From Lachnospiraceae bacterium 3-1 (lineage in GTDB: Bacteria; Bacillota; Clostridia; Lachnospirales; Lachnospiraceae): DNA of 64,000 bases. A model generated the notes under the pieces. That model ran no database searches, was not told where the DNA came from, and was given only the letters and a program-made list of their open reading frames with translations. The translations under genes and the position numbers were made by a program. Below, in pieces: positions 1 to 64,000 of this stretch. Every line of letters starts with the position of its first letter. The stretch's first letter is position 1. The DNA is taken from positions 124,001 through 188,000 of the forward strand of contig KE159592.1 in assembly GCA_000403255.2 (NCBI GenBank), read 5' to 3'.

Positions 1-2
1 AA

Positions 3-173
3 GCGGCGGAGGCAGTGGTGGAAGCGGCAAAAGATGGGAAATTCCTGTCAAAAGATGATTTCCGCCAGCGGACCAAGGTGTCCAAATCAGTCATTGATTT
101 GATGGGAGATTTGGGAATTCTGGGAAATTTACCAGAATCTAATCAACTATCATTGTTTGATCATTTATCTTAA
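3..173 (+). CDS. polC: DNA polymerase III PolC, C-terminal end (partial)
   Basis: This is the last 56 codons of a gene that begins upstream of the window. The translated tail contains FRQRTKVSKSVIDLM and ends NLPESNQLSLFDHLS, which matches the conserved C-terminus of PolC, the Gram-positive replicative polymerase. The end has the RQRTKVS element followed by the (T/S)NQLSLF motif that acts as a sliding-clamp binding peptide in this family. The stop TAA overlaps the Shine-Dalgarno sequence of the next gene, so the two are probably co-transcribed. Only the C-terminus can be judged; catalytic and exonuclease domains lie outside. Confidence 0.9.
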   Translation, partial: AAEAVVEAAKDGKFLSKDDFRQRTKVSKSVIDLMGDLGILGNLPESNQLSLFDHLS

Positions 174-186
174 GGAGGAAGAGATT

Positions 187-519
187 ATGACATATGAAGA
201 ATTTTTTTCTAATGTAAAAGAGGCATTTCAGGATGCAGATGTGAGCCACATCACTGAGCATCTTGCCTATCAGTTTAACATTACAGGGGAAGCAGAAGGC
301 GTTTTCTATGTAGAGGTAAAAGAAGGAAAATTGTATGTAGAGCCCTATGATTATCATGACAGGGATGCTATGTTTACCTGCTCTGCCAAAAATTTAATGA
401 AGATTGCAAAAGGGAAATTAGACCCAATTCTTGCGGTGACATTGCAAAAATTAAAGGTAGAGGGAAATATTGAAAAAGCATTGAAGCTGAAAAGCCTGAT
501 TGGTGAAAAGAAGAAGTAA
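187..519 (+). CDS. SCP2 sterol-binding domain family protein
   Basis: A 110-residue protein that looks like a stand-alone SCP2 (sterol carrier protein 2) fold, a small alpha/beta hydrophobic-ligand-binding domain. The C-terminal stretch KGKLDPILAVTLQKLKVEGNIEKALKL is typical: the family ends with a helix and a K(L/V)xGDxxxxxxL-type element. An upstream in-frame TTG at 157 exists, but the ATG at 187 follows a strong AAGGAGGAA site at 172-180 and is preferred. The gene directly follows polC. The natural ligand in anaerobic Firmicutes is unknown; the family assignment is fairly safe, the function is not. Confidence 0.75.
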   Translation: MTYEEFFSNVKEAFQDADVSHITEHLAYQFNITGEAEGVFYVEVKEGKLYVEPYDYHDRDAMFTCSAKNLMKIAKGKLDPILAVTLQKLKVEGNIEKALKLKSLIGEKKK

Positions 520-530
520 AAATTTTCTAA

Positions 531-598
531 AAAGAAATCCCAGTATAAGCTTTGTAGGATACTTTCGTGTTATCCATAGCTGATACTGGGGTTTCTTT
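531..598. terminator. Bidirectional hairpin terminator between convergent genes
   Basis: The arms at 531-546 and 583-597 pair (AAGAAAtCCCAGTAT with ATACTGGGgTTTCTT) around a long loop. The AAGAAA/TTTCTT flanks give a U-rich tail on both strands. It separates the SCP2-like gene (plus) from xpt (minus), so it probably serves both. Confidence 0.7.
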
Positions 599-650
599 GT
601 TATTTATGTTCTGCTCCATAAGGTTGCGCTTTGTGGAGCATTTCATTGGT

Positions 651-1223
651 TTATTCTTGGAATTCGATATAATTTTCCGCCATTTTTGCAATTCGGGCAA
701 GGGCATAAACTTCAATTCCCTGGGCTGCTAATTTGTCATGACCAGGCTGGAATGATTTTTCAATCAATACTCCAAGACCTGCAATCGTGGCATGAGACAT
801 GCGGATCAGGCGGATTGCAGCGGTGGCAGCTTCGCCATTGGCCAGGAAATCATCTACAAGAAGGACATGGTCGTCTGCGGTAATATATTTTTTGGACAGG
901 GTTAGCTCATAATTTGTTTCCTTTGTAAAAGAAGTAACGACTGTTTGATATAAATCCTGATTTAAGATTTTTGAAGGCTGTTTTTTCAGAATTACGATTG
1001 GAACATTTAGTGCAAGGGCTGTCATCAGTGCTGGGGCAATTCCGGAGCTTTCAATAGTGGCAACCTTTGTAATTCCTTTTTCTTTGAAGTGTTCTGCAAT
1101 TTCTTTTCCCATTTCCTGCATAAGCCCAGGGTCTATTTGGTGATTGATAAAACTGTCTACTTTTAAAATATGCTTATTTACGGCGATACCGTCCTGTTTG
1201 ATTTTTTCTTCTAATAATTTCAT
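651..1223 (-). CDS. xpt: Xanthine phosphoribosyltransferase
   Basis: Converts xanthine plus PRPP to XMP and pyrophosphate in cytosolic purine salvage. The 190-residue protein has the usual Xpt length. It starts [15 protein letters not shown] and carries the PRPP-binding loop [14 protein letters not shown] around residues 123-136, together with the [11 protein letters not shown] segment that contacts PRPP/phosphate. The start ATG at 1223 is preceded by a GAGGTG site. A consensus promoter lies 64 nt upstream. In many Firmicutes xpt is under a purine riboswitch, but the short leader here (about 60 nt) is too small for one and shows no such motif, and there is no pbuX partner. Confidence 0.93.
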
Positions 1224-1259
1224 AATGGATTCACCTCTGCCTGTACGATTTTGATTTTG

Positions 1260-1288
1260 TTGAATAATGTCTGTATCATTGTTATTAT
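1260..1288 (+). promoter_or_regulatory. Predicted promoter of rlmH
   Basis: TTGAAT at 1260-1265 and TATTAT at 1283-1288 are separated by 17 nt and sit 59 nt ahead of the rlmH start. The -10 box overlaps the -10 box of the divergent xpt promoter. Confidence 0.5.
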
Positions 1289-1315
1289 TATAAATGAAAT
1301 AAAATCATATTACAA
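1287..1315 (-). promoter_or_regulatory. Predicted promoter of xpt
   Basis: On the minus strand TTGTAA (1315-1310) and a perfect TATAAT (1292-1287) are spaced 17 nt. It is divergent from, and overlaps, the rlmH promoter, so the two polymerases would compete for this site. Confidence 0.65.
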
Positions 1316-1346
1316 CATGAATTAAAAAGAACCTATGGAGGAGAAT

Positions 1347-1826
1347 ATGAAAATTACAATATTAACGGTAGGAAAAATAAAGGAGAAGTTTTACCGTCAA
1401 GCCATTGAAGAATTTGAAAAACGTCTAAGTCGGTATTGTAAGCTGGAAATTATTGAGGTTGCAGATGAAAAGACGCCAGACCATGGGAGTCAGGCCGAGG
1501 AATTTCAGATAAAAGAAAAGGAAGGGAAACGGCTTATGAAATATTTTCGGGAAGATGCGTGGATTTGTGCGTTGTCCATAGAGGGTAAGATGTTGGATTC
1601 ACTGGAGCTTTCTGAAAAGCTGGAAAAGCTGGGAGTTTCTGGGATTAGTCATATGATTTTTCTGATTGGCGGTTCCCTGGGATTGTCAGAAGCGGTGTTA
1701 AAACAGGCAGATTTTACCCTTAGTTTTTCAAAAATGACATTTCCACATCAATTAATGCGGGTGATTTTACTGGAGCAAATCTATCGGAGTTATCGGATTA
1801 TGTCAAAGGAGCCATACCATAAGTGA
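1347..1826 (+). CDS. rlmH: 23S rRNA (pseudouridine-1915-N3)-methyltransferase RlmH
   Basis: SPOUT-family methyltransferase that methylates pseudouridine 1915 in helix 69 of 23S rRNA in assembled ribosomes. The 159-residue length is the same as staphylococcal RlmH (OrfX). Visible family marks are KITILTVGKIKEKFY at the N-terminus, the SAM-site segment MIFLIGGSLGLSE, and the C-terminal LLEQIYRSYRI...EPYHK. The ATG at 1347 was chosen because GGAGGAG lies 5-10 nt upstream; an ATG at 1335 falls inside that Shine-Dalgarno sequence. The 3' end of this gene is a known integration target in staphylococci, and an accessory region starts just after it here. Confidence 0.95.
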   Translation: MKITILTVGKIKEKFYRQAIEEFEKRLSRYCKLEIIEVADEKTPDHGSQAEEFQIKEKEGKRLMKYFREDAWICALSIEGKMLDSLELSEKLEKLGVSGISHMIFLIGGSLGLSEAVLKQADFTLSFSKMTFPHQLMRVILLEQIYRSYRIMSKEPYHK

Positions 1827-1880
1827 GGGAGAAAGGGAACGGATATTCTGCAAAATAAAAGAGAGTAAGAGTTATATATT

Positions 1881-1913
1881 AACCCCATAGAAGTCTGCGG
1901 CTTCTATGGGGTT
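1881..1913 (+). terminator. Strong hairpin after rlmH
   Basis: A perfect 13-bp inverted repeat (AACCCCATAGAAG at 1881-1893, CTTCTATGGGGTT at 1901-1913) with a 7-nt loop lies 54 nt after the rlmH stop. The tail AATAGTATGGTTTT is only moderately T-rich. Confidence 0.65.
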
Positions 1914-2339
1914 AATAGTATGGTTTTACAGTTAAGATTGCTTCAGTGTACAAAGGATTACAATAAAAATGGACTGCCAACCTACAACTTCTACCGCTCT
2001 TCCAAAGAGCGGTATTTCATTTTTCTGAAATGTAATGATTACATGCTCCAGCTTCGAGCCAAGTTGGCCCGAAGGTTGATAAGCTGAATATGACACTGGC
2101 GTATTTGAATTACCAACCAAATATTTTTTCCCAGCTGGTAAAAATGATTAAAAAGGGAGTATGGATGTTACGATTTGGCCGTATAGAAGCCGTTTAGTTT
2201 CAAGCATTATCTGCGCTGTTTCCAAAGGCTGAGTACTTTTATGCCTTTGCCTCTTGTTTTATGGAGTATTTCGTAACACTAAGGTATTAAAATTTAAACT
2301 GAGCTGGCATAACATATTTTCAAAATGGAAAAATATATC
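1914..2339. other. Gene-free stretch at the start of the accessory region
   Basis: No convincing gene lies between the rlmH terminator and the promoter of the DUF1016 gene. It holds one copy of the 20-bp palindrome at 2055-2074. A short open frame at 2090-2197 reads MTLAYLNYQPNIFSQLVKM and then stops; it has amino-acid usage like a real gene end but I recognise no family, so it may be a decayed remnant. A small hairpin with arms CCGCTCTTC/GAAGAGCGG lies near 1993-2012. Confidence 0.4.
2055..2074 (+). repeat. Palindromic 20-bp repeat, copy 1
   Basis: Reads cgagccaagttggcccgaag, one mismatch from the consensus cgggccaagttggcccgaag. The core is self-complementary and AAG follows on the right in all five copies. 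It is the first of five copies between 2.0 and 8.1 kb. Confidence 0.7.
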
Positions 2340-2368
2340 TTCATCATGAGCATATTCCATGATATAAT
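2340..2368 (+). promoter_or_regulatory. Predicted promoter of the DUF1016 gene
   Basis: TTCATC at 2340-2345 and a perfect TATAAT at 2363-2368 are spaced 17 nt, ending 33 nt before the ATG at 2402. Confidence 0.55.
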
Positions 2369-2401
2369 TATCCAAACAGACTATCGGAACGAGGGAAATG
2401 T

Positions 2402-3415
2402 ATGGACGATTTAGCATTAAACTATCAAAGTGATTTTAATGCCATTCTGCAAATGATAGCAGATGGCCGCCGGAAAGCTTCCTATCAAGTGAATGCCACA
2501 ATGATTGACCTTTATTGGGGAATTGGAGAATTTGTTTCCAATAAGGCCGTGCAGGATGGCTGGGGACGTTCTACCGTAAAAGCACTTTCTGAATACATTC
2601 TGACGCAGGAACCAGGGATTAGAGGCTATTCCCCACAGAATATCTGGCGCATGAAGCAGTTCTTTGAAACTTATTGTGACAAGCCAGAGTTAGGGACTCT
2701 GCTAAGAGAAAACACATGGTCAAATAATTTGCATATCATGTCAAAGACAAAATCGGATGCAGAGAGATTATTCTATTTGAAGCTGGCCTCTCGGGAAAAG
2801 TATAAAGCAAAAGAACTGGAACGGCAGATTGACAGCGGATATTATGAGCGTTTAATGCTATCAGCCGGTAAAGCGCCTTCCGCCATATCCCATGCTGCAC
2901 ATGCGAACATAATCAGGGACATGTATATGTTGGAGTTTTTAGACTTGCCCGAGCCTTATAGGGAATATGATTTGAAAAAGGCCATTTTGAAGAACATGAA
3001 AAAGTTTTTACTGGAAATTGGCAGGGATTTTATTTTTATGGGAGAAGAATATCATCTTCAAGTAGGAAAGAACGACTATTATACGGATTTAATCTTTTTT
3101 CATAGGGAGCTACAATGCCTTGTTGCAATTGAGTTGAAAATTGATGATTTCAAACCGGAATACTTGGGAAAAATGCAGTTTTATCTTGAAGCGTTAGACC
3201 GGGATGTAAAGAAGCCCCACGAAAATCCCAGCGTTGGCATTATTCTTTGCAAGAGTAAGGACGAGGACGTTGTTGAATATGCCCTGAGCCGGAACATGAG
3301 TCCAACCATGATTTCCGAATATAGGACGAAACTAATCAGCAAGGAAATCTTACAAAAGAAACTTGAGGAATTAACGGAAATGGTGGATGAGGATAAAAAC
3401 TCTCAACGACGTTGA
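2402..3415 (+). CDS. DUF1016 / YhcG-type PD-(D/E)xK nuclease
   Basis: A 337-residue, full-length member of the DUF1016 (YhcG) family. The N-terminal half (residues about 10-165) is the helical DUF1016_N domain, with DLYWGIGEFVSNK and the YSPQNIWRMKQFFETY segment. The C-terminal half (about 170-320) is a PD-(D/E)xK nuclease fold, with D229 in YYTDLIFF and E244-x-K246 in VAIELK as likely metal-binding and catalytic residues. Members are frequent in mobile and defence-rich regions, often near restriction-modification genes, but none is seen here. It has its own promoter, and its stop codon lies inside its terminator. The molecular target is unknown. Confidence 0.85.
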   Translation: MDDLALNYQSDFNAILQMIADGRRKASYQVNATMIDLYWGIGEFVSNKAVQDGWGRSTVKALSEYILTQEPGIRGYSPQNIWRMKQFFETYCDKPELGTLLRENTWSNNLHIMSKTKSDAERLFYLKLASREKYKAKELERQIDSGYYERLMLSAGKAPSAISHAAHANIIRDMYMLEFLDLPEPYREYDLKKAILKNMKKFLLEIGRDFIFMGEEYHLQVGKNDYYTDLIFFHRELQCLVAIELKIDDFKPEYLGKMQFYLEALDRDVKKPHENPSVGIILCKSKDEDVVEYALSRNMSPTMISEYRTKLISKEILQKKLEELTEMVDEDKNSQRR

Positions 3416-3423
3416 GAGTTTTT
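3395..3423 (+). terminator. Terminator overlapping the DUF1016 stop codon
   Basis: Arms AAAAACTCTCAAC (3395-3407) and GTTGAGAGTTTTT (3411-3423) form a perfect 13-bp stem. The stop codon TGA (3413-3415) lies in the descending arm, so the last codons N-S-Q-R-R are templated by the hairpin. Confidence 0.85.
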
Positions 3424-3532
3424 CAAAAAATCAATTTATTATGTTAGTACAATAATAGCAGGGGATTATAATGATCCTTTGCTATTTTTATAACCTCAAG
3501 CTAATATAAGGAGCAAAGCGACGCTGACATTT

Positions 3533-3552
3533 CGGGCCAAGTTGGCCCGAAG
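3533..3552 (+). repeat. Palindromic 20-bp repeat, copy 2
   Basis: Reads cgggccaagttggcccgaag, the form used here as consensus. It lies at the left edge of a hairpin-dense non-coding segment. Confidence 0.75.
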
Positions 3553-3563
3553 CCGGGTTTGGG

Positions 3564-3692
3564 GGTGCTGTGCGCCGGTGGCGCACGTCCAGCACCGACC
3601 GGAGCGGCAGCGGAGACCTCCCCAACAAGCAGATTTTTGCGTTCTGGCAGGAAGGCCGGAACGGCAAAAATAGCAACTGTGGCTACAGTTGC
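3564..3692. other. Cluster of consecutive hairpins, possible oriT-like or structured element
   Basis: Between the DUF1016 gene and the Cro/CI regulator lies GC-rich DNA with no supported gene. Three inverted repeats follow each other: 3564-3596 (outer arms GGTGCTG/CAGCACC, inner arms TGCGCC/GGCGCA, 4-nt bulge), 3633-3671 (arms ATTTTTGC-GTTC and GAAC-GCAAAAAT with an inner GGC/GCC), and 3673-3692 (perfect GCAACTGT/ACAGTTGC, loop GGCT). Transfer origins, replication origins and structured RNAs all look like this. No relaxase gene is present, so an oriT remnant is only inference. Confidence 0.45.
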
Positions 3693-3732
3693 CCTGCTTG
3701 CCATTTAGCGGAACCTGCGATAAACGCCGCAA

Positions 3733-3764
3733 AAACGGAGGCCCCTACTCGGAAACCTCCGTTT
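3733..3764 (-). terminator. Terminator of the Cro/CI regulator gene
   Basis: Arms AAACGGAGG (3733-3741) and CCTCCGTTT (3756-3764) form a perfect 9-bp stem. On the minus strand the hairpin is followed by TTTTTGCG with a short T run. It overlaps the stop codon of the regulator gene. The same CCTCCGTTT/AAACGGAGG arms recur ahead of the sigma-like gene. Confidence 0.7.
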
Positions 3765-4110
3765 CTCTAGCTTTCTTCAAGCCTTCGGCTGTGGCTTTCA
3801 TAACTACGAGTTCCTTCTCGTTCATGGAGTTCAGCATTACATCAATAGACTTTCGGCAACTGTCCTCGCCCCTATGCCCTTCCGTGTAGAAAAACTGGTC
3901 TACGGATATATCGAATATTGTGACAAGTTGGAAGAATAAATTAAAACTGGGGTGCTGCCCCTTATTTTCAATGCTCATAATCGTGCGATCAGTCTTTCCG
4001 ACTAACTCCGCAAGGTAGGCATGCGTCCAGCCCCGTTCCTCTCGGGCCTGCTTGATAGCCAGCCCTAAACCGTGAAAATCAAATCGTCTTTCATCTTGGT
4101 TCATTCTCAT
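3745..4110 (-). CDS. Cro/CI-type helix-turn-helix regulator
   Basis: A 121-residue protein with an N-terminal XRE-type helix-turn-helix at about residues 16-70: LGLAIKQAREERGWTHAYLAE, then LVGKTDRTIMSIENKGQHPSF and LFFQLVTIFDISVDQFF, the usual five-helix arrangement. The remaining C-terminal helix (MNEKELVVMKATAEGLKKA) is a likely dimerisation or effector segment. Regulators of this kind accompany conjugative elements of gut Firmicutes. Start 4110 has an AGGGTGAT site only a few nt away; the in-frame ATG at 4104 has better spacing and may be the true start. The divergent 4.26-kb gene shares its upstream region and may be a target. Confidence 0.85.
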   Translation of the reverse strand: MRMNQDERRFDFHGLGLAIKQAREERGWTHAYLAELVGKTDRTIMSIENKGQHPSFNLFFQLVTIFDISVDQFFYTEGHRGEDSCRKSIDVMLNSMNEKELVVMKATAEGLKKARETEVSE

Positions 4111-4200
4111 ATCACCCTATATCATTGTACATTTCGGGTTGACTTATGAAAATGTAATGAAATTTGATATTATGTAGTGTTTTATTTCTTATTCACATAG

Positions 4201-4229
4201 TTGCACTTTTATCTAAATCCGTATAAAAT
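4201..4229 (+). promoter_or_regulatory. Predicted promoter of the DUF5131 gene
   Basis: TTGCAC at 4201-4206 and TAAAAT at 4224-4229 are spaced 17 nt, 30 nt before the ATG at 4259; a GGAGG site follows at 4248-4252. Confidence 0.5.
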
Positions 4230-4258
4230 TATATAGAATAGTAGATTGGAGGATAAAA

Positions 4259-4966
4259 ATGGCGATATGGAATCCTTGGCGTGGCTGTCATCGTTACAGT
4301 ACAGGCTGCAAATTTTGCTACATACATAAGGGAGATTATAAAAAGGGGATTGACACAAACATTATTAAGCAAACCGAAAAATTTTATGACCCTATTGAAA
4401 AAAACAAAAATGGAACTTACAAAATAAAATCGGGGCAAATGGTTTATGTATGTTTTTCATCAGACTTCTTGATAGAGGACGCAGATAAATGGCGTACTGA
4501 ATGCTGGGAAATGATACGGGAACGCTCCGACTTACATTTTCTCTTTCTGACAAAAAGAATTGAAAGATTTTTGGATTGTGTTCCGCATGATTGGGAAAGT
4601 GGGTACGAAAATGTTACGGTTGGCTGTACGGTTGAAAATCAAGAAAATGCCGATTACCGATTAGACATTTTTTCCAGCCTTCCTATTAGGCATAAAAATA
4701 TTATTTGCCAGCCATTGATTGAGAACGTCAATCTCTCTGCATATTTGCACGATATAGAATTAGTTGTTGTCGGCGGAGAATCTGATAAAAACGCAAGGCC
4801 GCTTGACTATGACTGGGTATTACAGATCCGGGAGCAATGTATTTTCCATAATGTACACTTTGAGTTTAGGCAATGCGGTACACACTTTATCAAAGATGAT
4901 AAATTATATACATTAAAAGTCCGTGATTTATGCAATCAAGCAAAAAAAGCAAATATAAACTTCTGA
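4259..4966 (+). CDS. DUF5131 (phage Gp37/Gp68) family protein
   Basis: A 235-residue protein of the DUF5131/Gp37Gp68 family, related to radical-SAM-like folds. Family landmarks are WNPWRGCHRYSTGCKFCY near the N-terminus with a C-x6-C-x2-C cysteine set, VYVCFSSDFLIEDA, HFLFLTKRIERF, VTVGCTVENQENADYR, LVVVGGESDKNARPLDYDWV and the final FEFRQCG. Many homologues are phage-encoded or sit beside a three-Cys-motif partner (TcmP) gene; no TcmP is present here. The protein looks complete. The function is not established; the cysteines suggest an iron-sulfur cluster. Confidence 0.85.
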   Translation: MAIWNPWRGCHRYSTGCKFCYIHKGDYKKGIDTNIIKQTEKFYDPIEKNKNGTYKIKSGQMVYVCFSSDFLIEDADKWRTECWEMIRERSDLHFLFLTKRIERFLDCVPHDWESGYENVTVGCTVENQENADYRLDIFSSLPIRHKNIICQPLIENVNLSAYLHDIELVVVGGESDKNARPLDYDWVLQIREQCIFHNVHFEFRQCGTHFIKDDKLYTLKVRDLCNQAKKANINF

Positions 4967-4968
4967 CA

Positions 4969-4995
4969 CTCTCTTTTTTGTGCATGAAAAGAGAG
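4969..4995 (+). promoter_or_regulatory. Inverted repeat between the DUF5131 and AraC genes
   Basis: Perfect 9-bp arms CTCTCTTTT (4969-4977) and AAAAGAGAG (4987-4995) lie 2 nt after the DUF5131 stop and 50 nt before the AraC start. No T-run follows on the plus strand, so it could be an operator or a weak terminator. Confidence 0.4.
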
Positions 4996-5045
4996 GAAAT
5001 AATCAATCCAAAGAAATATAATTGTCACCGGAAAGGAGTAAAAAA

Positions 5046-5894
5046 ATGGAATGGATAGAAAAACTGAATAAAACAATTTCTTATATTGAGGAACACCTTG
5101 CAGAAGAAATAAGTTATGATGAACTTGCGCGCATAGCATGTTGCTCTACATACCACTTTCAAAGAATGTTTGCATATATGGCAGGTATTCCGCTTTCGGA
5201 ATATATCCGTCGCAGGCGAATGTCTTTAGCCGCTATTGACCTGCAAAGCGGAACTGAAAAAATTATTGATATTGGTATGAAATATGGGTATTCTTCCCCG
5301 ACTGCATTTAATAGGGCATTTCAAAATGTGCATGGCATAGCGCCATCAATGGCAAAGAAAGGAGGCGTTCCTATGAAGTCTTATCCCCCTATCAGCTTTA
5401 AAATAACTGTAAAAGGAGTAGAGGAATTGAATTATCGCATTGAAGAAAAAGCAGCCTTTCGCATTGTGGGAGTATCTCATCCGCTGGATAAGGAAATAGA
5501 AAACAATTTCGCAGCCGTACCGCAAATGTGGCAAAATGCAGCTGTAAACGGCACATTAGAAAAAATTGCACTGCTTATGAATAATCAGCCTATGGGTGTC
5601 TTGGGTGTAAGCGTGTGCAATGACGAAGAGGACTGGCAATATTTTATAGCGGTATCTTCCTCCGCTGAAATCGACAATTCCTTAGATGAATATGTTGTTC
5701 CTGCTTGTACATGGGCTATTTTTAGCGGAACTGGTACAGGGATATCCATTCAAGAATTGGAACAACGCATCATAACAGAATGGCTTCCAACCTCTGGATT
5801 TGAATTTGCCAATGCTCCTGATATAGAGGTTTATCTAAACCCTGACCCTAATAATATGCAATATGAAGTTTGGCTGCCAATCAGAAAAATATGA
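5046..5894 (+). CDS. AraC-family regulator with GyrI-like effector domain
   Basis: A 282-residue transcription regulator. Residues about 1-105 hold the two AraC helix-turn-helix motifs (EISYDELARIACCSTYHFQRMF and IIDIGMKYGYSSPTAFNRAFQ). Residues about 115-282 form a GyrI-like/SOUL-type small-molecule-binding domain, ending YEVWLPIRK as is typical for the family (compare Rob, SbmC and BltR). Such proteins usually sense hydrophobic or cationic drugs and activate efflux or detoxification genes. ATG 5046 has AAAGGAG upstream and is preferred to the TTG at 5022. The only gene close downstream is the cysteine-containing protein at 5904, 9 nt later, its likely operon partner. Confidence 0.88.
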   Translation: MEWIEKLNKTISYIEEHLAEEISYDELARIACCSTYHFQRMFAYMAGIPLSEYIRRRRMSLAAIDLQSGTEKIIDIGMKYGYSSPTAFNRAFQNVHGIAPSMAKKGGVPMKSYPPISFKITVKGVEELNYRIEEKAAFRIVGVSHPLDKEIENNFAAVPQMWQNAAVNGTLEKIALLMNNQPMGVLGVSVCNDEEDWQYFIAVSSSAEIDNSLDEYVVPACTWAIFSGTGTGISIQELEQRIITEWLPTSGFEFANAPDIEVYLNPDPNNMQYEVWLPIRKI

Positions 5895-5903
5895 GGTTAC
5901 AAC

Positions 5904-6371
5904 ATGATAGACAAAAATTATGATGAATTTTTAGAGACTACCGGTGCAAGCAGAAATCTTGTAGAAGATATAAATAATTTTCTTCTGGATAGCAACTGCA
6001 AACGTGAAATCAAAACAGCTAAAAGCGGTTTTACTGTTTCCTATCTTTTTCGGGATACAAAAAAGACATTAGCTACTTTCGTTTGCAGAAAAACGGGAAT
6101 AAAGATTAGAATTTTCCCACAGCATCTTAATGAGTACATGGGGTTTTTAGATACGCTTCCGGCAAAGATGAAAAAAGAAATTGCAAAAGCGTCTGTCTGC
6201 AAACGCCTTGTGAATCCTAATGACTGCAATCCTAAATGTGTTATGGGATATGACTTCATTATGGATAAGGAACGCTATCAAAAATGTAGATATATGGCGT
6301 TCATGCCTTCTATAAGCGAAGAAAGCACACCTTATATCAAAAGATTTTTACAAAATGAACTGTTGCAGTAA
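5904..6371 (+). CDS. Conserved hypothetical cysteine-containing protein
   Basis: A 155-residue soluble protein starting 9 nt after the AraC-GyrI gene and probably co-transcribed with it. I do not recognise the family with certainty. Visible features are an alpha/beta N-terminal part (SGFTVSYLFRDTKKTLATFVCRKTGIKIRIFP), a middle helix and a C-terminal cysteine cluster (CKRLVNPNDCNPKCVMGYDF then YQKCRYMAFMP). The four cysteines in about 45 residues could bind a metal. No membrane segment or signal peptide is seen. The link to a drug-sensing regulator suggests a role in a stress or drug response, which is inference. Confidence 0.6.
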   Translation: MIDKNYDEFLETTGASRNLVEDINNFLLDSNCKREIKTAKSGFTVSYLFRDTKKTLATFVCRKTGIKIRIFPQHLNEYMGFLDTLPAKMKKEIAKASVCKRLVNPNDCNPKCVMGYDFIMDKERYQKCRYMAFMPSISEESTPYIKRFLQNELLQ

Positions 6372-6381
6372 AACGATAAAA

Positions 6382-6419
6382 CCGCCCAACGGAAAATAAA
6401 AAAAACCGTTGTTCGGCGG
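6382..6419 (+). terminator. Hairpin after the AraC operon
   Basis: Arms CCGCC-CAACGG (6382-6392) and CCGTTG-ttc-GGCGG (6406-6419) enclose an A-rich loop; AAAGTTTTC follows. It starts 10 nt after the stop codon at 6371. Confidence 0.55.
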
Positions 6420-6459
6420 CAAAGTTTTCATGCGCCCGACAGAATAAAGATAGCCTAAT

Positions 6460-6494
6460 GGCGGTTTTGAATAAAATCAAAGCCGCCGTTTTTC
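6460..6494 (+). terminator. Second hairpin with T-tract
   Basis: GGCGGTTTTGA (6460-6470) pairs with TCAAAGCCGCC (6477-6487) through one G-T pair and is followed by GTTTTTC. It backs up the preceding hairpin. Confidence 0.7.
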
Positions 6495-6808
6495 TTTGCG
6501 AAAAATCGAATATATGGAGGATGTGTTAAAGTCACCCTTTTTCAAGGATATGGCGGTATCAAATGCTTAAAAGCATTGAGAGGTATCACTGTGTCCTTAT
6601 TTATTATCCAACTATCTGAACCATTAAAAAAAGCCCGCTCCCTTGGAAGGGTAATTCCGGCAATCAATGTGAAATAATTCAATCCAAAAACGATAGTTAT
6701 ATTTCATGCGTCCGAATAGCGCCATGCTGTTTGGGCGCATGTCTGTTTCTATGGGACAGCCTCGGGCCAACTTGGCCCGAAGCCCGGCCCCGGTGCCGTT
6801 CCCCGCCA
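6495..6808. other. Non-coding stretch ahead of the sigma-like gene
   Basis: No gene is supported. A frame at 6535-6678 stays open but lacks a credible start. Structure includes a small palindrome at about 6559-6575 (arms AATGCTT/AAGCATT), an inverted repeat with arms CATGCGTCC (6705-6713) and GGGCGCATG (6733-6741), and copy 3 of the 20-bp palindrome. GC content rises sharply from about 6700 onward, marking the left edge of a different element. Confidence 0.4.
6763..6782 (+). repeat. Palindromic 20-bp repeat, copy 3
   Basis: Reads cgggccaacttggcccgaag. The two central bases are swapped relative to copy 2, which keeps the palindrome intact. Confidence 0.75.
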
Positions 6809-6850
6809 CCTCCGTTTCGGCAGCCCATTCACCAAACACCGAAACGGAGG
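6809..6850 (+). promoter_or_regulatory. Hairpin that would hide the ribosome binding site of the sigma-like gene
   Basis: CCTCCGTTTCGG (6809-6820) is a perfect 12-bp complement of CCGAAACGGAGG (6839-6850), with an 18-nt loop. The GGAGG at 6846-6850 is the Shine-Dalgarno sequence of the gene starting at 6856, so folding would block initiation. No T-run follows, which argues against a plain terminator. Confidence 0.6.
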
Positions 6851-6855
6851 TAAAC

Positions 6856-7278
6856 ATGGCTATCATCAATCTTCGGGATTTTTACCCGTACTATACAATG
6901 GATTCTTTTATCGAAGTGCCTGACGAGGTAGCGGAGGCAATGGCGGAGTTTGACCGCAAGGAGGCGGCCTACCGTCTGCGTACATACCGCCACAAGGCCT
7001 CTTATTCCCTTGACCGGGAGGACGGCATTGAGCACTCGGCCTTGTTCATTGCTCTTTCTCCATGTGAAATTTACGAGCGCAAAGTCACCATGCAGGAACT
7101 CCATGCGGCCATTTCCAGTCTGCCCGACAAACAGGCCAAACGTATCTACGCCCATTTCGTCCTCGGCATGAGCAAGACCGACATTGCCAGGGCCGAAGGC
7201 GTGGACGAAAAGGTGGTGCGTCTGGCAATCGAGCGCGGGCTTCGGAACATGGAAAAATTTTTAAAAAATAATTTCTAA
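6856..7278 (+). CDS. Sigma-70-like (region 4) protein of a mobile element
   Basis: A 140-residue protein of the type often annotated as sigma-70 family protein in conjugative elements of gut Firmicutes. The C-terminal third (residues about 85-135) is a region-4-like helix-turn-helix: MQELHAAISSLPDKQAKRIY, HFVLGMSKTDIARAEGVDEK, then VVRLAIERGLRNMEKFL. The N-terminal part (INLRDFYPYYTMDSFIEVPDE) is shared by such element-borne proteins but has no region-2 core-binding motif I can see. ATG 6856 follows GGAGG with good spacing. The base composition is markedly GC-richer than core genes, in line with transfer. It leads a block that ends with a serine recombinase. Confidence 0.75.
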   Translation: MAIINLRDFYPYYTMDSFIEVPDEVAEAMAEFDRKEAAYRLRTYRHKASYSLDREDGIEHSALFIALSPCEIYERKVTMQELHAAISSLPDKQAKRIYAHFVLGMSKTDIARAEGVDEKVVRLAIERGLRNMEKFLKNNF

Positions 7279-7332
7279 GGTGTACCGAAAAAGCCTGAAA
7301 AATGAAATGGTATATGAAAGGCGGAGGCGCCC

Positions 7333-7352
7333 TGGGACAAGCTGGCCCGAAG
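7333..7352 (+). repeat. Palindromic 20-bp repeat, copy 4 (degenerate)
   Basis: Reads tgggacaagctggcccgaag. It differs from the consensus at three positions; the right arm is intact and the left arm has decayed. Confidence 0.55.
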
Positions 7353-7707
7353 CGCGGACGGACCTTTCCGGCAGATTGAAAACTGAATAAAAAGATACCC
7401 GGATACGAAGGGTAGATGTGCCAGGCGACAGGCCCGCCGTGACTTCCGTTTCCGTTGTGGTTTTCACTTTGGGGGGCGGGAATAGCGATAAAGCCCATGC
7501 CGCAGGCGGGGCCGTGGCTGGCTCCGCCGGATAAGGCGCAGAACCCGGATACTTGCGTTCAGTCACAGTCCGAGCGTTGAAGCGGCCCTGCAAGCCGTGA
7601 GCCGTCGCAGGCAATGAGGACGCCTTGCCATAAGAATGGGGAGAGCTGAGACACTATGGGGTGGACAAGCCTACACCCGTCCGGGGAATCTGTTTTACAA
7701 AACCAAT

Positions 7708-7767
7708 CAGGGAGCCGCCCGCTCTCACTGTCTTGTGACAGGCCAACTAAAACGGTGCGGCTCCCTG
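7708..7767 (+). promoter_or_regulatory. Two-stem structured leader of the 67-residue ORF
   Basis: The outer arms CAGGGAGCCGC (7708-7718) and GCGGCTCCCTG (7757-7767) are perfectly complementary over 11 bp. Inside sits CTGTC-TTGT-GACAG (7728-7741). The structure ends 10 nt before the AAAGGAAG ribosome binding site of the gene at 7794. Confidence 0.5.
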
Positions 7768-7793
7768 AACTTTTATGAAAGGAAGTGCAGGTT

Positions 7794-7997
7794 ATGGCAA
7801 AATCTTTGCAGGAAATCCAGGACATGCTGATAGACAGATGGAGCAACAACGCCTGCCGTGGATATATTATCAAGGCGATGGAAAGCTGCGGCTATAAGTC
7901 AAAGGACATCCGGGAGGTTCTTATAGAACTGTACGAAGTGTTTGACTTCTGCTCCGTGGAGGAAGCGGCGGCCTATTATGAACACTGGCAGCCCTGA
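7794..7997 (+). CDS. Small hypothetical protein of the recombinase module
   Basis: A 67-residue acidic protein (MAKSLQEIQDMLIDRWSNNA...). It has two or three predicted helices and no membrane segment or recognised domain. The stretch ESCGYKSKDIREVLIELYEVF resembles a small three-helix DNA- or protein-binding fold, but this is a guess. ATG 7794 has AAAGGAAG at 7778-7785; a GTG at 7785 lies inside that site and is rejected. It sits between a sigma-like gene and a serine recombinase, so a role in regulation or excision of the element is plausible. Copy 5 of the palindrome starts 4 nt after its stop. Confidence 0.6.
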   Translation: MAKSLQEIQDMLIDRWSNNACRGYIIKAMESCGYKSKDIREVLIELYEVFDFCSVEEAAAYYEHWQP

Positions 7998-8000
7998 CCC

Positions 8001-8020
8001 CGGGCCAAGCTGGCCCGAAG
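8001..8020 (+). repeat. Palindromic 20-bp repeat, copy 5
   Basis: Reads cgggccaagctggcccgaag, one base from the consensus. It lies 4 nt past the stop of the 67-residue ORF, a position suited to a 3' hairpin. Confidence 0.7.
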
Positions 8021-8133
8021 CGTGGAGAAAGACGAAGGGGCAGCGCTCTTTGCCGGGCGCTGCCTTTTCGTGTTTCCCCACAGGACAAGAGGGAAACGGA
8101 AGGCTTCAACCCCGATTCGGAAAGGAGGCCCAG

Positions 8134-8310
8134 ATGGTACAATCTGTAACCTACCAGAGAGAAACAAGGACCGTCCCCTTCCAGGGAAAGACTATTGTGC
8201 TGGAAAGCCTTACCCCGGTGCTTTCCCCAAAAGAGAAGGAGAGGCGGAAAAAAGAGATTGAGCGCTGTCTGTATAACGTGTTCAGCAAGTACCGCCAGAG
8301 CCGGCGCTGA
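8134..8310 (+). CDS. Small basic protein preceding the serine recombinase
   Basis: A 58-residue protein (MVQSVTYQRETRTVPFQGKT...) with a basic C-terminal helix ending SKYRQSRR. A very strong AAAGGAGG site at 8121-8128 marks the ATG. No domain is recognised. Its place directly ahead of a large serine recombinase and its basic character would fit a recombination directionality factor or a small DNA-binding accessory, but sequence alone does not show this. Confidence 0.55.
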   Translation: MVQSVTYQRETRTVPFQGKTIVLESLTPVLSPKEKERRKKEIERCLYNVFSKYRQSRR

Positions 8311-8321
8311 CCCCGACAACA

Positions 8322-8350
8322 TTGCCCTCTGGGGCTATCAATGGTATAAT
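8322..8350 (+). promoter_or_regulatory. Predicted promoter of the serine recombinase
   Basis: TTGCCC (8322-8327) and a perfect TATAAT (8345-8350) are spaced 17 nt. It lies 48 nt before the recombinase ATG, and an AGGAAAGGAG site follows. Confidence 0.65.
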
Positions 8351-8397
8351 ATACTTGTAAGGTTGGTAGCTCCATTCCCACAGGAAAGGAGCCTACA

Positions 8398-9903
8398 ATG
8401 AACATTAGAGAAGATTATATTTATGCCAGACAGTCTGTTGACCGCAAGGACAGTATCAGTATTGAGAGCCAGATTGACTTCTGCAAGTATGAGCTGAAAG
8501 GCGGCAGCTGCAAGATTTTCAAGGACAAGGGATATTCGGGGAAGAACACCGACCGGCCCGAGTTCCAGAAACTGCTTGACGAGATCCGCAAGGGGAAGGT
8601 GCGGCGGGTCATTGTCTACAAGCTGGACCGGATCAGCCGCTCCATTCTGGATTTTGCGAACATGATGGAGCTGTTCCAGGAATACGACGTGGAGTTTGTT
8701 TCCTCCACGGAAAAGTTCGACACCTCCACCCCAATGGGGCGGGCCATGCTGAACATCTGCATTGTGTTCGCCCAGCTGGAACGGGAGACCATCCAGAAGC
8801 GCGTCACGGACGCCTACTATTCCCGGTGCCTGAAAGGCTTCCACATGAGCGGCCAGGCCCCCTACGGCTTCCGGCTGGAGCCGACCACGGTTGAGGGTAT
8901 CCGCACAAAAATGATGGTGCCCGACCCGGCGGCCGCCGACCATGTACGCCTGATGTTTGAGATGTATGCAGAGCCCGGGACCTCCTTCGGGGACATCAGC
9001 CGGTACTTTGAGGAAAACGACATCAAGGTTCATGGGAAATCGCTGTTCCGTCCCTTCCTCTCCCAGCTGCTCCGCAACCTGGTATATGCACAGGCAGACC
9101 TGGAATTATATGAGTTTTTCAAGAGCCAGGGGGCGGCAGTCGTCAATGACGCCGCCGACTTCGCCGGGACAAACGGCTGCTATCTCTACCAGGGGCGGGA
9201 CGTGAAGGAGGACAAGGACAGAAGCCTGAAAGACCAGATACTTGTTATCGCTCCCCATGAAGGGATTGTTTCCTCTGACACCTGGCTGAAATGCCGGAAA
9301 AAGCTCATGGCGAACACCACCTTCCAGAACGGGAGGAAGGCCCGGAATACCTGGCTGGCCGGAAAGGTCAAATGTGGAAAATGCGGTTACGCTTTGAAAG
9401 TCACCCGCAACCCTTCCGGTTATGAATACCTTCGGTGCAATAAACGGTCCGACCACAAGGGCTGTCCGGGATGCGGCACTCTCCGCAAGGCAGAATTTGA
9501 ACAGTTCATTTTCACGGCTATGGGAGAGAAATTCCGGGATTTCAAACACCTCCGGGGCGGTGAGGAAAAGGCCAACCCGAAATTGACCGCCTATCAAGTG
9601 GAGCTGGCACAAGTAGAGGCGGAAATTGAAAAGTTACTTGACACGCTGACCGGGGCAAACGCTACCCTGCTTGCCTACGCCAACAAGAAAATCGAGGAAC
9701 TGGACACACGCCGCCAGAAAATCACAAAGGCGATTGCCGATTTATCCATGGAGACCATTTCCCAGCAACAGATTGATCTGCTGTCCGGCTATTTGGACGA
9801 CTGGGAGAATATCAGCTTTGAGGATAAGAGGAAAGCCACGGACGGCTTGATTTCATCAATCAACGCAACCAGCGAGTATGTAAAAATAGAGTGGAAAATC
9901 TGA
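8398..9903 (+). CDS. Large serine recombinase (site-specific integrase)
   Basis: A 501-residue large serine recombinase, apparently intact. The resolvase catalytic domain (about 1-145) has the nucleophile Ser13 in YARQS, plus YKLDRISRS with Arg78 and Arg81, and TPMGRAMLNICIVFAQLERE. A recombinase domain follows (about 160-290, with APYGFRLEP). A zinc ribbon lies around 320-360 (CGKCGY...CNKRSDHKGCPGC), then a coiled coil (about 395-450) and a C-terminal tail. Enzymes of this type integrate and excise mobile elements between attP and attB without cofactors. Composition is GC-rich like the rest of 6.7-9.9 kb. It is probably the integrase of the element carrying the sigma-like and small genes; no att pair could be identified. 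Confidence 0.93.
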   Translation: MNIREDYIYARQSVDRKDSISIESQIDFCKYELKGGSCKIFKDKGYSGKNTDRPEFQKLLDEIRKGKVRRVIVYKLDRISRSILDFANMMELFQEYDVEFVSSTEKFDTSTPMGRAMLNICIVFAQLERETIQKRVTDAYYSRCLKGFHMSGQAPYGFRLEPTTVEGIRTKMMVPDPAAADHVRLMFEMYAEPGTSFGDISRYFEENDIKVHGKSLFRPFLSQLLRNLVYAQADLELYEFFKSQGAAVVNDAADFAGTNGCYLYQGRDVKEDKDRSLKDQILVIAPHEGIVSSDTWLKCRKKLMANTTFQNGRKARNTWLAGKVKCGKCGYALKVTRNPSGYEYLRCNKRSDHKGCPGCGTLRKAEFEQFIFTAMGEKFRDFKHLRGGEEKANPKLTAYQVELAQVEAEIEKLLDTLTGANATLLAYANKKIEELDTRRQKITKAIADLSMETISQQQIDLLSGYLDDWENISFEDKRKATDGLISSINATSEYVKIEWKI

Positions 9904-9915
9904 CTTTTCCACTCT
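9888..9915 (+). terminator. Terminator overlapping the recombinase stop codon
   Basis: AGAGTGGAAAA (9888-9898) and TTTTCCACTCT (9905-9915) form a perfect 11-bp stem with a 6-nt loop that contains the TGA stop (9901-9903). Confidence 0.8.
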
Positions 9916-10025
9916 TCATATCTGAAACATTTCTTTATATCGTTTGTAGCCCCTTGTACACTGATGTTTCACTCCACAGATTTATATTATTATTCTGAAA
10001 TCTAAAAGAAAAGAGGTGATATATA

Positions 10026-10103
10026 ATGCACGCAGGAATCTTTTTAAGCGCATGTGTCATAACAGTAGGCGTACTGGCAGCACTGGAAACACTGGCGGCG
10101 TAA
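10026..10103 (+). CDS. Small hydrophobic peptide
   Basis: A 25-residue peptide, MHAGIFLSACVITVGVLAAL followed by ETLAA, preceded by a strong GAGGTGAT site at 10014-10021. Apart from the last few residues it is one membrane-spanning helix. It is too short for family recognition. Such peptides can be small membrane proteins, leader peptides or type I toxins. A second small membrane protein is encoded 0.9 kb downstream. It stands between the serine recombinase terminator and a group of unknown ORFs. Confidence 0.45.
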   Translation: MHAGIFLSACVITVGVLAALETLAA

Positions 10104-10246
10104 TTGTATGAGAACTAATGAAATGGGCAGGTAGCAGAAATGTTATCTGTCTTATTTTTGTGTAAAAAGGAGTATAAAATGGAGCAACATACAAGCAACA
10201 CGATGACGGTAGAACGGAAAGGCATCTTTGACAAAAACCGTAAAGA

Positions 10247-10771
10247 GTGGCAGAAATTCAATTTCAAAGTTGGGAACATTTTCTGCATTATGTGCAGAAA
10301 AAAGAAAGGATTGTACAAATTCCGGAATGGAGCAACTCTTCTGAATTATTTGACGTAGACTATCTGAAAGCGGATGAGTGGGAACGTCTTCAAAAGATGC
10401 TGTCTTCTGATGATTACGAAGACTTGACAGGAACGAAGCGCACCATAGAGGTGCGGTCTTTCCGTATGCCGGAAGAAAATAGTCGGATGATTTTCTATGC
10501 GGCAGGGGAGGATATCGGAGACGGACGTTATCTGTGCATGGGATATGGGATTGTAAGTGAAAAAGCAAACGTAGAGGATAAAAACAATCATTTTACGTCA
10601 ATGCCGGACAAACAGAGCAGGGAGAAGCCGTTTTATTATATCGGAACAGAGCAGGATTACTGGGATAATTACCCAATTCTCCAAATGGATTTACCAGAAG
10701 AGATACTGGAATATCTTGCTTCTCAGATTGTCATACTGGATAGCGATTATGGGGCGGACAGGGATGTGTAG
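10247..10771 (+). CDS. Hypothetical protein, possibly part of a broken gene
   Basis: A 174-residue acidic protein (FQSWEHFLHYVQKKERIVQI near the start) with no recognised domain; its composition suggests a small soluble alpha/beta protein. The start is doubtful. GTG 10247 lacks a good ribosome binding site, and TAA closes the frame just upstream. An ATG at 10179 with AAGGAG reads MEQHTSNTMTVERKGIFDKN in another frame that runs into this gene, as if a frameshift had split it. The TAG at 10769-10771 is followed in the same frame by the next ORF after two codons. The gene could therefore be one longer unit damaged at both ends. Confidence 0.5.
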   Translation: MAEIQFQSWEHFLHYVQKKERIVQIPEWSNSSELFDVDYLKADEWERLQKMLSSDDYEDLTGTKRTIEVRSFRMPEENSRMIFYAAGEDIGDGRYLCMGYGIVSEKANVEDKNNHFTSMPDKQSREKPFYYIGTEQDYWDNYPILQMDLPEEILEYLASQIVILDSDYGADRDV

Positions 10772-10777
10772 GGCGGC

Positions 10778-10987
10778 ATGGGCGGTTTTTGTGCGGTTAT
10801 TCCGAAACTGAATGAAGCCACAAAGAAAGCCTACCGACAGATATTGGAGAAGCATTTTATCCAGGAATCTATGTATGAATATCTTGATACGGTCACTGCA
10901 GATGGTACAGACTGGGTAGAAGCCCTGTATCTTACCAACAATGACTATGGAATCATATTGATCTACCGGAAAGGAGTCGAAGCATGA
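10778..10987 (+). CDS. Hypothetical protein in frame with the preceding ORF
   Basis: A 69-residue ORF (MGGFCAVIPKLNEATKKAYR...) in the same frame as the ORF ending at 10771, separated only by the TAG stop and two glycine codons. Its ribosome binding site is weak (AGGGCGG). It may be an independent small gene, or the C-terminal part of one protein now interrupted by a nonsense codon. The last four bases ATGA overlap the start of the next gene, which implies translational coupling. No domain recognised. Confidence 0.45.
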   Translation: MGGFCAVIPKLNEATKKAYRQILEKHFIQESMYEYLDTVTADGTDWVEALYLTNNDYGIILIYRKGVEA

Positions 10988-11130
10988 TTTTAGGATTTTT
11001 AGCAGCTGTAGGGAGTACCATAGCATCCACCGTAATTATTGAATCCGTAACGGCAGGGGTTGGACTGGGAATTTCCATCTATACAGCGTCAAAATGTGCG
11101 AAGCAGAGCGGCAGGACACGGAGAAAGTAA
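10984..11130 (+). CDS. Small glycine-rich membrane protein
   Basis: A 48-residue protein, MILGFLAAVGSTIASTVIIE continuing with a second hydrophobic, glycine-rich stretch (SVTAGVGLGISIYTA) and a basic tail KCAKQSGRTRRK. It overlaps the stop of the previous ORF by ATGA. The pattern of one or two hydrophobic segments with a cationic end resembles small holins, toxins or bacteriocin-like peptides, but I recognise no family. A strong terminator follows 12 nt later. Confidence 0.45.
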   Translation: MILGFLAAVGSTIASTVIIESVTAGVGLGISIYTASKCAKQSGRTRRK

Positions 11131-11142
11131 TGGCAGAGATAC

Positions 11143-11171
11143 ATGTGGGGATTGTTTGTCAATCCCCACAT
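11143..11171. terminator. Bidirectional terminator, 12-bp stem
   Basis: ATGTGGGGATTG (11143-11154) and CAATCCCCACAT (11160-11171) are perfectly complementary around TTTGT. It lies between convergent ORFs and overlaps the stop codon of the minus-strand ORF at 11159. Confidence 0.8.
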
Positions 11172-11551
11172 AATTCTGTGATTTTTTTTGATATATTTCT
11201 GCAAAAAAGGTTTCGTTGGTAAGTGCGGGAAAAAGGGACTTGATCTAAATTTTCTTTTAATTCCATTAGTTTTCTGAGAGATTTTATGCTATCATCTATA
11301 TTTTTGCCAGATAATTTTTTTACTGATTTAACATTATCACATGATTTAAAATCAAAAAGTATAAATTTATAAGTTGGGAGAGAATCCAAAGCATGGAATG
11401 ATGCAATCCTAAAAGTGGCTAAACTGTTATTCTCAATGTATATAGTATGAGTTGAGTTTTTTTCATCACCGAGTAACTGATCTACAATCTTGTAAAGAGT
11501 AGGAGAGTTATACCGTCTTATCTTTTTGTGTACAAAATATAATTTAGACAT
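11159..11551 (-). CDS. Hypothetical AT-rich protein
   Basis: A 130-residue basic protein (MSKLYFVHKKIRRYNSPTLY...) coded in AT-rich DNA unlike the GC-rich block to the left. It looks soluble, with a DFKSCDNVKSVKKLSGKNID middle, and no domain is recognised. The ribosome binding site is weak (TGAAAA directly before the ATG at 11551), so the true start could differ or the gene could be a remnant. The terminator at its 3' end supports a genuine transcription unit. Confidence 0.45.
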   Translation of the reverse strand: MSKLYFVHKKIRRYNSPTLYKIVDQLLGDEKNSTHTIYIENNSLATFRIASFHALDSLPTYKFILFDFKSCDNVKSVKKLSGKNIDDSIKSLRKLMELKENLDQVPFSRTYQRNLFCRNISKKITELCGD

Positions 11552-11684
11552 TTTTCACATTTTTCGACCTGTATAAATAATATCTGTGTCAAAAAGTTGA
11601 AATAAGGCAGCATAAATGCAGCGGTTATAATTACGTTTTCCACGATAGGGGTCTCTTTTCAATTTACAAACCCTAATGTATAGA

Positions 11685-11718
11685 TAAAATATAAGACCGA
11701 TATCGGTCTTATATTTTA
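11685..11718. repeat. Perfect 34-bp palindrome
   Basis: The 17-bp half at 11685-11701 (TAAAATATAAGACCGAT) is exactly complementary to 11702-11718, centred on GATATC. AT-rich ends flank a GACCG/CGGTC core, so as RNA it would be a terminator-like hairpin on both strands. It marks the left edge of the truncated helicase-like pseudogene. Confidence 0.75.
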
Positions 11719-11737
11719 AGCGGCATGAAGAAGCGAT

Positions 11738-12301
11738 TTGGCAGACAGGGCAATCTTTCTGGAACTGGAAAGGATAAAGCCGGAAGAGATGCTTGGCGAT
11801 GAAGAACTGAAGAAAAAGTGGGAAAAAGACAGACCATTCTTTTTCGGTGCGCTGTACCAGACCGTCAAGGGGGTATTGGGAGATGGGAATCCGTCTGCGA
11901 ATCCGTCGCCGGTAAGAATGGTTGATTTTTATGAAATGGCAGTCAAAGCGGGAAGACAACTTGGATATTCGGAAGAAAAGATATATGAAACATTTCGTCT
12001 GAACAGGAAAAAAATCAATGAAGCTGTTGTTTCCGGAAATGCACTGCTTACGGTAATAGAAAATTTCATGGAAAGAGAAGGGAACAGAGAAGGCATAAAA
12101 AGCAGAGTATCTGATTTTTATCGGGACTTAAAGATTTATGTGATGGAAGACTGCGGGATAAACGGAAGGAGTTTTCCGGGTGCACCGGAAGTTATGACAA
12201 GGAAGATGTCGGAGGACAGGAGCAATCTGGAAGATGCTGGAATTTATTATGAAATAAAAAAGGGAAAAAACGCAAGGTATATTGAAATTTGGAGGCAGTA
12301 A
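11738..12301 (+). pseudogene. 3' fragment of a phage/ICE helicase-primase-associated ATPase
   Basis: The 187-codon frame begins abruptly with LADRAIFLELERIKPEEMLG and continues KDRPFFFGALYQTVKGVLGD, then a VRMVDFYEMAVKAGRQLGYS segment. This is the C-terminal part of the large ATPases found next to primase genes in phages and integrative elements (pattern RAIFLELxxI ... DRPxxxGALxxA ... RMxDFxxW). The N-terminal ATPase domain is missing, no ribosome binding site precedes the frame, and a stop lies just upstream in frame. It is a 5'-truncated remnant. Its end overlaps the start of the recombinase pseudogene in another frame. Confidence 0.65.
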
Positions 12302-13681
12302 AACAGATATCGCGCCGGTGCAGACGAGAGTTAAATCACTTAAGAGGAAACAGGGATATGAAGTTTATAAAGTCTTTTCTGATGCCGGAATCAGTGGAAA
12401 GGATATCGTACACAGACCGGCCATACAGGAATTATTAAGGGATGCCACAGAAAAGAAGTTCGACATGGTGATGTCTTGGAAGATCAACCAGTTAAGCAGG
12501 AAACTGGAGGATGCCATCAAGATTGTAAACACACTGGATCGTTATGGGATTTCCTACCAGTCCTATTCGGAACGTTTTGAATCCGATACACCGGCAGGCA
12601 AGATGCAGTTCCAGATGATGGCACTGGTGGGGGAGTTTGAGCGCAATACCATTGCACAGAATGTAAAAATGGGAATGAAGGCGAAAGCCCGTGCAGGAGA
12701 ATGGTGCGGCGGCACTGCTCCTCTTGGCTATCACTGGGTTCCCATAGAAGGCGCTGAAAATTCATCCAGAAAAAAATCAAGATTGGAGATTGATGAGAAG
12801 GAAGCGGAAACTGTACGGCTGATTTATGAACTGTATGCTTCCGGCAAAGGCTACAAAGCAATCGTAAACCAGATCAATCAGATGGGCTGTAAGACTAAAA
12901 AAGGGAATACTTTTTCTGTGGCACAGCTTCGAACCATACTTACCAATCCTGTGTATATTGGAAAAGTGCATTTCAATGTGCGGAGAGACTGGAATGAGAA
13001 ACGTCGTAATAATATCAATCCCATTATTGTAGATGGAATTCATAAAGCTATTATAACAGAGGAGCAATGGAATCAGGTACAATTTTTAATAAGCCAAAAA
13101 GCAGGAAAGCCTTCTCGTATTTATGACGGGGAATATCCGCTGACAGGGATACTGAGATGCCCGGAATGCGGTGCAGGCATGGTTATTTCCAGGGTCATTA
13201 ACAAAAGAGCGGACGGGAGCAGAACCTTCAGGAAAAGGAACGGGAAAGGCTGACAAAACGCATGACAAAGAACCATGAAGCTTATGAGGATGGGTTGATT
13301 ACCAGGGAAGAATTTCTGAACCGTAAAAATGAATTGAACCAGCAGATGGAACAAGTCATGGAGCGCACCACCGAAAATCGTCTCATTGTATTGGAGGAAG
13401 AAAGAAGAGAAGTACCCAAAGAAGCTGTCCAGGCTATCCTGCAGAATTTCAGCATGGCTTTATCCAGTGACATAGACCATACCATCCGCAAAAGGCTTCT
13501 GCATCTGCTGATTAAGGAAATTACCGTAGACAGGGACAGGAACATAGATTCTATCAAAATAAGGCTATCAGATGATTTGATCAGGTTCTTACAGAACAGC
13601 GGCGGCACACCTCCAGACGGTGCGCCGTCTGTTTTTATGTTCCGGGAATTTGGAACCAAATCACTGGAACTTGTGATATAG
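12282..13681 (+). pseudogene. Decayed large serine recombinase
   Basis: Residues from QTRVKSLKRKQGYEVYKVFS onward match the resolvase/recombinase family: SDAGISGKDIVHRPAIQELL, TPAGKMQFQMMALVGEFERN, GTAPLGYHW and CPECGAGMVIS. Four defects show decay. The first 30 or so residues with the catalytic serine are missing; the KLDRLSR motif has become KINQLSR, losing an active-site arginine; the second cysteine pair of the zinc ribbon is deleted; and a frame change near 13235-13262 separates the coiled-coil tail (YEDGLITREEFLNRKNELNQ). The first frame ends at 13253 and the second runs 13262-13681. It differs in sequence from the intact recombinase at 8398. Confidence 0.85.
13613..13630 (+). terminator. 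Hairpin with T-tract at the end of the recombinase remnant
   Basis: CAGACGG (13613-13619) and CCGTCTG (13624-13630) flank TGCG and are followed by TTTTTATG. It lies inside the 3' end of the decayed frame. Confidence 0.55.
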
Positions 13682-13720
13682 AAAATTCTTAATACAAAAA
13701 TAAGGAAGAGGACAAAAGGA

Positions 13721-14290
13721 ATGAAAAATAATCTGAATCAATACATAGCAACGGAATATGAAAAACTAAATTCAGAGGTGGAGCAAAGAGAGTTTGTGGA
13801 AAAGATACGGTTTCTGATGATGGCAAAGGATAAAGACTTTTCTGATTACTATTCCAATCGTAATTTGACAAAAACAGAGTTCTATTCGGTCATGGATACA
13901 CTCTATGACTTGAATAATCTCTGGATGCTGTCAGGATTTATCCGCCAGAACCGGCAGGTCTTGTTCCAGGAAATCCAAGTCGACATGAACGGACAGAAAA
14001 GACCAGATTTTACAGAGACCTGCAGATTGGGGAAGGACACCATGCTGGCAAGAATGTTTCAGGTTATGGAAAGATTTCACTTAAACGGCTGTTGTGTGGC
14101 AGAGGATACAAGTTTGGATTATACTGTGGCTACCCGGAGGATGAAAGCGTACTCATTCACAACCAGAAGCGGAAGAACTGTGCCGCAGATTATCTTGCAA
14201 GGAAACTGGGTAGAACAGTGGGGATTTGAGATTGGGTGCAGCGTGTCTGTGGAGTGTTATCAGAATAAGCTTGTTATTCTGAAAGATTAA
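13721..14290 (+). CDS. SymE-type toxin domain protein with long N-terminal extension
   Basis: A 189-residue protein. The C-terminal 45 residues (RSGRTVPQIILQGNWVEQWG, then FEIGCSVSVECYQNKLVIL) match the SymE toxin domain, an AbrB-like fold; E. coli SymE is an SOS-induced toxin, first described as an mRNA endonuclease and controlled by the antisense RNA SymR. Residues 1-140 are a helical extension that I do not recognise (MKNNLNQYIATEYEKLNSEV...). AAAAGGA precedes the ATG. SymE-like genes are common beside recombinases and phage remnants, as here. No antisense promoter was identified. The toxin assignment for the last third is fairly firm; activity of this longer form is not. Confidence 0.7.
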   Translation: MKNNLNQYIATEYEKLNSEVEQREFVEKIRFLMMAKDKDFSDYYSNRNLTKTEFYSVMDTLYDLNNLWMLSGFIRQNRQVLFQEIQVDMNGQKRPDFTETCRLGKDTMLARMFQVMERFHLNGCCVAEDTSLDYTVATRRMKAYSFTTRSGRTVPQIILQGNWVEQWGFEIGCSVSVECYQNKLVILKD

Positions 14291-14325
14291 GAAAGAAAAA
14301 TGCTGAGAGAGAGGTTTTCAGCTTA

Positions 14326-14354
14326 TTGTAATTTGCCAGAATGCTGTGTATAAT
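14326..14354 (+). promoter_or_regulatory. Predicted promoter of the Rpn-type gene
   Basis: TTGTAA (14326-14331) and TATAAT (14349-14354) are spaced 17 nt, 77 nt before the ATG at 14432. Confidence 0.6.
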
Positions 14355-14431
14355 AGGAATAGATAACAAGACTTTTGGAATGTACAGAGTTTTTCCGGCA
14401 GTGATTTATTTGAAAGAAAGCAGGTAAATAA

Positions 14432-15241
14432 ATGGGAAACGTGGAAATAAAGCAGAAAAATTGGGAAGAATTAGGCATATCCAATGATTTTCTGTTTGGA
14501 AAGGTTATGCAGAACCCGGAGTTGTGCCGGGAACTGTTACAGCGGATTCTTCCGAACTTGAAGATTGACCGTATTGAATATTCCCAACTGCAGAAGAGTA
14601 TCAATGTAGATATGGATGCCCATAGTGTCAGACTGGATGTGTATGTAAAGGACGAGAGGGAGACTGTTTACGATATAGAAATGCAGGTCAGTGATACAAA
14701 GGAACTGCCTAAGAGAAGCCGATATTATCAGGGGATGATAGACATTCAGCTTATTGATGCAGGACAGCATTATAAAAAGCTGAACAGAAGTTACATCATT
14801 TTTATATGTCCGTTTGATTTATACGGGAAAGGGCGGCATATCTATACCTTTGAAAATATCTGTAAGGAAGACAACAGTATTTTCATGGGAGACGAAGCGG
14901 TAAAGATATTTCTGAATGCAGAAGGGACAATGGATGATGTCAGCGGTGAATTAAGGGCTTTTTTGGATTATGTGGCAGGAAGGAAGTCGGAGGATTCCTA
15001 TGTGGAGAAACTGGAAGAAGCTGTAGAGGAAGCAAAGAAAAATAGGGAATGGAGGCATGAGTATATGACGTTATTGATGAGAGACCAGGAGAACGTGGAA
15101 ATTGGAGAAAAACGTGGAGAAGAAAGATTGGCTAAACTGATATTGTTATTAAATGAGGACAGTAGATCGTCAGATGTTATCAGGGTATTACAGGACGAAG
15201 AATACCGCCAGAAACTTTATGTAGAATATCATATAATTTGA
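14432..15241 (+). CDS. Rpn-family PD-(D/E)xK nuclease/transposase-like protein
   Basis: A 269-residue member of the Rpn family (recombination-promoting nuclease, related to the transposase_31 family). The nuclease core is near the N-terminus: NDFLFGKVMQNPELCRELLQ, then VRLDVYVKDERETVYDIEMQ with D69 and E83-x-Q85 as catalytic residues, then SRYYQGMIDIQLIDAGQHYK. The C-terminal half is a variable helical region with EKLEEAVEEAKKNREWRHEY. E. coli RpnA is a Ca2+-stimulated DNase that promotes RecA-independent recombination. Such genes occur in many copies in Lachnospiraceae. It has its own promoter and terminator and looks intact. Confidence 0.88.
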   Translation: MGNVEIKQKNWEELGISNDFLFGKVMQNPELCRELLQRILPNLKIDRIEYSQLQKSINVDMDAHSVRLDVYVKDERETVYDIEMQVSDTKELPKRSRYYQGMIDIQLIDAGQHYKKLNRSYIIFICPFDLYGKGRHIYTFENICKEDNSIFMGDEAVKIFLNAEGTMDDVSGELRAFLDYVAGRKSEDSYVEKLEEAVEEAKKNREWRHEYMTLLMRDQENVEIGEKRGEERLAKLILLLNEDSRSSDVIRVLQDEEYRQKLYVEYHII

Positions 15242-15256
15242 AAGCAGGAACATGAC

Positions 15257-15286
15257 AGGGCAGAGCATTTACAAGTGTTCTGCCTT
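15257..15286 (+). terminator. Terminator of the Rpn-type gene
   Basis: AGGGCAGAGCA (15257-15267) pairs with TGTTCTGCCTT (15276-15286) with two G-T pairs and is followed by GTTTGACAG. It starts 16 nt after the stop. Confidence 0.7.
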
Positions 15287-15396
15287 GTTTGACAGAATAA
15301 TATAAGGCTATTTTTCGCACTTAGATATGTTATGGAGAGCCGAAGCCAAGGGTGTTCACCGTGAGATGGAATTGAAGAAAGGATCAGGCAAATATC

Positions 15397-15447
15397 TTGA
15401 CAAACATATTAACAATATGATAATTTAGATACATACCAGTAGTATGT
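15397..15447 (+). promoter_or_regulatory. TetR promoter with two candidate operators
   Basis: A perfect TTGACA (15397-15402) and GATAAT (15419-15424) are spaced 16 nt. CATATT-aac-AATATG (15405-15419) is a palindrome filling the spacer, and ACATAC-cagta-GTATGT (15431-15447) is a second palindrome just after the -10 box. Both positions suit repression by the TetR protein encoded downstream. Confidence 0.65.
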
Positions 15448-15464
15448 TAAGGGAGTGGGGAAAC

Positions 15465-16124
15465 ATGGCAAGAAATAGGCATCCAGAAGAAACTGTTAAT
15501 TTAATATTAGATGTTGCTTTCCGCTTATTTATGGAAAATGGGTATGAACATACTTCCATTCAGGATATTATAAATAATTTGGGCGGTCTTAGCAAAGGTG
15601 CCATCTATCATCATTTTAAGTCAAAGGAGGATATTTTAGTTGCTGTTACAGTTCGGATGACAGCTGAATCTAATCAAATGCTTGCAGTCATTCGTGATCG
15701 TTCTGACCTTAATGGCAAGGAAAAGTTGAAAACAATTTTTATGGAATCAATCAGCCGGCCAGTACAGAACGATATTTTTACAGTAGCTCCAGATTTTCAT
15801 AATAACCCAAAACTTCTTTTCAGTCTTTTGCATGATACCATAGATAACGCAGTTCCAAACTATATTTTGCCGATTATCAGACAGGGTATTTCAGACGGCT
15901 CTATCAAAACGGATTACCCAGAGCAATTGGCAGAACTGATTTTGCTTGCAGCAAATGTCTGGATGAATCCAATGATATTTGATAGTACGGAGGAAGAATC
16001 CTACCGTAAGTTTATGGTATTCAGACAGATGCTGCAAGGCTTTGGGCTGGATATTGTAGACAACGAAATGTTAGAGAGATTGCAGGAGCTGGCATCTATC
16101 TATCAAAAGAACAAGCTAGCTTAA
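15465..16124 (+). CDS. TetR/AcrR-family transcriptional regulator
   Basis: A 219-residue regulator. The N-terminal helix-turn-helix (residues about 8-55) reads LILDVAFRLFMENGYEHTSI, QDIINNLGGLSKGAIYHHFK, SKEDIL, the canonical TetR DNA-binding unit. The remaining helical domain (about 60-219) is the ligand-binding and dimerisation part, with no recognisable specificity. ATG 15465 has GGGAGTGGGG upstream; ATG 15444 lies within the operator palindrome and is less likely. TetR genes usually adjoin the transporter or enzyme they control, but downstream there is only decayed sequence, so this regulator seems orphaned. Autoregulation is likely from the operator palindromes. Confidence 0.88.
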   Translation: MARNRHPEETVNLILDVAFRLFMENGYEHTSIQDIINNLGGLSKGAIYHHFKSKEDILVAVTVRMTAESNQMLAVIRDRSDLNGKEKLKTIFMESISRPVQNDIFTVAPDFHNNPKLLFSLLHDTIDNAVPNYILPIIRQGISDGSIKTDYPEQLAELILLAANVWMNPMIFDSTEEESYRKFMVFRQMLQGFGLDIVDNEMLERLQELASIYQKNKLA

Positions 16125-16503
16125 AGGTTCGTTGCTTAAGAGGAGATTGTGAAATGAATTTAGATTGCAGAGGAAGAGTAAAAAAAGCAGAGAAAGCATA
16201 TACTTTTAAATATTGGAAATAAAAGATTTGTTTGAGAAGAAAATTGGCTGTTCTATTTATAATCTACTTTCAGGCGTCATAGAGAATACCTTTTCCTTAG
16301 AGCCGAACAGTGTCAGGATCATGAATGGAAATACATGTTTCCAGAGGAAGTATACGCACATTGTTTTTGATATTTAGCACCATTATTTGTGCTGATGATA
16401 CAGATCACTCCAGCGGTTAAAACTTGTCCACTTTCAACCGCCGGAGTAATCGAATATTTTTCAAAGGTTTTATCCTGTTATTGGGTCAACTGCTTTAGAA
16501 AAA
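16125..16503. other. Decayed sequence after the TetR gene
   Basis: No intact gene. A 22-codon frame at 16154-16222 (MNLDCRGRVKKAEKAYTFKY...) has an AGGAGA site and looks like the start of a TetR-controlled membrane protein or transporter that was cut short. An overlapping frame at 16213-16377 (LEIKDLFEKKIGCSIYNLLS...) stays open for 54 codons and may be another fragment. An imperfect inverted repeat with arms CTCCAGCGGTT and AACCGCCGGAG lies at about 16410-16450. This is the right boundary of the accessory region. Confidence 0.45.
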
Positions 16504-17592
16504 TCATTGCATCAAGCATGAGAGTAACTGATCATTCATTTCCTGGCTCATAAAGCAGAACCGAATATATTTGTTATCCAGAAATGGGAAAGTGGAACAG
16601 TCACGGATCATCATTTTTTCTCGGATTGCCCGGTCAAACAATTCATTTGAGGTTAGGCCCTCAGACATAAGACGCACCAGCATAAAGTTTCCACTAGGGG
16701 GATAGACTTTAAAACGGTTGTCCTTGGAAAAAATCTGATAAATTCTGGCCCGTTCTTCTGAAATCAGTTTTCTTGTTTTTTGAATGTACTCTTTGTCCTG
16801 GAACATGATTTCTCCTGCAATAACAGCCAGAGAGTTAATGGTCCAAGGATTCTTCCTGGTATTCATCAATTTGATAAAATCCCTGTTTCCAGTGATGGCA
16901 TAGCCCAGTCGAAGTCCAGGAGCTGCAAAAAACTTGGAAGTCCCACGAAGAATAACAATGTTATTGTAAAACGCAGTCAAAGGAACTGAAGTGATTTCCT
17001 CATAATTATCTGCAAATTCTACATAAGTTTCATCCACCATCACAAAAATATCATTTTGTTTGCAAACATCCAGGATATGACGCATGGTTTTTCTTGTAAT
17101 GGCGCTGGAGGTTGGGTTATTTGGATTACAGATCACAACAAGGTCAATGCTTTCGTTTAACTGTGCCGTAAAATGCTCTGCATTCAATGCAAAGTCCTGC
17201 TCCTCCTTTAAAGGATAGTACAGGCATGTGCCGCCGCCTAAAGAAATTTCCCGTTCGTATTCCGAGTACGTAGGTCCGATAATCAATGCTTTTTTCGGAT
17301 GTTGAATCTGTATCAAAAGAGAAATCAATTCGGTAGAACCGTTTCCCATAATAATATTTTCATAATCTGTATTCACATAATCTGCAATGCATTTGCGCAG
17401 GGAGAGGTATTCTCTGTCTGGATAGGAGCAGATGGCGTCAATGTGACGGGCCAGCGTTTCTCGCAGCAAAGGGGAAATGCCAAGGGGATTTACATTGGCG
17501 CTGAAGCTTGTAATCTCATCTTTTTTGATGCCATAAATCTGTTCAATTTTTTCTAAATCACTTCCGTGAAAATGGTCTTTATGCTGTAACAT
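16504..17592 (-). CDS. PLP-dependent aminotransferase, HisC/CobD-like
   Basis: A 362-residue fold-type I aminotransferase. Conserved marks are SFSANVNPLG (30-38), CNPNNPTS (155-162), VDETYVEFAD (186-195) and the cofactor lysine K220 in RGTSKFFAAPGLRLGY. The opening HGSDLEKIEQIYG and SANVNPLG pattern is shared by histidinol-phosphate aminotransferase and by CobD, the L-threonine-O-3-phosphate decarboxylase of cobalamin synthesis. No his or cob genes are nearby, so the substrate cannot be fixed. ATG 17592 has a GGAGG site; an upstream ATG at 17619 does not. It is divergent from the DUF5717 operon. Confidence 0.8.
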   Translation of the reverse strand: MLQHKDHFHGSDLEKIEQIYGIKKDEITSFSANVNPLGISPLLRETLARHIDAICSYPDREYLSLRKCIADYVNTDYENIIMGNGSTELISLLIQIQHPKKALIIGPTYSEYEREISLGGGTCLYYPLKEEQDFALNAEHFTAQLNESIDLVVICNPNNPTSSAITRKTMRHILDVCKQNDIFVMVDETYVEFADNYEEITSVPLTAFYNNIVILRGTSKFFAAPGLRLGYAITGNRDFIKLMNTRKNPWTINSLAVIAGEIMFQDKEYIQKTRKLISEERARIYQIFSKDNRFKVYPPSGNFMLVRLMSEGLTSNELFDRAIREKMMIRDCSTFPFLDNKYIRFCFMSQEMNDQLLSCLMQ

Positions 17593-17655
17593 AATTTTCC
17601 TCCAAAAATATTTACACAAATGTTTGAATGGTTTATAATTAATAAGACTGACTTC

Positions 17656-17683
17656 ATTATAACGGATTATGATAAAAAAGCAA
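17656..17683 (-). promoter_or_regulatory. Predicted promoter of the aminotransferase
   Basis: On the minus strand TTGCTT (17683-17678) and TATAAT (17661-17656) are spaced 16 nt, 63 nt ahead of the start. Confidence 0.5.
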
Positions 17684-17702
17684 CCATAAAGCAGGTGACG
17701 AT

Positions 17703-20700
17703 TTGCAAAAGAAATTAGAAGAACTGACAGCAGGAGTGTGCAGCAACAATTCCTCTATCCTTCAATTTTCCGTGGAACAATTGGAATTTGAGGTAGTAGA
17801 GGGGACAGATTATACAGGGGAATTCCTGATAGAGAGCGCCAGCGATATGCCAGTCAAAGGCATTGTCTATTCCTCCAGCCCCAGAATGGAGTGTCCAAAC
17901 TCAAAATTTCAGGGGAATAAAATTACGCAAGTATTCAAATTTCATAGTGAAGGGCTGGCAGAAGGAGATGTTCAAAAAGGCAGTTTTCATATTGTCAGCA
18001 GCCAGGGAGAATATGACCTTCCTTTTTCCGTGGCTGTTTCCAGCAATTATCCCAATAGTTCTGTTGGAAAAATAAAAAGTATTTTTGATTTTGCTAATTT
18101 GGCAAGGAATTCTTACGAAGAAGCTGTAAAAATCTTTGGACAGCCGGAATTTATCCATGTTTTTAAGCCTCAGGAGACAGAGGAGTTTTTGATCTACCAA
18201 ATGCTCAGGCGTAAGCCGTGCACAATGGCTCAAGTAGAAGAGTTTTTGATTGCTGCAAGGAAAAAGAAGCGTGTAACCTTTCGGATTGAGGAAGCGCAGA
18301 GAGAATTTTCGGGAATTACGGAAGTAAACAGACAGCATATCACATTAAAAAAAGAAGAATGGGGATTTCTTTCGATTGAAATTATCAATGACGCCAAGTG
18401 GCTCAGCCCGATAAAGAATACCCTGGCTTCCAATGAATTTGTGGGAGGTCATGCATTAGTAGAATATCTGATTCTGCCAGAATTTTTACACCCAGGAAAG
18501 AATTTGGGCAGGATTACGTTAAGGACTTCCTTTCGGACACTTCAGGTAGATATCTGTGTGTTCCAAGGAACACAAAAAGAGCGGACGGATCTTACAATTC
18601 GCAAAAAGCAAGTAGAATTGATGAATGCTTATATACGTTTTGGGCTTCGAAAGATGGTAACGGGGGCTTGGGCAAAGTTATCCATTCGAAAGCTGGAAGA
18701 GCTGATTGCTTTAGAACCAGATAATCTCTGGTATCTTTTGGCAAAAGCACAGGTTTTTTTAGTGAATAAGCAGCAGCAAGAAGGAGAATGGGCGTTAGAC
18801 GCCTTTCCCAAACATAAGGTAGATAAGGAATCACCTTTATATGGTTATTACTTGTACTTATGTGCTCTTCGAGAACCAGAGCCTGTCTATGTCAATAAGC
18901 TGACAGGGAAGATCCGAAAAATTTTCCATAAGAACCAGGAAAACAATCTGCTTTTATGGATTCTGTTGTTTTTGGATGAAGAGCTCAATTACAGCAAAGG
19001 AAGAAAGCTGGAAATCATCATCCGGCAGATCGGTGCATCTGGGGGAAGCTCTGTGCTTTATCTGGAGGCTTATCGGATTCTGGTAAAAGAGCCGTTTTTA
19101 TTAGATCAGCCAGACGAATTTTGCCGGAAAGTATTGCTTTGGGCAGCAAAGCATCAGGGAATTACCCGGGGGATTGCGGAACAAGTCTGTCAGCTTGTGC
19201 CGGAAATTCCAGAGTATCATCCCATTTGGTATCGGATTCTCTGTGAATGTTATGAAGTGTTTCCTGAGAAGGAAATGCTGCAGGCAGTTTGCAGCTATTG
19301 TATGAAATGGAATTGTTATGGGGAATCTTACTGGAAATGGTATCATAAGGGCGTTAGGGAAAAGCTTCGCATTGCGGGGATTTATGAAGCATGGATGATG
19401 TCTGCTGGGAAGAAGCAGTTAGAGCGGATTCCCAAATCAGTGATCCTTTATTTTCAATACAATAACAACCTTCCCTATCCTTCTCAAGCAAAACTGTATC
19501 GCTCTATGATGGAGCACAAATCCTCCTGGAAGAATCATGTTCAGCCTTACCAAAAAAACATGGAGGAATTTGTCATAAAACAGCTAAAAGCAGAGAGAAT
19601 AGACGAGGATTCTGCAGTGGTATACCGGGAAATTCTAAAACCAGATATGATTGCAGATGAATTGTTGGATCATTTGGCAAAAATACTTTTTACCCACAAA
19701 GTCACCTGTAAGGATTCTGGTGCGTTGCGGCTTGTGGTGCGCCAATATTCATTGAAAAAAGAGCAGATCATTTCCTTAAACCATGGAATTGGGTTTGTCA
19801 ATCTTTACAGCAGCTGTTATCAGATTTTATTGGAAGATTCCAGAGGGAACCGTTTTCTGCCAGAAGAGGAGCTGTCGGTGGTTCCCATGTTAGACAGTGC
19901 ACAATTTTTGGAAAAAGGAATTGCTTCTGCCAAGGAAAAGATGCCCTATTTGTTAAAATATTTTGACCGGAAAAAAATCTGGCAGACTTACGAGGCAAAA
20001 GATCTTCCTTATCTTCAGATGCTGATAGAATCTGAAAACATCAGCGAGACATACCGGGAGGATTTGCGCCCACAGATTATTTCATACTATTATTACAATT
20101 ATACAGGGGACGCTTTGGATGAGTTTTTGTTGTCTGTATCCTTTGACGGCATGAAAAAGCGTGCAAGGGAGCGGATTATGGAGCTTCTTGTGGCAAGGCG
20201 CCATTATAAACGTGCTTATGAATTGCTGCTGTCCTATGGCAGTGAGAGCATTTCGGCTCCGAAGCTTGTCTATGTTATTTGCCATCAGATGGAAGAGATG
20301 GATGCAGATGGGGAACCAGATGAATTTTTATTGCGGTTGTGCCGGAGTGTATTTTTACGCGGCAAATACAATGAGCGTATCTTAAGCTACATGTGCCGCC
20401 ATTTCTATGGGAAGATGGAAGAGATGGCAAAGCTATGGCAGGCGGCATGTGATTTTGAACTGGATACCTATGCTTTGGAGGAACGGTGTCTGTTACAGTT
20501 TTTGTATACAGGAGATTTTTCTCCATGCATTGAAAAAATTTTTGAAAGCTACGGGGAAAATTTGGGCAGGGAAGTTATTGTACTTTCTTATCTCACCTTT
20601 ATGTCTGATCAGTTTTTACGGAAGGATACCGTTGTATCCGATTATGTATTTCAGAAAATTTTCAGAATGCAAAAAGGCAAGCAGGAGCTGAATCAAACCT

Positions 20701-21239
20701 GCAGGCTGGGCTTTTTAAAATGGTGCTCCTGTGGAAAAGAATTGTCAAAGGAAGAGAAGGACTGGGCAGAAATAATATTGGCAGAATATATTTCCAATGG
20801 AACGTATTTCTCATTTTATAAAACGCTTCCAGAAAGTTTTGCTGGAAAATATCTTTACCATGATAAGACGTTCCTGGAATACCATACAGAGCCTGGGCAG
20901 AAGGTAGTTCTGATTTTCCTGCCAGTGGGAGGCTCGGATTATCTGGAAATAGATATGAAGGAAGTGTATGAAGGAATTTATGTAAAAGAATTTCTGGTTT
21001 TTTATGGAGAAAAAATTCCCTATTACATCAAAGAGAAAAAGGATGGGGAATGGTCTGTCGTGGACGGCGGGCAGATACAAAACCAGGAGCTTTGCATTTA
21101 TGCAGAAGGCAGCCGTTATGATTTGATCAATGACATGATGGTAAGCTGGCAGATGAAGGATGAGCAAACCTTAATGGAACGGATGGAAACCTATGGTATT
21201 CTGGATGGGATGGTAAGAGAAGAATTTAATCTTTTATAA
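17703..21239 (+). CDS. DUF5717 family protein
   Basis: A 1178-residue protein matching the DUF5717 family known mainly from Lachnospiraceae. Residues about 15-125 and 210-290 look like two beta-sandwich (Ig-like) domains (LQFSVEQLEFEVVEGTDYTG; WGFLSIEIINDAKWLSPIKN). The large middle (about 300-1000) is an alpha-solenoid rich in Leu, Tyr and Trp and reminiscent of TPR-like repeats. The C-terminal 120 residues return to beta structure (VVLIFLPVGGSDYLEIDMKE). No catalytic motif, signal peptide or membrane helix is seen, so it is probably a large cytosolic scaffold. It starts at TTG 17703 after AGGTG and heads a five-gene operon with 27 nt to the next ATG. The function is unknown. Confidence 0.8.
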   Translation: MQKKLEELTAGVCSNNSSILQFSVEQLEFEVVEGTDYTGEFLIESASDMPVKGIVYSSSPRMECPNSKFQGNKITQVFKFHSEGLAEGDVQKGSFHIVSSQGEYDLPFSVAVSSNYPNSSVGKIKSIFDFANLARNSYEEAVKIFGQPEFIHVFKPQETEEFLIYQMLRRKPCTMAQVEEFLIAARKKKRVTFRIEEAQREFSGITEVNRQHITLKKEEWGFLSIEIINDAKWLSPIKNTLASNEFVGGHALVEYLILPEFLHPGKNLGRITLRTSFRTLQVDICVFQGTQKERTDLTIRKKQVELMNAYIRFGLRKMVTGAWAKLSIRKLEELIALEPDNLWYLLAKAQVFLVNKQQQEGEWALDAFPKHKVDKESPLYGYYLYLCALREPEPVYVNKLTGKIRKIFHKNQENNLLLWILLFLDEELNYSKGRKLEIIIRQIGASGGSSVLYLEAYRILVKEPFLLDQPDEFCRKVLLWAAKHQGITRGIAEQVCQLVPEIPEYHPIWYRILCECYEVFPEKEMLQAVCSYCMKWNCYGESYWKWYHKGVREKLRIAGIYEAWMMSAGKKQLERIPKSVILYFQYNNNLPYPSQAKLYRSMMEHKSSWKNHVQPYQKNMEEFVIKQLKAERIDEDSAVVYREILKPDMIADELLDHLAKILFTHKVTCKDSGALRLVVRQYSLKKEQIISLNHGIGFVNLYSSCYQILLEDSRGNRFLPEEELSVVPMLDSAQFLEKGIASAKEKMPYLLKYFDRKKIWQTYEAKDLPYLQMLIESENISETYREDLRPQIISYYYYNYTGDALDEFLLSVSFDGMKKRARERIMELLVARRHYKRAYELLLSYGSESISAPKLVYVICHQMEEMDADGEPDEFLLRLCRSVFLRGKYNERILSYMCRHFYGKMEEMAKLWQAACDFELDTYALEERCLLQFLYTGDFSPCIEKIFESYGENLGREVIVLSYLTFMSDQFLRKDTVVSDYVFQKIFRMQKGKQELNQTCRLGFLKWCSCGKELSKEEKDWAEIILAEYISNGTYFSFYKTLPESFAGKYLYHDKTFLEYHTEPGQKVVLIFLPVGGSDYLEIDMKEVYEGIYVKEFLVFYGEKIPYYIKEKKDGEWSVVDGGQIQNQELCIYAEGSRYDLINDMMVSWQMKDEQTLMERMETYGILDGMVREEFNLL

Positions 21240-21266
21240 AATGTAATCATAAGGCAGGTGAAGAAA

Positions 21267-22505
21267 ATGAGGCCGACGGCAGGTGAATGGTATATTGGAA
21301 TTGAACTGGGAAACAGATGGACGCAAGTAAGCTGTTATCATCAAAATCTGGCAGAACCGGAGACAATAAGTACCGTAACGGGAACGGAACTGTATCAGAT
21401 TCCTACAGCAATCTGTAAACGGAAATCTACAGGAAAATGGTGTTTCGGGGAAGAAGCCAGCAGAATGGCAGAATCGGGAGAAGGCGTCTATGTGGAAGAT
21501 CTGTTGGACAGGGCCTTAAAAAAAGAGAAGGTTTTCCTGGATCGGGAATATCAGGCAAGAGATTTGCTGCTTGTATTTTTAAAAAAGGTTTTAAGGATTG
21601 CCCTTCCATCCAAAGGAGTTGAGGTAGTTACCAAATGTGTATTTTCTCTAAGAGAAGTAACCAATGAACTGGTGGCGCTGCTACGGGATCTGTCGATGAA
21701 ATTAGGAATCCAAAGAGAACAGTTGGTTATCCAGGATCACAGGGAAAGCTTTTATGCGTATGCCGTGTGTCAGGAGCCGGCATTGTGGCAATATGATGTG
21801 CTGCTGTTTTCCTGCAACGGAGAAGAAATCTGGCTGAAGCATCTTTTGTGTAATAAAAGAACGAAGCCGAAAATTGCAGAAGTAGAAGAAGTATGCCTTG
21901 GAAAATTACCAGAGAATGTAAGGGAGTGGGATATTTCCTTTTCCCGTATGGTTCAGGATGCTATGTCAGGCAGGATTGTATCTGCAATTTATCTAATTGG
22001 AGGTGGATTTGAGGGGAATTGGATGAAGGAATCCCTGCAAATCATTTGTCGTGGAAGACGGGCATTCCAGGGAAAGAATCTTTATACCAAAGGGGCTTGT
22101 TACGCTGGAATGCTTGCAACGCACCAGGAACAGGCAGAAACCGTATATTTTTGTGAATATAAAATACAAGAACATATTTTACTAAAAGTAACGAAGGGAG
22201 ATAAGACGTATTTTTATCCGTTGCTGGAGGCAGGGTGCAACCAGCATCAGATTGGAAAGCAGCTTCGAATTCTTCTGGAAGGCGAACCAGCATTGGAGCT
22301 TTGGGTACAAAGACCGGGAAGCCAGGAGGCCAGAATTGAAAGTTTGGAGCTGACAGAGCTTCCCATGGAGGATGCAGGACGCTGCCGTCTGGCTCTTTCC
22401 CTCTATACAGGGGAGGAAGGAAAGATTCTGCTGAACATGCGGGACATTGGATGGGGACAGCTTTCCCCAGGAAGCGGCAAAGAATGGGAATATGAAATAG
22501 GATAA
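21267..22505 (+). CDS. DUF5716 family protein, Hsp70/actin-like fold
   Basis: A 412-residue protein with actin/Hsp70 superfamily features. The phosphate-1 loop near residue 10 reads YIGIELGNRWTQVSCY (Hsp70 has GIDLGTTNS), and an adenosine-type motif near residue 240 reads AIYLIGGGFEGNWMKES. The usual Asp and Thr of the phosphate loop are replaced by Glu and Arg, so ATPase activity may be altered or lost. The last third is a beta-rich segment (about 295-412) where Hsp70 has its substrate-binding domain. ATG 21267 has AGGCAGG upstream; GTG 21258 is possible. It lies between DUF5717 and a TPR gene, consistent with a chaperone-like or scaffolding complex. Confidence 0.78.
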   Translation: MRPTAGEWYIGIELGNRWTQVSCYHQNLAEPETISTVTGTELYQIPTAICKRKSTGKWCFGEEASRMAESGEGVYVEDLLDRALKKEKVFLDREYQARDLLLVFLKKVLRIALPSKGVEVVTKCVFSLREVTNELVALLRDLSMKLGIQREQLVIQDHRESFYAYAVCQEPALWQYDVLLFSCNGEEIWLKHLLCNKRTKPKIAEVEEVCLGKLPENVREWDISFSRMVQDAMSGRIVSAIYLIGGGFEGNWMKESLQIICRGRRAFQGKNLYTKGACYAGMLATHQEQAETVYFCEYKIQEHILLKVTKGDKTYFYPLLEAGCNQHQIGKQLRILLEGEPALELWVQRPGSQEARIESLELTELPMEDAGRCRLALSLYTGEEGKILLNMRDIGWGQLSPGSGKEWEYEIG

Positions 22506-22536
22506 AGAGAATCAATCAAAAGAGAGGAAGCAGGCC

Positions 22537-23286
22537 ATGAGTAAAGTATGGTTATGTGAACAAAAGATAGCAGAACACCCACTCTTTCTGGAGGAAGCAG
22601 GCGCAGATTTGTATTCCTTTGAAGAATTGTGTTATTATCTGTATCAGAATACTGGGACGTTGGAGGAAAGCTTTTTTAATGAAAAATTATGTCAGTGGTT
22701 AGAAGAGGAAATTGGACAGTTGGAGCTTTCAGCGTGCTTAAGACGAGGGATTGCGCAGGAAAGAAGCGGCTGCTGGTGTATGGAACAGATTTTACTGGCT
22801 GGCGGCTTTTATCATTCAAAGGAACTGGAGGGTGCTTTAAAAACTGCAAAACACATGGAAAACAAGGGACCTTTGGATCGGGAGAAGTTGCGGGGGGATC
22901 GTTTGTTAAAGGCAGAAAAATACAAAGACGCTGTCATTGAGTACCGAAAAGCCATTGCCCAGGCAAAACAGGAATCCGAGAATGAAAAAATAATTGGAGC
23001 TATCTGGCATAATATGGGTACTTCGTATGCCAGGCAGATGCTTTTTGAACAGGCGGCTGAATGTTATGAGACTGCCTACGCCATCGGACAGAGAGAGGAA
23101 AGCAAGGCAGCCTATCTTTTGGCTCTTGCCAGTAAGAATGGCCAAAAATTTCATACAGCACCAGACGGATTGGTAAAAATCCGGCGGGAGCTGGAAAGGC
23201 TCAAACAGTCAAACCGCAGTAGTTATGAAAAACTATTAGAAACTACTTTACAAAATCTTAGGACAGGATATAGGAAAAGTGAGTAA
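22537..23286 (+). CDS. Tetratricopeptide-repeat protein
   Basis: A 249-residue protein with TPR-like repeats in its second half: DRLLKAEKYKDAVIEYRKAI (about residues 119-138), then AIWHNMGTSYARQMLFEQAA and ECYETAYAIG (about 153-182), which fit the W-LG-Y-A-P spacing. The N-terminal 110 residues are helical and specific to this family. No membrane segment. It ends 2 nt before the next ATG and follows the Hsp70-like gene by 31 nt, so all are co-transcribed. TPR proteins commonly bridge Hsp70 and Hsp90 in other organisms; whether this one does is inference from the neighbours. Confidence 0.75.
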   Translation: MSKVWLCEQKIAEHPLFLEEAGADLYSFEELCYYLYQNTGTLEESFFNEKLCQWLEEEIGQLELSACLRRGIAQERSGCWCMEQILLAGGFYHSKELEGALKTAKHMENKGPLDREKLRGDRLLKAEKYKDAVIEYRKAIAQAKQESENEKIIGAIWHNMGTSYARQMLFEQAAECYETAYAIGQREESKAAYLLALASKNGQKFHTAPDGLVKIRRELERLKQSNRSSYEKLLETTLQNLRTGYRKSE

Positions 23287-23288
23287 AA

Positions 23289-24527
23289 ATGGGATTATTC
23301 AAAAAAAAGAAAAAACCGAAATATATCGAAGAAATTTTAGAATTTGGTGAAGAGATCGATCGAAAATCCAGGCGGCGGGAAAATAAGGCGAAGCAGAATC
23401 AGAAAGTAAAGCAGAATGCCAATGGGAAAGAGAATGGAACGACAAATCAGGGACAAAATCAAAAGAAAAGCCTTGCCACAGAATACTGTGAACAAATTAT
23501 GGCTGCTGCAAGGAATCTGGAGGAGACAAAGCGGGAATATAAAATAGTAACAGACTATCTTACGGATATCCAGACCCTTGAGAATTTACCTGAAGATGAA
23601 TGGAAAAAGATTCTTGAGACTGCTCAGAATATCCAGAACCTGAATGAGGCCAGGGATGCGTATCTGAATAAATCGAAAACCATTTCAGATGCTCAATTTG
23701 CTCAGATGGAACAGTTAGAGGATGAAATGCCAGAAATTATTAAGCGTCTCCAAAGCAATGAAGCCTACCAGACCACCGTGAAACGGGATATGCAGTATCT
23801 GGAAGGAGAACGGGAAGAATGGCGTTATTACCAGGATTCTCTGGAACAGGAAGAGGATATCCTACGCAAATTATTTTATGGTCTGGCTGGCACATATGTT
23901 CTGGCAGTTGGTGTGATTGTCATATTAGGAATGGTGATGAAATTTGACATTATGATGCCTTTTGTGATAGCTACGTTAATTGCCGGAGCAGTTGGTGGGA
24001 TCATGGCTTTGCGCCTGCAAAATGACAGGATGGGCCTTAAAAAAGCCCAGGCAAATATCAATCGGGCGATTGTATTATTAAATAAAGTCAAGTTTAAATA
24101 TGTCAATGTAACCAATGCAGTGGATTATGCTTGTGAAAAGTATCATGTTAAGAATGGATATGAGTTAAGCTATATCTGGGATCAATATTTAGAAGCAGTA
24201 AAAGAGCGGGATAAATATCAACGCACCAACGATGAGCTGGAATATTTTAATGACAAATTGATCCGGCAGCTTCAAAAATATCGATTCTATGATGCTAGAA
24301 TTTGGATTCATCAGGTAAAAGCTCTGCTGGATAAAAAGGAAATGGTGGAAGTGAAGCATGACCTTTTAATGCGGCGTAAGAAGCTCCGCAGTGGAATGGA
24401 GAGCCAGGCTACTGATATCAGAGGCGCAAGAAATGAAATTGAAAAGCTAATCAAGAACCGCCCAGGAGGTAATCAGGAAATCAAAGAGATTTTAGACTCT
24501 GTAGATCAAATATGTGGAATTGGATAG
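23289..24527 (+). CDS. Coiled-coil membrane protein of the DUF5716/DUF5717 operon
   Basis: A 412-residue protein. The N-terminus is very basic (MGLFKKKKKPKYIEE) and followed by an Asn/Gln/Lys-rich linker (about 30-60). A long coiled coil (about 65-190) leads to two adjacent transmembrane helices at about 195-250 (LAGTYVLAVGVIVILGMVMK and MMPFVIATLIAGAVGGIMAL). A second helical domain with coiled-coil character makes up the C-terminal 160 residues. No enzyme motif is seen. The layout suggests both ends face the cytosol with a short hairpin in the membrane, a possible membrane anchor for the complex encoded around it. Confidence 0.7.
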   Translation: MGLFKKKKKPKYIEEILEFGEEIDRKSRRRENKAKQNQKVKQNANGKENGTTNQGQNQKKSLATEYCEQIMAAARNLEETKREYKIVTDYLTDIQTLENLPEDEWKKILETAQNIQNLNEARDAYLNKSKTISDAQFAQMEQLEDEMPEIIKRLQSNEAYQTTVKRDMQYLEGEREEWRYYQDSLEQEEDILRKLFYGLAGTYVLAVGVIVILGMVMKFDIMMPFVIATLIAGAVGGIMALRLQNDRMGLKKAQANINRAIVLLNKVKFKYVNVTNAVDYACEKYHVKNGYELSYIWDQYLEAVKERDKYQRTNDELEYFNDKLIRQLQKYRFYDARIWIHQVKALLDKKEMVEVKHDLLMRRKKLRSGMESQATDIRGARNEIEKLIKNRPGGNQEIKEILDSVDQICGIG

Positions 24528-24577
24528 AACCGTCGTCACGAAAGAGGAAAGACTTCATTGAGGGGAGAAGGGGCAGA

Positions 24578-27500
24578 ATGGAAATTAGATATTCATTGGA
24601 ACAACATTTACATGACATGGCAAGTCTTGACAAGAGGATACAATCACTTGAGAGCATATATATCATTCAGAAGGAAAAGATGGAACATTTTCTATCTACG
24701 ATAAAGACCACATTTCCAACATACAGTACTCATGATGTATATCATTCCTATCATATTATAATTGCAATTGAAGAAATATTAGGCAAAAAGCGAATGGAGA
24801 AATTATCAGGCGCAGACGCGTTTCTTCTGCTAATCTGTGCGTACATGCATGATCTGGGTATGCTCTATACGGATGAGGAAGTCAGGTCCTTATGGAAAAG
24901 TAAAGAGTTCCAATCCTTTCTTTCCAATTGTGTAGCAGAAGGCAGCTCTCTCAAAGAAGCAGCAGAAATGGTTCGTGGAATGGAAAAGAAAGACGCCTCA
25001 ATTACATGGCCATTGGAAATTAAGAAATCCATTGGCCTGCTTTTGATGGCATTTTTCAGATCCAGACACGGGGAACGTATCGAAAAGGTTACAGACAAAC
25101 GCTATGGAAGAATTGCTGAATGTATGGAATTTGACCATTCCTTTCTCCCGGAAAGGATTTCCAGGCTGATTTACCGAATCTGTATGTCGCACAACTGGAA
25201 GGCAGAGAGAATTCTTTCTGATTTGCCATACGAAGACACGTTTAACGGGGAGAAAATGCACCCAAGATTTGTTGCCTTTTTCTTACGTCTTGGGGATTTA
25301 TGCGATTTGGATAACGACCGTTTTGACCGGATTAGCATTGCAGCCTTTGGAACCTTGGGGGATGATAATCTGCCCCATTATTTCAAACACAAAAGTGTAA
25401 ACACCTTAAGCATATCCAAGGATATCATTCATATTGTGGCAGACGTCAGGGAAGATGAGATTGCCTATGAGTGCAAATATGACTGGTTGAAGGATGAGAA
25501 GGAAGCTGTTCAGGAGAAAAGGATTGGAAATGTATTTCGGGCTACGGTGAAAGAACATATTTTATGGCGTTCCTGGATGGAGGATGAACTAAAATTTGCA
25601 AGATTAAATTGCAAACAAATTTTTCCTAAGGAACTTTCCATGGATTTACCAGATTTTGCATACAATATATTGATCAATGGAAAAGAGAGTGCATCCGCTA
25701 AGGAAAATATGAGATTCCATTTTTCCATGGAAAAAGCATTTTCGTTGATTGAAAATATAAGCATTTACCAGGATGAAAAATTTATCTTTATCCGAGAATT
25801 GGTGCAGAATGCCATTGATGCTACAAAGCTGCAGTTATGGCGGGATTTGCAGAGCATGGGGGTAGACCATCCAGAAGCTTTGTCGCCGTTCGAGATTGAA
25901 CGGAAGCATCCAGATATTTATGACCGATATCCCATTGAAATCATCGTGGATTATGATGCAGAAAGAAAAACTGCCCAGATGACAGTAAGGGACTGCGGTA
26001 TTGGCATCAGTATGGAGGAATTTAAAAATAACATTCTTGTGACAGGAAACAGTTGGAAAAAACGCACCGCCTATCAAGAGGAATTACAAGCTATGCCAGA
26101 ATGGATCCGGCCAACAGGGGCTTTTGGAATCGGATTGCATACTGTTTTTTATCGGGCAGATCAGCTTGAAATTCATACCAAATCTGAGTCTGAAAATCAT
26201 GCCAATAAAATTGTTTTGTATTCTGGAAAAAAAGATGGATTTGCCTTCTGTCAGACCGATACGGTTCGAAAGAAACGGGGAAGCGAATTTGTTTTTGAAT
26301 TTGAGCTGGATGAAGCTCAGGAAGAATCTTTGCTGGATATAGATGAAGAAGTGGCAATCTTCAGCGATTATAATGAGAGATTTGTATCCCTGATTGTTGA
26401 GGAAGTAAAAAATTGGTGTAAAAATCCTTTGTTTCCAGTCTATGTCAATGGAGAATGTATTGCATCCTGTCTGACAAAAGCAGAGCATACCAGACTCTTA
26501 AGCGATAGTCAGAGAATAAATTTTGTTTTAGATAAATGGATTGAGCACAAGGGATATGAATATGCTTTTTCAGAGGATTACAGGGAAATTGTAATCTGGG
26601 ATAAACGAAATGGACTTCTTTTAAATATGTCTGTGGTTATGGGAAATTGGGAATCAGATATTCCCTTTGAAGATGGTTTTGATATGAATACTTCATTTAT
26701 GGGAATTCGGATTGGGAATGGGTTTTATGAGGGAACTAAGAGCGTGCCATTTCTGCATTTAAACGATATGGATATCTTAACTGGAGATGCAGACACGGTA
26801 ATTGACGCTTCCAGAACCAAATTAAATGAAAAAGAAATTAAAAGGCTCCAACCCATTGTCTATGAAGCAGCATGTTTTGCAAGGAGCCGCTATCTGGAGC
26901 TTCTGGAATATATTATTGCCCATGAAAAAAGAATGGAAATGATGACAGACCTTGCAAATATGTTAGAGGCATATGCGAGAAAAGATTTGGGGAAAGAGCA
27001 GATTCTTCCAAGTCTGTATCGATTAGAGCGTAAGTATTTTGCTGCCGAATATAAAAATGGTTTGGAGCGGAGAATTCTTGTCTATAAATTAGCGTATATG
27101 CTGGTGGATATGCAGCTTTTGAAGGATTTTGATTCATTGAAAGATGGTTGTATGAAGAATAAGGATCATCTCGAATGGGTGGGAAATGTGGAATTCCTGG
27201 GGTTATTGGATGTTGTGTTAAAGCATCAGAAATCCTGTGGGCGCAAAGGGTTTGACGAAGAATTTTTCAAATATTATTTCAAACGTCAAATAGACGAGAT
27301 CATACGTCTCTATATGAAAAAATGGGGATATTTGGTTGCAATCTGTTACCATAAGCGGAATATAAACATAGAACATTTGAGGAAATGTTTAGAGAAGACA
27401 ATCACCAATCAAATGCCTTTCCTAAAAGCATGGAAAAGAAATTGTGGTTGTGAAATGCATACGATACATATCGTAAATTGGTACTGCGGTAAATCGACTG

Positions 27501-28396
27501 GGGACTTTCCCAGAGGAGTAGAAAATGACCTAACAGGGAATTTACTTGAACCAACCATGTCTTCATGTTTTGGAGAATGGAGACATTTTGGCTCTTATGC
27601 AGAGGATTTGGCTCTTCCCATTACTGTGTATGGATGGTATCGGGACATTATTTTTATGATGCTGGATGGGGAACAGGAACTTGACAAGAAAACCGTTGAT
27701 TTGTGGAAACGTACCTTAGACGGCGCCCTGTATGGTAAAGTATCCGGCCTTCCGGGGAAGCTGAACAGTAACCTCGAATTCTTGGATAAACCGGAGTTTG
27801 TGTGGAAGAGCCATTCCTTTCAGACTGACTGTGAACTTGCGTCATTTCTTCAATATATGATGATTACCCAGATAGATGTTGCTTCTGGGAGTTGGAGCGT
27901 AACCTATCATTTGGGAGAAAAACAGACAGACCGGGAAGGGAATATTCGGGGATATGAAGTGAACCAAGAAACCAAGGATTACTTTTACCAGGAATATTAT
28001 TATCAACTGGAAGAATGCGATTATGATGACAGGACGTATGAGAGGATGTGCGGATTTGCCGACTATCCGAGGATTTTGCTTGTGAAGGAAGATTTCGGCT
28101 ATAATGAGATTCTTGGCAGAGATGAACATTGGCAAAGGTATATCCCATTATGGGAGCGCAACGGAAACATAAAGGCTTTTCTCGAGGAACATTCTGACAT
28201 GGATTATTATGATTGGACGAATTTGGTGAAAGAAAGCGAACAGTTTGAACGGGTGACCCGCTACATCTGTTGGAAAAAACATCATTCCTACGATATGGAC
28301 AAGCTGGAAGAAATCAAAGAAGAATATGAAGCATTTCTCATAGACATGTTTGGCGCATGGTATGAAAAAATCAATGGCTCCAGAGCGTTGGGATAA
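24578..28396 (+). CDS. HD domain fused to an Hsp90-like (GHKL) ATPase
   Basis: A 1272-residue protein. Residues about 45-325 form an HD metal-phosphohydrolase-like domain with His52, His56/His59, the HD pair His91-Asp92 (ICAYMHDLG) and Asp240 (LRLGDLCDLDNDR). Residues about 380-560 form a GHKL ATPase much like the Hsp90 N-domain: N-box Glu407...Asn411...Asp414 (RELVQNAIDATK), DCGIG at 472-476, and the glycine-rich lid GAFGIGLH (514-521). The rest (about 560-1272) resembles no domain I know. ATG 24578 has AGGGGAG upstream; ATG 24512 overlaps the previous gene and is less likely. Similar Hsp90-like ATPases occur in conflict and defence systems; a chaperone role is an alternative. Confidence 0.82.
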   Translation: MEIRYSLEQHLHDMASLDKRIQSLESIYIIQKEKMEHFLSTIKTTFPTYSTHDVYHSYHIIIAIEEILGKKRMEKLSGADAFLLLICAYMHDLGMLYTDEEVRSLWKSKEFQSFLSNCVAEGSSLKEAAEMVRGMEKKDASITWPLEIKKSIGLLLMAFFRSRHGERIEKVTDKRYGRIAECMEFDHSFLPERISRLIYRICMSHNWKAERILSDLPYEDTFNGEKMHPRFVAFFLRLGDLCDLDNDRFDRISIAAFGTLGDDNLPHYFKHKSVNTLSISKDIIHIVADVREDEIAYECKYDWLKDEKEAVQEKRIGNVFRATVKEHILWRSWMEDELKFARLNCKQIFPKELSMDLPDFAYNILINGKESASAKENMRFHFSMEKAFSLIENISIYQDEKFIFIRELVQNAIDATKLQLWRDLQSMGVDHPEALSPFEIERKHPDIYDRYPIEIIVDYDAERKTAQMTVRDCGIGISMEEFKNNILVTGNSWKKRTAYQEELQAMPEWIRPTGAFGIGLHTVFYRADQLEIHTKSESENHANKIVLYSGKKDGFAFCQTDTVRKKRGSEFVFEFELDEAQEESLLDIDEEVAIFSDYNERFVSLIVEEVKNWCKNPLFPVYVNGECIASCLTKAEHTRLLSDSQRINFVLDKWIEHKGYEYAFSEDYREIVIWDKRNGLLLNMSVVMGNWESDIPFEDGFDMNTSFMGIRIGNGFYEGTKSVPFLHLNDMDILTGDADTVIDASRTKLNEKEIKRLQPIVYEAACFARSRYLELLEYIIAHEKRMEMMTDLANMLEAYARKDLGKEQILPSLYRLERKYFAAEYKNGLERRILVYKLAYMLVDMQLLKDFDSLKDGCMKNKDHLEWVGNVEFLGLLDVVLKHQKSCGRKGFDEEFFKYYFKRQIDEIIRLYMKKWGYLVAICYHKRNINIEHLRKCLEKTITNQMPFLKAWKRNCGCEMHTIHIVNWYCGKSTGDFPRGVENDLTGNLLEPTMSSCFGEWRHFGSYAEDLALPITVYGWYRDIIFMMLDGEQELDKKTVDLWKRTLDGALYGKVSGLPGKLNSNLEFLDKPEFVWKSHSFQTDCELASFLQYMMITQIDVASGSWSVTYHLGEKQTDREGNIRGYEVNQETKDYFYQEYYYQLEECDYDDRTYERMCGFADYPRILLVKEDFGYNEILGRDEHWQRYIPLWERNGNIKAFLEEHSDMDYYDWTNLVKESEQFERVTRYICWKKHHSYDMDKLEEIKEEYEAFLIDMFGAWYEKINGSRALG

Positions 28397-28473
28397 AGGG
28401 GCGATGGAAAACGGTTGCATTTCTTGTATAAAATAGCAAAAATAGCAGATACTACCACAAAAAGGAGTTTGGC

Positions 28474-28881
28474 ATGGAAAAGAAATGTAGTATTCGTCTA
28501 TTGTTGTTGGGAGTGATTGTCAGCGCAGCCCTAAGCCTGAGCGCCGGATTTTTTGCAGGGTCCCAGAAAAGTTGGAAGACTTATGAGGAGCGCATTGTCT
28601 TGCTTCAGCAGCAGAACGCAGACCTCCTTGCACAGCAGGAGGCGGCAGAGACAGAAAAAAAATTTGCGGAAAGCCTGAAAGTGGTAGAGCCTTATGAATA
28701 TATCTTATTGGAAGAGAATGGTTATGTGGTTGTCTATCACGCAGACAGGGAAACATTATTTGCCGCTACTGATATCCTGGTGGAACATCTACCAGAAGAT
28801 TTGCAGGAGGAAATCAATGTGGGGAAACAAATAGAAAATGAAGAACAGCTCTATAATTTTCTGGAAAATTACACAAGTTAG
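28474..28881 (+). CDS. Membrane-anchored BofC-like small protein
   Basis: A 135-residue protein with an N-terminal transmembrane or signal-anchor helix (IRLLLLGVIVSAALSLSAGF), a coiled coil (ERIVLLQQQNADLLAQQEAA) and a C-terminal beta/alpha domain (YILLEENGYVVVYHADRETL, then EHLPEDLQEEINVG). The C-terminal part resembles the BofC C-terminal domain family of clostridia and bacilli, which acts outside the membrane. The function here is not known. It is separated from the HD-Hsp90 gene by 77 nt and from the flavoprotein by a promoter, so it may be a monocistronic unit. Confidence 0.65.
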   Translation: MEKKCSIRLLLLGVIVSAALSLSAGFFAGSQKSWKTYEERIVLLQQQNADLLAQQEAAETEKKFAESLKVVEPYEYILLEENGYVVVYHADRETLFAATDILVEHLPEDLQEEINVGKQIENEEQLYNFLENYTS

Positions 28882-28886
28882 CACAC

Positions 28887-28915
28887 TTGAAACTTCGGTT
28901 TTTGCGTGATATAAT
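28887..28915 (+). promoter_or_regulatory. Predicted promoter of the flavoprotein genes
   Basis: TTGAAA (28887-28892) and a perfect TATAAT (28910-28915) are spaced exactly 17 nt, 41 nt before the ATG at 28956. Confidence 0.7.
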
Positions 28916-28955
28916 ATGAAAGAATATTTAGGAAGTGATTTTACAGGATTGATCT

Positions 28956-30209
28956 ATGAAGCAAATATTTGATGTAATTATTGTAGGAGCTGGGGCGTCC
29001 GGTCTTACCGCTGGCATACAGGCGGCAAGGCAGGGAGCAAAAGTTCTGATTTTAGAACATATGGAAAAGGCCGGGAAGAAGCTCCTGGCAACAGGAAATG
29101 GAAAATGTAATTTTACCAATCAAAAGCAGGGCATTGCATATTACAGAGGCAAGAACCCTGCCTTTGTATTGCCTGCCTTTCAACAGTTTGGGCTGGCAGA
29201 GACCTTACAGTTTTTTCGGGAGCTTGGCGTATACGCCAAAGTAAAACGGGACGGCTATTATTATCCCACAAGCGGACAGGCTTCCTCCCTGTTGGAAACA
29301 CTTTTGATGGAATGCCGGAGATTGAAGGTAAGGATTTTATATGAAATTGGAATCCGTTCCATGGAACAGGAACAGGGGATTTTCCTGTTTCATACCAAGC
29401 AGGGGGTATTTCGAAGCAGGGCCTGTATCCTTGCCACAGGAGGAAAAGCTGCCAAAAAGACAGGAAGTGACGGAAGCGGAATCCCATATATTGTAGGATT
29501 TGGACATAAATTGACAGATATTGTGCCTGCACTGGTTCAATTGCAGGGAAAACCGTCATTTTTGAAAGAAGTTGCAGGAATTCGTGCAGAAGGCGTTGTA
29601 GAACTTTACATAGAAAAGGAAAAGATTGCAGAAGATCTTGGAGAGTTGCAATTGACAGCCTTTGGTGTATCTGGCATTCCTGTATTTCAGGTTAGCCGTT
29701 ATGCCGCGTATGGGCTTCTTTTGAAAAAAACGGTGTCTGTAAGGCTGAATTTTTTACCAGACTTATCCAGGCGTCAGGTAATGGAGCTTTTGGAGGAGCG
29801 GTTTTTCATTTATGGAGAGGGAAAAAACGCAAGTGAGGCTTTACTTGGGCTTTTGCCGGATAAATTAAATGGCGTGCTTCTAAAAGAAAGTAAAATTTTG
29901 CCGGAAAAAAGAGCCAAATCCTGCCATAGAAAAGAGCTGCATTGTCTTGCTTCCCAAATCCAAAGCCTTCAGATTGAGATTATTGGAACGAAGGGCTTTG
30001 ATGGGGCACAGGTAACAGCAGGAGGTGTGGATACGGATGAGGTTTACCCGGAAACTATGGAATCCAGACTGGTACAAGGTCTCTTTTTTTCTGGGGAAGT
30101 GTTGGATATCGACGGCATGTGCGGAGGATATAACCTTCAGTGGGCATGGACCAGCGGATCTGTTGCTGGGAAAGCAGCCGCAGCTTATGCATGTTCCAGG
30201 AAAAAATAA
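28956..30209 (+). CDS. HI0933/YhiN-family FAD-dependent oxidoreductase
   Basis: A 417-residue flavoprotein of the HI0933 family (also annotated aminoacetone oxidase family, or BaiN-like). The N-terminal Rossmann motif GAGASGLTAG binds FAD ADP, followed by GKKLLATGNGKCNFTN, a family signature. ACILATGGKA is a second nucleotide contact and EVLDIDGMCGGYNLQWAWTSG the C-terminal FAD closure. Some members reduce bile-acid intermediates in gut clostridia, but the physiological substrate of most is unknown. Start 28956 has a modest AGGA site. It is followed 84 nt later by a second flavoprotein. Confidence 0.85.
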   Translation: MKQIFDVIIVGAGASGLTAGIQAARQGAKVLILEHMEKAGKKLLATGNGKCNFTNQKQGIAYYRGKNPAFVLPAFQQFGLAETLQFFRELGVYAKVKRDGYYYPTSGQASSLLETLLMECRRLKVRILYEIGIRSMEQEQGIFLFHTKQGVFRSRACILATGGKAAKKTGSDGSGIPYIVGFGHKLTDIVPALVQLQGKPSFLKEVAGIRAEGVVELYIEKEKIAEDLGELQLTAFGVSGIPVFQVSRYAAYGLLLKKTVSVRLNFLPDLSRRQVMELLEERFFIYGEGKNASEALLGLLPDKLNGVLLKESKILPEKRAKSCHRKELHCLASQIQSLQIEIIGTKGFDGAQVTAGGVDTDEVYPETMESRLVQGLFFSGEVLDIDGMCGGYNLQWAWTSGSVAGKAAAAYACSRKK

Positions 30210-30293
30210 TACAACCAATCCAAATCTTATGAAAGCAGGGCATTTGCATCATAAGATTTCTGATGAGAAGGAAAGATAAGAAAGAGGCAGGAA

Positions 30294-31895
30294 ATGATAA
30301 GAATACAGCAGTTAAAACTTCCGGTTTCCCATACCCACGAGCAATTAATGGAAAAAATTGCAAAAACCCTGGGGGTAAGGCCTGAAAAAATCCAAAAATA
30401 TAAGATTCGCAGGGAATCCATAGACGCCCGAAAAAAAAGTGACATCCATTATGTTTATACCTTGGATGTTGAGGTAAAAAACGAATCTTCCATTTTACAC
30501 AAGAAGAAACATCCACAGATATCCCTGGCAAAGGATATTCCTTACCAGTTTCCTTTGGACGGCACAGAATCCCTCCATCATCCCCCTGTCATTGTGGGCA
30601 GCGGTCCGGCGGGCTTGTTCTGTGCTTATCTGCTGGCCAAGCATGGGTATTGTCCCCTTGTGATAGAACGGGGAAGAAAAATAGAAGAGCGCACCCGGGA
30701 TGTGGAACAGTTTTGGCAGACGAACCAGTTACAGCCAGAGTCCAATGTCCAGTTTGGCGAAGGCGGCGCAGGGGCTTTTTCCGATGGAAAGTTAAATACC
30801 TTGGTAAAGGACGTGAAGGGAAGGAACCAGGCTGTTTTGGATATTTTTATCCGTCACGGCGCGCCAGAGGAAATTGGATATCAAAGCAAGCCTCATATTG
30901 GAACAGATCTATTGCGAAATGTGGTTGCAAATATGCGCCGGCAAATAGAAGATTGGGGCGGAACCTTTTTGTTTGAGACCTGTATGACAGGGCTTGAGTT
31001 TTGGCAGGAACAGTTGACCGGATTACATTGCATACAACAGGGAAAATCTTTGTATCTTCAAACGGAACTGGCGGTTCTTGCCCTTGGACACAGCGCCAGA
31101 GACACCTTTGAAATGCTTTCTCACTCTGGCGTTTGGATGGAAGCCAAATCCTTTGCTGTAGGACTTCGGGCAGAGCATCCCCAACGTTTCATCAATGAGA
31201 GCCAGTATGGAGAAAAGCTGGCAGAAAAACTTCCGCCAGCGCCATACAAGGTTACCACAAACCTTAAAAACGGCAGGGGCGTGTACTCATTTTGTATGTG
31301 TCCAGGGGGGTATGTAGTGAATGCATCCTCAGAGCAGGGCCGGATTGCTGTTAATGGTATGAGCTACAGCAGGCGGGAGGGTCAAAATGCCAACAGTGCC
31401 ATTATCGTAACAGTAACCCCAGAAGATTTTGAAAGGGAAGGCCCCCTGGGTGGTCTGGAATTTCAACGGAAGTTGGAAGAAAAAGCATATCAACTGGGGA
31501 ATGGGAAAATTCCACAGCAGTTGTTTGGCGATTTTGAAGCTGGGGTTATGTCATCTTCTTATGGCGGGTTTTCTTCTGCCATCAAGGGTCACCATGGATT
31601 TGGGCCCTTACATTCACTGATGCCAAAAGAACTCATGGATTCTTTTTGTCAGGGAATGCATCAGTTTTCCAGATATATTCCTGGTTTTGATCGGGCGGAT
31701 ACGATTTTATCCGGAGTGGAAAGCCGAACCTCCTCTCCGGTGAGGATCAACAGAAATGAACAATTTGAAAGCAATAAGAAAGGGGTATATCCCTGTGGGG
31801 AAGGCGCAGGATATGCAGGCGGCATTATGTCAGCCGCTATGGATGGAATGAAAATTGCAGAGGCAATTGCCAAAAAGTATAGAATGCTGAAATAG
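30294..31895 (+). CDS. FAD-dependent dehydrogenase (COG2509 type)
   Basis: A 533-residue flavoprotein of the NAD(FAD)-utilizing dehydrogenase family. An N-terminal alpha/beta cap of about 90 residues (KTLGVRPEKIQKYKIRRESI) precedes the FAD motif PVIVGSGPAGLFCAYLLAKH at about 98-117 and the characteristic FGEGGAGAFSDGKLNT. C-terminal motifs are VESRTSSPVRI and GVYPCGEGAGYAGGIMSAAMDG. The exact substrate is not known. It lies 60 nt before mutS on the same strand and is probably co-transcribed with the neighbouring flavoprotein. Confidence 0.85.
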   Translation: MIRIQQLKLPVSHTHEQLMEKIAKTLGVRPEKIQKYKIRRESIDARKKSDIHYVYTLDVEVKNESSILHKKKHPQISLAKDIPYQFPLDGTESLHHPPVIVGSGPAGLFCAYLLAKHGYCPLVIERGRKIEERTRDVEQFWQTNQLQPESNVQFGEGGAGAFSDGKLNTLVKDVKGRNQAVLDIFIRHGAPEEIGYQSKPHIGTDLLRNVVANMRRQIEDWGGTFLFETCMTGLEFWQEQLTGLHCIQQGKSLYLQTELAVLALGHSARDTFEMLSHSGVWMEAKSFAVGLRAEHPQRFINESQYGEKLAEKLPPAPYKVTTNLKNGRGVYSFCMCPGGYVVNASSEQGRIAVNGMSYSRREGQNANSAIIVTVTPEDFEREGPLGGLEFQRKLEEKAYQLGNGKIPQQLFGDFEAGVMSSSYGGFSSAIKGHHGFGPLHSLMPKELMDSFCQGMHQFSRYIPGFDRADTILSGVESRTSSPVRINRNEQFESNKKGVYPCGEGAGYAGGIMSAAMDGMKIAEAIAKKYRMLK

Positions 31896-31954
31896 GCAGG
31901 AGAAAAGGAACGTATGAGGAAGTTCATAATTTTACGAAGGAGGGAAGTATTACC

Positions 31955-34609
31955 GTGTCAGAATATACACCAATGATGCAGCAATATATAGATACCAAAA
32001 AGGAGTATAAGGATTGTATTTTATTTTACCGCCTGGGTGATTTTTATGAGATGTTTTTTGAGGACGCTAAGGTTGCTTCCAAAGAGCTGGAAATTACCCT
32101 GACGGGAAAAAACTGCGGACAAGACGAAAAGGCTCCCATGTGCGGCGTACCCTATCATTCTGTGGAATCTTATCTGAATAAATTGGTATCCAAAGGCTAT
32201 AAAGTGGCTATTTGTGAACAGGTGGAAGATCCCAAAATGTCAAGAGGTCTGGTAAGGCGCGAGGTGGTTCGAATTGTTACACCAGGAACGAATCTGGACA
32301 CTCAGGCATTGGACGAGACCAAAAATAATTATATTATGTGCATTGTATATTTGGAGGATCGCTATGGCGTTTCCATTGCAGACGTTACCACTGGTGATTA
32401 TTATGTGACTGAGGTAGATCAGGAGGAAAAATTAAAAGATGAAATACATAAGTTTGCCCCTTCTGAAATTATCTGCAATGAAGCATTTTATATGACAGGG
32501 ATGGATTTTGAGGACTTAAGGCAGCGGCTTGGCATTGCGGTCTATGCGCTGGATTCCTGGTATTTTGATGATGAAACGGCAAAAAAAACACTGCTTGAGC
32601 ATTTTAAAATATCGGATCTTCATGGACTTGGCATAAAAGATTATGAATGTGGAACAATTGCAGCAGGCGCATTGCTGAAATATTTATATGAGACACAGAA
32701 AAACAACCTTGCCAATATGACTTCCCTGCAGCTTTATATCACGGGGAAATATATGATTATTGACAGTTCTACCAGGCGTAATCTGGAGCTGGTAGAAACA
32801 TTGCGTGAAAAGCAAAAGAGAGGTTCTCTCCTGTGGGTATTGGATAAAACCAAAACTGCTATGGGCGCCAGGATGCTTCGAAGCTTTATCGAGCAGCCAT
32901 TAATTGATAAAAAGGAGATTGAAAAACGGCTGGATGCAGTGGAAGCATTTAACCAAAATGCCATGTTCCGGGAAGAGATTCGGGAATACCTAAATCCCAT
33001 CTATGACCTGGAACGGTTAATCAGCCGGGTAACTTATCAGACAGCAAACCCCAGGGATTTGACAGCATTCAAAAGCTCTCTGGAAATGCTTCCCCACATC
33101 TATAATCTTCTGGGAGAATTTGAAACGCCCATGTTAAAAGAAATACAATCCGAGCTGGATGTTCTGGAAGACATTTACCATCTCATTGATTCTTCCATCA
33201 AAGAGGATCCTCCCATCTCCATCCGGGATGGGGGCATGATCAAAGAAGGCTTCGATGAAGAGATTGACAAGCTGCGCCACGCCAAAACAGAAGGGAAAAC
33301 CTGGTTGATGGAGCTGGAAACGAAAGAGCGAGAGAAAACAGGCATCAAAAATTTGCGTATCAAGTACAACAAGGTATTTGGCTATTATCTGGAAGTAACC
33401 AATTCCTATCAGAATCTTGTTCCCGATTACTATACCAGAAAACAAACCCTTGCCAATGCGGAACGCTATATTACGGCAGAATTAAAAGAATTGGAAGACA
33501 TTATTTTAGGCGCAGAAGATAAGCTTGTTTCCTTAGAATACGAAACATTCCGGGATATTCGGGATAAGATTGCCGGAGAGGTTTTGCGTATCCAGAAAAC
33601 GGCGAAGGCCATCGCAAAAACAGATGTATTATCTTCCCTTGCCCTGGTCGCAGAGCGGAATAATTACTGTCGCCCTTCCATCAATGAGAATGGCGTGATC
33701 AACATTAAAAATGGCCGCCATCCGGTGGTAGAGCAGATGATCAATAATGATATGTTTATTTCCAATGATACTTATCTGGATAACCATAAAAAACGCATTT
33801 CCATTATCACAGGGCCCAATATGGCAGGAAAATCCACATATATGCGTCAGACCGCATTGATTGTGCTGATGGCGCAAATTGGAAGCTATGTCCCAGCAGA
33901 ACACGCAAAAATCGGAATTGTGGATCGGATTTTTACCCGTGTAGGGGCCTCAGACGATTTGGCAAGCGGCCAGAGCACTTTTATGGTGGAGATGACAGAG
34001 GTTGCTAATATTTTAAGAAATGCCACCAGCGACAGTCTGTTGGTTTTAGATGAAATCGGAAGGGGAACGAGTACCTTTGATGGATTGAGCATTGCCTGGG
34101 CAGTGGTAGAGCATATCAGTAATCCCAGACTGTTAGGGGCTAAGACACTATTTGCCACCCATTATCATGAGCTGACCGAATTGGAGGGGAAACTGAATAA
34201 CGTAAACAATTATTGCATTGCGGTAAAGGAAAAAGGCGATGATGTAGTATTTCTAAGGAAAATTGTACCTGGAGGCGCAGACAAGAGCTATGGCATTCAG
34301 GTGGCAAAGCTGGCAGGGGTGCCGGAAAGCGTAATTGAGCGTGCGAAAGTCATTTCTGAAGAGCTAAGCGCCCACGATATTGCAGAATTGACAGGCAGCC
34401 TAATGATAGAAAATAATAAACCACGCAAAAAGAAAGAAAAATTGGATGAAGTGGATTTGACACAGATGTCCCTCTTTGATACAGTAAAGGATGATGATAT
34501 TATTCAAGAATTAAAAGAAATGGATTTGGGAAATTTAACTCCCATTGACGCATTGAATAAATTGTATCAGCTGCAAAGCAAGATTAAAAACCGATGGAAG
34601 TTTACATAA
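31955..34609 (+). CDS. mutS: DNA mismatch repair protein MutS
   Basis: Recognises mismatches and small loops and starts methyl-independent mismatch repair with MutL. The 884-residue length is typical. The N-terminal mismatch-binding domain has the Phe-x-Glu motif in FYRLGDFYEMFFEDA, with the intercalating Phe near residue 33. The ATPase holds Walker A GPNMAGKST at about 620-628, Walker B LVLDEIGRGTSTFDG, and ATHYHELTELE. It starts at GTG 31955 behind GAAGGAGGG. mutL begins 52 nt downstream, forming a mutS-mutL-miaA operon. Confidence 0.97.
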   Translation: MSEYTPMMQQYIDTKKEYKDCILFYRLGDFYEMFFEDAKVASKELEITLTGKNCGQDEKAPMCGVPYHSVESYLNKLVSKGYKVAICEQVEDPKMSRGLVRREVVRIVTPGTNLDTQALDETKNNYIMCIVYLEDRYGVSIADVTTGDYYVTEVDQEEKLKDEIHKFAPSEIICNEAFYMTGMDFEDLRQRLGIAVYALDSWYFDDETAKKTLLEHFKISDLHGLGIKDYECGTIAAGALLKYLYETQKNNLANMTSLQLYITGKYMIIDSSTRRNLELVETLREKQKRGSLLWVLDKTKTAMGARMLRSFIEQPLIDKKEIEKRLDAVEAFNQNAMFREEIREYLNPIYDLERLISRVTYQTANPRDLTAFKSSLEMLPHIYNLLGEFETPMLKEIQSELDVLEDIYHLIDSSIKEDPPISIRDGGMIKEGFDEEIDKLRHAKTEGKTWLMELETKEREKTGIKNLRIKYNKVFGYYLEVTNSYQNLVPDYYTRKQTLANAERYITAELKELEDIILGAEDKLVSLEYETFRDIRDKIAGEVLRIQKTAKAIAKTDVLSSLALVAERNNYCRPSINENGVINIKNGRHPVVEQMINNDMFISNDTYLDNHKKRISIITGPNMAGKSTYMRQTALIVLMAQIGSYVPAEHAKIGIVDRIFTRVGASDDLASGQSTFMVEMTEVANILRNATSDSLLVLDEIGRGTSTFDGLSIAWAVVEHISNPRLLGAKTLFATHYHELTELEGKLNNVNNYCIAVKEKGDDVVFLRKIVPGGADKSYGIQVAKLAGVPESVIERAKVISEELSAHDIAELTGSLMIENNKPRKKKEKLDEVDLTQMSLFDTVKDDDIIQELKEMDLGNLTPIDALNKLYQLQSKIKNRWKFT

Positions 34610-34661
34610 AATATTTATGTAAACCAAAAGCAGAAACGATATTTTGCAATAAGGAGCGCCT

Positions 34662-36575
34662 ATGCCGAACATAGAAATTTTAGACCAACAGACCATTGAT
34701 AAAATTGCAGCAGGGGAAGTAATTGAACGTCCGTCTTCTGTGGTAAAGGAGCTAGTGGAAAATGCCATAGATGCCAGAGCAAGCGCCATTACCGTAGAAA
34801 TCAAAGAGGGCGGAATCTCTTTTATCCGCATTACCGACAATGGATGCGGCATTGAAGCAGATCAGGTCAGCCTTGCTTTCCTGCGTCATTCCACCAGCAA
34901 AATCAGAAATGTGGAAGATTTGCTGACGGTCTCTTCTCTTGGATTTCGTGGAGAAGCATTGTCCAGCATTGCAGCAGTCTCCCAAGTAGAACTGATTACC
35001 AAAACCTCTTCGGCATTGAGCGGCACACGCTATGTAATAGAAGGAGGAACAGAAAAGTCCTCTGAGGAAATCGGTGCGCCGGAAGGCACTACATTTTTAG
35101 TGCGGAACCTTTTTTACAACACCCCTGCCCGAAGGAAATTCTTAAAAACACCTCAGACAGAAGCAGGATATATCGGAGATTTGTTAGAGCGTCTGGCATT
35201 GTCCCATCCGGAAATCTCTTTTAAACTGATTGTAAATAATCAGCCCAAGCTCCATACTTCTGGGAATTCCAACCTAAAAGAGGTGATTTACCATATCTAT
35301 GGCCGTGATATTGCCGCAAACCTGATTGAAGTTCAGGGAGAAAATGAATGGTTTTCTATCCGTGGTTTTATCGGAAAACCCTTGATTTCCAGGGGAAACC
35401 GGAATTTTGAAAATTATTTTATCAATGGAAGGTATATTAAGAGCAGCCTGATTGCCAAAAGCATTGAGGAGGCATATCAATCCTTTGTGATGCAGCATAA
35501 GTACCCTTTTACCGTCTTACACATTTCCATCAATGGAACTTATTTGGATGTAAATGTCCATCCCACAAAAATGGAGCTGCGGTTTCAAAATGGAGAAGAA
35601 GTATATCAATTTTTAAGCAATTTGCTTCGGGAATCCATCAACCAGAATGAATTGGTATATCAGGTGAGTTTGGAAAAGGAACGGGAAGAAAAAGCAAGAC
35701 AAGAGCGTGAAAAAAAGGCACATCTTACCTCCAGCCATAAGGCGCCGGAGCCTTTTGAAGTAAAACGGCTAGAGGCGGTAAAACAGGCGATTCGAAAGGA
35801 CAGTCCTTATGAGCCCAAATATGAAAAGACCAAGGATTTTGTGCAGAAACCGTCAGAAATTGTAGAAGAGGAGGTTACATTTGCATCCCAAATAAAATTA
35901 GCAGATGTGGCAACCACTAAAATAGAAAACAAAGAGACTGAAACAGGAGAGGTACCGGAAATAGAACAGTCTCGCAAGCTCCTAGATGAGGCTTCTAGAA
36001 AAGACCACAGAATCATTGGGCAGCTTTTTGACACATACTGGCTGGTAGAGTTTGAAGACCATTTATATATCATTGATCAGCACGCAGCCCATGAAAAAGT
36101 CTTGTATGAGCGGATGTTATCTTCCTTGGGGACAAAGGAGTGTACTTCCCAGGTGATTTATCCCCCCATATTGCTTACCTTAAATATGCAGGAAGAATCG
36201 CTGCTGAAAAAGTATATGGATTATTTTCAGAAGTTTGGCTATGAAATGGAACATTTTGGCGGAAAAGAATATGCGGTTACCTCCATTCCCTCCAATCTTT
36301 TTGGGGTGAACGGCCAGGAGCTTGTCATTGAAATCCTGGACAGCTTGGCCGATTTTCACGGAAAGGAAACTCCCCAGATGATTACGGAGAAAATAGCATC
36401 TATGTCCTGCAAAGGGGCGGTGAAAGGGAACCAAGCTCTTTCCAGAGTGGAAATAGAAGCATTAATCGGAGAGCTTCTGACACTGGAAAACCCATATCAT
36501 TGTCCCCATGGGCGGCCAACGATTATTTCTATGTCAAAGCATGAATTAGAAAAGAAATTTAAGCGGATTTTATAA
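34662..36575 (+). CDS. mutL: DNA mismatch repair protein MutL
   Basis: Couples mismatch recognition by MutS to strand nicking and removal. The 637-residue protein has the GHKL ATPase at the N-terminus: IAAGEVIERPSSVVKELVEN, DNGCGI, and SLGFRGEALSSIA. A charged linker (about 330-460) joins it to the C-terminal dimerisation and nuclease domain, which holds DQHAAHEKVLYE, the DQHA(x)2E(x)4E endonuclease motif found in organisms without MutH, and later CPHGRP for metal binding. It is therefore probably an active nicking enzyme. miaA follows after 13 nt. Confidence 0.97.
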   Translation: MPNIEILDQQTIDKIAAGEVIERPSSVVKELVENAIDARASAITVEIKEGGISFIRITDNGCGIEADQVSLAFLRHSTSKIRNVEDLLTVSSLGFRGEALSSIAAVSQVELITKTSSALSGTRYVIEGGTEKSSEEIGAPEGTTFLVRNLFYNTPARRKFLKTPQTEAGYIGDLLERLALSHPEISFKLIVNNQPKLHTSGNSNLKEVIYHIYGRDIAANLIEVQGENEWFSIRGFIGKPLISRGNRNFENYFINGRYIKSSLIAKSIEEAYQSFVMQHKYPFTVLHISINGTYLDVNVHPTKMELRFQNGEEVYQFLSNLLRESINQNELVYQVSLEKEREEKARQEREKKAHLTSSHKAPEPFEVKRLEAVKQAIRKDSPYEPKYEKTKDFVQKPSEIVEEEVTFASQIKLADVATTKIENKETETGEVPEIEQSRKLLDEASRKDHRIIGQLFDTYWLVEFEDHLYIIDQHAAHEKVLYERMLSSLGTKECTSQVIYPPILLTLNMQEESLLKKYMDYFQKFGYEMEHFGGKEYAVTSIPSNLFGVNGQELVIEILDSLADFHGKETPQMITEKIASMSCKGAVKGNQALSRVEIEALIGELLTLENPYHCPHGRPTIISMSKHELEKKFKRIL

Positions 36576-36588
36576 GGCAGGTATTGGA

Positions 36589-37536
36589 ATGAAACAACCA
36601 TTGATTATTTTAACAGGCCCTACAGCAGTGGGAAAAACGGAACTTTCTATCGCATTGGCGCAGATGATAAACGGGGCAGTGATTTCAGCAGATTCCATGC
36701 AGGTATATCGGCATATGGATATTGGTTCCGCCAAAATAAAAAAAGAAGAAATGCAAGGAATTCCTCATTATCTAATAGATATCCTGGAGCCGGATGAGGA
36801 GTTTCATGTGGTGCGGTTTCAGGAATATGCAAAACGTTATATAGAAAATATTTATGCAGAAGGGAAAATTCCTATTGTTGTGGGCGGCACTGGGTTTTAT
36901 ATCCAGGCGCTTTTATATGGCATTGATTTTACAGAGCAGAAGGAAGACAAGGAATACCGCTGCCAGTTGGAAGGGATTGCCAAGGAACAAGGGGCTAAGG
37001 CACTCCATGACATGTTAGCGCAGGTTGACCAAGAATCCGCGGAAAGCATCCATGCAAACAATGTAAAACGTGTCATACGCGCCCTGGAGTTTTATCACCT
37101 GTCAGGACAGAAAATATCCGAGCATAACGAAAGGGAACGAATGCGGGAATCTCCCTATCGTTTTGCTTATTTTGTGTTAAATGACCACAGGGACCGCCTT
37201 TATGAGAGGATCAATCAAAGGGTGGAACACATGTTAGAGGAAGGTTTAGTAGAAGAAGTCCGAAAGCTGAAAGAAATGGGATACGAAAAAGGTATGGTAT
37301 CCATGCAAGGACTTGGCTATAAAGAAATTTTAGATTACCTGGATGGGGCCTGTACGCTGGAAGAGGCTATTTACCGTATCAAACGAGATACCAGACATTT
37401 TGCCAAACGTCAGCTCACTTGGTTTCGACGGGAACGGAAGGTTATCTGGATTTCAAAACCAGATTTTTCCTATGACAATGAAAAAATGTTAGCATTTATA
37501 AAAAAAGAACTGGAAAGGAAAAAAATTTATTCATGA
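36589..37536 (+). CDS. miaA: tRNA dimethylallyltransferase MiaA
   Basis: Transfers the dimethylallyl group from DMAPP to N6 of A37 in tRNAs reading codons that start with U. The 315-residue protein has the P-loop GPTAVGKTEL at residues 9-18, DSMQVYRHMDIGSAK, and VVGGTGFYIQALLYGI. The C-terminal half carries QGLGYKEILDYLDG and RHFAKRQLTWFRRE, family signatures. It sits right after mutL, an arrangement common in bacteria. Its stop overlaps the start of the next gene by ATGA, implying coupling. Confidence 0.96.
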   Translation: MKQPLIILTGPTAVGKTELSIALAQMINGAVISADSMQVYRHMDIGSAKIKKEEMQGIPHYLIDILEPDEEFHVVRFQEYAKRYIENIYAEGKIPIVVGGTGFYIQALLYGIDFTEQKEDKEYRCQLEGIAKEQGAKALHDMLAQVDQESAESIHANNVKRVIRALEFYHLSGQKISEHNERERMRESPYRFAYFVLNDHRDRLYERINQRVEHMLEEGLVEEVRKLKEMGYEKGMVSMQGLGYKEILDYLDGACTLEEAIYRIKRDTRHFAKRQLTWFRRERKVIWISKPDFSYDNEKMLAFIKKELERKKIYS

Positions 37537-38807
37537 AAGAAATATATCAGCAACTTGGCATTGATGAAAGAGTCTTCGCCTACGGGCAGCAATTTGAAGA
37601 AAAATTGAAAGAAAGATTCCAGCAAATAGACCAGACGGCGGAATATAATCAGCTAAAAGTAATAAAAGCAATGCAAATGCACAAAGTCAGTGCAGAATGT
37701 TTTATGGGAAGCAACGGATATGGGTATAATGATTTGGGAAGAGATACCTTAGAAGAAGTTTATGCAGAATGTTTTCGGGGAGAAGCTGCATTGGTGCGTC
37801 CTCAAATCACTTGCGGCACCCACGCCCTGGCCCTGGCATTGCTGTCAAATCTACGACCGGGGGACGAGCTTTTATCTCCGGTAGGCAAACCCTATGATAC
37901 CTTGGAAGAAGTAATCGGAATCCGTCCTTCAGATGGATCTCTTGCAGAATACGGGATCTCCTATCGTCAAGTGGATCTCCTTGCAGACGGAGGTTTTGAT
38001 TATGAAAATATCAAAAAGGCAATTCATGAAAAAACAAAATTGGTGACCATTCAACGCTCCAAGGGATATCAAACCAGACCGACATTTTCTGTCGCACAGA
38101 TCGGTGAATTGATTTCTTTTATAAAAAATATCAAGCCGGATATTATCTGTATGGTGGACAATTGTTATGGAGAATTTGTAGAAAAAAAGGAACCTCTGGA
38201 AGTGGGAGCCGATATGATGGTTGGTTCTCTCATTAAAAATCCTGGCGGCGGACTTGCGCCGATTGGAGGCTACATTGTAGGAAAAAAAGAATGTGTAGAT
38301 CATGCCGCTTACCGCCTCACCTCTCCAGGTCTTGGCAAGGAGGTAGGGGCTTCTCTTGGGGTTATCCAGTCCTTTTATCAAGGATTATTTTTGGCCCCCA
38401 CAGTGACAGCAGCGGCCTTAAAGAGCGCAATTTTTGCAGCAAATATTTATGAAAGTCTTGGATTTCCTGTGATACCAAACAGTTGGGAAAGTCGTCATGA
38501 TATTATTCAGGCGGTGACTTTGAAATCGAAAGAAGCATTGATTGCTTTTTGCAAGGGGATTCAGGCGGCAGCCCCAGTGGACAGTCATGTAGTCCCAGAG
38601 CCTTGGGCAATGCCAGGATATGATGATGAAGTGATTATGGCAGCCGGAGCCTTTGTACAGGGGTCTTCCATTGAATTAAGTGCAGACGGTCCTTTGCGGG
38701 AGCCCTTTGCCGTTTATTTTCAGGGCGGACTGACCTGGTACCATGGAAAGCTGGGGATTTTGATGTCACTGCAGAAGCTCTATGAAGCTGGATTGGTAAA
38801 TTTATGA
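37533..38807 (+). CDS. Methionine gamma-lyase family / aluminium-resistance PLP protein
   Basis: A 424-residue PLP-dependent fold-type I enzyme of the YnbB (Alum_res) family. Visible conserved parts are GYGYNDLGRDTLEEVYAECF, the substrate-loop RPQITCGTHALALALLSNLR, the cofactor aspartate in CMVDNCYGEFVE, and the likely Schiff-base lysine in GSLIKNPGGGLAPIGGYIVG. Homologues have been labelled aluminium resistance protein or methionine gamma-lyase from similarity, and the true substrate is uncertain. It overlaps miaA by 4 nt, which places it at the end of the mutS-mutL-miaA operon. Confidence 0.85.
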   Translation: MKEIYQQLGIDERVFAYGQQFEEKLKERFQQIDQTAEYNQLKVIKAMQMHKVSAECFMGSNGYGYNDLGRDTLEEVYAECFRGEAALVRPQITCGTHALALALLSNLRPGDELLSPVGKPYDTLEEVIGIRPSDGSLAEYGISYRQVDLLADGGFDYENIKKAIHEKTKLVTIQRSKGYQTRPTFSVAQIGELISFIKNIKPDIICMVDNCYGEFVEKKEPLEVGADMMVGSLIKNPGGGLAPIGGYIVGKKECVDHAAYRLTSPGLGKEVGASLGVIQSFYQGLFLAPTVTAAALKSAIFAANIYESLGFPVIPNSWESRHDIIQAVTLKSKEALIAFCKGIQAAAPVDSHVVPEPWAMPGYDDEVIMAAGAFVQGSSIELSADGPLREPFAVYFQGGLTWYHGKLGILMSLQKLYEAGLVNL

Positions 38808-38838
38808 TAATATTTATGAATTTTTAACAATAAATTAG

Positions 38839-38867
38839 TATACACAACCGCTCAGATATGCTAGAAT
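38839..38867 (+). promoter_or_regulatory. Predicted extended -10 promoter ahead of radC
   Basis: TATACA (38839-38844), a 17-nt spacer ending TATGC, and TAGAAT (38862-38867). The TATG extension compensates for the poor -35 box. The same arrangement occurs at 56534-56562. Confidence 0.45.
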
Positions 38868-38913
38868 AAAATGTAAAACTTTTTCCTTTGCTTTGAGAGA
38901 GTGAAAGGAAGTT

Positions 38914-39606
38914 ATGAATACACATATTACTATGAAAGAAATGCCGGAATCAGAACAGCCTTTAGAAAAATGTTTCCGCTACGGAGCAAAAGCCCTGTCG
39001 GATGCAGAGCTGTTGGCAGTGATTTTGAAAAACGGCACAAGGGACATGACAGCATTGCAGCTCGCCCAGTTATTTTTGTCCAAGAAGGACAAAAATCTTA
39101 TGAACCTCACTAGCATGCGATTGGAAGAAATGCAGAAAATTCCCGGTATTGGGCAGGTAAAGGCAGTCCAGCTAAAGTGCATTGCAGAATTGGCAGGACG
39201 CATCGCAAAGACCAGCAGGCTGAAAAATGTAAGGTTGAATGAGCCAGCAAGCATTGCCGCTTATTACATGGAAACCCTTCGGCATGAGACAAAAGAAAAA
39301 CTGTTATTATCCATGTTTGATGCAAAAAGCTGCCTGTTAGGAGATGCTCTCATCTCCATAGGCACTGCAACAAACGCATTGGTATCACCAAGGGAGATTT
39401 TCTTGAAAGCATTGGAACATGGGGCGGTTTACATTGTGCTTCTCCATAATCATCCAAGCGGTGATCCAGAGCCAAGTGATTCTGACTTTCGTGTTACCAA
39501 GCGCGTGGCAGACAGTGGCGCTCTTCTTGGAATTACCCTTGCAGACCATATTATTATTGGGGATAACAGATATATAAGCTTTAGAGAAAAAGGCCTTTTA
39601 GGTTGA
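38914..39606 (+). CDS. radC: RadC family JAB-domain protein
   Basis: A 230-residue RadC/DUF2466 protein. The N-terminal part has a helix-hairpin-helix (MQKIPGIGQVKAVQLKCIAE, about 70-90) that may contact DNA. The C-terminal half is a JAB/MPN metalloprotease-like fold with the zinc motif HNHPSGDPEPSDSD (about 173-186). The cellular role is unsettled: the early link to DNA repair was not confirmed, and mobile-element-linked copies are common. In many Firmicutes it precedes mreB, as here, where the gap is 17 nt, so it likely leads the mre operon. The ATG has AAAGGAAG upstream. Confidence 0.92.
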   Translation: MNTHITMKEMPESEQPLEKCFRYGAKALSDAELLAVILKNGTRDMTALQLAQLFLSKKDKNLMNLTSMRLEEMQKIPGIGQVKAVQLKCIAELAGRIAKTSRLKNVRLNEPASIAAYYMETLRHETKEKLLLSMFDAKSCLLGDALISIGTATNALVSPREIFLKALEHGAVYIVLLHNHPSGDPEPSDSDFRVTKRVADSGALLGITLADHIIIGDNRYISFREKGLLG

Positions 39607-39623
39607 GGAAAGGAACGTAAATT

Positions 39624-40643
39624 ATGTCAACAAATGTTTATGGAATTGATTTGGGTACCTGTAATTTAAAAATATTTTGTAAGGCAACTGGAAAAGTAAT
39701 CAATGAGAAAAATGCCATTGCGACTGTAAATAAGAATCAGTTATATGCATTTGGAAACGATGCATATGCCATGTATGAGAAAGCGCCAGATTCCATTAAA
39801 GTATCTTTTCCGGTGGTGAATGGAGTAATTGCTGATTATAACAATATGCAGAATATGATTGGTGAAGTGTTAGAAAAGCATGTAAAAAATCATATCAAAG
39901 GCGCAGAATTCATCGTTGCCGTACCCACGGACATTACAGAGGTAGAGAAAAAGGCTTTCTTTGACTTGTTTTACAAGAGCCGGTTCAAAGCAAAGAGCGT
40001 ACTGCTTTGTGAAAAACCAATTTCGGATGCCGTAGGACTTGATTTGGATGTAGGGTCCCCTACAGGATTTATGATTGTAAATATTGGCGCAGATACCACA
40101 GAGATTTCAGTGATTTCTTTGGGTGGGCTGGTATTAAGCGATTTGCTCCATTTTGGAGGAAAACGGATTGATGAATCCATCATCAGCCATATGAAGCGCA
40201 ATTTTGGGCTGGTAATCGGCCAGAAAACTGCCATGTACTTAAAAGAAACTTTAGGCTGCGCTCTCCCAGAAGAAGAGGAACAGACCACTGTTATCGTAGG
40301 TCGTGACGTGGTAAGCGGATTACCCATTGAAATGGAAATTTCTTCCACTGTAATTTATGAAGCCATTAAGGACAACCTAAATTCCATCTGCAATTCCATT
40401 AAAATGATTCTGGAAAAGACGCCGCCAGAGCTGGCAAGGGATATTATTCATTCTGGTATCTATATTACCGGCGGTTCTTCCAAAATCAAACGGCTGGATG
40501 AATTATTCACCCAAATTACCAATATTAAAGTCAATACCTGTGAGCTGCCCGAAGAAAGTGCAGTGAGAGGATTGAACAAAATTGTTTCTGATGAAAAACT
40601 CAGAAAGTTGGCTTTTAGCATGAAAACCAGAATTTATAAATAA
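39624..40643 (+). CDS. mreB: MreB-like rod-shape actin
   Basis: Actin homologue that forms membrane-bound filaments guiding lateral wall synthesis. The 339-residue protein has the phosphate loop YGIDLGTCNLKIF near the N-terminus, a phosphate-2-like segment FMIVNIGADTTEISVISLGG, and the adenosine motif GIYITGGSSKIKRLD near residue 280. The sequence is somewhat divergent from B. subtilis MreB (DLGTCN instead of DLGTAN), but its place ahead of mreC-mreD and PBP2 supports the name. GAAAGGAACG precedes the start. Confidence 0.9.
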   Translation: MSTNVYGIDLGTCNLKIFCKATGKVINEKNAIATVNKNQLYAFGNDAYAMYEKAPDSIKVSFPVVNGVIADYNNMQNMIGEVLEKHVKNHIKGAEFIVAVPTDITEVEKKAFFDLFYKSRFKAKSVLLCEKPISDAVGLDLDVGSPTGFMIVNIGADTTEISVISLGGLVLSDLLHFGGKRIDESIISHMKRNFGLVIGQKTAMYLKETLGCALPEEEEQTTVIVGRDVVSGLPIEMEISSTVIYEAIKDNLNSICNSIKMILEKTPPELARDIIHSGIYITGGSSKIKRLDELFTQITNIKVNTCELPEESAVRGLNKIVSDEKLRKLAFSMKTRIYK

Positions 40644-40657
40644 AGGTGTAATCATTT

Positions 40658-41533
40658 ATGAAACGTAAATCAACAAAACATTCCATACCAACCAAATATA
40701 CTCTTTTGATATTGACAGGTTTCTGCATGATTGTCATGTTTGTAAGCTTTACACTGAATTTATCTGGAGGCCCATTGAATACCATTGCTGGATATGTATT
40801 TGTACCTATGCAAAAAGGAATTAATACGGTTGGAACCTGGTTTTTGTCCAGAGCAGATGATTTGAAATCCTTACGGGATGTGATGGAAGAAAACCAAGAG
40901 CTGCAAGCAGAGGTGGATCGGCTTACCCAGGAATTAAGTATCATTAAGCTGGAACAGTATGAACTGGATAATCTACGGGAATTAATGGAGCTTGACCAAA
41001 AGTATCCAAGTTATGAAAAGATAGCGGCAAGGGTGGTCTCAAGTGACAGCGGAAACTGGTTTAATACGTTCCTGATTGATAAGGGTACCAAAGACGGAAT
41101 TGAAAAAGATATGAATGTGATTGCAGGAAGCGGACTGGTAGGAATTGTAATTGATACTGGACCCAATTATGCAAAGGTCCGTACCATTATTGACGACGCC
41201 AGCAATGTCAGCGGCATGTCCTTATCAACGGCAGACCGTTGTATTATCAGTGGAAACTTAGCCACCATGAATGAGCAGCAGGTCATTGAATTTACAGACC
41301 TAAAATGTGAGGATGATGCAATCAATATCGGAGAACAAATGGTAACGTCCCATATTAGTGATAAATACCTGGAAGGTATTCTGATTGGGTATGTCAGCAC
41401 CATTGAACGTGATTCCAATAACCTGACTTATTCTGGTACAATTACGCCAGCAGTGGATTTCCAACATTTGCAGGAGGTGCTGGTGATACTGGATAAGAAG
41501 AATATTGGGAAAGAGCAGGAGGAGCAAGAATGA
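40658..41533 (+). CDS. mreC: Rod shape-determining protein MreC
   Basis: Bitopic elongasome protein linking MreB to the periplasmic synthases. The 291-residue protein has a short basic N-terminus, one transmembrane helix (LLILTGFCMIVMFVSFTLNL, about 13-32), a coiled coil (about 70-105, EENQELQAEVDRLTQELSII) and the beta-rich MreC core with ARVVSSDSGNWFNTFLIDKG and VIAGSGLVGIVIDTG. Its stop overlaps the mreD start by 4 nt. Confidence 0.95.
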   Translation: MKRKSTKHSIPTKYTLLILTGFCMIVMFVSFTLNLSGGPLNTIAGYVFVPMQKGINTVGTWFLSRADDLKSLRDVMEENQELQAEVDRLTQELSIIKLEQYELDNLRELMELDQKYPSYEKIAARVVSSDSGNWFNTFLIDKGTKDGIEKDMNVIAGSGLVGIVIDTGPNYAKVRTIIDDASNVSGMSLSTADRCIISGNLATMNEQQVIEFTDLKCEDDAINIGEQMVTSHISDKYLEGILIGYVSTIERDSNNLTYSGTITPAVDFQHLQEVLVILDKKNIGKEQEEQE

Positions 41534-42054
41534 AACTGAGACGCAAGTTGTCTGTATTTTTGATTATAGCCATATGTTTTCTATTGCAGACTACATTGTT
41601 CCAGGCTTTGTCTTTTGCTTCCATTTCTCCCAACCTTTTGGTAGTAGTCACATCTTCCTTCGGTTTTATGCGGGGCCGAAAAGAGGGAATGTGGATTGGC
41701 TTTTTTAGTGGATTGCTGTTGGATATTTTTTTTGGCAGCGTCATTGGGTTTTATGCCTTGATTTATGCTTATATCGGATATGTGAACGGTTTTTTCCGTA
41801 AAATGTTTTTCCCAGATGATATTAAGCTTCCACTGATTTTGATTGCAACGAGTGATTTTTCCTGTAACATTATGGTATATTTGTTTCTATTTTTCTTAAG
41901 AGGAAAATTCCGATTCAATTATTACCTGTTGCACATTATGTTGCCAGAACTGGTGTATACCATACTTGTAACCATTCTCCTCTATTTTATAATTTTGAGG
42001 ATTAATCAGAAACTGGAAGTGATTGAGCGAAGGAGCGCTGGTAAATTTGTTTGA
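41530..42054 (+). CDS. mreD: Rod shape-determining protein MreD
   Basis: A 174-residue polytopic membrane protein with five or six hydrophobic helices (for example FLIIAICFLLQTTLFQALSF and WIGFFSGLLLDIFFGSVIGF). The GLLLDIFFG motif is typical of MreD. It functions with MreC in the elongasome. ATGA overlap with mreC at 41530-41533 and an 8-nt overlap with the PBP2 gene indicate tight translational coupling. Confidence 0.92.
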   Translation: MKLRRKLSVFLIIAICFLLQTTLFQALSFASISPNLLVVVTSSFGFMRGRKEGMWIGFFSGLLLDIFFGSVIGFYALIYAYIGYVNGFFRKMFFPDDIKLPLILIATSDFSCNIMVYLFLFFLRGKFRFNYYLLHIMLPELVYTILVTILLYFIILRINQKLEVIERRSAGKFV

Positions 42055-44935
42055 GTTTGTCAAAAATTTTATAAAAAAACTGATAGGTTCCAGATTGTTT
42101 GTTCTTAGCGTGGCAATGCTTATTCTCTTTGGAATATTGATGCAGCGTATTTTTTTGTTACAGATTATCAATGGAAAAGAGTATATGGATAATTATACCC
42201 TTCGTATCCAAAAAGAACGCGTAACTTCCGGAACAAGAGGCAGCATTTATGACCGCAACGGCAAACTTTTGGCCTACAGTGAACTTTCTTATTCCGTTAC
42301 CATAGAAGACAATGGCATTTACAGCAGTACGTCAGAAAAAAACAGATTGATGAACGAGGAACTGAACACCGTCATTCATATGATTGAGGAAAAAGGAGAT
42401 TCCATTACAAATACCTTCGGAATTCAAAAAAATGACACAGGAGCCTATGAGTTTAACCTATCTGGAAAAGCGCTGAAACGTTTTCTTGCAGACGTTTATG
42501 GTCGTACAAAAGTAGATGAATTAAAATATAATAAAAAATTGGGATATAATGAAGGTTCTGCAACGCCAGAGCAGGTAATCACATATTTGCAGGACAATTT
42601 TGATATTTATGTAGAAGGTCAGAAATACGAAGACGTAAAAGAAAAGGACATCGTACGCTATACCCAAGAGGAAGCTTACAAAATTATGATTTTGCGGTAT
42701 GCAATTTCTCAGAACAGTTACCAAAGATACGTATTAACCACGATTGCACAGAATGTAAGTGATGAAACAGTTGCAGTAATAAAAGAAAATTCTGAAATAT
42801 TGCAGGGCGTAGATATTATGGAAGACAGTGTTCGCAAATATGTGGACAGCATTTATTTTTCCCATATCATTGGTTATACTGGTAAAATTTCCCAAACAGA
42901 ATACGATGAACTTTCCAAAAAAAATGACCAGTATACTCTGAATGATGTCATTGGAAAATCTGGCATTGAACAAGTGATGGATCAGGAATTACAGGGAACA
43001 AAAGGAAGAGAAAAATTCTATGCGGACAGTGTTGGAAGAATCACTGAGATGATTGAGCAGGTGGACGCAGCTTCTGGCAATGACATTTATTTGTCCTTTG
43101 ACGCAGATTTACAGAAAGCAGTTTACAAAATGCTAGAGCAGGAGCTGGCAGGCATTGTATATGCCAATATTGAAAATATTAAGGAATATGACACCAGCTC
43201 TGGTTCTGCCTCAGATATTAAAATACCAATTGATGATGTTTATTTTGCACTGTTAAACAACAATATTATCGATATCAATCATTTAAGCGCTGAGGATGCA
43301 AAGCCTGTGGAGCAGCAGGTATATCACGCTTTTTTGGGGAAACAGGATGCGGTTATCCGTGAACTGCAGCAGCAGTTTTCTTCTGCTACCCCTATTCCTT
43401 ATGGAGAATTGGACAAGGAGCAGCAAATGTATATGAGCTATATTCTTTCTATGCTGCAGAAGAATGAGATTTTCCTTACCGATAAAGTGGATACCGAAGA
43501 TGAGATATACAAGGAATGGAAGAATGATACCACAAGCTTGTGCGAATACCTTCGACGGGCAATCTCTATGGACTGGATTGACATCACTAAGTTTGATACA
43601 GAATCCAAATATTCCGATTCCACTGAAATATATGATGCGCTTATCGCTTATATCATAGGAGGATTGCAAACAGACCGGGAATTTCACAAAAAAATATACA
43701 AGTATATGATAAATCAGGAATTAATTTCTGGCACGCAGATTTGTCTTATGCTGTTTGAACAGGGGATATTGCAGGAGAATGAAGGAGATTTAACGGCTCT
43801 TCAAAACGGCAGTCTAAGTGCATTTAATTTTATACGGGATAAAATCAAGAATTTGGAGATTACTCCAGCCCAGCTCGCTTTAGATCCCTGTACGGCAAGC
43901 TGTGTCATGATTAATCCCAAATCGGGAGAACTGCTTGCCTGTGTCACTTATCCAGGATACGATACCAATCGGCTGGCAAATTCCGTAGATTCTGAATATT
44001 TTTCCAGTCTTCAGAATGATTTGTCCATCCCTCAGTACAATAATGCCACCCAACAGCAGACAGCCCCTGGTTCTACCTTCAAGCCAGTGACAGCAGCGGC
44101 GGCTCTTACCGAAGGTGTGGTTAGCGTCGGTGAACAGATTGCAACCAAAGGAGAATATACCGAAATAAACCCATCCCCGAAATGCTGGATTTATCCGGGA
44201 AGCACCCATGGCAATATCAATATTTCAGAAGCGATACGGGATTCCTGTAACTATTTCTTTTATGAGCTGGGGTATCGTATGAGTTCTTCTAATGGCGTCT
44301 ATAATGAAAATAAGGGAATATCTACCATCCGAACGTATGCTTCTTTGTTTGGATTAGATGAAAAAACAGGCATTGAGATACCTGAAAATGAACCGCATAT
44401 TGCGGATGAATATCCAATCACTTCATCCATTGGGCAGAGTAATCACAACTTTACCACGACGCAACTGGCAAGATATTTGGCAGCGGTGGCCAGCAGCGGA
44501 AATATTTATAAGCTTACGCTTTTGGATAAAGAGACCACATCCGATGGCACTCTGGTCAAGGAATTCAAGCCAGAAATTACAAGAAAGATTACAGAGGTAT
44601 CCAGCGCTTCCTGGGATGCAATTCAAAACGGTATGCGTATGGTGGCAGAAAATAACAGTTCTTTTAAGGACTTCCCCATTGCCGTTGCCGGAAAAACTGG
44701 TACTGCACAGCAGATTCCTACCAGGGCAAATCATGCTTTGTTTATTGGCTATGCGCCCTTTGATAATCCTGAAATTGCTATTGCTACGCGGATTGCTTAT
44801 GGGTATACATCTGCCAATGCGGTGGAAGTATCCAGTAATATTTTAAAATATTATTTTAAACTTGCAGATAAAGATACTTTATTAGATGGACAAGCTGAGG
44901 AAATTGGAAGTTCTGCCAATGGATTTACAGATTAA
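42047..44935 (+). CDS. Penicillin-binding protein 2 (elongation transpeptidase), long form
   Basis: Class B PBP that cross-links peptidoglycan during elongation, partner of RodA. The 962-residue protein has one N-terminal transmembrane helix (LFVLSVAMLILFGILMQRIF), the PBP dimer domain with TRGSIYDRNGKLLAYS, and a transpeptidase domain with Ser676 in STFK, DSCNYF for the SxN motif and Lys883 in GKTGTAQQ. About 240 extra residues (about 370-610) separate the start of the catalytic domain from CVMINPKSGELLACVTYPGY; this helical insertion makes it much longer than classical PBP2. TTG 42047 behind GAAGGAG is chosen over TTG 42023, which lies ahead of that site. Confidence 0.92.
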   Translation: MFEFVKNFIKKLIGSRLFVLSVAMLILFGILMQRIFLLQIINGKEYMDNYTLRIQKERVTSGTRGSIYDRNGKLLAYSELSYSVTIEDNGIYSSTSEKNRLMNEELNTVIHMIEEKGDSITNTFGIQKNDTGAYEFNLSGKALKRFLADVYGRTKVDELKYNKKLGYNEGSATPEQVITYLQDNFDIYVEGQKYEDVKEKDIVRYTQEEAYKIMILRYAISQNSYQRYVLTTIAQNVSDETVAVIKENSEILQGVDIMEDSVRKYVDSIYFSHIIGYTGKISQTEYDELSKKNDQYTLNDVIGKSGIEQVMDQELQGTKGREKFYADSVGRITEMIEQVDAASGNDIYLSFDADLQKAVYKMLEQELAGIVYANIENIKEYDTSSGSASDIKIPIDDVYFALLNNNIIDINHLSAEDAKPVEQQVYHAFLGKQDAVIRELQQQFSSATPIPYGELDKEQQMYMSYILSMLQKNEIFLTDKVDTEDEIYKEWKNDTTSLCEYLRRAISMDWIDITKFDTESKYSDSTEIYDALIAYIIGGLQTDREFHKKIYKYMINQELISGTQICLMLFEQGILQENEGDLTALQNGSLSAFNFIRDKIKNLEITPAQLALDPCTASCVMINPKSGELLACVTYPGYDTNRLANSVDSEYFSSLQNDLSIPQYNNATQQQTAPGSTFKPVTAAAALTEGVVSVGEQIATKGEYTEINPSPKCWIYPGSTHGNINISEAIRDSCNYFFYELGYRMSSSNGVYNENKGISTIRTYASLFGLDEKTGIEIPENEPHIADEYPITSSIGQSNHNFTTTQLARYLAAVASSGNIYKLTLLDKETTSDGTLVKEFKPEITRKITEVSSASWDAIQNGMRMVAENNSSFKDFPIAVAGKTGTAQQIPTRANHALFIGYAPFDNPEIAIATRIAYGYTSANAVEVSSNILKYYFKLADKDTLLDGQAEEIGSSANGFTD

Positions 44936-44952
44936 AGTTTGGAGGGATAAAT

Positions 44953-45636
44953 TTGGCAAAACCTGTAATGTTAAAAAGCAATAAATATGGAATCAATCTG
45001 ATCTTAGATCATTCTATGGATTTTGAAGAATTGTTGAAGTGTATTCTGGAACGTTTTAAGGAATCAGAAGGTTTTTTTAAAAATGCAAAAATGGCGATTT
45101 CTTTTGAAGGACGGAAATTGACCCAGGAAGAGGAATTTCGAATTGTAGATACCATTACAAGCAATACGTCTGTAAATATTATCTGTATTCTGGACAATGA
45201 TGCCTTAAGGGAAGAGTTGACCCGACAGAAAATTGAGCGTTTTGAAGAAGAACAGGCTGGCAAAACTGGAGAGTTTTACCGGGGAACACTTCGTTCTGGA
45301 CAGGTACTAGATTGTGAAAGCAGTATTATTGTTCTTGGAGATGTGAATCCTGGAGCAAAAATTATTTCCAAAGGAAGTATTGTCGTACTAGGAGCGCTAA
45401 AGGGAACTGCCTATGCGGGGGCGAATGGCAATGAACAATCCTTTGTTGCGGCCTTGAGCATGGACCCAATTCAAATAAAAATTGGGGAAATCATTGCAAG
45501 AAGTGCGGATAAAGCTCCAGCGCCAAAAAGACGCATTCGGAAGGAAAAGATTACGGTAGAACCCCAGGTAGCAATCGTAAAAGACGGAAATATTTATATT
45601 GAGCCAATCACAAAGGGTCTTTTGAATAATATATAA
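44953..45636 (+). CDS. minC: Septum site-determining protein MinC
   Basis: Inhibitor of FtsZ polymerisation, delivered to the membrane by MinD. The 227-residue protein has an N-terminal MinC_N domain (about 1-95) and a C-terminal beta-helix domain with LRSGQVLDCESSIIVLGDVN, PGAKIISKGSIVVLGALKGT and AYAGANGNE, which is the clear signature. It starts at TTG 44953 after GGAGGGA. minD begins 21 nt downstream. The gene sits inside the rod-shape operon, so division placement and elongation are transcribed together. Confidence 0.95.
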   Translation: MAKPVMLKSNKYGINLILDHSMDFEELLKCILERFKESEGFFKNAKMAISFEGRKLTQEEEFRIVDTITSNTSVNIICILDNDALREELTRQKIERFEEEQAGKTGEFYRGTLRSGQVLDCESSIIVLGDVNPGAKIISKGSIVVLGALKGTAYAGANGNEQSFVAALSMDPIQIKIGEIIARSADKAPAPKRRIRKEKITVEPQVAIVKDGNIYIEPITKGLLNNI

Positions 45637-45657
45637 AAAGCAGGAGGATGTAGTAGG

Positions 45658-46449
45658 ATGAGTGAAGTAATTGTTATAACATCAGGAAAAGGTGGCGTAG
45701 GAAAAACTACAACCACAGCAAATGTAGGAACAGGGCTTGCCCAATTGGATAAAAAGGTTGTGTTAATCGACACAGATATTGGACTCCGCAACCTGGATGT
45801 GGTGATGGGGCTTGAGAACCGCATCGTATATAATCTGGTGGATGTCATAGAAGGAAATTGCCGCATGAAGCAGGCTCTTATTAAGGACAAACGATATCCC
45901 AATCTTTCCCTTCTTCCTTCTGCACAAACCAGGGACAAGTCAGCTGTGTCACCAGAACAAATGGTAAAGCTAATCGAAGAATTGAAGGAAGATTTTGACT
46001 ATATCCTTTTGGATTGTCCAGCTGGAATTGAACAAGGATTCAAGAATGCTATTGCAGGAGCAGATCGTGCACTGGTGGTAACTACACCAGAGGTTTCTGC
46101 CATTCGTGATGCAGACCGTATCATTGGACTTCTTTGTGCAAATGAGGTGAAGCGTACCGAATTGATCGTAAACCGCTTACGCATGGATATGGTAAAACGT
46201 GGAGATATGATGAATATTAATGATGTGACAGATATTTTGGCTATTGATTTAATTGGAGCAGTACCAGATGATGAGCAAATTGTTATTTCCACCAATCAGG
46301 GAGAGCCTTTAGTAGGTACAGACTGTCTGGCTGGAAAAGCCTTTGCCAATATCTGCCATAGAATATTAGGAGAAGAAGTGCCATTTCTGGATTTGGAAAT
46401 TAAATCCAGCGTATGGGGGAAACTGAAAGAAATCTTTAAGAAAAATTAG
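45658..46449 (+). CDS. minD: Septum site-determining ATPase MinD
   Basis: ParA-type ATPase that binds the membrane as an ATP dimer, recruits MinC and is released by MinE. The 263-residue protein opens with the deviant Walker A motif TSGKGGVGKTTTTANVG, then VLIDTDIGLRNLDVVMGLEN and the Walker B segment YILLDCPAGIEQGF. The amphipathic C-terminal targeting helix (SSVWGKLKEIFKKN) is present. The start at ATG 45658 follows AGCAGGAGG. Confidence 0.97.
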   Translation: MSEVIVITSGKGGVGKTTTTANVGTGLAQLDKKVVLIDTDIGLRNLDVVMGLENRIVYNLVDVIEGNCRMKQALIKDKRYPNLSLLPSAQTRDKSAVSPEQMVKLIEELKEDFDYILLDCPAGIEQGFKNAIAGADRALVVTTPEVSAIRDADRIIGLLCANEVKRTELIVNRLRMDMVKRGDMMNINDVTDILAIDLIGAVPDDEQIVISTNQGEPLVGTDCLAGKAFANICHRILGEEVPFLDLEIKSSVWGKLKEIFKKN

Positions 46450-46461
46450 GAGGAAATCATT

Positions 46462-46743
46462 ATGGGTTTAATGGATTTTTTTAAAAAGAAAACCTCCGGA
46501 GATATTGCAAAAGACCGTTTAAAATTAGTACTGGTTTCCGACCGGGCAAACTGTTCTCCGGATGTAATGGAAATGATCAAAAACGACATCATCCAGGTGA
46601 TTTCAAAATACATGGAAATAGATGCAGAGGGCCTGGATATCCAGATTACCCAGACCGAATCGGATGGAAATAATGGGAATGTGCCTGCGCTTTATGCGAA
46701 TATTCCCATTAAGGATATGAAGCATCCAAATTCCTCCAGGTAG
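46462..46743 (+). CDS. minE: Cell division topological specificity factor MinE
   Basis: Stimulates MinD ATPase and confines MinC-MinD away from mid-cell. The 93-residue protein has the N-terminal amphipathic membrane helix (MGLMDFFKKKTSGDIAKDRL), the anti-MinCD segment KDRLKLVLVSDRANCSPDVM, and the dimerisation domain. It completes a minCDE set, so the organism probably uses oscillation-type control rather than MinJ/DivIVA alone. It lies 12 nt after minD and 23 nt before rodA. Confidence 0.95.
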   Translation: MGLMDFFKKKTSGDIAKDRLKLVLVSDRANCSPDVMEMIKNDIIQVISKYMEIDAEGLDIQITQTESDGNNGNVPALYANIPIKDMKHPNSSR

Positions 46744-46766
46744 AAGATAATGTAAGGATTGAGATT

Positions 46767-47891
46767 ATGTTGAAACAATATCAGATTAAAAACTATAATT
46801 TTCGTTTAATTTTCTATGTAGTGGCGCTTACCATGATTGGAATCAGCGTGATAGGGAGCGCACAGAAGGCTGTGCAAAGCAAACAGATCGTAGGACTTCT
46901 TCTGGGACTATTTGTAATGGTGGTTGTTTCCATGATTGATTATTCCTTTATTTTACGTTTCAATTGGCTGATTTATCTCTTTAACCTGGGATTGCTTTCC
47001 TTAATTACCTTCCATGTTTTTGGCTCCCAGGGTGGCGGAGCTGTCCGCTGGATTGAGGTAGGGGGCTTTCGTTTTCAGCCTTCAGAATTATCTAAAGTAT
47101 TATTAATTTTGTTCTTTTCCTGGTTTTTTGGGAAATATTATGAGAAAATTAACACATTGCCGATGATTTTAATTTCTGCTATCTTGATTTTTGTACCTTG
47201 GTATATGATTGAGGAACAGCCGGATTTGTCAACGAGTATTGTTGTTGCAGTAATTTTCATTGCACTCTTGTTTTTAAGTGGATTAAGTTATAAAATAATA
47301 GCAGGTGTACTGGCAGTGTTAATTCCTGCTGGAACATTATTCATATATTTGATATTACAGCCAAATCAGAAAATTTTAGATGATTATCAATGGCGTCGTA
47401 TTATGGCATGGCTGCAGCCTGAAAAATATGCGACAGATGCATATCAGCAACAGAATTCCATTATGGCAATCGGCTCTGGACAATTATGGGGGAAAGGGCT
47501 GAATAATGAGACGGCATTTTCTGTAAAAAATGGAAATTATATACCAGAGCCTCAAACAGATTTTATTTTTGCAGTTGCGGGAGAAGAGCTGGGATTTGTT
47601 GGAGGCGCAGTGATTTTGATGTTGCTGCTGTTGATTGTATTCGAATGTATTTGGATTGGGAGAAAGGCAAAAGATTTACCTGGACGGCTGATTTGCGGCG
47701 GTGTAGCTGTCTGGATAGGATTCCAAACATTCGTGAATATTTGCGTGGTAACTGGATTAATGCCAAATACTGGCTTGCCATTACCATTTGTAAGCTATGG
47801 GTTGACATCGTTAGTAAGCCTTTTTATCGGAATAGGACTTGTATTAAATGTAGGGCTTCAGCCTCTCAAATATAGAACGGAGGGTTTTTAA
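46767..47891 (+). CDS. rodA: Peptidoglycan glycosyltransferase RodA
   Basis: SEDS-family polymerase that makes glycan strands in partnership with PBP2. The 374-residue protein has about ten transmembrane helices. SEDS signatures are RWIEVGGFRFQPSELSKVLL, IEEQPDLSTSIVV (with the catalytic-site Asp in QPDLST), and near the end TGLMPNTGLPLPFVSYGLTS. Its neighbours (mreBCD, PBP2) indicate RodA rather than FtsW. mgsA follows after 1 nt. Confidence 0.94.
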   Translation: MLKQYQIKNYNFRLIFYVVALTMIGISVIGSAQKAVQSKQIVGLLLGLFVMVVVSMIDYSFILRFNWLIYLFNLGLLSLITFHVFGSQGGGAVRWIEVGGFRFQPSELSKVLLILFFSWFFGKYYEKINTLPMILISAILIFVPWYMIEEQPDLSTSIVVAVIFIALLFLSGLSYKIIAGVLAVLIPAGTLFIYLILQPNQKILDDYQWRRIMAWLQPEKYATDAYQQQNSIMAIGSGQLWGKGLNNETAFSVKNGNYIPEPQTDFIFAVAGEELGFVGGAVILMLLLLIVFECIWIGRKAKDLPGRLICGGVAVWIGFQTFVNICVVTGLMPNTGLPLPFVSYGLTSLVSLFIGIGLVLNVGLQPLKYRTEGF

Positions 47892-47892
47892 A

Positions 47893-48288
47893 ATGAATAT
47901 TGGTTTGATTGCGCACGATTCGAAAAAAAAATTAATGCAGAATTTTTGCATTGCCTACCGGGGAATTCTATGCAAAAATGAATTATTCGCAACGGGTACC
48001 ACTGGACGGTTGATTGAAGAGGTAACCAATTTGTCTATTCACAAATATTTAGCAGGGCATTTGGGAGGCGCACAACAGCTTGGCGCCCAGATTGAACATA
48101 ACCAGATTGACTTAGTTATTTTTTTGCGGGATCCATTGACACCCAAATCACATGAACCGGATGTGAATAATGTGGTTCATTTATGCGATACCCATAATAT
48201 TCCATTGGCAACAAATCTTGCCACAGCGGAGTTATTGATCAAATCATTGGATAGAGGAGATTTAGAGTGGCGTGAAATGTATAAATAG
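47893..48288 (+). CDS. mgsA: Methylglyoxal synthase
   Basis: Converts dihydroxyacetone phosphate to methylglyoxal and phosphate, a bypass of lower glycolysis used under phosphate or carbon imbalance. The 131-residue protein shows IGLIAHDSKKK at the N-terminus, FATGTTGRLIEEVT, GGAQQLGAQIEHNQIDLVIF and RDPLTPKSHEPDV, which hold the conserved His, Thr and catalytic Asp residues. It lies within the morphogenesis operon and overlaps the next gene by 17 nt. The context is unusual but conserved among related clostridia. Confidence 0.95.
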   Translation: MNIGLIAHDSKKKLMQNFCIAYRGILCKNELFATGTTGRLIEEVTNLSIHKYLAGHLGGAQQLGAQIEHNQIDLVIFLRDPLTPKSHEPDVNNVVHLCDTHNIPLATNLATAELLIKSLDRGDLEWREMYK

Positions 48289-49264
48289 AAAGAAAGTAGC
48301 CCGGATTGCAGGAATATTTTTGTCGTTTACGTTACTTTGTGGGTGTGGGGAACCTGTGAAGATCGAAAACGCCTATGATATTACAGAAAGCACGAGAGCT
48401 TATGGATTGACATCAGAAAGCAGCGGCGTATCACATTCTTTTTTTGCAAAAGACCTTTGTATTGCCAGCAATGAAAATGTATTAAGTGAAAATGTAACAG
48501 ATTCTCTTTCTCAGGCGGCTGGGCTTTTTGATTTGAAAAAAAGTACCATGTTATTTGGAAAGAATGTCCATGAACGGCTGTATCCGGCAAGCACAACCAA
48601 AATTCTTACGGCTTATGTGGCATTGAAGCATGGAACTTTGACAGATTCTGCTACAGTTACTGAAGCAGAATTGCAGTTAGAACCAGGCTCATCCACCTGC
48701 GGACTTGCCGCGGGAGATACTTTGACCTTAGAGGAGTTATTATATGGTCTGATTTTGTGCAGCGGCAATGATGCGGCAAATGTAATTGCTGATGTAGTGT
48801 CTGGAAGTAGCGAAGAGTTTGTAAAATTGATGAATCAGGAAGCAAAATCCATCGGGGCCACCAATTCAAATTTTATGAATCCTCATGGATTACAGGATGA
48901 AAAGCATTATACCACTGTGTATGATTTGTATTTAATTTTTCAAGCAGCTATGCAGAATGAGGAATTTGAAAAGATTTTAAGCACCCAAGAACATACCTGC
49001 CAATATACTTCTGCTTCTGGAGAAGCCTCTGTAAAAGAATGGAAGACCACCAATAAATTTTTGAATGGGGAAAAAGAACCACCAGAAGGAATACAAATTA
49101 TTGGCGGAAAAACGGGAACTACCAGCAATGCCGGATCTTGTCTGGCTTTGTATAGTAAAAAGGGGGAAGCTCCTTATATTTCTATTGTTTTTAAGGCAGA
49201 TAACGCAGATAATCTTTACACGGAAATGGCTGAATTGCTAAAAGAAATTCCAAATAGCGGTTGA
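48272..49264 (+). CDS. D-alanyl-D-alanine carboxypeptidase, lipoprotein DacF/DacB type
   Basis: Low-molecular-mass class C PBP that trims the terminal D-Ala of peptidoglycan stem peptides outside the cell. The 330-residue protein has an N-terminal signal with a lipobox-like FTLLCGC (Cys25), so it is probably lipid-anchored. The catalytic triad motifs are STTK (in YPASTTKILTAYVALKHG), SGN (LILCSGNDAANVIAD) and KTG (GGKTGTTSNAGSC). A C-terminal amphipathic anchor helix is absent, in keeping with lipid anchoring. It starts at GTG 48272 inside mgsA and ends the morphogenesis operon. Confidence 0.92.
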   Translation: MKCINRKKVARIAGIFLSFTLLCGCGEPVKIENAYDITESTRAYGLTSESSGVSHSFFAKDLCIASNENVLSENVTDSLSQAAGLFDLKKSTMLFGKNVHERLYPASTTKILTAYVALKHGTLTDSATVTEAELQLEPGSSTCGLAAGDTLTLEELLYGLILCSGNDAANVIADVVSGSSEEFVKLMNQEAKSIGATNSNFMNPHGLQDEKHYTTVYDLYLIFQAAMQNEEFEKILSTQEHTCQYTSASGEASVKEWKTTNKFLNGEKEPPEGIQIIGGKTGTTSNAGSCLALYSKKGEAPYISIVFKADNADNLYTEMAELLKEIPNSG

Positions 49265-49289
49265 ATTTTTCGTGAATATATACTATAAT
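49261..49289 (+). promoter_or_regulatory. Predicted promoter of the P-loop gene
   Basis: TTGAAT (49261-49266) and a perfect TATAAT (49284-49289) are spaced 17 nt. The -35 box overlaps the stop codon of the carboxypeptidase gene. Confidence 0.65.
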
Positions 49290-49399
49290 TACCATATGAA
49301 AATTACTGTTGTCATGCAAAATAGAGGATATTCGTGTGAATTTGCAGAAATTTGTTATCTATTTTGTATACATACGGTTGAGACTAGGAGGAGATTGTC

Positions 49400-49819
49400 A
49401 TGGTACAAATTATAGCTGGAGAAAAGGGAAAAGGTAAGACAAAACATCTGTTAGATAAGGTAAACGACTCAATCAAATCTGCTACCGGTAATATCGTATA
49501 TTTGGATAAGAGCCAAAAGCATATGTATGAGTTAAGTAATAAAGTTCGTTTAATTAATGTTTCGGACTATATGATTTCAAATGGTGACGAATTTTTAGGA
49601 TTTCTTTGTGGAATTATTTCTCAGGATCACGATTTGGAAGAGATGTATTTAGACAGTTTCCTTACAATAGCAATGTTGGAAGATAGCGATATCGAACATG
49701 CCATTGCAAAATTAGAATCTATCAGTGATAAATTCCATGTAAATTTTGTTGTGAGCATTTCAAAAAATGAGAAAGATTTACCTGAGTGTACAAAAGGGAA
49801 AGTCATTGTATCCTTATAA
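49400..49819 (+). CDS. Small P-loop protein of unknown function
   Basis: A 139-residue soluble protein with a Walker A motif right at the N-terminus, IIAGEKGKGKTKHLLDKV (residues about 4-21), which matches GxxxxGK(S/T). VYLDKSQKHMYELSNKVRLI and a C-terminal FVVSISKNEKDLPE strand complete a minimal alpha/beta nucleotide-binding fold; no Walker B is obvious. It is conserved as a hypothetical or PilT-like-annotated protein in Lachnospiraceae and I do not know its function. It forms its own unit with a promoter, an AGGAGG site and a strong terminator. Confidence 0.7.
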   Translation: MVQIIAGEKGKGKTKHLLDKVNDSIKSATGNIVYLDKSQKHMYELSNKVRLINVSDYMISNGDEFLGFLCGIISQDHDLEEMYLDSFLTIAMLEDSDIEHAIAKLESISDKFHVNFVVSISKNEKDLPECTKGKVIVSL

Positions 49820-49829
49820 TGACAGAAGA

Positions 49830-49857
49830 GGGGTTATCGTTTCAGTTCGATAACCCC
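49830..49857 (+). terminator. Terminator of the P-loop gene
   Basis: GGGGTTATCG (49830-49839) and CGATAACCCC (49848-49857) form a perfect 10-bp stem with an 8-nt loop, followed by CCATTCTTATTCTTTT. Confidence 0.85.
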
Positions 49858-49873
49858 CATTCTTATTCTTTTC

Positions 49874-49916
49874 GAAAGACCTTGTTACGCGAAAGCGTGA
49901 AAGTATCCTTTGATAG
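49874..49916 (-). repeat. 43-nt dispersed repeat, copy A
   Basis: Matches 62255-62297 at 37 of 43 positions without gaps. Read on the minus strand it begins 30 nt after the DUF378 stop codon and contains short hairpins TATC-AAAG-GATA and ACGC-TTTC-GCGT. It may be a 3' RNA element or an old small repeat. Confidence 0.6.
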
Positions 49917-49946
49917 AAAAAATAATATTTTTCTCATTCGGAAAGG

Positions 49947-50159
49947 CTATGCTTCATTCATCGACCGAATACGTCCAAACACACTACAGAGATATAAACC
50001 GCCAATTCCTACAATTCCATAGATAATCCGGGTAAGCCAGCTCATATCACCAAATAGAAATGATACCAGGTCAAAACGAAACAATCCAATCAATCCCCAA
50101 TTGACAGCGCCTACAATTACAAGGGCTAACAATGTGTAATCCAAACCTTTGGTACTCAT
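49947..50159 (-). CDS. DUF378 family membrane protein
   Basis: A 70-residue protein with two transmembrane helices (YTLLALVIVGAVNWGLIGLF and RIIYGIVGIGGLYLCSVFG). The core ALVIVGAVNWGLIGLFRFD matches DUF378, a family of tiny membrane proteins of unknown role. ATG 50159 lies 7 nt after AAAGGAGG; ATG 50165 is too close to it. It is the only minus-strand gene in this part of the chromosome. Confidence 0.88.
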   Translation of the reverse strand: MSTKGLDYTLLALVIVGAVNWGLIGLFRFDLVSFLFGDMSWLTRIIYGIVGIGGLYLCSVFGRIRSMNEA

Positions 50160-50231
50160 ATGCATTCCTCCTTTTACATGAATTTAGTATTTCCAATTAA
50201 AAAAAATATATATTGGAAGTTTATGGAAGTA

Positions 50232-50260
50232 TTGAGTTTATACTTTTAAAATGGTAAAAT
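50232..50260 (+). promoter_or_regulatory. Predicted promoter of the HlyD-yggS-sepF operon
   Basis: TTGAGT (50232-50237) and TAAAAT (50255-50260) are spaced 17 nt, 103 nt before the ATG at 50364. The leader contains a small hairpin TTGAT-gtttt-ATCAA. Confidence 0.5.
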
Positions 50261-50363
50261 ATTCTGGTTATTGATGCATCCGGCTCATTTTTTGTATCTG
50301 CCCGTTGATGTTTTATCAATCGATAGGCTTCATTATTCTTTTAAATATAGGACTTAGAAATGT

Positions 50364-51749
50364 ATGGCAAAAAAGAAAAATAAAAAAGTTGTAAAATTTC
50401 ATAGAATGTCCCACCTAAATGTAGGGATTGTTGTGTTCCTTATTATTTTTGTTTATATGGTTTACAATATGTTTCAGTATTTTACGGAAAAGCAGACCGC
50501 AATCTATGAGGTCACACAGGGAACCATCACACAGGAGAATACTTTCACAGGCGTCATCCTGCGGGAAGAGAAGGTATTCAATGTTGAAAGCTCTGGCTAT
50601 ATCAATTATTATAACCGAGACGCTGAGAAGGTTAGCGTAAACTCCTACATCTATTCCATAGATGAAACAGGAGATTTTTACCAGGAAATTGCAAAACAGA
50701 ACGATGGGCAGCTCTTTACCGAAAAAGGATCTTATGATGAATTAGAAAAAACAGCGGCTAATTATGTACTTGGCTATTCCGATGAGAATTTCTATCAGGT
50801 ATATGCCTTTCAATATGATATGGAAGCAGAATTGATGGAAGCTATCAGCTCTCATGCGTTGGCAAGCCTTGGGAATTACTCTGGAAATTCCTCGGGACTT
50901 CATGTATATACAGCATCAGAGCCTGGAATTGTCGTATACAATACAGACGGCTTGGAGCATGTCACAACAGAAAATTTTACACAAGATATTTTTGATTCAT
51001 CTGCACATGCCAAAAGCAACCTGATATCCCGGGAACAGGTATCCACAGGGGAACCAGCTTATAAGCTGGTCACCAGCGAAACTTGGAATTTGATTATTCC
51101 TGTTTCTGAAAATCTGGCAAAAGACCTGGGAAAGGAATCCAGGATTCAAATTGAATTTAAAAAAGATGGTACAACTGCATGGGGAGATTCTCGTATTTTA
51201 AACCAGGAGGATGCATGGTATTTGATACTAACTTTTCAGAATTCAGTGATTCGGTTTGCCACAGACCGATATCTGGATGTCAAATTATTGCTGTCAGATA
51301 CCAATGGGCTGAAAATACCCAACACAGCTTTAACAGAGAAAAAATTCTTTCTGATTCCAAAGGAATTCCTTACAAAAGGTGGGAATAATAATACGAATGG
51401 CGTTATGCGCCAATATGAAGATGAGAAAGGTAAAACGATTATGGAGTTTGCTTCTGCCACTGTTGCAGAAGAGACTGAAGATATGTATTATATTACTGGA
51501 GAACAGTTAGAGAAGGGCGACAAAATTATAAAACCAGATTCCAATGAACCATATATCTTGGGTGAAACAGCCACACTCCAAGGAGTATATAACATTAATA
51601 AAGGTTATGCTATATTCCGAAAAGTGGAAATTCTTTTCCAGAATCAGGAATACTCTATTATTGATGTAGGTACAAATTATGGAATTTCCCTTTATGACCA
51701 TATTGCACTGGACGCTTCTTCTATAACAGAAAATGAAATTATTCATTAA
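50364..51749 (+). CDS. HlyD-like membrane-anchored protein
   Basis: A 461-residue protein with a basic N-terminus, one transmembrane helix (VGIVVFLIIFVYMVYNMFQY, about 20-39) and a large extracytoplasmic part with HlyD/RND-adaptor-like features: FTGVILREEKVFNVESSGYI as a barrel-sandwich half and LKIPNTALTEKKFFLIPKEF near residue 325. It is annotated as HlyD-family periplasmic adaptor in related clostridia, although no ABC transporter is adjacent and the organism has no outer membrane. It heads the yggS-sepF-ylmH series and may have a role in wall or division biology, which is inference. Confidence 0.72.
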   Translation: MAKKKNKKVVKFHRMSHLNVGIVVFLIIFVYMVYNMFQYFTEKQTAIYEVTQGTITQENTFTGVILREEKVFNVESSGYINYYNRDAEKVSVNSYIYSIDETGDFYQEIAKQNDGQLFTEKGSYDELEKTAANYVLGYSDENFYQVYAFQYDMEAELMEAISSHALASLGNYSGNSSGLHVYTASEPGIVVYNTDGLEHVTTENFTQDIFDSSAHAKSNLISREQVSTGEPAYKLVTSETWNLIIPVSENLAKDLGKESRIQIEFKKDGTTAWGDSRILNQEDAWYLILTFQNSVIRFATDRYLDVKLLLSDTNGLKIPNTALTEKKFFLIPKEFLTKGGNNNTNGVMRQYEDEKGKTIMEFASATVAEETEDMYYITGEQLEKGDKIIKPDSNEPYILGETATLQGVYNINKGYAIFRKVEILFQNQEYSIIDVGTNYGISLYDHIALDASSITENEIIH

Positions 51750-51783
51750 AGCATTTTTCAAATTCACCCTGGAGGACAAAGCT

Positions 51784-52473
51784 ATGGTAAAAGAAAATTT
51801 AATACAGGTACAGAATAATATAAAAGCAGCATGTGAAAAAGTGGGAAGAAACCAGGAAGAAGTAACATTGATCGCTGTCAGCAAAACCAAGCCCATTCCC
51901 TTGCTGGAAGAGGCATACAATGCAGGAAGCCGGAATTTTGGGGAAAATAAGGTACAAGAAATTATGGATAAATATCCTGTGCTTCCAACAGATATAAAGT
52001 GGCACATGATTGGACATTTGCAAAGGAATAAGGTGAAGTACATTATTGATAAGGTTACCTTAATCCATTCGGTAGATTCTTTGCGGCTGGCAGAAGAAAT
52101 CAGTAACCAGGCCAGCAAGAAGCAAGTAGAAGTAGATATTCTGGTAGAAATTAATATTGCCCAGGAAGAAAGTAAATTTGGAATCTCCCGTATAGAGGCT
52201 TTCCAATTGATAGAAGAGATTGCAAAACTTCCCAATATTCATATCAAAGGACTTATGACAATTGCCCCATTTGTGGAAAATCCAGAAGATAACCGGAAAT
52301 ATTTTCGTCAAATCAAGGAATTATCTGTTGACATAATGCAGAAAAACATTGATAATGTAAGTATGTCTGTGCTTTCCATGGGAATGACCGGTGATTACAT
52401 GGTAGCGGTAGAAGAAGGCGCTACCATGGTTCGTGTAGGAACAGGCATTTTTGGAGAAAGAAACTATAATTAG
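51784..52473 (+). CDS. YggS-type PLP homeostasis protein
   Basis: A 229-residue PLP-binding protein of the YggS/PLPBP family, a TIM-barrel without known catalysis that buffers PLP and affects amino-acid and vitamin B6 balance. The cofactor lysine lies in VTLIAVSKTKPI near residue 37, followed by NFGENKVQEI, IKWHMIGHLQRNK, and the C-terminal phosphate-binding LSMGMTGDYMVAVEEGATMV. ATG 51784 has GGAGGACAAAG upstream; the in-frame ATG at 51733 is inside the preceding gene. It sits ahead of sepF, as in many Firmicutes. Confidence 0.94.
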   Translation: MVKENLIQVQNNIKAACEKVGRNQEEVTLIAVSKTKPIPLLEEAYNAGSRNFGENKVQEIMDKYPVLPTDIKWHMIGHLQRNKVKYIIDKVTLIHSVDSLRLAEEISNQASKKQVEVDILVEINIAQEESKFGISRIEAFQLIEEIAKLPNIHIKGLMTIAPFVENPEDNRKYFRQIKELSVDIMQKNIDNVSMSVLSMGMTGDYMVAVEEGATMVRVGTGIFGERNYN

Positions 52474-52506
52474 TACAAAATTGATATTGTTATAAGGGAG
52501 ACTATT

Positions 52507-53028
52507 ATGGGAATGCTTGATAAATTTTTAGACGTAATGAGATTGAATTCGGATGATGATGATTTCTACGATGACGATTATTACGATGATGATTACGAAG
52601 AGGAAAAGCCAAAGAGAAGAAGCTCTACCAAAGAGAAGAATTCTGAAGCTGAAGAAGAATCCTATGAAGAAAAACGTCCCCGTCCAGTGAAATCACAAAA
52701 GGTTACACCTATGCGCCCTTCCAAAAGACAGAATGTATCTGGTATGGAGGTTTGTGTCATTAAGCCAACCACCGTAGATGATGCAAGGGAGATTACAGAG
52801 ACTTTGCTTTTGGACAGGACAGTCGTGTTGAATGTGGAAGGCTTGGATGTGGATATTGCACAGCGGATTATTGATTTTACTTCAGGCTCTTGCTTTGCAA
52901 TCAGCGGAAACCTTCAAAAGATTTCTAATTACATATTTATTATTACACCGCCAAGTGTGGATATTTCTGGGGATTTTGCCACAAATATTATGGATTCCTT
53001 TGATGTTCCTCCCATTAAGGAATTTTGA
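52507..53028 (+). CDS. sepF: Cell division protein SepF
   Basis: Membrane-binding ring protein that tethers and bundles FtsZ. The 173-residue protein has the N-terminal amphipathic helix (MGMLDKFLDVMRL), a very acidic linker (DDDDFYDDDYYDDDYEEE), and the SepF core in which VCVIKPTTVDDAREITETLL, VVLNVEGLDVDIAQRIIDFT and the glycine-containing SGSCFAISGNLQKIS are conserved. The acidic linker is longer than in B. subtilis. The next gene follows within 12 nt. Confidence 0.95.
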   Translation: MGMLDKFLDVMRLNSDDDDFYDDDYYDDDYEEEKPKRRSSTKEKNSEAEEESYEEKRPRPVKSQKVTPMRPSKRQNVSGMEVCVIKPTTVDDAREITETLLLDRTVVLNVEGLDVDIAQRIIDFTSGSCFAISGNLQKISNYIFIITPPSVDISGDFATNIMDSFDVPPIKEF

Positions 53029-53039
53029 GGAAGATAGCT

Positions 53040-53792
53040 ATGGAAAAGGATGAAGTATTACTGGCAAAACGTTTTATGGATTTATCCCGACAGGCACAGC
53101 AAAAAAATATTGTTTTATTTAGTGATTTTCTAAACTTAAATGAATTAAATATCTTTCGTCAGCAAGGTTCAGAGTTATACTCTGATTTTCAACTTTCTGG
53201 CGGCTATGAATTAAGTGAGCGTCAGATGATTGCATTTTTACCTGATGCTCTTTGTTATGACTGGAATTTTCCAATTTCCTGTTTGAAAATCACCCCAGTT
53301 AATATTAAGTTTGCAGAAAAATTAAATCATCGGGATGTACTTGGAAGTCTGATGAATCTTGGAATTGAACGTTCCATGTTGGGAGATATTCTAGTGGATG
53401 AAACATTAATTTATGTATTCTGTCACAAAAAAATTTCAGAATACCTGATGGAAGCTCTCACACGGATTCGTCACACTACTGTTTTGATAGAGCTAGCGGC
53501 AGCAGAAGAGGTAAAGATAGAACCTCAAAAAGAATCTGGAGAAGGCATTATAAGCTCCAATCGGCTGGACAGTGTGATTGCCTGCATCTGTAAAGTTTCC
53601 CGTTCTCAAGCAAGTCAGTGGATTCGCAGCGGACGTGTATTCATCAATAATAAAGAAATACTCCAAACTACTTATGAATGTAAACCCCTGGAATTGATTT
53701 CTGTGCGCTCCTTTGGGCGGTTCCGTTTTCTGGGAGATAACGGCGAAACACGAAAGGGGCGACTGAAAATACAGTTCGAAAAGTATCTGTAA
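53040..53792 (+). CDS. YlmH-type S4-domain RNA-binding protein
   Basis: A 250-residue protein of the YlmH family, found in the division cluster of most Firmicutes. The N-terminal domains are YlmH-specific (FSDFLNLNELNIFRQQG; GSLMNLGIERSMLGDILVDE), and the C-terminus is an S4 RNA-binding fold (SNRLDSVIACICKVSRSQAS, then QWIRSGRVFINNKEI). YlmH binds ribosomes and has been linked to rescue of stalled translation. ATG 53040 is preferred to TTG 53025 because TGAGGAAG lies between them. A 76-nt repeat follows its stop. Confidence 0.9.
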   Translation: MEKDEVLLAKRFMDLSRQAQQKNIVLFSDFLNLNELNIFRQQGSELYSDFQLSGGYELSERQMIAFLPDALCYDWNFPISCLKITPVNIKFAEKLNHRDVLGSLMNLGIERSMLGDILVDETLIYVFCHKKISEYLMEALTRIRHTTVLIELAAAEEVKIEPQKESGEGIISSNRLDSVIACICKVSRSQASQWIRSGRVFINNKEILQTTYECKPLELISVRSFGRFRFLGDNGETRKGRLKIQFEKYL

Positions 53793-53820
53793 TTTCAAAG
53801 AATATATTAGATTTGCAAAA

Positions 53821-53896
53821 GCGTATTTGACCCTCGCGGCATTCGCCAAATATCCAATAGGGCGCGGCTGCTTGGCTCATTGCTCGCGGGAATAAA
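53821..53896 (+). repeat. 76-nt structured repeat, copy A
   Basis: Aligned without gaps to 57314-57389 at 64 of 76 positions. It can fold as CCC..GCG (53831-53838) with CGC..GGG (53885-53890) outside and GCCAA (53845-53849) with TTGGC (53872-53876) inside. It lies between the YlmH-like gene and aroB, 28 nt after the stop. It may be an RNA element or a small non-autonomous repeat. Confidence 0.65.
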
Positions 53897-53913
53897 TAAT
53901 AGAAAGGATTGAT

Positions 53914-55041
53914 ATGGCTTACATATCAGGGATTATTATGGGAAAGACAATTACAGTATCTTATCATAAAACACCATGTTACAACATTGAGCTGCAGAAA
54001 GATTTTCGTTTGCTTCCAGAAAAGTTAAAAGAGCTTGGGTATGGCAAGAATCGGGCTTGTATTGTCACAGAAACAGTTGTAGAAAAATTTTATCTGGAAG
54101 AAGTGAAATCATTACTTTCCCCTATGTTTGCTTTGTGTACCTCCTTTGTGTTTGAGGAAGGGGAGAGTAATAAGAACACGGATACAGTTGGAAAGCTATA
54201 TAACCATCTAATTCAAAATTCCTTTGATCGGAAAGATGTATTAATTGCGTTAGGTGGGGGAGTCACTGGGGATTTGACTGGATTTGCAGCGGCTACTTAC
54301 CTGCGGGGCATTGATTTTGTACAGGTTCCTACCTCCTTGTTGGCGCAAACGGATAGCAGCATTGGTGGAAAAACAGGGGTGGATTTTTTACAGTACAAAA
54401 ATATGGTGGGGGCTTTTTATATGCCAAAACTTGTCTATATGAATATTTCCACCTTAAAGACATTACCCAAGCGTCAATTTTCTTCAGGGACGGCTGAGTT
54501 AATTAAGCATGGCTTTATCAAAGACAACTCGTATACAAATCTCATTCGAAGCCATAGGGAAGCCATGATATCTCAGAATTATGAAACAATGGAAGAAATC
54601 ATTTACCGAAGCTGCCTCATCAAACGGGATGTGGTAGAGCGAGACCCCAAAGAGCAGGGAGAGCGCGCTTTATTAAATTTTGGTCATACCATTGGCCATG
54701 CGATTGAAAAATTATCTGATTTTACCCTTTATCATGGGGAATGTGTATCTCTTGGTATGGTAAGCGCAGGATATATTTCCCTTCAAAAAGGAAATATCAC
54801 TCAGGAACAGTTAGAAGAACTCAAACATATTTTATCAGGGTTCGGCCTGCCAATTACTTTGGAGAATTTTCCTCATTCTCCAGAAGATATCCTTGCAACA
54901 ACCAAGTTGGATAAAAAAATGGAATCAGGAAAAATTAAGTTTGTTTTATTAAAAACCCTTGGAGATGCATATATTACAAAAGAATTAGAAGATTCTGATC
55001 TTTTAGAAGGAATTCGTTATATTATGGGAGCAATCGTATGA
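53914..55041 (+). CDS. aroB: 3-dehydroquinate synthase
   Basis: Second step of the shikimate pathway: converts DAHP to 3-dehydroquinate using NAD and a divalent metal. The 375-residue protein has the nucleotide-binding loop ALGGGVTGDLTGFAAATYLR, VPTSLLAQTDSSIGGKTGVD, AELIKHGFI, and the metal ligands in NFGHTIGHAIE and LYHGECVSLGM. The start at 53914 follows AAAGGATT; an internal ATG at 53938 is possible. No other shikimate gene is nearby, so it is isolated between division genes and lspA. It overlaps lspA by 4 nt. Confidence 0.96.
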   Translation: MAYISGIIMGKTITVSYHKTPCYNIELQKDFRLLPEKLKELGYGKNRACIVTETVVEKFYLEEVKSLLSPMFALCTSFVFEEGESNKNTDTVGKLYNHLIQNSFDRKDVLIALGGGVTGDLTGFAAATYLRGIDFVQVPTSLLAQTDSSIGGKTGVDFLQYKNMVGAFYMPKLVYMNISTLKTLPKRQFSSGTAELIKHGFIKDNSYTNLIRSHREAMISQNYETMEEIIYRSCLIKRDVVERDPKEQGERALLNFGHTIGHAIEKLSDFTLYHGECVSLGMVSAGYISLQKGNITQEQLEELKHILSGFGLPITLENFPHSPEDILATTKLDKKMESGKIKFVLLKTLGDAYITKELEDSDLLEGIRYIMGAIV

Positions 55042-55562
55042 ATACAAAAAAAAGAAATAGCTGTATCCTTTATGCTGTTGGTGTATTACTTCTTTTGCTA
55101 GTGGACCAGTTTACAAAGTATCTGGCCTCCACTTATTTAAAAAATGGAAGTGATGTGATTCTCATCAAGGATATTTTTCAATTGCACTATCTGGAGAACC
55201 GTGGAGCAGCCTTTGGAATGCTGCAAGGACAGAAGCTGTGGTTTGTAATCAGTACAGTGATTATGCTGACACTTATGGTTCTAGTATATTTTCGTACGCC
55301 TGTGGAGAAAAAGTACGGTTGGATACGTTTTATCCTGGCGCTTTTAACTGCAGGGGCAATTGGCAACTTAATCGATCGTTTGCGCCTGAATTATGTGGTG
55401 GACTTTTTTTATTTTGAATTAATCAATTTTCCTGTTTTTAATGTAGCAGACATTTATGTAACGGTCGGCATGGCTCTGTTAATTATTCTTGTTTTCTTTT
55501 ATTATAAAGATGAAGAATTAGAAATCCTCTGGCCATGGAAAAAGAAGGAGCAGGAGAAATGA
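55038..55562 (+). CDS. lspA: Lipoprotein signal peptidase LspA
   Basis: Aspartic protease of the membrane that removes signal peptides from diacylated prolipoproteins. The 174-residue protein has four transmembrane helices. The two catalytic aspartates lie in GAIGNLIDRLRL and FPVFNVADIYVTVG, and HYLENRGAAFGML is the third family motif. ATGA overlaps connect it to aroB upstream and to the pseudouridine synthase downstream, so the three are coupled. lspA-rluD pairing is common in Firmicutes. Confidence 0.96.
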   Translation: MNTKKRNSCILYAVGVLLLLLVDQFTKYLASTYLKNGSDVILIKDIFQLHYLENRGAAFGMLQGQKLWFVISTVIMLTLMVLVYFRTPVEKKYGWIRFILALLTAGAIGNLIDRLRLNYVVDFFYFELINFPVFNVADIYVTVGMALLIILVFFYYKDEELEILWPWKKKEQEK

Positions 55563-56479
55563 GAGAGCAAGAGGATGTACGGGAATTTCAGGTAGTGGGA
55601 CAAGCAGGAGAGCGGTTGGATAAATTTCTTTCAGAAGCATGTGCAGACTGTTCCCGGTCTTTTCTTCAAAAGCTTGTGAAAGAAGGACGGGTATTGGTAA
55701 ATCAACAGGCACAAAAAGCAAATTACAAAGTAAATGAAAAAGATTTGATCCAGGTATACATCCCTCCAGCACAGGAAATCGAAATTCTTCCAGAAAATAT
55801 ACCATTGGATATTCTTTATGAAGATTCCGAGCTTTTGATTGTAAATAAACCAAAAGGGATGGTGGTGCATCCTTCCGCTGGACATTATTCTGGCACGTTG
55901 GTAAATGCAGTGATGTATCACTGTAAGGATAGTCTCTCTGGCATCAATGGGATCATCCGTCCAGGCATCGTTCACCGGATTGACATGGATACTACAGGAA
56001 CGCTAATTGTTTGTAAAAATGATAACGCCCATATCAAAATCGCGCAACAGATTAAAGTTCATTCGGTTACCAGGCGATACCTTGGCATTGTCAAGGGAAT
56101 TGTTCAACAAGACAACGGCACAATTGAAGGAACCATTGGCAGACATCCCACTGACCGGAAAAAGATGGCAATCAATGTGCCAAACGGGAAACCTGCAGTG
56201 ACCCATTATAAAACTCTACAGCGTTTTTCCAAACACAGTTATATGGAATTTGAACTGGAAACAGGGCGGACACATCAAATTCGTGTCCATATGGCAAGCA
56301 TTCGCCATCCTTTGCTTGGAGATGAAGTGTATGGAACTGGAAAAAGTCCATGGAAGCTTCAAGGACAGACGCTTCATGCAGCAACCATCGGTTTTCTCCA
56401 TCCGGTTACAGAAGAATATTTGGAAGTGACAGCGCCTTTACCAGAATATTTTGAAGAGCTTCTGAAGAAAAACCTGTAA
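55559..56479 (+). CDS. RluD-family RNA pseudouridine synthase
   Basis: A 306-residue pseudouridine synthase acting on 23S rRNA or another RNA (RluD/YlyB type). The N-terminal S4 domain (about 15-70: ERLDKFLSEACADCSRSFLQ, KLVKEGRVLVNQQAQKANYK) precedes the catalytic domain, whose aspartate lies in the signature HRIDMDTTGTLIV near residue 145. ETGRTHQIRVHMASIRHPLLGDEVYG is the second conserved block. ATG 55559 with AAGGAGCAGGAG is chosen; ATG 55535 lies inside lspA upstream of that site. Confidence 0.93.
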   Translation: MREQEDVREFQVVGQAGERLDKFLSEACADCSRSFLQKLVKEGRVLVNQQAQKANYKVNEKDLIQVYIPPAQEIEILPENIPLDILYEDSELLIVNKPKGMVVHPSAGHYSGTLVNAVMYHCKDSLSGINGIIRPGIVHRIDMDTTGTLIVCKNDNAHIKIAQQIKVHSVTRRYLGIVKGIVQQDNGTIEGTIGRHPTDRKKMAINVPNGKPAVTHYKTLQRFSKHSYMEFELETGRTHQIRVHMASIRHPLLGDEVYGTGKSPWKLQGQTLHAATIGFLHPVTEEYLEVTAPLPEYFEELLKKNL

Positions 56480-56533
56480 CATGATTTCAGTAACTGATTT
56501 CTACTTCATTGTAGTAAATTGTTAGAAATTTTA

Positions 56534-56562
56534 TATACATTTCAGAAAAATTATGCTATAAT
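56534..56562 (+). promoter_or_regulatory. Predicted extended -10 promoter of the cytidylate-kinase-like gene
   Basis: TATACA (56534-56539), a 17-nt spacer ending TATGC and a perfect TATAAT (56557-56562), leaving a 103-nt leader before the ATG at 56666. Confidence 0.6.
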
Positions 56563-56665
56563 ATCAATATAATTTGTAATCAAGACAGAATTTTTGAGAC
56601 ACCAGCTTTTGATAACCGTGTAGATCGGACAGAAGGGTGTTTTAAAGTGGGAAGGTGGTATTTGT

Positions 56666-57307
56666 ATGGAACAATTTGTAATCACAATAGGACGGGAATA
56701 TGGCAGCGGCGGTTTAGATATTGGCAGAATGCTTTCAGAAAAATTAAATGTGAAATGCTATGATAAGGAACTGCTTTCCATGGCTGCCAAAGAAAGTGGG
56801 TTGTGCCAAGAAATTTTTGAAAATCACGATGAGAAACCTACCAGCAGTTTTCTTTATTCACTGGTTATGGATACTTATTCCGTCAGCGGTTATACCTCAG
56901 CCCCTTTTCTGGATATGCCATTAAACCATAAAGTATTTCTGGCACAATTTGAGACCATTAAAAATCTTGCGAAAAAGGAATCCTGCATTATCGTTGGCCG
57001 TTGTGCCGATTATGCACTTTCAGAACATCCCAACTGTATCAACGTATTTATCCATGCTGATATGGAGTTTCGTATCAATCATATTATGGAAACATATGAT
57101 CTATCCAAAGACAAAGCAGTAGATATGATCCATAAAACAGATAAAAAGCGTGCAAGTTATTACAATTATTACTCCAGTAAAAAGTGGGGAGATTCCAGAA
57201 GCTATCATTTGACTCTGGACAGCAGCCAACTTGGACTACAAGGATGCGGTGAGATGATCCTGAATTATATGGATATCTTGAAAAGAAATCAAATATCCCA
57301 CAGATAA
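56666..57307 (+). CDS. Cytidylate kinase-like protein
   Basis: A 213-residue protein of the cytidylate kinase-like family (AAA-like P-loop). The N-terminal VITIGREYGSGGLDIGRMLS carries the phosphate-binding loop (GREYGSGG), and CIIVGRCADYAL and VFIHADMEFRINHIM are further family motifs. Members are widespread in gut clostridia and distinct from the essential Cmk; the substrate is not established. The gene has its own promoter, and the 76-nt repeat follows 6 nt after its stop. Confidence 0.88.
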   Translation: MEQFVITIGREYGSGGLDIGRMLSEKLNVKCYDKELLSMAAKESGLCQEIFENHDEKPTSSFLYSLVMDTYSVSGYTSAPFLDMPLNHKVFLAQFETIKNLAKKESCIIVGRCADYALSEHPNCINVFIHADMEFRINHIMETYDLSKDKAVDMIHKTDKKRASYYNYYSSKKWGDSRSYHLTLDSSQLGLQGCGEMILNYMDILKRNQISHR

Positions 57308-57313
57308 ACTAGG

Positions 57314-57389
57314 GTGTATTTGACCCTGGCGGCATTCACCAAATATCCGCCAAGGTGCGGCTGCTTGGTGAATTGCTCGTGGGAATAAA
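57314..57389 (+). repeat. 76-nt structured repeat, copy B
   Basis: Pairs with the copy at 53821. Here ATTCACCAA (57334-57342) and TTGGTGAAT (57365-57373) are perfectly complementary over 9 bp, and the G-C pair of copy A has become A-T. It lies between the cytidylate-kinase-like gene and the 3' end of the tyrosine recombinase. Confidence 0.65.
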
Positions 57390-57399
57390 CGGAAATCAT

Positions 57400-58464
57400 T
57401 TAATTATCCTCATGAAAAATGCTTCCGGAAAATTTACCTGCCAGTTTTCTTCGCTCATCATCAATGGCAGCATAGTGCTGGCGGGTAGTTTCCACACTTT
57501 TATGCCCCAATGCATCGGCAACCAGATAGATATCGCCGGTTTCTTTGTAAAGGTTGGTTCCATAAGTGCTCCGTAACTTGTGAGGTGTAATTTTTTTACT
57601 GATATTTGCTGCGCCTGTATATTTCTTAACCAGTTTTTCTACGGAGCGTGTCGTAAGCCGACTGTATTTTAAGGAGAGGAAGAGTGCATTCTCATGTTCT
57701 GGAAGGGCTTTTTCTGCCAGCAGAGGGCGTTCCATTTCCAAATAATCCAGCAATGCATTGCATACCTCTTCCCCAAAATAAACCATAGATTCATTTCCAC
57801 CTTTTCGAACAATCCGCATGCCTTGGTTCTTGAAGCTCACATCATTCACATCTAAACCCACACATTCTGACACACGGATTCCCGTTCCTAATAATAAAGT
57901 CAAAATGGCAATGTCCCTGTATTTCGTTTTCTGATAAGAAGCAAGCTGCTTTGCCGTAAGAGAGCTTCCATTTTCTACAGTAGCAATCAATTCTGCAACT
58001 TCATCTTTATCCAGACGGATAATATTTTCCTTATGCTTTTTCGGTGTTTCTATCATGGAAGGAGCGTTAGTCTTGATAAATTCCTTTTTAAAATAATAAT
58101 TGTACATGGTACGGATGGCTGATAATTTTCGGGATTTCCCTTTTTCTCCATTGGTGACCGCTTGCCCATCTTTTTTTTCATAATAAGACAAATAAGCCAG
58201 GTATTCTTCAATGTCTACCGGCGTCAATTCATCCAAAACAGAAATGGGAATATCATGCATAGGCATTTTTCCATATCTTGGATTATTGGCCTGGATAAAT
58301 TCAAAAAACAGGCGAATGTCATATCCATAAGATAATCTGGTTCGGGATGCTGTATTTCTTGTATCCAAATATCGAAAAAATTCTGTACAGAACTTTGGAA
58401 GCTCTTTTAGTAATTCTTGCAGTTTCCGTTTATTTTCTAAATTGATTTTTTCTACGTAATCCAT
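57400..58464 (-). CDS. Tyrosine recombinase (XerC/D-like)
   Basis: A 354-residue tyrosine recombinase. The N-terminal SAM-like DNA-binding domain spans about 20-135 and the catalytic domain about 150-345, with Arg197 in GTGIRVSE, Lys221, His295-x-x-Arg298 in HKLRSTYG, His321 in LGHKSVE and the nucleophile Tyr331. All six active-site residues are present. The closest type is the Lachnospiraceae XerC/XerD-like recombinase, perhaps the chromosome-dimer resolvase, since no mobile-element genes adjoin it. ATG 58464 follows AAGGAGG; an ATG at 58539 lies upstream of a hairpin and is less likely. Confidence 0.88.
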   Translation of the reverse strand: MDYVEKINLENKRKLQELLKELPKFCTEFFRYLDTRNTASRTRLSYGYDIRLFFEFIQANNPRYGKMPMHDIPISVLDELTPVDIEEYLAYLSYYEKKDGQAVTNGEKGKSRKLSAIRTMYNYYFKKEFIKTNAPSMIETPKKHKENIIRLDKDEVAELIATVENGSSLTAKQLASYQKTKYRDIAILTLLLGTGIRVSECVGLDVNDVSFKNQGMRIVRKGGNESMVYFGEEVCNALLDYLEMERPLLAEKALPEHENALFLSLKYSRLTTRSVEKLVKKYTGAANISKKITPHKLRSTYGTNLYKETGDIYLVADALGHKSVETTRQHYAAIDDERRKLAGKFSGSIFHEDN

Positions 58465-58477
58465 TGTTTCCTCCTTA

Positions 58478-58509
58478 TCAGTTCGTAAAATCAACATTTC
58501 GCGAACTGA
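58478..58509 (-). promoter_or_regulatory. Inverted repeat directly ahead of the recombinase ribosome binding site
   Basis: TCAGTTCG (58478-58485) and CGAACTGA (58502-58509) are perfect 8-bp arms spaced 16 nt. On the mRNA they form a stem ending immediately before AAGGAGG. It could be an operator or a translation-control hairpin. Confidence 0.45.
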
Positions 58510-58560
58510 TAGATTGTTTTCCCCGAGAGCTTTATCCACTCTTTCTATGTGAGTTTCGTT

Positions 58561-59010
58561 TTAACAAATTTCGTTAGAATCTAAAATAACGGTAAAGGGT
58601 CCGTCATTCAATAAGGATATTTTCATATTTGCGCCAAAAGAACCTGTTTCCACAATGGGAATCTGTTTTTTGCATTCTGAAATAATATATTCATATAATT
58701 CCTCTGCAAGGGTTGGATTGCCAGCTTTTGTAAAGGAAGGTCTGTTTCCTTTTTTGCAATCGGCATACAAGGTAAATTGCGAAATTAAAAGCAATTCCCC
58801 AGAAACATCCTTAAGGGCCAGATTTGTTTTTCCATTTTCATCCTCAAAAATGCGCATATTGATTAATTTATAGATCATTTTATCAGCAATTTCATTGGTA
58901 TCCTCCTGGCTGATGCCAATGAAAACAAGAAATCCTTTTTTGATTTTTCCAATGATAGTTTGTTCGACCTCAACCTCTGCGTGGGTGACACGCTGAATGA
59001 CAAATCTCAT
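58561..59010 (-). CDS. dtd: D-aminoacyl-tRNA deacylase
   Basis: Hydrolyses D-aminoacyl-tRNAs, mainly D-Tyr and glycine mischarged on tRNA-Ala, as a proofreading step. The 149-residue protein has the start [16 protein letters not shown], the [17 protein letters not shown] motif with the conserved Ser-Gln-Phe-Thr, and the C-terminal NDGPFTVIL Gly-Pro motif that excludes L-amino acids. AGAGGAG precedes the ATG at 59010. It follows hemW on the minus strand with a 33-nt gap. Confidence 0.96.
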
Positions 59011-59043
59011 AAGTATGCTCCTCTTCTATTCTTGGTTGTTCCT

Positions 59044-60318
59044 TTATGACAGTAAAAATTCACTTAGTACATAATTACTTACGGCGATTCCTGCTTCTGT
59101 TAGCAGAAGCATTTCTTTCTCTTGGGTCAATAAGCCCTGCCTCTGAAGCTTTTGCAATTGTTCTCCATAAATCTCTTCCATTGATACCCCGAATTCATTT
59201 TGAAATTTTTTTTTGGAAATTCCTTCCATCATGCGCAGCCCCAGGAACATAAATTCTTCCATTTGCTGCTGCTGATCTAATACCCAAATGAACGGATCTG
59301 ACATTTGTGAAGCTTCCCTGCATACACAATCAGTGTTTTTCAATGATAGGTTTGAACTTTTCTTTAATACATGACTGAAATCTATATAATTTCCCTTTAG
59401 ATATTCTTTCATATTAGAAGGATTGGAAAACCGGATTCCATTCCAAAAAGAAGAGCTGCCTAACCCCAACCCTAAATAAGGAGTCCTCTGCCAGTACCCT
59501 ATATTGTGACGGCATTCCTTTCCAGATCTGGCATAATTGGAAATTTCATAACGGTGATATCCTTTTTCCTCTAGCATATATTTGGTTTGTAGATACATTT
59601 CCCGTTCGGTTTCTTCTTCTGGCAAATCCTTCGGCTGCTCTCCTTGTTCCCTGCGCAATTCATCCTTATCATATTTCTCATAAAATGGAGTTCCTTCTTC
59701 TATCATCAGTCCATAGGCTGAAATATGTTCTGGATATAAAGTTAATACTTGATTTAATGTGTATTCCCAGTCCTTTATTTTCTGATTTGGAAGTCCGAAA
59801 ATTAAATCTAAATTTATATTTTCAAATCCTACTTTTCTGGACAATTCATAATTTTCCAAAAACTCTTCGAAGCTATGAATCCGTCCTAGTATCCCCAATT
59901 CTCTGTTACATGCGGACTGTAATCCTATGCTGAGCCGATTAATACTGGAATCTTTGTAACAAAGAAGTTTTTCTTTGTCCAAGGTGCCTGGATTGCATTC
60001 TACCGTAATTTCTGCATCCGAATCCAATACAAAATTGTTTTTCAGGGTATCCATAAGCTCTTCCATTTGCTCTCCTGTCAGCAACGAAGGGGTTCCTCCT
60101 CCGAAAAAAATTGTGGAAATTTGATACTCCCTGAAATATGGTTGTCTTTCCCTGATTTCTTCCATTAATACATGTATGTAATGCCTACGAAGTGTTTCAT
60201 CCGCAGGCATTGACAAAAAATCGCAATAGTTACATTTCTTTACACAAAAAGGAATGTGGATGTAGAGTTCCAATTTCTTTTTGTTGTCCATTTTCTGAAG
60301 ATCAGTTGTATGTTCCAT
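59044..60318 (-). CDS. hemW: Radical SAM heme chaperone HemW
   Basis: Heme-binding radical SAM protein, formerly called oxygen-independent coproporphyrinogen oxidase-like. The 424-residue protein shows LYIHIPFCVKKCNYCDF with the C-x3-C-x2-C cluster motif, FFGGGTPSLL, VECNPGTL, and the C-terminal HemW domain (LGLRMMEGISKKKFQNEFG). A true HemN would have a further cysteine at CNYCDFxxC, absent here. It lies 24 nt after lepA, the usual Firmicutes order lepA-hemW. Confidence 0.93.
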   Translation of the reverse strand: MEHTTDLQKMDNKKKLELYIHIPFCVKKCNYCDFLSMPADETLRRHYIHVLMEEIRERQPYFREYQISTIFFGGGTPSLLTGEQMEELMDTLKNNFVLDSDAEITVECNPGTLDKEKLLCYKDSSINRLSIGLQSACNRELGILGRIHSFEEFLENYELSRKVGFENINLDLIFGLPNQKIKDWEYTLNQVLTLYPEHISAYGLMIEEGTPFYEKYDKDELRREQGEQPKDLPEEETEREMYLQTKYMLEEKGYHRYEISNYARSGKECRHNIGYWQRTPYLGLGLGSSSFWNGIRFSNPSNMKEYLKGNYIDFSHVLKKSSNLSLKNTDCVCREASQMSDPFIWVLDQQQQMEEFMFLGLRMMEGISKKKFQNEFGVSMEEIYGEQLQKLQRQGLLTQEKEMLLLTEAGIAVSNYVLSEFLLS

Positions 60319-60342
60319 AAACCAATGTTTGTCCTTTTAGAG

Positions 60343-62157
60343 TTAATTATCGTCCAGTTTCAGCACGCTCATAAATGCTTTTTGTGGAATCTCTACATTT
60401 CCAATCTGGCGCATCCGCTTCTTTCCTTCCTTCTGCTTCTCCAACAGCTTTCGTTTTCTGCTGATATCGCCACCATAGCATTTGGCAAGTACGTCCTTGC
60501 GCATTGCTTTTACAGTTTCCCTTGCAATAATTTTACTTCCAATTGCTGCCTGAATTGGAATTTCAAACAAATGCCGTGGGATTTCATTTTTCAGCTTTTC
60601 ACACATTTTTCTGCCCCGTTCATAAGCGGTTCCACTGTGGACAATAAAGGATAATGCGTCCACCTCTTCTTTGTTGATCAGAATATCTAATTTTACCAAT
60701 TCGGAACAGGCATAGCCCTTTAATTCATAGTCAAAGGAAGCATACCCTCTGGAACGGGATTTCAATGCATCAAAAAAGTCATAAATAATTTCATTTAAAG
60801 GAAGTTCGTATTTTAATAATGCTCTGGTCTCTTCCATATACTCCATACTGATGTAAATGCCCCTGCGTTCCTGACACAAATCCATAATCGCCCCAATATA
60901 TTCACTGGTTACCATAATCTCTGCGCTTACCATTGGTTCTTCCATGTATTCAATTTCAGCAGGGTCCGGCAAATTGGAAGGATTGGTCAGTTCAAGGGTT
61001 TCTCCATTGGTTTTATGCACTTTATAGATAACCCCTGGCGCTGTAGTTACCAGATCCAGATTGTATTCCCGCTCCAAACGCTCCTGGATGATTTCAAGGT
61101 GCAAAAGCCCCAGAAATCCGCATCGGAACCCAAATCCTAACGCAATGGAAGTTTCCGGTTCAAACTGCAATGCAGCATCATTTAGCTGCAGCTTCTCCAA
61201 TGCGTCTCGCAAATCTGGATACTTTGCTCCATCCGCAGGGTACATACCGCAAAATACCATTGAGTTTACTTTCTTATACCCTGGCAAAGGTTCCTGGCAA
61301 GGTCGGTTTTGATCAGTTATGGTATCTCCCACCTGGGTGTCTCTTACATTTTTCAGGCTGGCGGTAATATATCCTACCATTCCTGCACTTAATTCTTCAC
61401 AGGGAATAAACTGGCCTGCGCCGAAATATCCCACTTCCACCACATCCGCGGTTGCTCCTGTTGCCATCATTCGAACGGTAGTTCCCGTCTTCACCCGGCC
61501 TTCCTTCACCCGGCAGAAAACAATCACCCCCTTATAAGAATCATACAAGGAGTCAAAAATCAATGCCTGCAAGGGATTGTCCACACTTCCAGTAGGCGCT
61601 GGGATTTTCTCTACAATCTGTTCCAATACATCTTCTATATTCCTTCCGGTTTTTGCTGAAATCTGAGGCGCTTCCTGTGCTTCCAGACCAATCACATCCT
61701 CAATTTCTTCTATGACACGCTCTGGATCTGCACTTGGCAAATCTATTTTATTGATGACCGGAAGTACATCCAGATCGTGATCCAGTGCAAGATAAACATT
61801 TGCCAATGTCTGGGCCTCTATGCCTTGGGCGGCATCTACTACCAGAATAGCCCCGTCACAAGCGGCAAGGCTTCTGGATACTTCATAATTAAAATCTACA
61901 TGGCCTGGCGTATCAATCAAATTAAAAATATATTCTTCTCCATTTTTTGCTTTATATACAATACGGACAGTCTGTGCTTTGATGGTAATTCCCCGTTCAC
62001 GCTCCAAATCCATATTGTCAAGAACCTGTGCCTGCATTTCCCGGCTGGTCAAAAGTCCTGTTTTCTCAATAATCCGGTCTGCCAATGTTGATTTCCCATG
62101 GTCTATGTGTGCAATAATGCAAAAATTCCTGATTTTACTCTGGTCGATTGCTGCCAT
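60343..62157 (-). CDS. lepA: Elongation factor 4 (LepA)
   Basis: Ribosome-bound GTPase that influences initiation and back-translocation. The 604-residue protein has G1 [14 protein letters not shown], the switch [22 protein letters not shown] and [10 protein letters not shown], followed by domains II, III, V and the LepA-specific C-terminal domain ([20 protein letters not shown], then [20 protein letters not shown]). ATG 62157 has AGGAGG upstream; an in-frame ATG at 62235 lacks one. The gene lies between corA and hemW on the minus strand. Confidence 0.97.
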
Positions 62158-62254
62158 AATCGTCAAAAATCCTCCTGTGCTCCAAATAATTCCTGTTTCC
62201 CTTAACAGTATATACTTTTCAATACCCTTGCGCAATCTTTTTTTTCTTCTATAG

Positions 62255-62297
62255 GAAAGACCTTGTCACGGGAAAGCGTAAAAATATCTTTCGATAG
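62255..62297 (-). repeat. 43-nt dispersed repeat, copy B
   Basis: Same element as 49874-49916. On the minus strand it starts 27 nt after the corA-like stop and contains TATC-GAAA-GATA, a GNRA-loop hairpin, in place of TATC-AAAG-GATA in copy A. Confidence 0.6.
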
Positions 62298-62324
62298 ATA
62301 ATTATTTTTAGGAGAGAAACTACG

Positions 62325-63233
62325 TTAGAATAACTTTTTCTTTTTAAAAAACCAGATGCATACCAGAATGACCAGTACACTGAGTACTACTACAAAAAGA
62401 TACCCGTATGGCCAATCCAATTCGGGCATCCAGGCAAAATTCATGCCATACCATCCAGCAATCAGGGAAAGTGGCATAAAAATGGTGGTTACTGTGGTAA
62501 ATACCTTCATAATTCTATTTTGTTCATAAGACAAGGCTGCGTCTAATGCCTCCCGGATATGGACCAATTCCTCATATAAAAACTGAATCTCTTCAGTAAG
62601 TCGTCGCATTTTATTTTCGTAGACACGAAAATAGCAGGCAGATTCCTCCGTTAGAATCTGCCCTTGGTCTTCTTTCTTTTTTTGTTCTAGTCCATTGATT
62701 CCTTCTATAATATTTAAAAATTGCCCATAATCATTTTTCCATACGGTCAGGGTTCGTTTGCATTCGAAAATGTTCCAGTTTCGATTTCGGTTGATTTTCC
62801 CACTTACGATTTCCTGTTCCATGTCAATCAGGTAGCGTTCCATCTTCTCTGCTTTCTGCTGCCCACGTTTCCAGAAATTTTCGAATAATCGTTCCATCTT
62901 CTCTTCCGTACTAGTATGTTCCATGTGTTTTTCTTTTTGTTCCAAAGCTGCTTCCTGCTGAAACATTCTGTTTTCATCATTTAGAACAATCAGGATAAAT
63001 TCTTGTTTTCCTAGTAAGAACGCTGCCCTGCTGATTTTATTTTCTCCATTTTGCTCTTCGTGGAAGCTAAAAGCTCCATAAAGGCAATCCTCCGCCATCC
63101 TTACTCCAGACCAGTAAACCGGCTCTAATTTGTACATGGATTGAAGCAACAGTTCTTCCTGGCTGTTTCGTTCCTTGTTCAACAGTTGTTCCCAGCCTGT
63201 GACCTGTATATATTCCATTTTGCCTTCCTTCAT
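62325..63233 (-). CDS. CorA-family magnesium transporter
   Basis: A 302-residue CorA/MIT-superfamily channel. The long cytoplasmic part is helical with coiled-coil segments (about 85-245). Two C-terminal transmembrane helices (VFTTVTTIFMPLSLIAGWYG and GYLFVVVLSVLVILVCIWFF) are linked by the YGMNF signature loop, followed by a basic tail FKKKKLF. Probable substrate is Mg2+ or another divalent cation. ATG 63233 has GAGGTGAA; ATG 63218 is a possible alternative with AGGAAGG. It lies between spoIIP and lepA, a position where related clostridia often have no gene. Confidence 0.9.
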   Translation of the reverse strand: MKEGKMEYIQVTGWEQLLNKERNSQEELLLQSMYKLEPVYWSGVRMAEDCLYGAFSFHEEQNGENKISRAAFLLGKQEFILIVLNDENRMFQQEAALEQKEKHMEHTSTEEKMERLFENFWKRGQQKAEKMERYLIDMEQEIVSGKINRNRNWNIFECKRTLTVWKNDYGQFLNIIEGINGLEQKKKEDQGQILTEESACYFRVYENKMRRLTEEIQFLYEELVHIREALDAALSYEQNRIMKVFTTVTTIFMPLSLIAGWYGMNFAWMPELDWPYGYLFVVVLSVLVILVCIWFFKKKKLF

Positions 63234-63255
63234 TGGTATTCACCTCAATCCTATG

Positions 63256-64000
63256 CTATTGTGTCAATACTTTATGTAAAATGTCTGCCAGGGGCTCCAT
63301 GGCATTCATAGCTTCCTCCAAGGTGTTTGTCTGTGCCCCTACTTCAACCAGCAGACTTTTTGGGCAATAATGGAGATTATAGCGATAGCCTTTCAGATAA
63401 TTGGGACGTGTAAAGCCTGGATAATATTCTTCAGCCGCCAGCTTCATCTGAAAAGAGAATGCCAGGTTATCTGCAAGGTAGGGATTGGCAAGATAGGGAA
63501 TCTCCCCATTTGCCGTAGTCCTGCTCAATCCATTAAAAAACATAATTTGCGCTGTCTGCTTTCCATTCACCTCTGAAACCAAATGGGTGGTGTCTGCAAC
63601 TCCGTCTCTGTGCAGGTCTATCACAACTTCAATGCTTGGGTTTTCTGCTAATATCTGCTCTAACGCTGGACCGGAGTAAGAATAGGCATTATCCCTGTCC
63701 TCTACATCATACTCTCCCGTATGATGCATCACCTGTAACCCATAGTTCTCTTTAAGAAGAGTAGTCAGATATTCCCCGACCTGAACGACGCTGGTACTAG
63801 CATCCCCAGGGACAGAATCGGCATACCCCTCCTGGGAATGGGTATGGTAAATCAATATCTGGACATCCTCATTCCCATCTTTCAGTTTCATACTTTTTCC
63901 AAGGAGGGCCTCTGCATTCAACTGGCTGCTATCTACGGTAGTAGTCCGGTCAACCTGGTAAAAATTCTGTAAGAGGTAGTCAAAATCATTCAGCTTTTCT
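63256..64000 (-). CDS. spoIIP: Stage II sporulation protein P (partial, 5' end outside the window)
   Basis: Cell-wall amidase/endopeptidase of the engulfment complex (SpoIIDMP). The last 247 codons are visible: LIYHTHSQEGYADSVPGDAS with the zinc-binding His, AYSYSGPALEQILAENPSIE, VVIDLHRDGVADTTHLV, and the C-terminal SLLVEVGAQTNTLEEAMNAM. The frame runs open past the right edge, so the N-terminal membrane anchor is not seen. Presence of spoIIP indicates an endospore former. Confidence 0.93.
   Translation of the reverse strand, partial: EKLNDFDYLLQNFYQVDRTTTVDSSQLNAEALLGKSMKLKDGNEDVQILIYHTHSQEGYADSVPGDASTSVVQVGEYLTTLLKENYGLQVMHHTGEYDVEDRDNAYSYSGPALEQILAENPSIEVVIDLHRDGVADTTHLVSEVNGKQTAQIMFFNGLSRTTANGEIPYLANPYLADNLAFSFQMKLAAEEYYPGFTRPNYLKGYRYNLHYCPKSLLVEVGAQTNTLEEAMNAMEPLADILHKVLTQ

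Follow-up and report, generated by a model that had tools for sequence, protein, structure and literature searches.

A degenerate Hsp70 in a conserved Lachnospiraceae locus with the gene order of a multi-Hsp70 operon

Results

Four adjacent genes of Lachnospiraceae bacterium 3-1 (A to D, Table 1) are interpreted here, with modest confidence, as encoding a membrane-tethered, nucleotide-independent co-chaperone platform that is the reduced descendant of a multi-Hsp70 machine. Descent from such a machine is well supported; the present function as a co-chaperone platform is inferred. The genes lie in the 64,000-nucleotide stretch of DNA that was analyzed (the window), where the original prediction had grouped them with a fifth gene, E, as a single operon of same-strand genes separated by 2 to 50 nt. 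The five open reading frames are real, and the gaps between them are 18, 31, 2, and 50 nt when E begins at position 24578. The ATG at this position is the likely start because the six best other relatives align only from residues 13 to 28 of the listed frame, and a 91% identical relative is 1272 aa long, exactly the length of the frame from 24578. Comparison of relatives' loci argued against one conserved operon: there is more than one unit, with A-B-C forming a family core and E a local insertion. The promoter-like site before gene A agrees with the consensus at 11 of 12 positions; the scanned region held 27 such sites compared to 27.0 in shuffled sequence, so this site is given as a consensus match only. 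Neither Rfam families nor tRNA genes were detected in the window.

Table 1. Features of the locus (positions in the window)
Feature	Coordinates	Strand	Details
Gene A, DUF5717	17703-21239	+	1178 aa, TTG start
Gene B, DUF5716	21258-22505	+	415 aa, GTG start
Gene C, TPR adaptor protein	22537-23286	+	249 aa
Gene D, coiled coil with two-helix membrane hairpin	23289-24527	+	412 aa
Gene E, HD-CE and Hsp90-like ATPase	24578-28396 (ORF as listed, 24512-28396)	+	
Stretch without counterpart in the nearest relative	24524-28418	+	about 3.9 kb
Promoter-like site, TTTACA-17-TATAAT	17611-17639	+	63 nt before gene A

Gene B encodes a degenerate Hsp70

The Pfam match of B is to DUF5716_C (6e-84). Both domains of DnaK were matched, by profile and by structural model, and DnaK chains align over residues 10 to 415 of the B model, in keeping with the Hsp70-like character originally assigned to B. 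The actin-like nucleotide-binding domain (NBD) spans residues 8 to 295 approximately, and a β-sandwich substrate-binding domain (SBD-β) follows at about 300 to 415; a second collinear profile stretch reaches DnaK 458 to 501 and is weak, with an E-value of 4.5 by itself. These features identify B as a true derivative of Hsp70. Most of lobe IIB, the part gripped by GrpE, is missing, and no helical lid (SBD-α) is present, with a median of 17 residues from a fixed SBD-β end column to the C terminus of B versus 154.5 in DnaK. The catalytic residues of Hsp70 are Lys70, Glu171, Asp194, and the GGGT loop (E. coli numbering). The complete set was found in 0 of 78 Lachnospiraceae B sequences and 0 of 17 distant ones. 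The catalytic lysine itself is kept in none of the 78, and the glutamate and the GGGT loop are gone as well. Because these ATPase residues are missing, B is predicted not to be a working Hsp70 motor. Asp194 is retained in 37/78 Lachnospiraceae and 15/17 distant sequences, and a lysine stands within one column of K70, a tolerance for alignment slack, in 13/78 and 1/17; the Lachnospiraceae counts for both residues weigh against a nucleotide-independent platform.

A slow or ATP-binding B that cycles with the general DnaJ and GrpE is very improbable. The intact fold is compatible with this idea, as are the phosphate-1 glycine G14 (in at least 90% of 81 B sequences), the adenosine-motif glycine (78/78), and the partial retention of Asp194; Ssz1, according to an excerpt of PMC7083937, binds ATP without hydrolyzing it. 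The loss of the catalytic Lys, Glu, and GGGT loop and of most of the GrpE-binding lobe argues the other way. Ssz1, from the yeast ribosome-associated complex RAC, is lidless and non-hydrolyzing, and B is likewise lidless, its loss of hydrolysis being read from sequence only. At the ribosome, Ssz1 is partnered by the J protein Zuo1, whereas scans of A to F of the window and of 18 distant proteins listed no J domain, an observation that also speaks against a co-chaperone platform. The two systems differ further in that D is a membrane protein and that B has additionally lost most of lobe IIB. Their likeness does not imply that B descended from Ssz1.

Genes A, C, and D encode predicted scaffold and membrane subunits

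Gene A has Pfam matches to DUF5717_N (E-value 0) and DUF5717 (3e-95). Its model begins with two Ig/PapD-like β domains (residues 18 to 115 and 190 to 290, approximately), followed by a long TPR-like α solenoid (about 293 to 1050) that is interrupted by a small β domain at 664 to 728, and ends in a C-terminal β domain (1055 to 1126); A is thus modeled as an Ig-like plus TPR-like scaffold. It is the fused counterpart of AN and AC, in most cases two distinct genes in other families, and its profile aligned with that of distant AC at an hhalign probability of 100 over 867 columns. The TPR match of C in Pfam is weak (1e-4, below the cut-off). By its similarity (E-value 9e-31), C is the ortholog of a TPR gene of ~385 aa located after the Hsp70-VWA gene in other families. 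The best Pfam match of D was 0.016, with everything below the cut-off. A two-helix hydrophobic hairpin around residues 199 to 245, of which the hydrophobicity scan detected the peak at 199 to 217 and the second stretch was read from the sequence, supports the membrane coiled coil that had been proposed. D matched its counterparts after C in other families with E-values of 1e-69 to 9e-40 and is the ortholog of the gene at that position. Some other families have a membrane coiled coil upstream; an origin of D from it was rejected because the one tested showed no similarity (probability 0.4) and because the counterparts of D stand after C.

Other families of the order carry a longer, Hsp70-rich locus

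In 20 genomes from other families of the order, the genes stand in the sequence Ig-like gene, TPR gene, H1, GrpE-like factor (X), B, H3, H4, C, and D, with D seen in 4 of the 20 only. H1 and H3 are Hsp70s and H4 is an Hsp70-VWA protein (the VWA domain was found in the two H4 proteins scanned); ATPase motifs are retained in all three types, giving up to three motif-complete Hsp70s. Beyond the fixed SBD-β end column, the median tail is 13 residues in H1, 25 in H3, and 216 in H4, which includes the VWA domain, compared to 154.5 in DnaK. X has 279 to 645 aa, with a C-terminal GrpE domain and mostly a long N-terminal extension. The window's A-B-C-D has this long-locus order minus the motors and the exchange factor. 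Loss rather than gain is suggested by the shared order and by catalytic residues that are already lost in distant B.

Three types of prokaryotic Hsp70, DnaK, HscA, and HscC, are named in an excerpt of PMC8215388, which also ties HscC to the membrane via its J proteins. The long-locus proteins resemble these in having an NBD and an SBD-β, and the ATPase residues that were examined are conserved in H1, H3, and H4. They differ in the short tails of H1 and H3, in the VWA-bearing tail of H4, in the degeneracy of B, and in the presence of up to four paralogs per operon. The GrpE domain of X recalls the DnaK-DnaJ-GrpE system, from which the locus departs in the size of X, in the lack of a listed J domain, and in a window that has neither motor nor exchange factor.

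The core is near-universal in the family

A, B, and C were each found in 195 of the 200 genomes sampled from the family to which the window belongs, mostly in single copy, and all three together in 194. Gene D is patchier, with profile matches in 95/200 genomes, four of them weak. Among 80 relatives' loci, four contained A-B-C with room for D yet lacked it, and one had A alone with room. Because of this patchiness, the loci with room that lack D, and its presence in only a minority of the long loci, it appears that the membrane subunit can be dispensed with, evolves fast, or was in some cases added late, and this weighs against the platform reading. Outside the order, the Pfam model matched 0 of 188 genomes of the class; the distant AC profile gave weak partial matches in 4 of the 188 (2e-7 to 8e-4), which were taken as chance TPR similarity rather than spread. 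Flanking gene clusters shared by at least 8 of the 80 loci included ABC transporters, a divergent aminotransferase, purine genes, htpG, and similar genes, and none was a partner common to most loci. In open-licence PMC articles, no title or abstract start was found that describes the locus, and DUF5717/DUF5716 returned one unrelated paper.

This distribution bears on another explanation, in which A to D form a structural, non-chaperone membrane complex (for shape, division, or the envelope) with the Hsp70 fold reused as a protein-binding block. Near-universal, mostly single-copy A to C would be expected of a housekeeping structure, the catalytic set of B is incomplete in 78/78 sequences, and by Pfam no ATPase domain remains in any of A to D. 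B nevertheless retains an SBD-β with a weak DnaK-like profile signal, and the long locus is clearly a system of Hsp70s with a GrpE-domain protein; on balance the structural explanation is rather unlikely. The traces of a co-chaperone platform would look no different if the role were purely structural.

Gene E is a local insertion outside the core

E matches HD-CE (1.7e-39) and HATPase_c_3 (9.5e-6) in Pfam, the combination it shares with HD-CE/Hsp90-like proteins; titles and abstract starts in open-licence PMC named no function for these. Its ATPase region is of the GHKL N-domain type and matches the N-domain of yeast Hsp82 (5.6e-9). The sequence matches to Hsp90 (best 60 of 123) end at about residue 630 and cover only its N-terminal ATPase region. 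E is absent from all 80 relatives' loci, 60 of which hold at least 3.9 kb beyond the last core gene, and the nearest relative has an empty site of 215 bp in which visual inspection showed a hairpin-forming repeat. For these reasons, E is placed outside the core as a newcomer behind D. In six other good carriers of E, none of A to D lay within the fetched 5 to 19 kb. Relatives of E number 352 proteins at 1e-10 or better, with Clostridium, Megamonas, Runella, and Spirosoma among the best 120, a sporadic, defence-like distribution. Base composition was uninformative as an insertion signature (GC 0.37 to 0.42 in E versus 0.38 to 0.46 around it).

The Hsp70-Hsp90-TPR machine of the original prediction does not withstand these comparisons. 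A relay of B, C, and E, with E recruited as a working part, is accordingly a most doubtful proposition. Its supports are the position of E on the same strand close behind D, where the nearest relative has its hairpin-forming repeat and co-transcription may occur, and htpG, which stands upstream in 11/80 loci and in four of them lies on the same strand 102 to 157 nt before A. That close adjacency is confined to one clade, and htpG was rejected as a chaperone link to the core; the absence of E from every relative's locus, its carriers elsewhere, and its sequence matches to the N-terminal region of Hsp90 only all tell against the relay.

A defence system had also been raised, and is unlikely for A to C. 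That the locus is a conflict or defence system akin to the predicted GAP1-N2/DO-GTPase systems is improbable. PMC7159879 describes, as theme 2 of those systems, an Hsp70, GrpE, a second truncated Hsp70, and FNIII repeats fused to TPR. The long locus has a similar content, with a truncated second Hsp70 and a β-repeat protein fused to TPR, and the VWA domain of H4 and the distribution of E point the same way. The pairing of Hsp70 with GrpE occurs in the other families only and is absent from the window, and GAP1-N2 was found in 3 of 21 genomes, always on a contig other than that of the locus. Those systems are scattered, whereas the locus is near-universal in one family and has up to four Hsp70-type genes. 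DUF5716, DUF5717, and "Lachnospir-" do not occur in PMC7159879. None of 72,556 plasmid records matched A, no effector-like domain was found in the proteins scanned, and the best PADLOC match, of HamA1 to A, was 0.0094, with none of A to D matching a family at 1e-3.

Discussion

The membrane-linked chaperone system first proposed for the five genes was right in direction, given the fold of B, the scaffold A, the membrane protein D, and the Hsp70s and GrpE-like factor of the long locus; it does not hold in its inclusion of E, and B is predicted not to be a working motor. Homologs that rarely occur together, or a lack of Hsp70/Hsp90-type folds, had been named as grounds for abandoning it. Neither applies to A-B-C, which survive, and the first describes the linkage of E.

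In the co-chaperone platform reading, the ancestral operon would have encoded a membrane-linked machine with four proteins of the Hsp70 type, none of them bearing a canonical lid: H1, B, H3, and the VWA-containing H4. The same operon would have supplied a large exchange factor resembling GrpE, a scaffold with Ig-like and TPR parts, a TPR subunit, and a membrane coiled coil. H1, H3, H4, and the exchange factor would then have disappeared from the window's lineage, while the scaffold halves fused to give A and the pseudo-Hsp70 B, C, and D stayed in the old order. D would anchor the assembly to the inner side of the membrane, with A and C as protein-binding scaffolds. By analogy with Ssz1 in RAC, the SBD-β of B may serve as a low-affinity, nucleotide-independent site for clients or partners, and B would pass clients to the general DnaK and GrpE. 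E, an HD/Hsp90-like gene inserted after D, would have no relation to this system.

We also advance, tentatively, a broader proposal: that the order possesses a new bacterial Hsp70 machine, and that the version in this family, one of the dominant ones of the mammalian gut, was rebuilt around the dead B alone as a near-indispensable, ATP-independent chaperone platform. Such a machine would combine, in one membrane-linked operon, four Hsp70-type proteins that lack canonical lids (one a pseudo-Hsp70 and one with VWA in the place of the lid), an Ig-TPR scaffold, and a GrpE-like factor of giant size. To the DnaK, HscA, and HscC types named in the PMC8215388 excerpt, the locus adds co-travelling Hsp70 paralogs without canonical lids. 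It offers a natural series that runs from a motor-driven operon to a motor-less remnant, the core of which nearly every sampled family genome retains, and with it a natural test of what the Hsp70 fold does without ATP hydrolysis. The locus points to a core function of the Lachnospiraceae, a main gut family.

Organization and conservation of the locus

Gene E, as listed, overlaps gene D. The six best other relatives of E begin to align to the frame from 24512 only at residues 13 to 28, and the length of a relative 91% identical to E matches the frame from 24578, so the latter is the likely start. The intergenic gaps from A through E are therefore 18, 31, 2, and 50 nt, which bears out the originally predicted run of five same-strand genes with gaps of 2 to 50 nt. 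The genome of the window comprises 5.08 Mb in 27 contigs, and its closest named relatives, judged by gene A, are Lachnospiraceae.

Profile searches for A to D were performed against one common set of 200 genomes of this family, 165 of them of good quality. A and B were each found in 195 genomes (162 of the good-quality ones), as was C (163 of the good-quality ones, with one match only at 4e-4). Comparison of the miss lists placed A, B, and C together in 194 genomes; A and B are both missing from four, among them the genome with the weak C match, and two of 67-68% completeness hold one of the three genes. A-B-C is a core set in this family. D was matched in 95 genomes (75 of good quality; four matches weak) and is either missing from the others or too diverged there to be recognized.

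Gene order was compared in the best 80 of 391 matching stretches: A-B-C-D occurs in 70, A-B-C in six, A-B in three, and A alone in one. Five of the ten incomplete loci (L065, L069, L085, L093, and L107) stop at or near a contig end; no contig end is near in L072, L081, L095, L114, and L117. All five further relatives examined first have A-B-C-D. The original prediction of a self-contained five-gene operon is borne out for A-B-C but not for E, which is absent from all 80 loci; in 60 of these, 3.9 kb or more of sequence follows the last core gene.

None of the flanking genes recurs in the majority of the 80 loci. The commonest specific neighbor is a divergent aminotransferase, upstream in 33; the one beside A is presumably HisC/CobC-like. 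In a number of other families, similar aminotransferase N-termini adjoin the locus (L158, L161, L162, L166, L168, and L175). The htpG gene lies inside the fetched stretch in 11 of the 80 loci; in one clade (L085, L097, L098, and L109), it shares the strand of A and precedes it by 102-157 nt. A matched none of 72,556 plasmid records. Relatives of A are encoded on four unannotated fecal "Bacteriophage sp." records (MT835486.1, MT835988.1, MT835719.1, and MT837190.1), which may represent bacterial DNA in virome preparations.

Coordinates of the genes and loci discussed (window positions unless a fetched locus is named)
Feature	Position	Strand	Description
ORFs A-E	17703-28396	+	ORF listing
A		+	DUF5717, 1178 aa
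B		+	DUF5716, 415 aa
C		+	weak TPR protein, 249 aa
D		+	coiled-coil protein with two-helix membrane hairpin, 412 aa
E	listed from 24512	+	HD-CE and Hsp90-like ATPase domains
F	28474-28881	+	small protein, hydrophobic N-terminal stretch
Aminotransferase	16504-17619	-	adjoins A
E-like fragment	L207:9399-9809	-	genome G371 (genus of the window), 136 aa
E-like protein	L208:7379-12441	-	genome G317, 1079 aa
Long operon	L165:4196-17175		up to four Hsp70-type genes
Long operon	L161:3782-13034		with L188; further loci among L156-L175
H4	L196:7761-9920	-	VWA at lid position; H4 also in ten other genomes
AC-B-C	L201:7387-12186		genome G392, own family
AC-B-C	L209:3-4705		genome G547, another family of the order; starts at contig end

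Gene E is a newcomer

In the nearest relative, L043, whose A is 88% identical, the DNA aligns to position 24523 of the window and resumes from 28419, with 215 bp containing a hairpin-forming repeat at the place of E. Matches to E were found in 26 of the 200 family genomes, just seven of them, including that of the window, at 1e-28 or better; in the other six good carriers, the 5-19 kb fetched around E contains no A-D gene. The E family is widespread and scattered (352 proteins at 1e-10). E is a newcomer outside the conserved unit. It may be transcribed from the promoter of A-D, since it lies directly behind D on the same strand.

The small protein F has a weak BofC_C match (0.067) and sits between E and a flavoprotein-like gene; in L043 it follows D. 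The isolated fragment in L207, near an ffh-like gene, shares 51% identity with the N-terminus of E and is perhaps the remnant of another E insertion. The L208 protein weakly resembles E (51 bits), and a protein encoded near it looks by eye like a cytosine DNA methyltransferase, recalling the BbrUII/HgiDII restriction family, itself a weak match of E.

A long operon as the putative ancestral form

An order-wide search for DUF5717 matched all 22 genomes of the window's own family and, at E 1e-3, 71 of 174 genomes from other families of the order, one of the 71 under the curated cut-off. The Pfam model matched none of 188 genomes of the class outside the order, where a distant profile gave four weak partial matches. 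The locus was fetched from 20 of the 71 genomes (10 families), and the stretch beyond from 13 of the 20. A is mostly split there into AN (Ig) and AC (TPR), in the order [upstream membrane coiled coil]-AN-AC-H1-X-B-H3-H4-C-D. AC is present in 20 loci, H1 in 19, AN in 13 as a separate and four as a fused gene, X and B in 17 each, H3 in 16, H4 in 13, C in 10, the upstream coiled coil in seven, and D in four, some absences being due to contig or stretch ends. No published account of this operon was found in the literature searched.

Pfam assigns H1 and H3 of L165 to Hsp70 (2e-66 and 1e-54), and two scanned H4 proteins to Hsp70 plus VWA. H4 contains a DTTGSMD sequence, which resembles a metal-site motif. 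X (279-645 aa) ends in a GrpE domain (3e-9 to 5e-12 in four scanned). The whole examined set of catalytic residues is kept in every H1 (19 genomes), H3 (15), and H4 (11; 19 rows, counting both copies of overlapping stretches). Past the β substrate-binding domain (SBD-β) follow medians of 13 residues in H1 and 25 in H3, and the VWA domain in H4. Distant B proteins lack the catalytic lysine in 17 of 17 and still have the stretch of lobe IIB (median 142 residues). A tree built from 67 sampled Hsp70 rows, 64 of them distinct, recovers H1, H3, H4, and Lachnospiraceae B as one clade each; the deeper joins are unsure because branches are long.

Profile comparisons give firm homologies for the retained genes: A with AC (probability 100, 867 columns), C with its counterpart (9e-31, probability 99.4), and D likewise (1e-69, probability 99.7). 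The genome of the window encodes one full-length DnaK and one GrpE, both away from the locus. No second GrpE exceeded the cut-off in six family genomes checked (in G087, a match short of the cut-off lies outside the locus); in all five genomes checked from other families, the second GrpE sits at the locus. G392 and G547 have AC-B-C only, with no AN seen, and appear to be either more strongly reduced forms or intermediates.

Comparison with known systems and a proposed role

No description of the locus was found in the open-licence PMC literature searched. The nearest predicted system met in print is theme 2 of the GAP1-N2/DO-GTPase systems, which likewise has Hsp70, GrpE, and β-repeat/TPR proteins (PMC7159879); however, 18 of the 21 genomes searched here lack its GAP1-N2 marker, which in the other three lies off the locus contig. 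The best worked-out parallel to the proposed role of B is Ssz1, a lidless Hsp70 reported to bind ATP without hydrolysis and to take nascent chains at low affinity before handing them to Ssb (PMC7083937); the likeness is one of mechanism, not membership.

The comparisons show conserved linkage, the loss of catalytic parts, and an order common to the longer operon, and structure models show the folds of A and B. A purely structural role of A-D would fit the same facts. Points against a chaperone complex are the patchy record of D, seen in four of the 20 long loci and missing or unrecognized in roughly every second genome of the family, and the absence of a J domain among the domains listed for the scanned proteins. 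Most likely, the A-D products would form one complex, tethered to the membrane by D, in which A and C would hold partners and the SBD-β of B would offer a weak client or partner site that acts without ATP and feeds the general DnaK system.
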